From a virus, in IMG/VR virus record IMGVR_UViG_3300030294_000163, positions 1 to 23,288 of that record: DNA of 23,288 nt; one strand, 5' to 3'. The notes under the pieces are model-generated. The model made no database searches. It saw only the letters and a program-made list of their open reading frames with translations, and was not told where the DNA came from. The stretch's first letter is position 1. The number at the start of each line of letters is the position of its first letter. Positions 1-23,288 of the stretch are shown piece by piece. Position numbers and translations under genes: made by a program.

Positions 1-536
1 AACAATTAGGATTAAAGTATATTTACGAAAAAAATGATGAACTTGATTGGTACTGTATGGTTGGCTGTGATACTATTCTATATAAAAATAATATAATAGA
101 AGAGCTATATAAATTTAATAGAGACGATGATTTATTTTTAGGACAATCAAACAATCACTTAGTAGTCAACAGCACAAAAATATTGGCTGTAGCAGGTGGA
201 GGTGGCTTTTTTATTAGTAATTCATTAATGAGAAAAATATATCCGAAAATTTCAGAATTTAATGATACTTGGAAATTTTTATCTGATTCTAATAAATTAC
301 CAGTACCATATGCAATAGCAGATATAGCAATAGCTTATATGATCAAGATATATTTTAATATAGACTTAATTCATATATCAGGTATGTTCTCTCAGAATCC
401 AAGCAAATATGTAAAAAGTAACAATTATTGTTTCTTGAATGATAATGATATAAATAGATTAAATTCTCCATTGTCTTATCATTATATTAAACCAATTGAA
501 ATGAATGATATATATAATAAATACAAAAAAACATAA
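1..536 (+). CDS. Fringe-like (GT31-type) glycosyltransferase, C-terminal part
   Basis: The gene is cut by the left edge; its frame is open from base 3, so the first in-window ATG (base 57) is internal. Visible are DWYCMVGCDT, then a DDD triplet (FNRDDDLFLG), then a glycine-rich AVAGGGGFFIS, and a late segment with a conserved-looking VPYAIADIAIAY. A D-rich metal site followed by a GG(A/G)GxxxS turn is the usual order in Fringe and beta-1,3-galactosyltransferase (GT31) domains, which transfer a sugar from a nucleotide-sugar. It is followed after 3 bases by the next glycosyltransferase-like gene in the same orientation. There is no signal peptide to judge, since the N-terminus is missing. The sugar and acceptor are unknown. 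Another GT-A family is possible. Confidence 0.6.
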   Translation, partial: QLGLKYIYEKNDELDWYCMVGCDTILYKNNIIEELYKFNRDDDLFLGQSNNHLVVNSTKILAVAGGGGFFISNSLMRKIYPKISEFNDTWKFLSDSNKLPVPYAIADIAIAYMIKIYFNIDLIHISGMFSQNPSKYVKSNNYCFLNDNDINRLNSPLSYHYIKPIEMNDIYNKYKKT

Positions 537-539
537 AAA

Positions 540-1571
540 ATGAATTTTTTTAATTTAGATCTACATATATCAGTTATAGCAGATATTAAACAAATATTTA
601 ATGATTTAGGTCATGAAATAAATATAAATTATTTATCAAATCATGCTTGGGTATTTAATAAATTACCAAATAACAATTACATAGTCAATCAATCAAATTG
701 GAAAAATATTACGCCAGAAATATGTGATAATTTTTATATAAATCATAGGAAAGAATTAGAAAAATATGATGGGTTTATTGTTACTCATATTCCTATGATT
801 TCTCTATTATATGAGAAATTCAATAAGCCAATAATTTTTGTAGCCAGTACTAGATATGAATATCCTTTCACAAATGATGAAACAAGATGGAAATGGTTTA
901 ATAATTATATAAACAATAATAATAACATAATTACTATATCTAATAATTTATATGACAAATGGTATTGTGAGAGATTTTTAAATAAGAAATTTGAATATAT
1001 TCCTAGTCTTTGTGAATATACGAATTCGAAGTACATTGAAAATAAAAATAAATCAATTTTATATTCTAGATCAATAAAAATTAAAAATGAGAATATAATA
1101 GATAAAGAAAATATGGGCAAATATGATTGGAGTGACTTATCAAATCATAAAAGTATAATTCACATTCCATACAATGTTTCCACTATGTCTATATTTGAGC
1201 AATATAATTCAAATATTCCACTATTATTTCCAGATAAAAAACTATTAACAGAATTATACAAAAATAAATCATGTTTTAGTGAAATATCATATACTCAAAT
1301 ATTATCAAATTCAAAAAATAACACATTAAATATTAAAAATATAGATCCAAATAATATTAATGATCCAAATTTATTAAACAAATTAATAGAATATTCAGAT
1401 TTTTACAATGATGATATGAATCAAATAAATTATTTTTCTTCTTTTGATGATTTGAATTATAAACTGATTCAATTAAATTTTAATGAGATATCAGAAAAAA
1501 TGAAAGAACACAATAAAGAAAAAAAAGATAGAGTATACAAAGAATGGAAAAATATTTTAAATAAATTATAA
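540..1571 (+). CDS. Probable GT-B-type glycosyltransferase
   Basis: A 343-residue protein. The N-terminus (NLDLHISVIADIKQIF then LGHEI, and SNHAWVF near residues 34-40) looks like the N-terminal Rossmann half of GT-B glycosyltransferases, where a loop after the first strand carries His. The second half holds a strand-rich stretch HKSIIHIPYNVSTMSIFEQY followed by NIPLLFPDK, which resembles the donor-binding region of GT-B enzymes (an acidic or polar residue close to a G/S-x-F-E turn). The C-terminus is helical and charged. It begins three bases after the preceding stop and lies between other glycosyltransferase-type genes, which supports a shared glycan pathway. No DxD motif was identified. 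The family call rests on motif shape and context, not on a search. Confidence 0.5.
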   Translation: MNFFNLDLHISVIADIKQIFNDLGHEININYLSNHAWVFNKLPNNNYIVNQSNWKNITPEICDNFYINHRKELEKYDGFIVTHIPMISLLYEKFNKPIIFVASTRYEYPFTNDETRWKWFNNYINNNNNIITISNNLYDKWYCERFLNKKFEYIPSLCEYTNSKYIENKNKSILYSRSIKIKNENIIDKENMGKYDWSDLSNHKSIIHIPYNVSTMSIFEQYNSNIPLLFPDKKLLTELYKNKSCFSEISYTQILSNSKNNTLNIKNIDPNNINDPNLLNKLIEYSDFYNDDMNQINYFSSFDDLNYKLIQLNFNEISEKMKEHNKEKKDRVYKEWKNILNKL

Positions 1572-1581
1572 AAAATAAATT

Positions 1582-2208
1582 ATGACCAGAAAAATAGTAA
1601 TCGCACATTATAAAGAAAACTTAGATTGGTGTTTAAATATTAAGGATAAATACGATATAAAAATATATTCAAAAACAAACAATAATTATAATTTTTTAGA
1701 TAATAATAAAGGAAATGAAGTTCCAATGTATTTAAAATACATTATAGATAATTATAATGATTTACCAGACAGAACTATGTTTCTTCATGGTCATAATAAT
1801 TCATGGCATCAAGATTATGAATCAAAATATATAATAGAGAACATAAATTGGGGCACCAGAGATTTTTTTTCTGTTAATAAACGTTCTTTATATCAAGAAA
1901 TAAGCAAAAAATATACACTAAATGAAAATAAAAATGCATTTGATGATTGGATTAGGAAAAATTGGAATATATTTCAAGATAAATTGATATTTCCAGAAGA
2001 TGGATTATTTTTTTATACTGGAGCACAATTTGTAGTCTCAAAAAAATTAATATTACAATATGATATAATTTTTTGGAAAAAATTGTTTGATTGGGTGACA
2101 AGCACAAACATTAATAACGCAATAACATCAAGGATATTTGAATATACTTGGCATTATATTTTTACTAAAAATAGAATAGAAGAAAAAATATCAAAAATAT
2201 TAAAATGA
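1582..2208 (+). CDS. DUF3431 family protein, glycosyltransferase-like
   Basis: A 208-residue protein with the DUF3431 layout: IVIAHYKENLDW at the N-terminus, NEVPMYLKYIIDNYNDLP at about residues 48-65, then the strong TMFLHGHNNSWH block (residues 68-80). Later segments are FFYTGAQFVVSKKLI (about 146-160), like the G-AQF-V found near the end of many sugar-transfer domains, and a conserved-looking W-E-Y-TWHYIF close to the C-terminus. DUF3431 proteins occur in fungi, bacteria and large viruses and are often next to glycosyltransferases. No reaction has been demonstrated that I can name. Its stop overlaps the start of the next gene by four bases (ATGA), so the two are probably translationally coupled. 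Confidence 0.6.
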   Translation: MTRKIVIAHYKENLDWCLNIKDKYDIKIYSKTNNNYNFLDNNKGNEVPMYLKYIIDNYNDLPDRTMFLHGHNNSWHQDYESKYIIENINWGTRDFFSVNKRSLYQEISKKYTLNENKNAFDDWIRKNWNIFQDKLIFPEDGLFFYTGAQFVVSKKLILQYDIIFWKKLFDWVTSTNINNAITSRIFEYTWHYIFTKNRIEEKISKILK

Positions 2209-2762
2209 AAATAAATATAATAACACCTTGCAGTAGGCCAGAGAATTTAATGACAATATCAAAAAGCATAAATATACCAAAAGAAAATTATAGATGGATA
2301 GTAGTTTTTGATAGAGATGAATTACCAAATAACGAATTAATCCCAAGTAATTGTGAGGTTTATCTTCATAAAAATTCAAAAAGTAAAGTAGGACACGCTC
2401 AAAGAAATTTTGCATTAGATATAATAAAAGAAAATTATGTATATTTCAATGATGATGATACAATAATTCATCCTGATTTTTGGGAAAATGTGAAAGATTC
2501 AACTGAGGATTTTATATATTTCATTCAGGATAGAAAGGACGGTACTATTAGAATTTATAGTAATACAGTACAAGTTGGCAATATAGATAGTCATAATTTT
2601 CTATTGAAATATGATATAATAGGGGACACAAGATGGATCATAAATAAATATGAGGCTGATGGTATATTTGCAAATGAATGTTTCAATAAATCAAAAACCA
2701 ATAAGAGAATAAATAAAGTATTATCTACATATAATTACCTAAATGATGAACATCAAAAATAA
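2205..2762 (+). CDS. GT-A glycosyltransferase (family 2-like)
   Basis: A 185-residue protein with a short GT-A fold. IITPCSRPENL at residues 5-15 is the nucleotide-binding start, RWIVVFD at about 30-36 the second strand, GHAQRNFALD at about 63-72 the helix that precedes the metal site, and YVYFNDDDTIIHPDFW at about 78-93 carries the DDD metal-binding triplet. It lacks the C-terminal extension of long GT2 enzymes. It overlaps the preceding DUF3431 gene by 4 bases and is the last gene of the plus-strand glycosyltransferase run; a palindromic terminator begins at its stop codon. It likely transfers a sugar to a phage or host acceptor, but the substrate cannot be read from sequence. Confidence 0.7.
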   Translation: MKINIITPCSRPENLMTISKSINIPKENYRWIVVFDRDELPNNELIPSNCEVYLHKNSKSKVGHAQRNFALDIIKENYVYFNDDDTIIHPDFWENVKDSTEDFIYFIQDRKDGTIRIYSNTVQVGNIDSHNFLLKYDIIGDTRWIINKYEADGIFANECFNKSKTNKRINKVLSTYNYLNDEHQK

Positions 2763-2792
2763 ATAATGACATCTAATTAGATGTCATTATTT
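2761..2792. terminator. 32-bp perfect palindrome, two-way terminator
   Basis: A perfect inverted repeat centred on 2776/2777. The core arm is GACATCTAA, extended by A/T pairs to 16 bp each side. It is followed by T residues on the plus strand and preceded by A residues, so it can act for both strands. It sits exactly where the plus-strand glycosyltransferase run and the minus-strand small-gene operon converge; the stop codons of both flanking genes lie within it. Confidence 0.8.
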
Positions 2793-3067
2793 TTTAATAT
2801 GTTTTCTTGTTGTTCTTCTAATTCCATAATTTTAAATGAAACTTCATTATATTTCTCAACTACTTCTGGTTTAAACCAAATTGCATTTCTAGTAATAGAT
2901 TCTTTGTTATCAATATCTATTAATCTAAAAATACCTTTTTCTTTCACATAAGGAAATAATCCTTTGCTCTTATTTATGTGATATGTAGATGACATATTTC
3001 CACTACCAATAACATCACTAAAGTTAACAGATTTATATTCAGTTTCGTATATTTTTAAATGATTCAT
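2777..3067 (-). CDS. Small tagged protein (MNHLKIYE type), unknown function
   Basis: A 96-residue protein not matched to a known family. It opens with MNHLKIYETEYKS, a variant of the MKxLKxxE tag seen on several genes of this operon, and its I-Y-E fits the (I/L)-x-E pattern that T4-type prohead proteases cut. The body has a central segment rich in charged and aromatic residues (KGLFPYVKEKGIFRLID) and a C-terminal acidic helix (KIMELEEQQENILK). It is the last gene of the minus-strand operon; its stop lies inside the palindromic terminator. The function is unknown, and the tag meaning is an inference discussed under findings. Confidence 0.7.
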   Translation of the reverse strand: MNHLKIYETEYKSVNFSDVIGSGNMSSTYHINKSKGLFPYVKEKGIFRLIDIDNKESITRNAIWFKPEVVEKYNEVSFKIMELEEQQENILKNNDI

Positions 3068-3073
3068 TTAATA

Positions 3074-3270
3074 TTAATTGTTTTTATATTTTTCATTGAC
3101 AAATTTATCAAAATCACAAATCAATGACTCATGTTTACGTTTCTTGACACGCTTAGGAAGTCCTTTATGTTTTGTTGAGGCAAAATCATTCGCATCTTTA
3201 TTACTGATGTGTTTTGCTATTTTTTTAATTGTAGGCGACACATCTGTTAATTCTCCTTTTTGATAGGCAT
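3074..3270 (-). CDS. Small basic conserved-type protein, broken by a homopolymer frameshift
   Basis: Reading from ATG at 3270, the frame gives MPIKK and then stops because the A-run (T-run 3257-3261 on the plus strand) has five bases. With six, the reading continues as MPIKKGELTDVSPTIKKIA, through DFASTKHKGLPKRVKKRKHE and on to ...VNEKYKNN, about 65 residues, with no other interruption. The downstream frame has no usable start of its own, which argues for one gene. The body is very basic (KRVKKRKH), so nucleic-acid binding is possible. It lies 6 bases upstream of the last operon gene. The plus-strand ORF in the same place is a shadow. Either the assembly lacks one base or slippage restores the frame. 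Confidence 0.65.
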
Positions 3271-3300
3271 GAACTATTATTAAGTAATTAAAATATTTAA

Positions 3301-3702
3301 TTATCTCATTGAGCTTAGTTTAGATAATCCATAAAAAATATCAGATATTCTAACTTTTAAAACAGAAAGTGTTTGTGAACTATAAACAGCAGATGATGAA
3401 GGTCTTTGTAAAAGTGCGGTTAACCATATTGTATCACCACGCTTAACTTGTTTTAAACTTAAATCAGTATTAAGAACTGGTCCGCCAGCAACCTCATCCA
3501 ATTTTTTAATTTCATCTTTATCAGTAATCAATCCAGTAATTTGAACTATATTAACAGGTCCTGTTACTTTTTCATATTCACCATTATCTAATTTAGATAT
3601 AGCAATAATATCATCAGACAAAGTATCATATTCTTTTTCTTTATCAAAGGTTTTTAATTTTTTAGATTTGAAATCATCAAATTTTGTTGTTATATCTGGC
3701 AT
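3301..3702 (-). CDS. Hypothetical protein of the small-gene operon
   Basis: A 133-residue soluble protein, not recognised. The N-terminus (MPDITTKFDDFKSKK) is loosely like the operon's MITKF tag but too different to count. The middle is strand-rich (GPVNIVQITGLIT, GDTIWLTALLQR) and suggests a beta fold; GDTIWLTA is a typical beta-hairpin. The C-terminus ends in a hydrophobic helix (ISDIFYGLSKLSS). No signal peptide or membrane segment is visible. It lies 30 bases upstream of the frameshifted basic gene and 14 bases downstream of the 84-residue gene, all on the minus strand and presumably cotranscribed. Confidence 0.7.
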   Translation of the reverse strand: MPDITTKFDDFKSKKLKTFDKEKEYDTLSDDIIAISKLDNGEYEKVTGPVNIVQITGLITDKDEIKKLDEVAGGPVLNTDLSLKQVKRGDTIWLTALLQRPSSSAVYSSQTLSVLKVRISDIFYGLSKLSSMR

Positions 3703-3716
3703 AATTATCTTATTTT

Positions 3717-3971
3717 TTATATTGCACTGTACGTGTTTTGATATTCAATCAGAAATTCTAATATTTCATCTAAATTTTCATTCACACGATTTATATCTCC
3801 AACATATCCATAATTACCTGAATCTTTAGATTGCTCATTTGACATATTATTTAATGCTGATTTAATAATTTCTAATTTACTAATAGCAGAACTATATCCA
3901 AACATAAATTTTTTATCTACTTCAGCATTTTCTTTTATTAAATCTTCTTCTATGTGTGTAAATTTTTTCAT
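3717..3971 (-). CDS. Small helical hypothetical protein
   Basis: An 84-residue protein predicted to be mostly helical: an N-terminal charged segment (MKKFTHIEEDLIKENAEV), a central helix (SAISKLEIIKSALNNM), a polar glycine-containing loop, and a C-terminal amphipathic helix (NENLDEILEFLIEYQNTY). It has no recognised family. Its start overlaps the stop of the acidic gene upstream by four bases (ATGA), so the two are probably translated together and may interact. The opening MKKFTHIEE has hydrophobic-x-E spacing like the tags of its neighbours, but the match is weak. Confidence 0.65.
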   Translation of the reverse strand: MKKFTHIEEDLIKENAEVDKKFMFGYSSAISKLEIIKSALNNMSNEQSKDSGNYGYVGDINRVNENLDEILEFLIEYQNTYSAI

Positions 3972-4297
3972 TCTTCTTCAAATTTTTTTATTAAAGTTGG
4001 ATCTTCATCAGCTTTCAAACCTGTAATATCACCTTCTGCTGCTAATTCATCATCTTCTACATCTTCTAAATTTGTTTCATCTTCAACTACACCAAGTTCA
4101 GAGTCTTCAACTTTAACAAATGTATAATCTGATAATTCGTCAAGTATATCTTCTTCAGTAACTTCTTCATCAGTGAAGTTATTAACTATATTATGAATAT
4201 CATGCAATGTTAATACATATACTCCTTCTTCAGTTGCATCAACTTCAATAGTTGATTCATTAAGTTCGTAATTTGTGAAATTTATTATTTTTTCCAT
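3968..4297 (-). CDS. Highly acidic hypothetical protein
   Basis: A 109-residue, strongly acidic protein: the second half is dominated by Glu and Asp (DETNLEDVEDDELAAEGD). The N-terminus MEKIINFTNYELNE has an L-x-E after a short mixed hydrophobic/basic leader, which resembles T4 capsid-targeting leaders more closely than most proteins here. A compact central part (GVYVLTLHDIHNIVNNFTDE) may fold. Acidic phage proteins of this size can be scaffold-type, internal or DNA-mimic proteins; nothing visible separates these options. It is coupled by an ATGA overlap to the downstream helical gene. Confidence 0.65.
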   Translation of the reverse strand: MEKIINFTNYELNESTIEVDATEEGVYVLTLHDIHNIVNNFTDEEVTEEDILDELSDYTFVKVEDSELGVVEDETNLEDVEDDELAAEGDITGLKADEDPTLIKKFEEE

Positions 4298-4312
4298 TTT
4301 TATTTTTATTTT

Positions 4313-4621
4313 TTATATGTTAAATTTTTTTGTGTCTTTGTATGTATCAGGATCATTTAAAAATAAAATAAAATCTGAATATTCATCTCCTGTAATTCTA
4401 TACCAAGTACCTTGAGATTTTGATGGTTGATAATCTACCTGTATTCTATTATTTCTTAATATTTTAAAATCTTGTATATAAATAATATCTTCATTTTTAA
4501 ATTTTAAAAAATCATATAGGCAATGTTTAATATAATCTCTCTCATCATCATTTTTCTTTAATCTATCATATGTCCAATCTCCAAATACATTAGAATTTTC
4601 ATACATTTTTAAATGTTTCAT
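4313..4621 (-). CDS. Tagged small protein (MKHLKMYE start, KKFNI end)
   Basis: A 102-residue protein bearing both end signatures of the local family: MKHLKMYENSN at the start and DTKKFNI at the stop. The body between (WTYDRLKKNDDERDY, then strand-like IIYIQDFKILRNNRIQVDY) is unlike the other members, so the ends are conserved while the middle is not. Its ATG overlaps the stop of the upstream 141-residue gene by four bases. No catalytic motif was seen. Confidence 0.7.
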   Translation of the reverse strand: MKHLKMYENSNVFGDWTYDRLKKNDDERDYIKHCLYDFLKFKNEDIIYIQDFKILRNNRIQVDYQPSKSQGTWYRITGDEYSDFILFLNDPDTYKDTKKFNI

Positions 4622-5043
4622 CTTAATTTTAATTTTTCTAATAAATATTCTTTATATTTTTCTATAATTTTATCAACTAAATAATCCTCATTAAATTTAC
4701 TATTATCAATATCATAAATTTTTTTTTCATTTATTTTAATGTTAATATTATTTTCATTGTTATTCTTATATGTAGATAAATTACTTATTATTTTATCTCC
4801 ATTAGATAATCTTAGACTTAAATATGTTTTATATATTAAATTATTATTTTTGAAATTATCTTTTTTGAAATATCCAACAATTTCAGTTAATCTTATTGGT
4901 TTAGGACTATTTTTTCTTCTATATGATATAATAGAAAGTTCATGAGTTATCTTATCAATAAATTCTTTATTTTCATTTTCTACGTCAATTTTTATATCAG
5001 TTAAATCTATTTTTTCATATAATTTTTCAAATTTTGTTATCAT
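4618..5043 (-). CDS. Tagged small protein (MITKFEKLYE start)
   Basis: A 141-residue protein starting MITKFEKLYEKIDL; L-Y-E fits an (I/L)-x-E site. The body is rich in Lys, Asn and Ile with alternating strands (YKTYLSLRLSNGDKIISNLS) and ends with a long charged helix (DYLVDKIIEKYKEYLLEKLK). It lacks the KYNI tail. It overlaps the next gene by four bases and is separated from the preceding one by three, consistent with a tightly coupled operon. No family was recognised. Confidence 0.7.
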   Translation of the reverse strand: MITKFEKLYEKIDLTDIKIDVENENKEFIDKITHELSIISYRRKNSPKPIRLTEIVGYFKKDNFKNNNLIYKTYLSLRLSNGDKIISNLSTYKNNNENNINIKINEKKIYDIDNSKFNEDYLVDKIIEKYKEYLLEKLKLR

Positions 5044-5046
5044 TTT

Positions 5047-5346
5047 TTAAAGATTGTATTTTTTTGCTTTCTCTCTAATTTCATAATCATCAATTGAGTT
5101 ATCTGTTGTGAAAATTCCTCCAGCATAATGATATATAAAAATGCTATTGTGTTCTTCACGATTACTATCTAAAATTAAAATATTACAAAAATTGTTATTA
5201 TCATCTTTTAATCTCATACCAAGACTAGAATCATAAACTTTATATTTTTTACCTTTCGTAAACTTCCAATAAAAATTTCCATCAAATGGACTCACACATA
5301 ATAGATAATTTATTTTAGATTCATATTGTTTAAATTTTGTTATCAT
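5047..5346 (-). CDS. Tagged small protein (MITKFKQYE start, KKYNL end)
   Basis: A 99-residue protein with both signatures: MITKFKQYESK and the tail REKAKKYNL. The middle (FYWKFTKGKKYKVYD, GMRLKDDNNNF, NILILDSN) reads as a small beta barrel of SH3-like character, which is an inference from the strand and turn pattern. Its first 17 bases lie inside the 3' end of the HNH endonuclease gene, whose last codons (QYDNKI) are the tag region read in another frame. This fits an endonuclease gene that landed directly against the start of this gene. Confidence 0.7.
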   Translation of the reverse strand: MITKFKQYESKINYLLCVSPFDGNFYWKFTKGKKYKVYDSSLGMRLKDDNNNFCNILILDSNREEHNSIFIYHYAGGIFTTDNSIDDYEIREKAKKYNL

Positions 5347-6019
5347 ATTGTATAATATTAAATTCTGATTCTATTTTTTTATTTTTTGATGAATTATTTG
5401 AACGTGTTGTTATACACAAATTTTCGATTCTTGATATCTCAACTGTCGATATGTTATTATCAAATCCATATCTTATTGAATTTTTATGATCAATTGTCGG
5501 ATATTTTTTATCATTACTATCTAATTTAAAATTTTCTAAAATATATTCAGTTGAATAATAATCATAACCATTCCAATTACTCAGCAACTCTTTCTTATTT
5601 TTTAATGTTTCTCCGTAAACTGATAAATAATAATTGTAATAATCATCTCTATCTTCAACTTTTAACCATCTACCATTTTTTATATTTGTCTCAAGTGTCT
5701 TATCTGTTACATCTTTTGACATTGTTGGATAAGGCACTCCCAATTTTTCTAAATTTGTAATATCATTTTTTTCAAATTCACATTTATTGCAAGTATCAAA
5801 ATCAAATTTTTTACGTTGATTTAAATATTCTTGATATGTTATATTTTTAATTTCACCACATCTATCACAAATAACATTTACTCTAAATTTACTATTTTTA
5901 GATAATTCATTAGAATTTATTTCTATAATATCACCATATTTTACATCATATCCTAATGATATAAAATGATTAGTATTTTTAGTTACAATTTTTATTTTTA
6001 TTTTTTCTGTTATTAACAT
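5330..6019 (-). CDS. HNH homing endonuclease with N-terminal zinc-ribbon domain
   Basis: A 229-residue free-standing endonuclease. The N-terminal half holds a zinc-ribbon: CDRCG at about residues 50-54 and CNKC at about 77-80, preceded by FRVNV. Then comes an NLEKLGVPYPTMSKDV segment like the KYG repeats of other phage homing endonucleases. The C-terminal part carries the HNH core: PTIDHKNSIRYGFDNN, then IENLCITTRSNNSSKNKK, i.e. the D-H, the central N and the final N/K-rich strand of HNH nucleases. Such enzymes nick or cut DNA to spread their own gene. The N-terminal domain is closely similar to that of the Vsr-like endonuclease at 19204-20825, although the nuclease domains are unrelated. It is inserted in the tagged-protein operon and interrupts no recognisable gene. 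Confidence 0.8.
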   Translation of the reverse strand: MLITEKIKIKIVTKNTNHFISLGYDVKYGDIIEINSNELSKNSKFRVNVICDRCGEIKNITYQEYLNQRKKFDFDTCNKCEFEKNDITNLEKLGVPYPTMSKDVTDKTLETNIKNGRWLKVEDRDDYYNYYLSVYGETLKNKKELLSNWNGYDYYSTEYILENFKLDSNDKKYPTIDHKNSIRYGFDNNISTVEISRIENLCITTRSNNSSKNKKIESEFNIIQYDNKI

Positions 6020-6033
6020 TATTATATCTATTT

Positions 6034-6375
6034 TTAAGAATTCGGTAAAACGAAATCATTAGTAACTTGATTAGGGTTAGATGCAGGCGAATAATCTGTG
6101 CTACATGGCTGTTCCTGAGTCCAGGAAGGTCGATATGGCTCCTTTATAGAATCAGTTTTATTTATAACCATATTTTTATCGAATGGAATAGGCCTTTGAT
6201 AAGGAAATGGATTATTAGGAACATCAAATGAAAACTGTTGATGAATTCCATCTTCTGTTACAATTTTAACTGGAACGATTTCCCTTTTATCTGTTTTAGG
6301 TACTTTATACATAATCAAAACAGTATCTCCTAAATCGAATCCACTTTGCTCAAATATTTTAAATTTTGTTATCAT
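6034..6375 (-). CDS. Tagged small protein (MITKFKIFE start), proline-rich tail
   Basis: A 113-residue protein opening MITKFKIFEQSGFDLGD, the clearest form of the tag (I-F-E). The next part (GDTVLIMYKVP, EIVPVKIVTEDG) has the GD-x-V start and strand pattern of small SH3-like barrels. The C-terminal third is Pro/Asn/Ser rich (NPFPYQRPIPF, PYRPSWTQEQP, YSPASNPNQ) and probably extended and flexible. The KYNI tail is absent. It lies upstream of the HNH gene with a 14-base gap. Confidence 0.7.
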   Translation of the reverse strand: MITKFKIFEQSGFDLGDTVLIMYKVPKTDKREIVPVKIVTEDGIHQQFSFDVPNNPFPYQRPIPFDKNMVINKTDSIKEPYRPSWTQEQPCSTDYSPASNPNQVTNDFVLPNS

Positions 6376-6390
6376 TAAATTTTGTTGTTT

Positions 6391-6669
6391 TTATATGTTA
6401 AATTTATTAGTTGAAATTTTAATTGATTTCTCTGGCGTAATATTTTTTTTTATAATTTTTTTAAGAACATCTTGTGCATATGAATCATATTTTGCCCTAT
6501 CGTCATAATAAAATATATTCATATCTTCCACATTAATCTTTGCAATAAACTCACCATCTATATCATCAATACTTTCAAAGGCATTCAAATAGATAATATC
6601 ACCTTCTATAAAATCAATATTTATCTTTACCCAAATACTTTTTTTTTCAAAATATTTTAAATATTTCAT
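6391..6669 (-). CDS. Tagged small protein (MKYLKYFE start, NKFNI end)
   Basis: A 92-residue protein with the start MKYLKYFEKKS and the end ISTNKFNI. Between them is EGDIIYLNAFESIDDIDG, a GD-x-I-x-L barrel-like opening, followed by EFIAKINVEDMNIFYYDD and a C-terminal helix (AQDVLKKIIKKN). The start and tail match the plus-strand gene at 17272-17559 (MKYLKKFEKKN ... SDKYNI), so these two are probably paralogues even though they lie 11 kb apart and on opposite strands. Confidence 0.7.
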   Translation of the reverse strand: MKYLKYFEKKSIWVKINIDFIEGDIIYLNAFESIDDIDGEFIAKINVEDMNIFYYDDRAKYDSYAQDVLKKIIKKNITPEKSIKISTNKFNI

Positions 6670-6679
6670 ATTTCATATA

Positions 6680-7014
6680 TTATATATTATATTTTTTTGA
6701 ATCTTTCAAAGATTTCAATTCGTCTTTATTCTCAGACCAAAATTTAAGATGATATAAATGATATTCATGAATATATTCATAGTCAAAATAACCTAACCGT
6801 AATATTTCAGTTGGTACGTTATCAAATTTTACAACATAAACTATTTCTTTCCCTCCATGACTTCTTGGAGTCTCTATTATTTCTCCAACATTTTCATTCA
6901 AAAATTATAAATATTTATGTTATATTTTTCATATTTTTTAGATTCAATTATTACAAAATCACCTACTTTTGGCGCTACACTAATAGATTCAAACAATTTA
7001 AATTTTATTATCAT
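6680..7014 (-). CDS. Tagged small protein, broken by a homopolymer frameshift
   Basis: ATG at 7014 gives MIIKFKLFESISVAPKVGDF and continues IESKKYEKYNINIYNF to a TGA. With one more T in the run (A-run 6900-6904 on the plus strand, five bases) the frame continues without a break as LNENVGEIIETPRSHGGKE, then VYVVKFDNVPTEIL, and ends DSKKYNI. The rejoined protein of about 111 residues has both family signatures and a barrel-like body (KVGDFVIIE ... NENVGEIIE ... YVVKFDN). The ATG overlaps the preceding stop (ATGA). The 73-residue downstream frame alone would start at an internal Met and lack the tag, so a single gene is the better reading. Confidence 0.75.
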
Positions 7015-7685
7015 AAATTATATTTATCTGATTTATTTTTAATAGAATCATACATCTCTTGCTTTGTTGCTTTTTTTATTATTGCACGAAATTCCACAAA
7101 AATTGACATATCCTTTTTTATCATATCAATTTTACTATAAAAATTATCTTCACTCAACTCATTAAAAAACTCATAATTTTTACCAATTTCTGTGATGTTT
7201 TTACTTTTAAATATTTTTTCTAGCTCTTCACATTTTTCTAAACTTAATGGTATAGTATAGAACATTTTATTTTCATGTTTATCGTCACCTATTAAATATA
7301 AATATAAAACATATAAATCATCATCAATATCTATTACTTTAGGTAATTCATCTTTTGTGTAATTAAATTTTTCTTTTGGATCATATATAACATAATTATC
7401 TTCATTTAAAATTATTTTTGGAAAATTTTTTAAATTATCACTAAAGTGTTGCCTAATATAATATAAATTTTTAATTTCATCATCTTCAGATAAATCATCT
7501 ATATTTATACCTTCATCCTCTAAAAAATGTAAAATTGCATCTTCATCTATATCTATAGCTTCATCATCATCATCAGCATTTCTTATAAGTTCATCCTTAA
7601 AATATTCACACAATGTTGAATTTTTTATAATATCAATAATATTATCATTACTGATATTTTCGAATAATCTAAATTTTGTTATCAT
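7011..7685 (-). CDS. Tagged acidic protein (MITKFRLFE start, DKYNL end)
   Basis: The largest of the tagged proteins at 224 residues, with MITKFRLFENISND at the start and KNKSDKYNL at the stop. After the tag comes a strongly acidic region (NADDDDEAIDIDEDA; LSEDDE), then strands (NYVIYDPKEKF, DLYVLYLYLIGDD, MFYTIPLSLEKCEELEKIF), and a C-terminal mixed helix region (SIFVEFRAIIKKATKQE). No family was recognised. Its stop is coupled by four bases to the next, frameshifted gene, and it starts 2 bases after the stop of the first operon gene. Confidence 0.7.
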   Translation of the reverse strand: MITKFRLFENISNDNIIDIIKNSTLCEYFKDELIRNADDDDEAIDIDEDAILHFLEDEGINIDDLSEDDEIKNLYYIRQHFSDNLKNFPKIILNEDNYVIYDPKEKFNYTKDELPKVIDIDDDLYVLYLYLIGDDKHENKMFYTIPLSLEKCEELEKIFKSKNITEIGKNYEFFNELSEDNFYSKIDMIKKDMSIFVEFRAIIKKATKQEMYDSIKNKSDKYNL

Positions 7686-7687
7686 AA

Positions 7688-8062
7688 TTAAAAATCTGTT
7701 TTTATTGCATTTGTATTTGTGTATTCTACATTTTCAGCAGATGTTTCTGTTCCTGTTTTAATCTCAATCATATTACTATCAGCCCAATCATAAATATCAT
7801 CCCAAACTGATGTACTTTCTTCTATTTTATCTTTATTTTTAGTCATTCTATCTATTAATTCTTGCAATTTAACCCAAGAATTTTGAGATGTTTGTTTAAT
7901 TATCAAATCTTTTTGACTATTTAAAAAATTTATATAATTTTCATTAAATTTTACTAATTCATTAGAATTTTCATATAATGAATCATTCCAAATTTTGGAA
8001 ATATCTAAAATTAGATTCCAATCCTGTTCTTTTTGTTCAAATATTTTAAATTTAGTAATCAT
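7688..8062 (-). CDS. Tagged helical protein (MITKFKIFE start), first gene of the minus-strand operon
   Basis: A 124-residue protein starting MITKFKIFEQKEQDW. The remainder is mostly helical: LILDISKIWNDSLYEN, KFNENYINFLNSQKDLII, and WVKLQELIDRMTKNKDKIEE, with a Trp-containing acidic helix WDDIYDWADS and a polar tail. The helices resemble a small bundle; no known family. It is the promoter-proximal gene of the minus-strand operon, divergent from the fibre gene at 8143. An AT-rich intergenic region of 80 bases carries putative promoters for both directions. Confidence 0.7.
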   Translation of the reverse strand: MITKFKIFEQKEQDWNLILDISKIWNDSLYENSNELVKFNENYINFLNSQKDLIIKQTSQNSWVKLQELIDRMTKNKDKIEESTSVWDDIYDWADSNMIEIKTGTETSAENVEYTNTNAIKTDF

Positions 8063-8078
8063 ATTACTATATATTAAA
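8063..8078 (-). promoter_or_regulatory. Putative promoter of the minus-strand small-gene operon
   Basis: Directly before the ATG at 8062, the minus strand reads TTTAATATATAGTAAT, close to the TTAATATATAAT core found before other operon-heading genes in this window. It is the only intergenic space large enough to drive the 12-13 genes downstream. Low information content in AT-rich DNA limits confidence. Confidence 0.35.
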
Positions 8079-8110
8079 TATATATATTGAAAATAAATAT
8101 AATAATCATT

Positions 8111-8134
8111 TTTTTATATATAGTAAAAAATAAG
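8111..8134 (+). promoter_or_regulatory. Putative phage promoter before the fibre genes
   Basis: TTTTTATATATAGTAAAAAA followed by TAAG ends 8 bases before the ATG at 8143. The same pattern (T-run, TATATATA, A/G, TAAAAA) recurs 11-12 bases or so before the starts at 11942, 17884 and 20947, each the first gene of a plus-strand group. Confidence 0.5.
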
Positions 8135-8142
8135 TATTTTTA

Positions 8143-9537
8143 ATGCCAAACATAATAAGAATAAGAAATTTAGATAAAGAAACTAATATAACTGGTGGAT
8201 TAATATTTCCTGTTGATTATAGTGGTGATACACTAAATCAAGGCTACACTTCTAATATAAAAAGAATAGATTTAGCTCAAATTAAAGATTTTGTATTATT
8301 TGATTATACTGGCTCAACAAGTGGAACTGATGGTACATCTGGTGTAGATGGTTCTTCTGGTGTACATGGTTCAAATGGTAGTTCTGGTATATCACCTTGT
8401 CATGCATATCAATCGAATACAATAATAATATCTTATTCTTCAGTATCACAAACGCCATATATAATAACCACTATTCCAAAAATTGAAAGTCTACCAATTT
8501 CAACTACTATACCATTTAATAGTGGTATTTGTTATATCGTTTCAGGAACAACAGGTGTAACTTTTTTTGTGACAGGATTAACAGGTTTAACTGATTATTC
8601 ATATGAATGGTATTTAAACGATAAATTAGTAAATTTAGGTAATATTTATATACTATCATATCCTAATGATAATGATAAAATTTATTTAAAACAAATAAAT
8701 TGCACAAATGTTAATAATATTATGGTCGCAGAATATTGTGCTGATTGTAATTCTGGAGTAACTGGAACATTTAGATATAGGACAGATTCATATAATTCAT
8801 ATTTAGAAATTTGTATGAAATCTGGTGTTGGTAATTATATTTGGTATCCTATTGTCTCAAATTCATGGGCTACCACAACGACCACTACCACATTTCTAAT
8901 TGTTAATCCTCCGATACTAATAAATGCATATATTCAAAATGGAGATATTATGATAGCATATTCTGGCGTGTCTATTAACACTCCAACAATGAAGATATGG
9001 ATTTCATATGATGATAATGTCACTGGGTATCTAATTGATATAGATCCACTTACTCCTATTGTAAATATAGGGCAACAAACGAATTTCTTGAGACAAATGA
9101 TGTGGTTTTGGGCTAGTGTACCAAATTCTTTATCATCAAATATTATTACTTTTGATAATTCTATTCCAGTCACAACTACAACAACCACAACCAATGCGAC
9201 TACAACAACCACAACAACCACCAACACACCAACCACAACAACTACAACGACAGTTTTTTCAAGTATAATGTATTATTGTGTAAAAAATAGTGGAGCTAAT
9301 AATTATACAGATGCATATAATTTATTTGATGTAGGATCAGCAGTACCTGTATATGTTTCTAGTATGACTAATGGTAACCAAGTTTATGATGATTCTGAAT
9401 TGACGATATTAGCATTTGATATATCATACTCGAACAAATATATCGCACTTACATCATCATTGAGTGATAATCCAACAATATGGATATTATTATTTGAAAA
9501 TAGTGATATTACAACACACGGTATCTATCAATTTTAG
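8143..9537 (+). CDS. Fibre-like structural protein with collagen-like and poly-Thr segments
   Basis: A 464-residue protein. Residues 1-50 (MPNIIRIRNLDKE ... IFPVDYSG ... RIDLAQIKDF) match the start of the following gene and look like a virion-attachment domain. Residues 61-82 are collagen-like Gly-x-y triplets (GTDGTSGVDGSSGVHG). A C-x2-C module (EYCADCNSGVTGTFRYR, then YLEICMKSG and a W) spans about 197-235 and is shared with the neighbour. Poly-Thr runs at about 243-250 and 344-372 separate C-terminal beta-rich domains that differ from the neighbour's. The set-up of anchor, collagen stalk, linkers and variable end domain suits a trimeric tail or head fibre that touches the host. No chaperone or catalytic motif was seen. 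Confidence 0.65.
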   Translation: MPNIIRIRNLDKETNITGGLIFPVDYSGDTLNQGYTSNIKRIDLAQIKDFVLFDYTGSTSGTDGTSGVDGSSGVHGSNGSSGISPCHAYQSNTIIISYSSVSQTPYIITTIPKIESLPISTTIPFNSGICYIVSGTTGVTFFVTGLTGLTDYSYEWYLNDKLVNLGNIYILSYPNDNDKIYLKQINCTNVNNIMVAEYCADCNSGVTGTFRYRTDSYNSYLEICMKSGVGNYIWYPIVSNSWATTTTTTTFLIVNPPILINAYIQNGDIMIAYSGVSINTPTMKIWISYDDNVTGYLIDIDPLTPIVNIGQQTNFLRQMMWFWASVPNSLSSNIITFDNSIPVTTTTTTTNATTTTTTTTNTPTTTTTTTVFSSIMYYCVKNSGANNYTDAYNLFDVGSAVPVYVSSMTNGNQVYDDSELTILAFDISYSNKYIALTSSLSDNPTIWILLFENSDITTHGIYQF

Positions 9538-9601
9538 ATATCAATAAATAATACCGCAAAAAAATAGAATAATAATTTGTAAAACACAAAAAAGTATACA
9601 T

Positions 9602-10657
9602 ATGCCAAACATAATAAGACCAAGAAATTTTGAAAAGGAATATAATTTAAACGGTGACATAATTTTACCTGTTGATAATTCTACATATGGAACAGTTAGT
9701 AAACAAATAAATTTATACCAAATAAAAGAATTCTCATTATCTGGTATAACAGATGTGAGTTCAAGTGGAAAAAATGGCACATCTGGTATGAATGGAATAA
9801 TTGGTATAGATGGAGAAAACGGTACATCAGGATTATTACCATCGTCAGGATTAACACACGAAGTTAATATATTAGATTATTGCGGAGATTGCAATTCAGA
9901 TATAGTTGGAACTTTCAGGCATAGAATTAAACAAAATTTACCATATTTAGAAATATGTATGCAAACAGGCAGCAATGAATATTCATGGATTAATTGTATT
10001 CCTACTACAACTACAACGACAACTATACCTCCTACAACTACAACGACAACTATACCTCCTACAACTACAACGACAACTATACCTCCTACAACTACAACGA
10101 CAACAACAACATATAATCCATTAACATTAATTAGTATACAACAAAGTGGAGGTACAGCAGATTTGATGACAATTTTTAACTCCGGAAATACAACAATAGG
10201 AACATTAGCTTATCAATATTCAATAGACAACGGAGTTACATACACAGGTTTATTGGATTACGGTAGCGGTGTTAGTCCTAGAAATATTGGTAGTCAAATA
10301 ATTTTTCCAAGAACAGGATTAACATTTAAAATATATGATGTCACATCATCCAGATTATCAAATTCTGCGTTTTATGATAACAAAGAAACATTAATTCTAA
10401 ACTCAATCATCAATAGTTCAGGTAGTTTAATTTTAGGATTTAATGATGGAGGACAATCTATATCAGCAATGGATATATATTATAGATTATCTTCAACAGG
10501 AGGAGCATGGATATATGTTAAAAACATATCCGGCGGATTATCTAGCCCAATTAATATAGGACTAAAAACAGAATATCCATTAACAGCAATTCAAATTATA
10601 ACAATGGATTATCCAGGATATAGATACTCAAGTATGATTTCTATCATAAATGTATAA
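9602..10657 (+). CDS. Second fibre-like protein, paralogue of the preceding gene
   Basis: A 351-residue protein. The N-terminus (MPNIIRPRNFEKEYNLNG, ILPVDNS, KQINLYQIKEF) matches that of the preceding gene. Residues 56-77 are collagen-like (GKNGTSGMNGIIGIDG). The shared module is DYCGDCNSDIVGTFRHR ... YLEICMQTG at about 92-123. Next is a Thr-rich linker of repeated P-P-T6-I units encoded by 27-bp tandem repeats, then a unique C-terminal beta-rich domain (about 172-351), probably the exposed binding part. A 64-base gap without a clear promoter separates it from the upstream paralogue, so they are likely cotranscribed. The pair looks like a duplication followed by exchange of C-terminal domains. 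Confidence 0.65.
   Translation: MPNIIRPRNFEKEYNLNGDIILPVDNSTYGTVSKQINLYQIKEFSLSGITDVSSSGKNGTSGMNGIIGIDGENGTSGLLPSSGLTHEVNILDYCGDCNSDIVGTFRHRIKQNLPYLEICMQTGSNEYSWINCIPTTTTTTTIPPTTTTTTIPPTTTTTTIPPTTTTTTTTYNPLTLISIQQSGGTADLMTIFNSGNTTIGTLAYQYSIDNGVTYTGLLDYGSGVSPRNIGSQIIFPRTGLTFKIYDVTSSRLSNSAFYDNKETLILNSIINSSGSLILGFNDGGQSISAMDIYYRLSSTGGAWIYVKNISGGLSSPINIGLKTEYPLTAIQIITMDYPGYRYSSMISIINV
10001..10111 (+). repeat. 27-bp tandem repeat coding for Thr/Pro linker
   Basis: Three copies of a 27-bp unit (10001-10027, 10028-10054, 10055-10081) and a partial fourth. The unit reads CCTCCTACAACTACAACG then ACAACTATA; the first copy has ACT in place of the second CCT. It encodes P-P/T-T6-I. Copies are nearly identical at the base level, a sign of recent expansion or of slippage, so copy number may vary among relatives. 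Confidence 0.9.
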
Positions 10658-10685
10658 CAATTTGATTTATAAAAATATAATAAAT

Positions 10686-10720
10686 AAAATCTATTTTATT
10701 GAATAGATTTTGTTTATTTT
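10686..10720 (+). terminator. Rho-independent terminator after the fibre genes
   Basis: AAAATCTATT and AATAGATTTT pair perfectly (10 bp) around a 6-base loop (10696-10701), followed by GTTTATTTTT. It lies 28 bases after the stop of the second fibre gene and before the glycosyltransferase at 10770. Confidence 0.75.
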
Positions 10721-10743
10721 TATATAAACTATTTTTATTTTTA

Positions 10744-10765
10744 TTAATATATTAAATAAAAATTA
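10744..10765 (+). promoter_or_regulatory. Putative promoter before the glycosyltransferase at 10770
   Basis: TTAATATATTAAATAAAAAT followed by TA resembles the TTAATATATAATTAAAAA element before the second TerL gene. It follows a terminator and ends 4 bases before the ATG, so a new transcript from here is plausible. Low complexity limits confidence. Confidence 0.35.
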
Positions 10766-10769
10766 ATTT

Positions 10770-11402
10770 ATGACTAATCCAAAAGTGAGTGTAATAATGG
10801 CATCATATTTATTACCATATCCAGGTTCTGCATCTAATAGGGACAAAAAATTTATTCGTGCAGTAAACAGTTTTAAAAAACAGACATATAAAAATATAGA
10901 ATTGATTATAGTATCAGATGGTTGTCAAATAACTATTGATTTATATAATAAATATCTTATTAATGATAAAAATATAAAATTAATACAAATACCAAAGCAA
11001 CAACTATACTCAGGTGAAATGAGAAATATAGCATTTCAGCTTGCAGATGGAGATATAATATCATATTTAGATTCTGATGATATATTAGGGTCAAACCATA
11101 TTCAAAAAATTGTTGATCAATTCGATTTAGATAAATTTGATTGGGTATTTTATAATGATTACTTAGTTCTTGATAGTACATTTAAAAAATTACAAAAAAG
11201 AATTGTAGAACCTCGTTGGACAAGCATAGGAACAAGCTCAATAAGCCACAAGAACATAAAAGAGACAAAAACCTTATGGCAAACAGGTTATGGACAAGAT
11301 TTCGTTGCTGTTGTTAAAATGGCAAGCATTGGATTAAAATTTAAAAAATTAGAAAATACTCCAGAATACTTGGTATGTCACTATCAGAATGCAGATTATT
11401 AA
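10770..11402 (+). CDS. Glycosyltransferase family 2
   Basis: A 210-residue protein with a classic GT2 N-terminal fold: KVSVIMASYLLPYPG at residues 4-18 (nucleotide-sugar binding), SFKKQTYKNIELIIVSDG at about 34-51, then GEMRNIAFQLADGDIISYLDSDD at about 71-93, where DSDD is the DxD-type metal site and the preceding helix and strand are typical. The C-terminal half contains KTLWQTGYGQDF, possibly the acceptor-side catalytic region (GxGQD, compare ED/QD motifs of GT2). No membrane segment is present. Its place right after the Thr/Ser-rich fibre genes raises the idea that it modifies them. That link is inference. Confidence 0.8.
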   Translation: MTNPKVSVIMASYLLPYPGSASNRDKKFIRAVNSFKKQTYKNIELIIVSDGCQITIDLYNKYLINDKNIKLIQIPKQQLYSGEMRNIAFQLADGDIISYLDSDDILGSNHIQKIVDQFDLDKFDWVFYNDYLVLDSTFKKLQKRIVEPRWTSIGTSSISHKNIKETKTLWQTGYGQDFVAVVKMASIGLKFKKLENTPEYLVCHYQNADY

Positions 11403-11438
11403 AATAAACAATTATACTAAATTATAATATATAAATTT

Positions 11439-11633
11439 ATGAAATATGAAGAATATATAAATGATCCACATTCTTATGAATATAATAAATATATATTTGA
11501 AAATTCTAAAAATATAAAAAAACATATTACTCAATTAGAATATGAATATTATAAAAGTAAAAATAACTTAAAATATACTAGAATTGAAAAAATTAACAAA
11601 TTAAAACAAATTTCAGAAAATGAGCACAAATGA
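11439..11633 (+). CDS. Small charged helical protein
   Basis: A 64-residue, Lys/Glu/Tyr/Asn-rich protein, predicted almost entirely helical (YIFENSKNIKKHITQLEYEYYKS and KINKLKQISENEHK). It has no recognised family. Its last 14 bases overlap the start of the next gene in another frame, which may mean translational coupling. A frameshift joining the two was considered, but each has its own ATG and neither lacks an end. Confidence 0.55.
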   Translation: MKYEEYINDPHSYEYNKYIFENSKNIKKHITQLEYEYYKSKNNLKYTRIEKINKLKQISENEHK

Positions 11634-11844
11634 AAATTATGAACAAACTGGTGATGATGATTTAAAAATCACACTGAAACAATATGAAGAACTATTAGAA
11701 AAAAATGAATTAGAAATTGATAAATTAAAAGATGAAAATGAAAAATATTCTCATTTACAAGAAATAAGTGATGACTATGAAATTGACATAAATATAGTGA
11801 GAATGATATTAACCAAAAGAATGTGGTATCAAGAAACTATATAA
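11620..11844 (+). CDS. Small acidic coiled-coil protein
   Basis: A 74-residue protein. After a polar N-terminus (MSTNENYEQTGDDD) it has a long heptad-like helix (ITLKQYEELLEKNELEIDKL then KDENEKY) and a shorter C-terminal helical segment (INIVRMILTKRMWYQ). It is probably an oligomeric coiled coil. It is the last gene before a strong terminator at 11854 and precedes the baseplate group. The function is unknown. Confidence 0.6.
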   Translation: MSTNENYEQTGDDDLKITLKQYEELLEKNELEIDKLKDENEKYSHLQEISDDYEIDINIVRMILTKRMWYQETI

Positions 11845-11853
11845 TAATATTAG

Positions 11854-11888
11854 AAAAAGAGTAATAATTCAATTATTACTCTTTTTTT
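11854..11888 (+). terminator. Strong hairpin terminator before the baseplate genes
   Basis: AAAAAGAGTAATAATT and its exact complement AATTATTACTCTTTTT flank a single C at 11870; the T-run continues to 11888. The A-run on the left means it can also stop minus-strand transcription. It ends the small-gene unit, and a new promoter-like element begins 20 bases later. Confidence 0.8.
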
Positions 11889-11907
11889 GTTTTTTATGAA
11901 GGTGTAA

Positions 11908-11930
11908 TTTTTATATATAATAAAAAATTA
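11908..11930 (+). promoter_or_regulatory. Putative promoter of the baseplate operon
   Basis: TTTTTATATATAATAAAAAA followed by TTA ends 11 bases before the ATG at 11942. It is almost identical to the elements at 8111 and 17851, each heading a structural gene group, and it follows a terminator. Confidence 0.5.
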
Positions 11931-11941
11931 AACCTGATTAC

Positions 11942-14644
11942 ATGGCAACACCTCTTTATAAATCAATGAAAAACAAGGGAACATCATTTTACTCTTTCCC
12001 AAGTGCTGCAAGTGATGTAAATTTAGCGAATTATAATGATTATTATAATTTAAATTTTACAAAATTTGCGTTATTAAATATACCAAAGCAAACATTATCA
12101 AGTAATAATATGAATGATGGTGTTATGGAATTTATACCAAAATCAAATGTTGGTGAATCTCCTTTTTATTGTGATGATCCTAATACAGCAAAGCCATCAC
12201 TATTATCAGAGCAATTAGTTGAATCATTAAGAAATTATGTAGCAAATTATGACACTGCGTTACATGAAAGTAGAATAAATACAAATACTGATTTTTATAA
12301 TATCGCAGAACGAAACACACCTACTGAAGAAATATTCTGGAAATGGTGTAGAAAATTAAATATGATAGATTTTGAACCAGCAGTACATAAAGTTGACTGG
12401 GATAAAAACCTAACTGATTTCAATAATGAAAACAGCTCAACAATAACAAATCCTGATTATTTTCGTAAATATTTATGGAAAGAAAGGGAAATTATTGATT
12501 ATCAAACAAAATGGGTAGAAGAAAGCACAGATGATTATCAAGGATCAGATGGCTATCACATTCCTAAATTTACTATATCAGGTCAGACCACTAAATTCAA
12601 AGTTGGTGATAATATATTATTAAAAAGTAATATATCATCAGACATATCTAATTTATCTGCTATTACTTTTGGATATTCATATAAAATATCATATATAGAA
12701 TTTTCAAGTGGAAATACTTACATATGGATAGATACAAATTTTCAAGGTCAAACACAAACTTCATTATTAGGTACATATTTTAATTTAGATTATCATAAAT
12801 TAATTGAATACGTTGGAGAAATTAATCAAATAACAAATATTCAGACTGCATCAAGAGTGGGACAAGAAGTAACGGCATACATACCAAATCAAGGAGGTGA
12901 AACACCAACTATTCTTTTTGGTACAAGAAGCAATACAAATTATTATCCTAATTTAGAGATACCAATACTTGCAGATGAAATTCAAACTGAAATTATTGGC
13001 GCAGAAAGTTTAAATTCTAACATAAGGACCAATCCTCAGGATTATCCTGGATCATTTTTTGGACAATTTGACACCGCTGATAATACATATTTATGCTCTG
13101 ATGGAGATAATGTAAGATACCAAGGTGATTACTATGGCGTAAATTTAACTAATAACACAGGATTAAATTCTGATGATTATATTGAAAAATTAACTGATTT
13201 TAATTCTGATTCTATTGATGGAGTTTTTCTTGATGTGGATAGAACACACTATTATAAAATGAACATTGCTGGATTAGAATGTAAAAATTTTGATGAATTT
13301 AGTTCACTATCAATACAAGGACAAGCACCAAAGGATTTTGAATTCAATGCAATATTATGGTATTATGAATTAGTTGAAAGAGATAGCAATAACAATGTTA
13401 ACTCTCATGTTAATCTATATGGGATAGAATTTTTAAATAATCCTGACAATGACGATGATAATTTTGCAACACAAATATCACCATATAACAAATTAGTGAC
13501 GAATGGTACACAAGATGGATTATCTTATATGTTTAATTTGAATATAAATTATAATATAGATAATGACGTTAAACCGTTAACATACGATTCAACAACTATA
13601 TATAATATGTTTGGATTTGATATGTATAATGAAATGATGAAAAGATTCTATCAAGTAAATGAAAATTTTGTTAATATTATAAATGAATTTGTTAGAATAA
13701 ATTTGGATTTACAAGAAATGAAGAGTTTAATATATTCACAAACAGACATTGATGATTTAAAAAGCAAAATGTCAAATATGGAAAATTTATTAAAATTATA
13801 TTCAACTAATCAATTTGTTGATTCTGATTCTACTGCAATATCTGTTGATTATTCAGGTATATATCCTAAACTTAAAATGAATGTTATTACTGTTGAATAT
13901 GATGAAATAGAAAAAATTAGCATTTCACAAGTTTATAATTATAATTTGGCTAATACAGGAACATCATATCCAATATCGACATCTTTCACTAGTAATATGT
14001 TATTAAACATAATAAATGATAACATATCAACAAATGGAGGAGATGTTATCATTATGCTAGATCAGGATTTGAAAAATAAACAAAAAATAGACATTTTAAT
14101 TGAACCTAAATATGCTCAATATTCACAAAAATTATATTTTAATATGATGTTCAATTATAATGGAGCAATATCTGAAGTAAATATTTTTTACACAGATTTA
14201 CCGAAAGATGTCATAACAGGAAAATATATTAGTTTAACTCCAGAAAAATCTACATTTGATGATAATTTTTATTTAAATGAAAATATATATGTTAATTGTA
14301 CAGATGTATATACAGGAACAACATTATGTGTAGACGGAGAATATGTAGAATTAATATTAACTGAGGATATGTTCAAATCTGGTAATACTATATATGTACA
14401 GAACCTGTATTTTAAAGATACATTTGGTAATGTCATTGATTATAGTGGATCTTATACAATAATAAATAAATTAGGTATAAATATAACAATAAACTTGTTA
14501 CAATCTGTTGTTTGTGGGTATTTATTGGTTGGACAGCCAAGAATTAGTTATTATAGAGGTTTACAAGTTACTATGCTTAGAGTAGATGGTAGCAACACAT
14601 CTTCATTCGCAGATAGATACAACATAACATATAAAATAATTTAA
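11942..14644 (+). CDS. Large virion structural protein, probably baseplate or tail
   Basis: A 900-residue protein without a family I can name. It starts MATPLYKSMKNKGTSFYSFPSAA and has EEIFWKWCRKLNMIDFEPA at about 129-147. Its middle includes an Asp/Asn-rich beta region, and helical segments near residues 560-620 (NEMMKRFYQVNENFVNIINEF and DDLKSKMSNMENLLKLY) may form a coiled coil. The C-terminal third (about 640-900) is strand-rich, including SGNTIYVQNLYFKDTFGNVI, like tail and baseplate beta domains. No signal peptide or membrane segments. It heads the operon that continues with gp6-like and gp25-like baseplate genes and is about the size of T4 gp7 or gp10, but sequence alone does not show which, if any, it corresponds to. 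Confidence 0.6.
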   Translation: MATPLYKSMKNKGTSFYSFPSAASDVNLANYNDYYNLNFTKFALLNIPKQTLSSNNMNDGVMEFIPKSNVGESPFYCDDPNTAKPSLLSEQLVESLRNYVANYDTALHESRINTNTDFYNIAERNTPTEEIFWKWCRKLNMIDFEPAVHKVDWDKNLTDFNNENSSTITNPDYFRKYLWKEREIIDYQTKWVEESTDDYQGSDGYHIPKFTISGQTTKFKVGDNILLKSNISSDISNLSAITFGYSYKISYIEFSSGNTYIWIDTNFQGQTQTSLLGTYFNLDYHKLIEYVGEINQITNIQTASRVGQEVTAYIPNQGGETPTILFGTRSNTNYYPNLEIPILADEIQTEIIGAESLNSNIRTNPQDYPGSFFGQFDTADNTYLCSDGDNVRYQGDYYGVNLTNNTGLNSDDYIEKLTDFNSDSIDGVFLDVDRTHYYKMNIAGLECKNFDEFSSLSIQGQAPKDFEFNAILWYYELVERDSNNNVNSHVNLYGIEFLNNPDNDDDNFATQISPYNKLVTNGTQDGLSYMFNLNINYNIDNDVKPLTYDSTTIYNMFGFDMYNEMMKRFYQVNENFVNIINEFVRINLDLQEMKSLIYSQTDIDDLKSKMSNMENLLKLYSTNQFVDSDSTAISVDYSGIYPKLKMNVITVEYDEIEKISISQVYNYNLANTGTSYPISTSFTSNMLLNIINDNISTNGGDVIIMLDQDLKNKQKIDILIEPKYAQYSQKLYFNMMFNYNGAISEVNIFYTDLPKDVITGKYISLTPEKSTFDDNFYLNENIYVNCTDVYTGTTLCVDGEYVELILTEDMFKSGNTIYVQNLYFKDTFGNVIDYSGSYTIINKLGINITINLLQSVVCGYLLVGQPRISYYRGLQVTMLRVDGSNTSSFADRYNITYKII

Positions 14645-14647
14645 CAT

Positions 14648-15298
14648 ATGGACATTTTAATAGAAGATTTAGTTAATAAAATAAAAAATGTATTTGATAC
14701 AACTAAGGTATTATCAGTAGATACTATTTACGAGAAAATATTAAATTCAGAAGAATTGAGACTAATAATATCAATAAACAAAATTTTATACGATGACATT
14801 AATATCATTTACACAAAATTGATTTTTACAACGGATAACACGAAATCAAAACTAACGAAAAATTACTTTACATATTTACATGACATTAATTGTGAATATG
14901 TTAGAATTGAATTTTCTAGCTTAGATGATTTTGAAAATAAAATAAAAAATACATTCAAAGAAAATAAATTTGGAGAAAATATTAAAATACTGTCTGATTT
15001 TATAAAATCACCAGCTACTTTAATTAATAAATGGTTTGAAAATAATGAAGTTTCAAATATATCAGTTACTAATGTAGATGAACCAAAAATATCTATTATG
15101 CCTTGCAAATCAATATATTTTAATTTCAAATTATCATTAAGTAATAATCAAAATGTAGATTTAACTATTACAAAAAATGGAGAAGATGAATACAACTTTA
15201 AATTCGAAATATTTAAAGAAAAATATGAAGTAAAAGAAATAAATCTCAAACGATTAGTTGAAACAATAGGAGAAAATCTAAAAAAACACATCAAATAA
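14648..15298 (+). CDS. Hypothetical protein of the baseplate operon
   Basis: A 216-residue soluble protein, not recognised. The first half is helical with a central beta segment (INIIYTKLIFTTDNTKSK; INCEYVRIEFSSLDDFENK). The second half has CKSIYFNFKLSLSNNQNVDL and DEYNFKFEIFKEKYEVKEIN, an alternating strand pattern, then an amphipathic C-terminal helix (RLVETIGENLKKHIK). It starts 3 bases after the 900-residue gene and ends 18 bases before the gp6-like gene, so it is probably made with them and may be an assembly factor or a minor baseplate part. Confidence 0.6.
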   Translation: MDILIEDLVNKIKNVFDTTKVLSVDTIYEKILNSEELRLIISINKILYDDINIIYTKLIFTTDNTKSKLTKNYFTYLHDINCEYVRIEFSSLDDFENKIKNTFKENKFGENIKILSDFIKSPATLINKWFENNEVSNISVTNVDEPKISIMPCKSIYFNFKLSLSNNQNVDLTITKNGEDEYNFKFEIFKEKYEVKEINLKRLVETIGENLKKHIK

Positions 15299-15316
15299 AA
15301 AATAATTTAAAAAAGA

Positions 15317-17269
15317 GTGGCAAGAATCTCAAAACTTAATAGAATTTTCAATAGCATAGAATTAAATTATGCAAATTTAACAAATCAGTTAAATAATTGG
15401 ATCAGTGCAACTTATAAAAAATCAAATATTCTTTATAATTCTGCTTCTCCATATGGACAAATTTTGAATTTTGTTAAAGAAATATTCATACAAAATATAT
15501 TATATGTCAAAAATGCAGTAAGACAATTAGATATAGATCAAGCTGTTACTATCAGAACGATAAGAAATATCGCAAGAATTTCAGGACACAATCCATCTAG
15601 GGCAATATCAGCTCAAGGAACATTGAAATTTAAACTTAAGCAAGGAACAGATATCAGTCAGATTGCAGGTGGTAAAATTATAATATACAATGAAACACAA
15701 TTAAAAAATATATCTAATAGTCTTTATTATTCAATAAAAACAGGAACGTATAGAAATTATTATACTTTAAAAAGTGGTTGTCAATTTTTCATTAATATAG
15801 TTCAAGGTAAATATGAAACACAAACATTCACTGGTGATGGTACATTATCTCAATCATTTCAAGTTGTAGTTAGCAACAATTCAACAATTGATAATTTTGA
15901 TTTTCAAATATCATTAAATGGAGTAACATTAAAAGTAAGAGATCATTTATATGATATGCTACAAGATGAATATGCATGTTATACTAGAACTGGATTTAAC
16001 GGTGGATTAGATGTATACTTTGGTAATGGTATAAATGGTTGTATTCCTAATATTGGTTCTGTCATAGAAGTTAAATATTTAACAACAAATGGATTGGCTG
16101 GCAATATATTAAATAACAATATCAATGGATTCAATTTTATTACAGATATATATGACAGTGAAGGTAACATTATACAAGCTGATAAATTATTTGATATTTT
16201 TATAGAAACTGATATAAATTTTGCCAGTGATGGTGAGAGTATTGAATATACCAGATCTGTAATTCCTTATGTGTCAAGAAATTTTGTTCTTGCTACACCT
16301 GATCAATTTATATACCATCTAATGAAATTGAATATGTTTTCAAAAGTTAACGCATTCAATACATTAGATACTATTAAAATTGATCTAAATTCTTCTACTA
16401 CCAATTTAGTAGAAACAAATTTAAATGAAATGTATTTGTATTTAATACCAAGAATAACAGATCATTTTTCATCTAGTGTTAATTATTTTAATGTTCCTTT
16501 TGATTATTTTTATCTTAATCAAGATGAAAAAAATAGAATTATAAGTTATCTTAAAATTCAAGGTATTGTTAGTATATCATCAATAATAAATATCATAGAT
16601 CCAATAATAAAAAAATATATAGTAAATGTTTTTATTAGAAGGTATGATGATACATCAGAAGATAATATCAGAGAACAAGTTCTTGATACATTATCAACAT
16701 ACTTCTCTTCATATAGTAGATATGATAGAATTGTAAAAGCGAATTTAATAACAGAATTAAAAGATATTGATGGAATAGATTCTATAAATTTGGAATTTGT
16801 AGGTAAAGACAATGAAGATTACAATAGAAATGGAGCATTATTATCCTCTACGCAACCAAATGTATTACAATCTACTTATGTGTCTAATTCTAACTCTGTA
16901 AATGCATACACTAATGTATATCAAAGTACAATAACATCAGCAAACAACTCAAACGCTATGAAATCTGATAGTAGTAAATCTGCAACAACTCCAAATTATT
17001 CAAGTTCAATAATTGGAAATTCAAATTTATCTGCTTCTATTGGTAATAGCACAGTTGTATCATATAATAATACATCACAATATGATTCATCAAAACTGAT
17101 TGGATTAGATCCAGTGTTGGGTGATATCATCATAGGAAACAACGAACTAGTAGTATTAAGAGGTGGTTGGATAAATAGAAACGGTATTTATTTTGGAGAA
17201 GATCCTACATCATCATCAGGATTTAGTACTGTTAATATTATTTGGAAAGGAGTAACATACAGAACATAA
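15317..17269 (+). CDS. gp6: Baseplate wedge protein, gp6-like (Baseplate_J)
   Basis: A 650-residue protein of about T4 gp6 length (660). The key signature is DVYFGNGINGCIPNIGSVIE then VKYLTTNGLAGNI at about residues 232-263: F-G-(D/N)-G-x-x-G-x-x-P-x-x-G ... GLAGN is the Baseplate_J pattern. The N-terminal part is helical (QLNNWISATYKKSNILY, YGQILNFVKEIFIQNILYV) and includes RTIRNIARISGHNPSRA, a segment common in gp6-type wedge proteins. Residues about 510-595 are a Ser/Asn/Thr-rich linker, followed by a compact C-terminal beta segment (DIIIGNNELVVLRGGWI). The protein would join wedges into the baseplate ring. The start is GTG at 15317; a TAA lies three codons upstream in frame and no ATG is nearer. 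Confidence 0.8.
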   Translation: MARISKLNRIFNSIELNYANLTNQLNNWISATYKKSNILYNSASPYGQILNFVKEIFIQNILYVKNAVRQLDIDQAVTIRTIRNIARISGHNPSRAISAQGTLKFKLKQGTDISQIAGGKIIIYNETQLKNISNSLYYSIKTGTYRNYYTLKSGCQFFINIVQGKYETQTFTGDGTLSQSFQVVVSNNSTIDNFDFQISLNGVTLKVRDHLYDMLQDEYACYTRTGFNGGLDVYFGNGINGCIPNIGSVIEVKYLTTNGLAGNILNNNINGFNFITDIYDSEGNIIQADKLFDIFIETDINFASDGESIEYTRSVIPYVSRNFVLATPDQFIYHLMKLNMFSKVNAFNTLDTIKIDLNSSTTNLVETNLNEMYLYLIPRITDHFSSSVNYFNVPFDYFYLNQDEKNRIISYLKIQGIVSISSIINIIDPIIKKYIVNVFIRRYDDTSEDNIREQVLDTLSTYFSSYSRYDRIVKANLITELKDIDGIDSINLEFVGKDNEDYNRNGALLSSTQPNVLQSTYVSNSNSVNAYTNVYQSTITSANNSNAMKSDSSKSATTPNYSSSIIGNSNLSASIGNSTVVSYNNTSQYDSSKLIGLDPVLGDIIIGNNELVVLRGGWINRNGIYFGEDPTSSSGFSTVNIIWKGVTYRT

Positions 17270-17271
17270 TT

Positions 17272-17559
17272 ATGAAATATTTGAAAAAATTTGAAAAAAA
17301 GAATCTAATATACATAGAGGGTGATCATGTGTTTGTTTCTGGCTATCCAGATATTAACAATTTTTGTCAAATATCTAAAATCAATAGTCATAAATCAAAT
17401 GGTGGTTGGGATTATATGGTTAATTTTTTTGACGATGATGGATATCATTCATTTCCTAACGGAATACACATAGATGAAGATGATATAGATAGATATTTAA
17501 CAGCAGATGAAATTTTAGAATATGAAATAAAAATATCATCTGATAAATATAATATTTAA
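17272..17559 (+). CDS. Tagged small protein (MKYLKKFE start, DKYNI end)
   Basis: A 95-residue protein. The start at 17272 (MKYLKKFEKKN), two bases after the gp6 stop, is preferred over an upstream in-frame ATG at 17242 that would overlap gp6, because MKYLKKFE is the family tag and the tail SSDKYNI also matches. The body (YIEGDHVFVSGYPDI, NNFCQISKIN, WDYMVNFFDDDGYHSFP) looks like an SH3-like barrel with a GD-x-V start. It is the only plus-strand member here and sits in the baseplate operon, which suggests late expression with structural genes and supports a virion or internal-protein role for the family (inference). Its stop overlaps the stop of the convergent gene at 17556. Confidence 0.75.
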   Translation: MKYLKKFEKKNLIYIEGDHVFVSGYPDINNFCQISKINSHKSNGGWDYMVNFFDDDGYHSFPNGIHIDEDDIDRYLTADEILEYEIKISSDKYNI

Positions 17560-17837
17560 TTATTCAAAAACTCGTTGATTATATCATCTTTGTTATCTAA
17601 TACATAGTTATGTATATAATATGCGAGTTTTTTATAATTTTTATATTCATATATATCCTTAATATTATAATCAGTTAAAAAATTATCATCACAAGATAAT
17701 AAATATTCATTTTCTACATCAAACCAATACACCAGCTCATATATTTTATCAACAACTTTCATGGATAACAATACTGCTACTCCATTGTTTATTTTTCCTA
17801 TATAATCAATTACAGATATAAAATTTGACTCATCCAT
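17556..17837 (-). CDS. Small hypothetical protein on the opposite strand of the baseplate operon
   Basis: A 93-residue protein, not recognised. The N-terminal half is strand-like (FISVIDYIGKINNGVAVLLS, KIYELVYWFDVENEYLLS); the C-terminal half is helical and Tyr/Lys-rich (IYEYKNYKKLAYYIHNY, DDIINEFLNN). It is a solitary minus-strand gene between two plus-strand baseplate genes and shares overlapping stop codons (TTAA, 17556-17559) with its convergent neighbour. The AT-rich element at 17851 is nearly palindromic and could serve it as a promoter. It may be a moron-type accessory gene. Confidence 0.6.
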   Translation of the reverse strand: MDESNFISVIDYIGKINNGVAVLLSMKVVDKIYELVYWFDVENEYLLSCDDNFLTDYNIKDIYEYKNYKKLAYYIHNYVLDNKDDIINEFLNN

Positions 17838-17850
17838 TTACAATCTATCT

Positions 17851-17875
17851 TTTTTTATATATATAATAAAAATAA
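17851..17875 (+). promoter_or_regulatory. Putative promoter before the gp25-like gene
   Basis: TTTTTTATATATATAATAAA followed by AATAA, ending 8 bases before the ATG at 17884. It matches the elements at 8111 and 11908. It is close to a palindrome, so it may also fire leftward into the minus-strand gene ending at 17556. Confidence 0.5.
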
Positions 17876-17883
17876 GGTTTAAA

Positions 17884-18255
17884 ATGGCTCTAAATGATAT
17901 AAAAGATTTTAGCATAAGATATCCTGGTCACCCAAAATACTCATCAGATAAAATCATAGAAGATGATGATGTTGAAGTTATAGTTCAAAAATTAGAAATG
18001 ATACTATACACAAACAAAGGCGATGTATTGGGTGATGAAGACATGGGCGCAAATTTGGAATACTATCTTTGGCAAACTAATGTTACAACAGAAACACTAA
18101 AAAATTTAGTAGATGAGCAAATTCAGATATATATACCTGAACTATTAGCGATTGGCTACAATTTTGATTTGTATTTATATGAAGGAACATTACAGGATAT
18201 TCTACGCTTAGATTTTTCAATAAAAGGATATAATATTGAATTTATTTATGAATAA
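17884..18255 (+). CDS. gp25: Baseplate wedge protein, gp25-like
   Basis: A 123-residue protein, close to T4 gp25 (132). The GPW/gp25 fold is visible: DVEVIVQKLEMILYTNKGDV then LGDEDMGANLEYYLWQTNV at about residues 30-68, the position of the conserved L-x-T-x-x-G-x ... P/D-x-x-G-x-x-L pattern, followed by a helix (TTETLKNLVDEQIQIYIPEL) and C-terminal strands (NFDLYLYEGTLQDILRLDFS). In contractile tails this protein links wedge and sheath initiation. The last 8 bases overlap the next gene's ATG, so the HAD gene and TerL may be translated from the same transcript. Confidence 0.85.
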   Translation: MALNDIKDFSIRYPGHPKYSSDKIIEDDDVEVIVQKLEMILYTNKGDVLGDEDMGANLEYYLWQTNVTTETLKNLVDEQIQIYIPELLAIGYNFDLYLYEGTLQDILRLDFSIKGYNIEFIYE

Positions 18256-18659
18256 TTATATTTTCACTGATATTGATGGAGTTTTAAATCCTAAATATAA
18301 AAAGAATTGGGATAAAAAATGTATTAATAATTATAATAGAATTTGTAGCGATTTAAATTTAATTGCTATCATAACATCAACATGGAGAGTTAGATATACA
18401 ATAGAAGAATTACAAAAAATATTCATTAAACAAGGAATAAAAGTAATTATAAATGATTACACACCAATTTTAAATACTGATAGAGGGTTAGAAATAAAAA
18501 AAATGGTTAGATGATAATGAGCATGATAAATATGTAATTATTGATGATAAAATTTCTGAAATAGTACCGTATGTTAATAATATAATACACTGTAAAGGAT
18601 GGATTGGATTAACAGAAGAACATTACGAAGAAATAAAAAAAATGATGAATTATGGCTGA
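18248..18659 (+). CDS. HAD-type phosphatase (HAD_SAK-like), broken by a homopolymer frameshift
   Basis: ATG at 18248 gives MNNYIFTDIDGVLNPKYKKN; DIDGV is HAD motif I (catalytic Asp and second Asp). IAIITSTWR is motif II (Thr/Ser), with W-R typical of the HAD domain of Swiss-army-knife RNA-repair proteins and similar small phage phosphatases. After RGLEIKK the frame breaks at an eight-A run (18496-18503). With seven A the sequence continues WLDDNEHDKYVIIDDKISEI, whose VIIDD is motif IV, then CKGWIGLTEEHYEEIKKMM to a TGA at 18657. The rejoined protein is about 137 residues, complete for this family. A TTG at 18236 was rejected as a start. It overlaps both gp25 and TerL-N by 8 bases. The substrate is unknown; nucleotide or nucleic-acid end phosphates are the likely type. 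Confidence 0.7.
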
Positions 18660-19167
18660 TAATAAAGTTGAAGATTTTATATTAACAACAGAAATTGTAA
18701 ATGAAATAACAATAAAAGAAAATTTAGGTAAACCTTTAAAAAGGTTTGAAAAATTGTGGTTCTCTAACATGAGAGGTATTCGCAGAACAAATCTAACATT
18801 TGCTATGACTGAGTTAGAATTTGAAGAATATATAAAATGTAAAATCAATGTTCAATATTTTGCTGAACATTATTGTCAAATTAAAAGAGAAGATGGTTCA
18901 ATTGGTCCAATGAAACTACGTGACTATCAAAAAGATATTATTGACTTATATACAAAAAATTCAAGAAGTATATTAATGGCAAGTCGGCAGACAGGAAAAT
19001 GTAATTATTTTAACAACAAAGTTTTGATGAAAAATATTGACGGTACAGAATATACTATATCTATTGGAGAGTTATATTATAATGAATTAAAGAAGGATAG
19101 GAAGTTTAATATATTTGAAAAAATAAAAATACTTTTATATAAAATAATAGATAAAATTGAAAAATAA
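18652..19167 (+). CDS. terL: TerL N-terminal fragment fused to split-intein N-fragment
   Basis: A 171-residue protein in two parts. Residues 1-116 are the N-terminus of the large terminase: the helical lead-in, MKLRDYQKDIIDLYTKN at about 87-103 (adenine/Q-motif area), and SILMASRQTGK at 106-116, the Walker A P-loop minus its final Thr. Residue 117 is Cys, and CNYFNNKVLMKNIDGTEYTI then SIGELYY is intein block A. Residues about 150-171 (KFNIFEKIKILLYKIIDKIE) form an amphipathic helix and then the gene stops. The IntN is therefore 55 residues, much shorter than the usual ~100, and the split lies between blocks A and B, as in AceL-TerL-type inteins. The partner is at 20947. A two-way terminator follows at once. 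Alone this protein lacks Walker B and the nuclease, so activity requires trans-splicing. Confidence 0.9.
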   Translation: MADNKVEDFILTTEIVNEITIKENLGKPLKRFEKLWFSNMRGIRRTNLTFAMTELEFEEYIKCKINVQYFAEHYCQIKREDGSIGPMKLRDYQKDIIDLYTKNSRSILMASRQTGKCNYFNNKVLMKNIDGTEYTISIGELYYNELKKDRKFNIFEKIKILLYKIIDKIEK

Positions 19168-19196
19168 AAAATTGTGACTAAAAGTCACAATTTTTT
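19166..19196. terminator. Two-way terminator between TerL-N and the endonuclease gene
   Basis: AAAAAATTGTGACT (19166-19179) and AGTCACAATTTTTT (19183-19196) form a perfect 14-bp stem with an AAA loop. A-run and T-run at both ends make it work for both strands. It lies between the stop of the TerL N-half (19167) and the stop of the convergent endonuclease gene (19204). Confidence 0.85.
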
Positions 19197-19203
19197 AAAA
19201 AGT

Positions 19204-20825
19204 TTATTTTTTATAAATAAATTTCATATTTCCGGAATCATATATTCTATAAATTTTTCTTTCTAGCATAATATCATGTTCTGTTTTATTAATGTTATTA
19301 ATATTTTCTTTTATTAATTTATTTTTTTTGAAATTAAATCTATCTTTTTTTATCCCATTAATTATATAACAATATGAAGGTGATGTATTTTTTATAAAAT
19401 TAAATCCTAATTTATAACACATTTCTCCTTTACTCCAAGATTTATCATCATAACATATTATTTCATCATAATCATATTTATCTATAAAATAATCAAAAAT
19501 TTTATTATATCCTTCTATAACTATAGTATTTAATTTATCACAAAATCTCAACATTTCACAAGATTTATAATCATTTTTATGCTGTTTATCTTTTTTTATA
19601 TTACCAAATATCATTAATGACACGAGAGAATCTTCATAATAAAGTCCAATTTTAATTTTAGAATTTATATATCCTTGTAAATGATTTTTATTTAAAAAAT
19701 CATTTACAATATTATTATCTGATATTTCGATTATATTAGTTTTTGTTGATAATATTTTATTTTCAATATTATCTAATATATTTAAAATTTTTGATTTTAT
19801 AATGTCTTTTTTGTATATCCAATCATCTTCATAAATATGAATTAATTGTATTCCTTTATCTTCACACATTTTAGTTTTCATTGAATGATAATTATTTGGT
19901 TTATACAATTCATTGTGCCAATATAATCCATTAAATTCAAATGCCAATTTTAAATCTGTAATATAAATATCCAACTCAAAAGGATTTATTACAAATCTAT
20001 CATTTTTAACAATATTATAATTACAATTATTAAAAATAAAATCACATACATCATTTTCTTTATCTGAATTTGAACTTCCTATTGGATTACAAATAGTACA
20101 CAACGATGTATCTGTACATATTCTATTATAAAATATAGTTTTTGGAATTTCAAATTTATGTCCTTTTTCACACTTACATATATAATTATATTTTTCGTAA
20201 TTCACATCTAATAAATTATATTTAGCATACATGTTTATTAGTCTTTCCTTTCTTTTATCAAATATTTTTTCTCTAATATAATCCACTTTAAATATACTAT
20301 CTACACCATATTTTTTAAGACAAGTTTCTTTATTTTTAATCATATTATTATAATTTTTATCACCATATTTTTCTAATTTTGTTTCTTTATTTTTAATCAT
20401 ATTATTATAATTTTCATTACCATATTTTTCTAATTTTATTTTTTTTATATTTTTTTAGAACATTCTAATTTATTAAAATGATCAACTCCATATTTTTTGA
20501 GACAAGTTTCTTTATTTTTTTCTATGTTATTATAATTTTTATTTCCATATTTTTTTAATTTTGTATCTTCTGTTTTTAAATGTTTACATTTAATACAATA
20601 ATACATTTTAGATTTTTCAATGTTATTATTATATAATCTATATTGTATATATTTTTCATCCCCACAATTATCACATTTCACATTAACTTTAAAGGCACTT
20701 GTTTTTTGTAAATCTTCTATTTTAATATTGAAATTATCACCAGTTTTTAATATATATCCTATACTTCTATAATATGTAATATTTTTACTACTTACACTAA
20801 TATTCACAAAATCATCAATTATCAT
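19204..20825 (-). CDS. Vsr-like (EDxHD-type) homing endonuclease inside the fractured terL, frameshifted
   Basis: About 540 residues if rejoined. The first frame (ATG at 20825, 126 residues) has a zinc ribbon (FKVNVKCDNCG ... YYCIKCK) and starts a series of 19-residue repeats (KYGNKNYNN, TCLKKYGVD). It stops at the A-run 20450-20456, seven bases on the minus strand; with eight it continues SKKNIKKIKLEKYGNENYNN into the 398-residue frame. That frame holds further repeats, a second zinc site (CKCEKGH ... CTIC), then the nuclease: FELDIYITDLKLAFEFNGLY, WHNEL, and CEDKGIQLIHIYEDDW. This E-L-D ... F-E-x-N ... I-H-x-x-E-D-D-W series is the Vsr-related homing endonuclease family found between split-intein halves and in I-Bth0305I. 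It would cut an unoccupied terL or intein allele to spread. It is convergent with TerL-N and divergent from TerL-C. Confidence 0.85.
20290..20564 (-). repeat. 57-bp imperfect tandem repeats coding KYG modules
   Basis: Five consecutive units of about 19 codons, e.g. TKLKKYGNKNYNNIEKNKE, KLEKYGNENYNNMIKNKE, TKLEKYGDKNYNNMIKNKE, alternating with TCLKKYGVD units. The two central copies are nearly identical at the base level. In free-standing homing endonucleases such modules are thought to add DNA-binding contacts. The frameshift lies between the second and third unit. Confidence 0.8.
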
Positions 20826-20831
20826 ATTCGT

Positions 20832-20849
20832 TTTTTAATTATATATTAA
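20832..20849 (-). promoter_or_regulatory. Putative promoter of the endonuclease gene
   Basis: Minus strand reads TTAATATATAATTAAAAA, 6 bases before the ATG at 20825. The identical 18 bases occur on the plus strand at 20916-20933 before the TerL C-half, so the two genes have matching divergent elements. Confidence 0.5.
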
Positions 20850-20915
20850 TATTTGATAGGTCAAAATGTAATATAACTATTAAAAATAAATAAAAATAAA
20901 TACACTCATCATTTT

Positions 20916-20933
20916 TTAATATATAATTAAAAA
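20916..20933 (+). promoter_or_regulatory. Putative promoter of the TerL C-half
   Basis: TTAATATATAATTAAAAA, 13 bases before the ATG at 20947. Identical to the element before the endonuclease gene and similar to those at 8111, 11908 and 17851. Because a two-way terminator lies upstream at 19166, the C-half needs a promoter of its own. The rest of the 121-base intergenic space (20826-20946) is AT-rich with a short TAAAAATAAA direct repeat (20881-20900) and holds no further gene. Confidence 0.5.
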
Positions 20934-20946
20934 TTAATTAAAATTA

Positions 20947-23127
20947 ATGTTTAAAAAATTTATTAAAAATGTAATATATTTTATAATTCAATCTATTGAA
21001 AAATATGAATTTAGAAATTTTAATCCTAATGAGGAAGATATAATGAAGAAATTCGTTAATACTATATTCCTTGATAAAGAAATATTAGTAGAAACAGATT
21101 ATGGATTTGTTCCAGTGACTGAAATGAATATAACTCAACCATTTCAAATATATAGTCTAGAATTAGAAAACGGATTATGGCTTGAAGGCGCTGATACTCA
21201 TATGATTTTTTGTAAAGATCATAATATAAAAATGTTAATAGATTTGACTACAGATGATTATGTATTAACAAAAAAAGGAGAAAGTAAAGTCAAAAAAATT
21301 TCTAAACTAAAAAACAAAGTGAGTATGTTCGACCTATCTATAGATACTCCTGAAATGAGCTACTACACAAATGATATACTTTCTCATAATACAGTTTCTG
21401 CAGCCATAGTTTTACTTCATTTCGTGCTATTTAATGATGATAAAGGATGTATGGTAGTGGCAAATAAAGGAAAAACAGTAAAAGAAATCATACGAAAAAT
21501 AAAAGATATTTATAAGTTAGTACCATTTTTTCTTAAAAAAGGAGTAACTAACTGGAATGAAACTCAGATTGCATTTGAAAATAATTCAAGAATTCAAACA
21601 GAGAACAGAACTAAAGATCCCTCGATCGGATTTACTATAGATTTTCTTTATCTCGATGAGTTTGCTCACATTCCAGATAATTTCATTAGAGATTATTATG
21701 GTGCTATTATTCCAGTAGTATCATCAGTTAATAATTCGCATATTGTAATAACATCTACTCCAAATGGATATAATATGTTTTGGGAATTATTCACAAATGC
21801 TGAATTACCAGAGGATGATCCATTAAAAAATCCATATAAGGCTATGAGAGTCTTATGGAATCAAGTACCAGGAAGAGAAGACACTAAAATTAAAGTAATG
21901 GATGCTAAATTAAAAAAATTCAATATAGCAAAATCTTCTTTATTACGAGAAATAAGAGACAAATATGATATTACGTTATACAAAAAAAGCATAGGAGAAG
22001 ATATGTTTGATTGTGTCGCTTATAATGTGTTGGATGAAAAAACTCACATTGGTAACATAAGAAAGATAAGAATAAATGGTATTCCTCTACCCGAATTGGC
22101 AGTTGTTAGTAACTGGCAAGAAGAAGAAACTAAATTATTATTATCCTCTGATAAATTTGATCAAGAATATGGATTACATTTTGTCACAGGAGATAAAATT
22201 CTTTTCAACAAAGACACAATTGATTTATTAAAAAGTAAACAATTACCTTTTGATAATATAAATATTAATCAATTTGAAAAGTTTAAATTTCCATATGAAT
22301 CTTTAAAATTTGTAAAAGATTTAAGTCTATTTAATGTTGCGAGATCAAAAGAATACTACACAGTTCTTTCTATAGATTTATCAGAGGGACTAGCAAAAGA
22401 TTTTTCTGTTATAAATATATTCAAATTAGAATTAAGAGATAAAAATGAAATAGAAAAATATGAATACGATAACATACAAGATTTATTTAAACTTGAGCAA
22501 ATAGGACTATTTAGAAACAATTTATACTCAATCAGAGAACTTGCCCATATGCTCTATCTTATTGCATTTGAGTTATTTGATCCAGAAAAAACTAAAATAG
22601 TACTAGAATATAATACATATGGTTCTGAATTATTAGCACATCTTCCTAATGTATTTGATGGTAAAAATAATTATTCGAATTCTGTATTTTTAAGATATAA
22701 ACACAACAGAGAAGATATAGCAGGTAAAATAGGAATGAAATTAAGTAAAGATAAACATCTAATTATTGACAAGGAATTTCAGCAATCAATTAGAAATAGA
22801 AAAATGATATTACACAGTGAGATAAACATAAAGGAAATAACCACTTTTAGTAAGCATGAAACAACATCTGGTATGATTACATACAAAGCTGAGAGCGGAA
22901 ACGATGATGTTGTAATGACAACTATAACACTATCCACATGCTTTGATAATATTGGATATAAAAATTTGGTTGAATTATATGTAAATAATAATATTCAAGG
23001 TGATATGCTAAGATATGTTGAGAATATTACTAGTTTATCTGAAAATACATCAGGACTAATTGGAGCACACAGTAGAATTTACAGACGAAATCCTACTATT
23101 TCAGGATCAAGATATCCTGGAAGATAA
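20947..23127 (+). CDS. terL: Split-intein C-fragment fused to the TerL C-terminal part
   Basis: A 726-residue protein. Residues 1-148 are the intein C-fragment: a helical lead (MFKKFIKNVIYFIIQSIEKY), then the Hint beta part with block B at 82-88 (ADTHMIF, His85), block F around 125-143 (VSMFDLSIDTPEMSYYTND) and block G ILSHN ending at Asn148, with penultimate His147. Thr149 is the +1 nucleophile and also completes the Walker A (GK-T). Residues 149-726 are terminase: Walker B LYLDEFAH (Asp237, Glu238), motif III ITSTPNG (268-274), and the RNase H-like nuclease with Asp477 and Glu480 (SIDLSEG), Glu554 (VLEYN) and Asp653/654 (GNDDVVM). The spliced TerL would be about 694 residues (T4 gp17 is 610). 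It packages DNA into proheads with ATPase and nuclease. No residue of the active sites is missing. Confidence 0.92.
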   Translation: MFKKFIKNVIYFIIQSIEKYEFRNFNPNEEDIMKKFVNTIFLDKEILVETDYGFVPVTEMNITQPFQIYSLELENGLWLEGADTHMIFCKDHNIKMLIDLTTDDYVLTKKGESKVKKISKLKNKVSMFDLSIDTPEMSYYTNDILSHNTVSAAIVLLHFVLFNDDKGCMVVANKGKTVKEIIRKIKDIYKLVPFFLKKGVTNWNETQIAFENNSRIQTENRTKDPSIGFTIDFLYLDEFAHIPDNFIRDYYGAIIPVVSSVNNSHIVITSTPNGYNMFWELFTNAELPEDDPLKNPYKAMRVLWNQVPGREDTKIKVMDAKLKKFNIAKSSLLREIRDKYDITLYKKSIGEDMFDCVAYNVLDEKTHIGNIRKIRINGIPLPELAVVSNWQEEETKLLLSSDKFDQEYGLHFVTGDKILFNKDTIDLLKSKQLPFDNININQFEKFKFPYESLKFVKDLSLFNVARSKEYYTVLSIDLSEGLAKDFSVINIFKLELRDKNEIEKYEYDNIQDLFKLEQIGLFRNNLYSIRELAHMLYLIAFELFDPEKTKIVLEYNTYGSELLAHLPNVFDGKNNYSNSVFLRYKHNREDIAGKIGMKLSKDKHLIIDKEFQQSIRNRKMILHSEINIKEITTFSKHETTSGMITYKAESGNDDVVMTTITLSTCFDNIGYKNLVELYVNNNIQGDMLRYVENITSLSENTSGLIGAHSRIYRRNPTISGSRYPGR

Positions 23128-23164
23128 AAAACAAAGAGTTTATTTTATAAACTCTTTGTTTTTT
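23126..23164. terminator. Two-way terminator after terL
   Basis: AAAAAACAAAGAGTTTAT (23126-23143) pairs perfectly with ATAAACTCTTTGTTTTTT (23147-23164) around a TTT loop: an 18-bp stem with A- and T-runs at its ends. It lies between the stop of TerL and the convergent minus-strand gene, whose stop codon falls inside it. Confidence 0.85.
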
Positions 23165-23288
23165 CTATATCATCTTTTGATACTACTTCTACGAAACTTT
23201 TATTTTTTATATAGAACTCAACTTCTGTACTACCATTTTGGTATACATATACAACAGTTCCTTTTGTTCCAGATGGTATAGTGATTGT
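23145..23288 (-). CDS. Small beta-barrel-like protein, C-terminal part (cut by window edge)
   Basis: Reading leftward from the edge, the frame is open: TITIPSGTKGTVVYVYQNGS, TEVEFYIKNKSFVEVVSKDD, IEKTKSL and a TAA at 23147-23145. The G-T-K-G-T-V-V-x-V ... x-V-E-F pattern is typical of small SH3-like barrels such as the DUF4926 type and resembles the bodies of the tagged proteins elsewhere in the window. The N-terminus, and so the presence of the tag, is not visible. It is convergent with TerL and shares its terminator. The plus-strand ORF over this stretch is a shadow. Confidence 0.65.
   Translation of the reverse strand, partial: TITIPSGTKGTVVYVYQNGSTEVEFYIKNKSFVEVVSKDDIEKTKSL

What the first reader, a model, noticed from the sequence alone, without database searches (positions are those of the whole stretch)
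18652..23127. Fractured terminase: TerL split in the Walker A loop by a trans-splicing intein, with an endonuclease gene in the gap
Seen: TerL-N reads SRQTGK then Cys and block A; TerL-C reads block B, block F, HN then Thr and the rest of TerL. Rejoining gives SRQTGK-TVSAAIV, an uninterrupted P-loop. The halves are 1.8 kb apart with an opposite-strand endonuclege gene between. Known: fractured genes with split inteins and Vsr-like endonucleases, and atypically split TerL inteins (AceL-TerL, IntN about 25 residues), were described from metagenomes. Here IntN is 55 and IntC 148 residues, a split between blocks A and B with extra sequence on both sides. An essential packaging ATPase thus depends on trans-splicing at its own ATP site.
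Basis: partly seen in the sequence, partly recalled or inferred. Interest (0 to 1): 0.93.

Follow-up and report, generated by a model that had tools for sequence, protein, structure and literature searches.

The report
DNA-packaging motor gene split by intein
In a large-phage lineage the gene for the DNA-packaging motor is broken in two exactly inside its ATP-binding loop, each piece carries half of a self-splicing protein element (an intein) that should weld the pieces together, and related phages show the same element absent, whole, or with the two gene pieces far apart and even on opposite DNA strands.

Summary
TerL-N (18652-19167) ends SRQTGK|Cys1 plus a 55-residue IntN. A 148-residue IntC (20947-21390) ends SHN|T and is followed by the rest of TerL (to 23127). 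Four separate IMG/VR records carry the identical locus. Closely related phages (95% identical TerL) have an uninterrupted SRQTGKTVSAAIV, so the insertion point is exact. IntC has an intein (Hint) fold and is under purifying selection like TerL itself. About 35 distinct alleles carry the split intein; empty alleles are interleaved with them on the TerL tree. One pair shows a co-conversion tract, so the element moves by homing. The two pieces lie 42 bp to ~24 kb apart, and in two contigs on opposite strands, which argues for protein rather than RNA splicing. The 735-kb phage LR756501 has the same fracture, 12.4 kb apart. Corrections: the gap endonuclease (EDxHD/Vsr-like) is frameshifted here. 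The AceL/GOS-TerL/Cat inteins sit at another TerL site (|CEF). The extra 25+43 intein residues are conserved predicted helices. I call it a new variant of the known fractured-gene/split-intein kind; splicing itself is not demonstrated.

The parts
18652..18999 (+). TerL N-extein (116 aa), ends MASRQTGK, first part of Walker A
   Evidence: phrog_5989 E=1e-17; empty-site homologue L005 97% identical
19000..19167 (+). IntN, 55 aa: Cys1, block A region, then a conserved C-terminal tail (~25 aa, predicted helix) and stop
   Evidence: C1, F4, Y26, Y27, E40, K43, L46, Y47 invariant in 16 sequences; helix in the homologous model
19165..19197 (.). hairpin with T-run, terminator-like, between TerL-N and the gap endonuclease
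   Evidence: 1 found in region, 0.6 expected by shuffling; weak
19204..20400 (-). C-terminal ORF of EDxHD/Vsr-like homing endonuclease (catalytic domain present)
   Evidence: phrog_3339 E=7e-89; PDB 3r3p E=0.023 single, 0.001 profile
20445..20825 (-). N-terminal ORF of the same endonuclease, separated by a frameshift in an A-rich tract
   Evidence: homologues in L020, L039, L042, L071, L086 are one frame
20947..21075 (+). IntC N-terminal extension (~43 aa), conserved predicted helix, absent from Cat/AceL-type and from short relatives
   Evidence: (PDB matches start at residue 44-54)
21076..21390 (+). IntC Hint core: block B His85 (21199-21201), block F Asp129, terminal His147-Asn148
21391..23127 (+). 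TerL C-extein (578 aa) from +1 Thr of Walker A, with Walker B FLYLDE (21643-21660) and C-terminal region

Best explanation
This is a fractured terL gene. A mobile, atypically split class-1-type intein was inserted between Lys and Thr of the TerL Walker A motif. The gene now makes two proteins, TerL-N-IntN and IntC-TerL-C. I infer that they dock first through the conserved IntN-tail and IntC-head helices, the Hint fold then closes, Cys1 and +1 Thr carry out acyl shift and transesterification, Asn148 cyclises, and TerL is released with an intact SRQTGKT P-loop, as in the empty allele. The gap carries, or carried, a free-standing EDxHD/Vsr-like homing endonuclease that spreads the interrupted allele into empty terL genes by gene conversion; here that endonuclease is frameshifted, while the split intein is kept because TerL cannot work without it. 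Shown: anatomy, exact empty site, fold, conservation, selection, allele mosaicism, one co-conversion tract. Inferred: splicing, helix docking, homing by this endonuclease, essentiality.
For:: anatomy and junction residues; empty site joined in relatives 95% identical; L003 (split) and L004 (empty) come from the same metagenome; intein fold; dN/dS of IntC 0.08-0.24 in 12 pairs, in the range of the TerL exteins (0.04-0.41); IntN 0.12-0.49; split and empty states interleaved on the TerL tree (5 or more forced changes for split, 7 or more for empty). L016 vs L041 has 0 nt differences in the first 171 bp of TerL next to the insertion, rising to about 11-19% distally; halves on opposite strands ~24 kb apart in G008 and G009, and 12.4 kb apart in LR756501; no Rfam intron; no other TerL passing PF03237 in G001, G002, G008, G010, G011; the second hits in LR756501 and G003 are ATPase-only paralogues; endonuclease profile matches I-Bth0305I (3r3p).
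Against: No spliced product, peptide or transcript has been seen. Block B has Ala where the classical TxxH Thr stands (A82xxH85), and some relatives lack the penultimate His (SLN) or end in Gln (LR756500), so efficiency could vary. The endonuclease of this allele is probably broken. The single-chain structure model is confident only for the IntC core; the IntN part is poor (pLDDT mostly under 60). Amphipathicity of the two added helices is only weakly supported (shuffle p 0.02-0.21).
Confidence: 0.88

Rival explanations
1. [quoted passage not shown]
For: terL is interrupted by group I introns in other phages (PMC10448857; PMC12363816).
Against: No Rfam match in the window. The interrupting ends are intein halves with conserved Cys1 and HN under purifying selection. 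In G008 and G009 the halves lie on opposite strands.
Confidence: 0.03
2. The two TerL pieces act as separate non-covalent subunits without splicing, like the genes-in-pieces NrdA of another phage (cited in PMC10448857).
For: Splicing is not demonstrated; a precedent for a functional enzyme in two pieces exists.
Against: Intein catalytic residues are kept under strong constraint, which a two-subunit enzyme would not need. The break lies inside the P-loop and empty alleles restore it exactly.
Confidence: 0.05
3. A decaying element: the locus is a dead remnant and packaging relies on another TerL in the genome.
For: The endonuclease is frameshifted. ATPase-only TerL paralogues exist in LR756501, LR756500 and G003. 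The window is only 23 kb.
Against: TerL halves and intein halves are all under purifying selection. The three huge-phage paralogues lack the Walker A Lys (SRQMGI) and the nuclease domain. A 345-kb relative has only the split TerL.
Confidence: 0.03

Closest known systems
Fractured genes with split inteins and EDxHD (Vsr-like) homing endonucleases (Dassa et al. 2009, cited in PMC10448857 and PMC11766414; primary text not held)
   Same: Phage gene in two ORFs, each fused to an intein half, with a Vsr-like endonuclease gene in the gap
   Different: From memory, those used canonical splits (IntN ~100 aa) in gp41, IMPDH and NrdA-type genes. Here TerL is cut in its P-loop with an S2-type split, the pieces are in some relatives tens of kb apart or inverted, and some alleles have no endonuclease
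AceL-TerL / GOS-TerL / Cat atypical split inteins (PMC11766414; PDB 6dsl)
   Same: TerL host, break after the first helix, Cys1 (AceL, Cat), Hint fold
   Different: Inserted at TerL |CEF with Cys+1, IntN 25-37 and IntC 104-115; here GK|T with Thr+1, IntN 53-58, IntC 143-154, added helices on both sides
Contiguous TerL P-loop inteins of Ackermannviridae (Ag3, LIMEstone, Kevin)
   Same: Same GK|T site and homologous Hint domain
   Different: One uninterrupted ORF, no added helices; plausible state before the split
Delftia phage PhiW-14 terL (L114)
   Same: Two ORFs at the same P-loop site, annotated only as the C half
   Different: Pieces in one frame separated by two stop codons and about 50 bp; no helices, no endonuclease
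Mirusvirus and alloherpesvirus terminases (PMC12768974)
   Same: Terminase parts encoded tens of kb apart, sometimes on opposite strands, and rejoined
   Different: Rejoined by RNA trans-splicing between ATPase and nuclease domains, not by an intein

Membership tests
Class 1 intein (Hint superfamily) | Cys/Ser1, block-B His, block-F region, terminal (H)N, +1 Cys/Ser/Thr | tested here: met
   C1, H85, D129, H147, N148 invariant in the 16 IntN and 21 IntC sequences of A1/A2, +1 Thr; block-B Thr is Ala; five further relatives lack the penultimate His
Class 1 intein (Hint superfamily) | Hint fold | tested here: met
   gp41-1 E=0.002; Foldseek: VidaL, gp41-1, Cat, NrdJ-1; IntC core pLDDT above 90
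Class 1 intein (Hint superfamily) | Protein splicing activity | not testable with these tools
   needs expression
Fractured gene (split intein plus free-standing endonuclease) | Host gene in two ORFs each fused to an intein half, empty homologues exist | tested here: met
Fractured gene (split intein plus free-standing endonuclease) | Intact EDxHD/Vsr-like endonuclease gene in the gap | tested here: inconclusive
   family match to 3r3p E=0.001 and motif residues present, but the gene is frameshifted in this allele
Atypically split inteins (S2 split) | Break between block A and block B, after the first helix | tested here: met
   alignment to CatC and gp41-1 starts at IntC residue 44-54; contiguous relatives continue through this point
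AceL/GOS-TerL insertion allele | Insertion at TerL |CEF with Cys+1 | tested here: not met
   window site is GK|T with Thr+1; the L100 relative at E|CEF matches CatC E=7e-10 with C-extein CE
T4-type TerL | Walker A SRQxGKT and Walker B hhhhDE in the rejoined chain | tested here: met
   SRQTGK|T and FLYLDE; PF03237 and TerL PHROGs; nuclease active-site residues not checked

The most novel reading that the evidence does not exclude
The break has become part of packaging biology: the conserved IntN-tail and IntC-head helices are a dedicated docking clasp that makes trans-splicing reliable from distant loci, and holding the TerL ATP site open until both halves are made and spliced acts as a post-translational timing switch in huge phages. 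Some phages (L173) have gone further, with TerL in three polypeptides joined by two split inteins.
Probability: 0.15. Interest if true: 0.88.

Novelty: new variant of a known kind. Interest (0 to 1): 0.62.

Why it matters
It gives one homologous insertion site at which every stage of gene fracturing can be seen in nature: empty, contiguous intein (Ackermannviridae), stop-codon split with a gap of about 50 bp (PhiW-14), 42-bp gap without endonuclease (L037), kb gaps with different endonucleases, 12-24 kb separation and inverted pieces, and three-piece TerL (L173). That makes the origin and upkeep of split inteins testable, one of the largest known phages (735 kb) is among the carriers, and it adds about 35 natural, unusually long split-intein pairs as tools. 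It also parallels, at the protein level, the RNA trans-spliced terminases of mirusviruses. For annotation: TerL in such phages is often called from the C half only, so motor-domain absence or misplacement in TerL trees can be an artefact.

Tried and rejected
Misassembly: rejected (four identical records). RNA intron: no Rfam hit and opposite-strand halves. Identity with AceL-TerL: rejected by site and +1 residue. Intact second TerL: the extra hits in LR756501, G003 and LR756500 are ATPase-only genes with SRQMGI instead of SRQxGK. A full IntN+IntC AlphaFold model with alignment for both halves failed because MAFFT kept placing the IntN tail on the similar IntC head, or otherwise misaligning the fragments, so only the IntC-supported model was run; its IntN part is unreliable and helix docking is unproven. 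Amphipathicity of the helices is not clearly above shuffled sequence. Promoter scan uninformative in AT-rich DNA. Primary papers by Dassa 2009 and Bachmann and Mootz 2015 are not in the held library.

Full report
OBSERVATION. The window is a complete 23,288-bp IMG/VR record. ORF 18652-19167(+) encodes 116 aa of TerL ending MASRQTGK, then Cys and 54 more residues. ORF 20947-23127(+) encodes 148 aa ending ILSHN, then TVSAAIV and the rest of TerL. Both TerL parts match terminase profiles. The gap is 1,779 bp. Three records from other metagenome assemblies (L002, L003, L008) are identical to the window at 100% over 5.4-7.9 kb that include the whole interruption, so this is not a one-off assembly error.

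EXACT SITE. A scan of IMG/VR for TerL-C gave 53 loci. Thirteen have an uninterrupted TerL at this point, including L004-L006 and L031, which are 95% identical to the window over TerL-C and read MASRQTGK|TVSAAIV with nothing between. L003 (split) and L004 (empty) are in the same metagenome. The insertion is therefore between Lys and Thr of Walker A.

SAME ELEMENT IN MANY ALLELES. Adding the loci and the genome records, I count about 35 distinct split alleles with IntN of roughly 51-58 aa (53-58 in 16 aligned) and IntC of roughly 143-154 aa. IntN keeps C1, F4, Y26, Y27, E40, K43, L46, Y47 in all 16 aligned sequences. IntC keeps block-B His85, Asp129, His147, Asn148 and a set of head-helix residues (K7, I10, F12, I14, Q15, I17, E18, Y20, E21, R23) in all 21. 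Five further relatives lack the penultimate His, and LR756500 ends in Gln. Codon analysis of 12 pairs gives dN/dS 0.08-0.24 for IntC, 0.12-0.49 for IntN and 0.04-0.41 for the TerL parts. Both intein halves are maintained, not decaying.

FOLD. The IntC profile matches gp41-1 (E=0.002), NrdJ-1, CatC and VidaL in the PDB by sequence from residue 44 onward. L037 has its two halves in one frame, 42 bp apart between the IntN stop and the IntC start; read through its stop codons (an in-silico device only) it was modelled with 29 IntC sequences. The IntC core has pLDDT above 90, the IntN part is poor, and helices are predicted for the IntN tail (38-54) and IntC head (67-94). Foldseek against the PDB returns inteins throughout the top of the list. 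The tail and head are extra relative to known atypical split inteins, whose natural IntN are 15-37 aa (PMC13014065; AceL 25/104, GOS 37/115, PMC11766414). Short relatives at the same site lack both tail and head (L092: IntN 34 aa, IntC about 123 aa; PhiW-14), which fits a paired function; docking itself is inference.

MOBILITY. Split and empty states are interleaved on the TerL-C tree; well-supported branches force at least five (split) and seven (empty) changes (quick tree, three to four long branches). L016 and L041 have IntC synonymous difference 0.02-0.03 against 0.27 in TerL-C. Along TerL-C their nucleotide difference is zero in the first 171 bp and climbs to about 11-19% further away, the signature of co-conversion from the insertion point. 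The site is also used by an unrelated contiguous Ala1 intein with a LAGLIDADG-like domain in L027, L038 and L170, so GK|T of TerL is a homing hot spot.

ENDONUCLEASE. The gap ORFs on the minus strand are one gene broken by a frameshift in an A-rich tract; homologues are single ORFs of about 480-570 aa. The family is phrog_3339/559, and an eight-sequence profile matches I-Bth0305I (3r3p, E=0.001), the EDxHD/Vsr-like type; motif residues are kept in the window. All four records with this allele carry the break, so a sequencing error is unlikely. Other alleles have the intact gene on either strand, a different zinc-finger plus Vsr-like gene, additional ORFs, or nothing (L037).

SEPARATION AND STRAND. 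Gaps range from 42 bp (L037) to kilobases. In the curated 735-kb phage LR756501 (PMC7162821) TerL-N is at 623.9-624.4 kb and IntC-TerL-C at 609.3-611.5 kb, 12.4 kb apart on one strand. In G009 and G008 the halves are about 22-24 kb apart and on opposite strands, while near relatives L142 and L180/L181 have them about 1.1 kb apart on one strand. Inverted pieces cannot be joined by a cis-acting intron; no Rfam intron is present in the window. These two inversions rest on single contigs.

SECOND TERL? PF03237 finds one TerL in G001, G002 (345 kb), G008, G010 and G011. LR756501, G003 and LR756500 also carry a TerL-like ORF of 270-390 aa with SRQMGI in place of SRQxGK and no nuclease domain; these cannot replace TerL. 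The window's own genome is incomplete, so this is not settled for it.

STEPS TOWARDS THE SPLIT. Contiguous homologous inteins at the same GK|T site exist in Ackermannviridae TerL. Delftia phage PhiW-14 has the two parts in one frame separated by two stop codons and about 50 bp containing a terminator-like hairpin, with a Shine-Dalgarno-like GGAG before the IntC start; its annotated gp17 is only the C half.

WHAT IS KNOWN. Fractured genes and atypical TerL split inteins are known. The AceL/GOS/Cat group is at another site: L100 has IntN after ...RQEFE and IntC before CEF, and its IntC plus extein matches CatC (E=7e-10) whose C-extein reads CE. RNA-level interruption of terminase genes is known in ICP1 (PMC10448857), Jug phages (PMC12363816) and, by trans-splicing of distant and opposite-strand pieces, in mirusviruses (PMC12768974). 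I found no paper in the held library describing the P-loop split TerL; the library is partial.

VERDICT. Observation confirmed; interpretation supported with corrections. New variant of a known kind: new site, long intein halves with added conserved helices, extreme separation, natural series from contiguous to three pieces. Splicing, docking and timing roles need the bench.

Noticed in passing
L173 7977-12431 (IMGVR_UViG_3300001336_000045): TerL in three polypeptides: P-loop split intein, then a second split intein (IntN CVTGDT.., IntC ..TVHN|CNFLYLDE) before Walker B, each gap holding its own endonuclease-like gene; a doubly fractured gene.
   Followed up: partly
L114 1964-4243 (Delftia phage PhiW-14, GQ357915): Isolated phage whose terL is split by in-frame stops at the same P-loop site; the deposited annotation calls only the C half as gp17.
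   Followed up: partly
L126 2358-3539, L127 3466-4371, L131 2336-3151, L173 7383-7973: Stand-alone TerL ATPase-domain paralogues without nuclease domain; in three huge phages the Walker A Lys is lost (SRQMGI[ST]), in L173 it is kept (PRQKGKT). Function unknown.
   Followed up: partly
L027/L038 near 4960-5991; L170 389-1399: Unrelated contiguous Ala1 intein with a LAGLIDADG-like domain at the identical GK|T site of TerL in two TerL lineages.
   Followed up: partly
L092-L094, e.g. L092 783-4178: TerL with a short-form split intein at the P-loop plus a contiguous intein before Walker B (FS|CVVLPT...SHN|CNLLYLDE).
   Followed up: partly
L128 3416-4501 (LR756501): A ribonucleotide-reductase-like gene beside TerL-N carries an intein start (NPC|IVGDTLIAV).
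   Followed up: no
window 2777-8062 (-), and ~17281-17559 (+): At least eight small ORFs on the minus strand and one on the plus strand share an N-terminal peptide like MITKFKIFE / MKYLKYFEK, resembling T4-type capsid-targeting signals of internal head proteins (resemblance from memory).
   Followed up: no
window 5330-6019 (-): ORF sharing phrog_5104 and phrog_12131 (homing endonuclease) with the N-terminal gap ORF and weak endonuclease VII similarity; a second possible homing endonuclease in the window.
   Followed up: no
window 8143-10657 (+): Two paralogous ORFs with collagen-like Gly-Xaa-Yaa stretches and long poly-Thr tracts, probably fibre or surface proteins.
   Followed up: no
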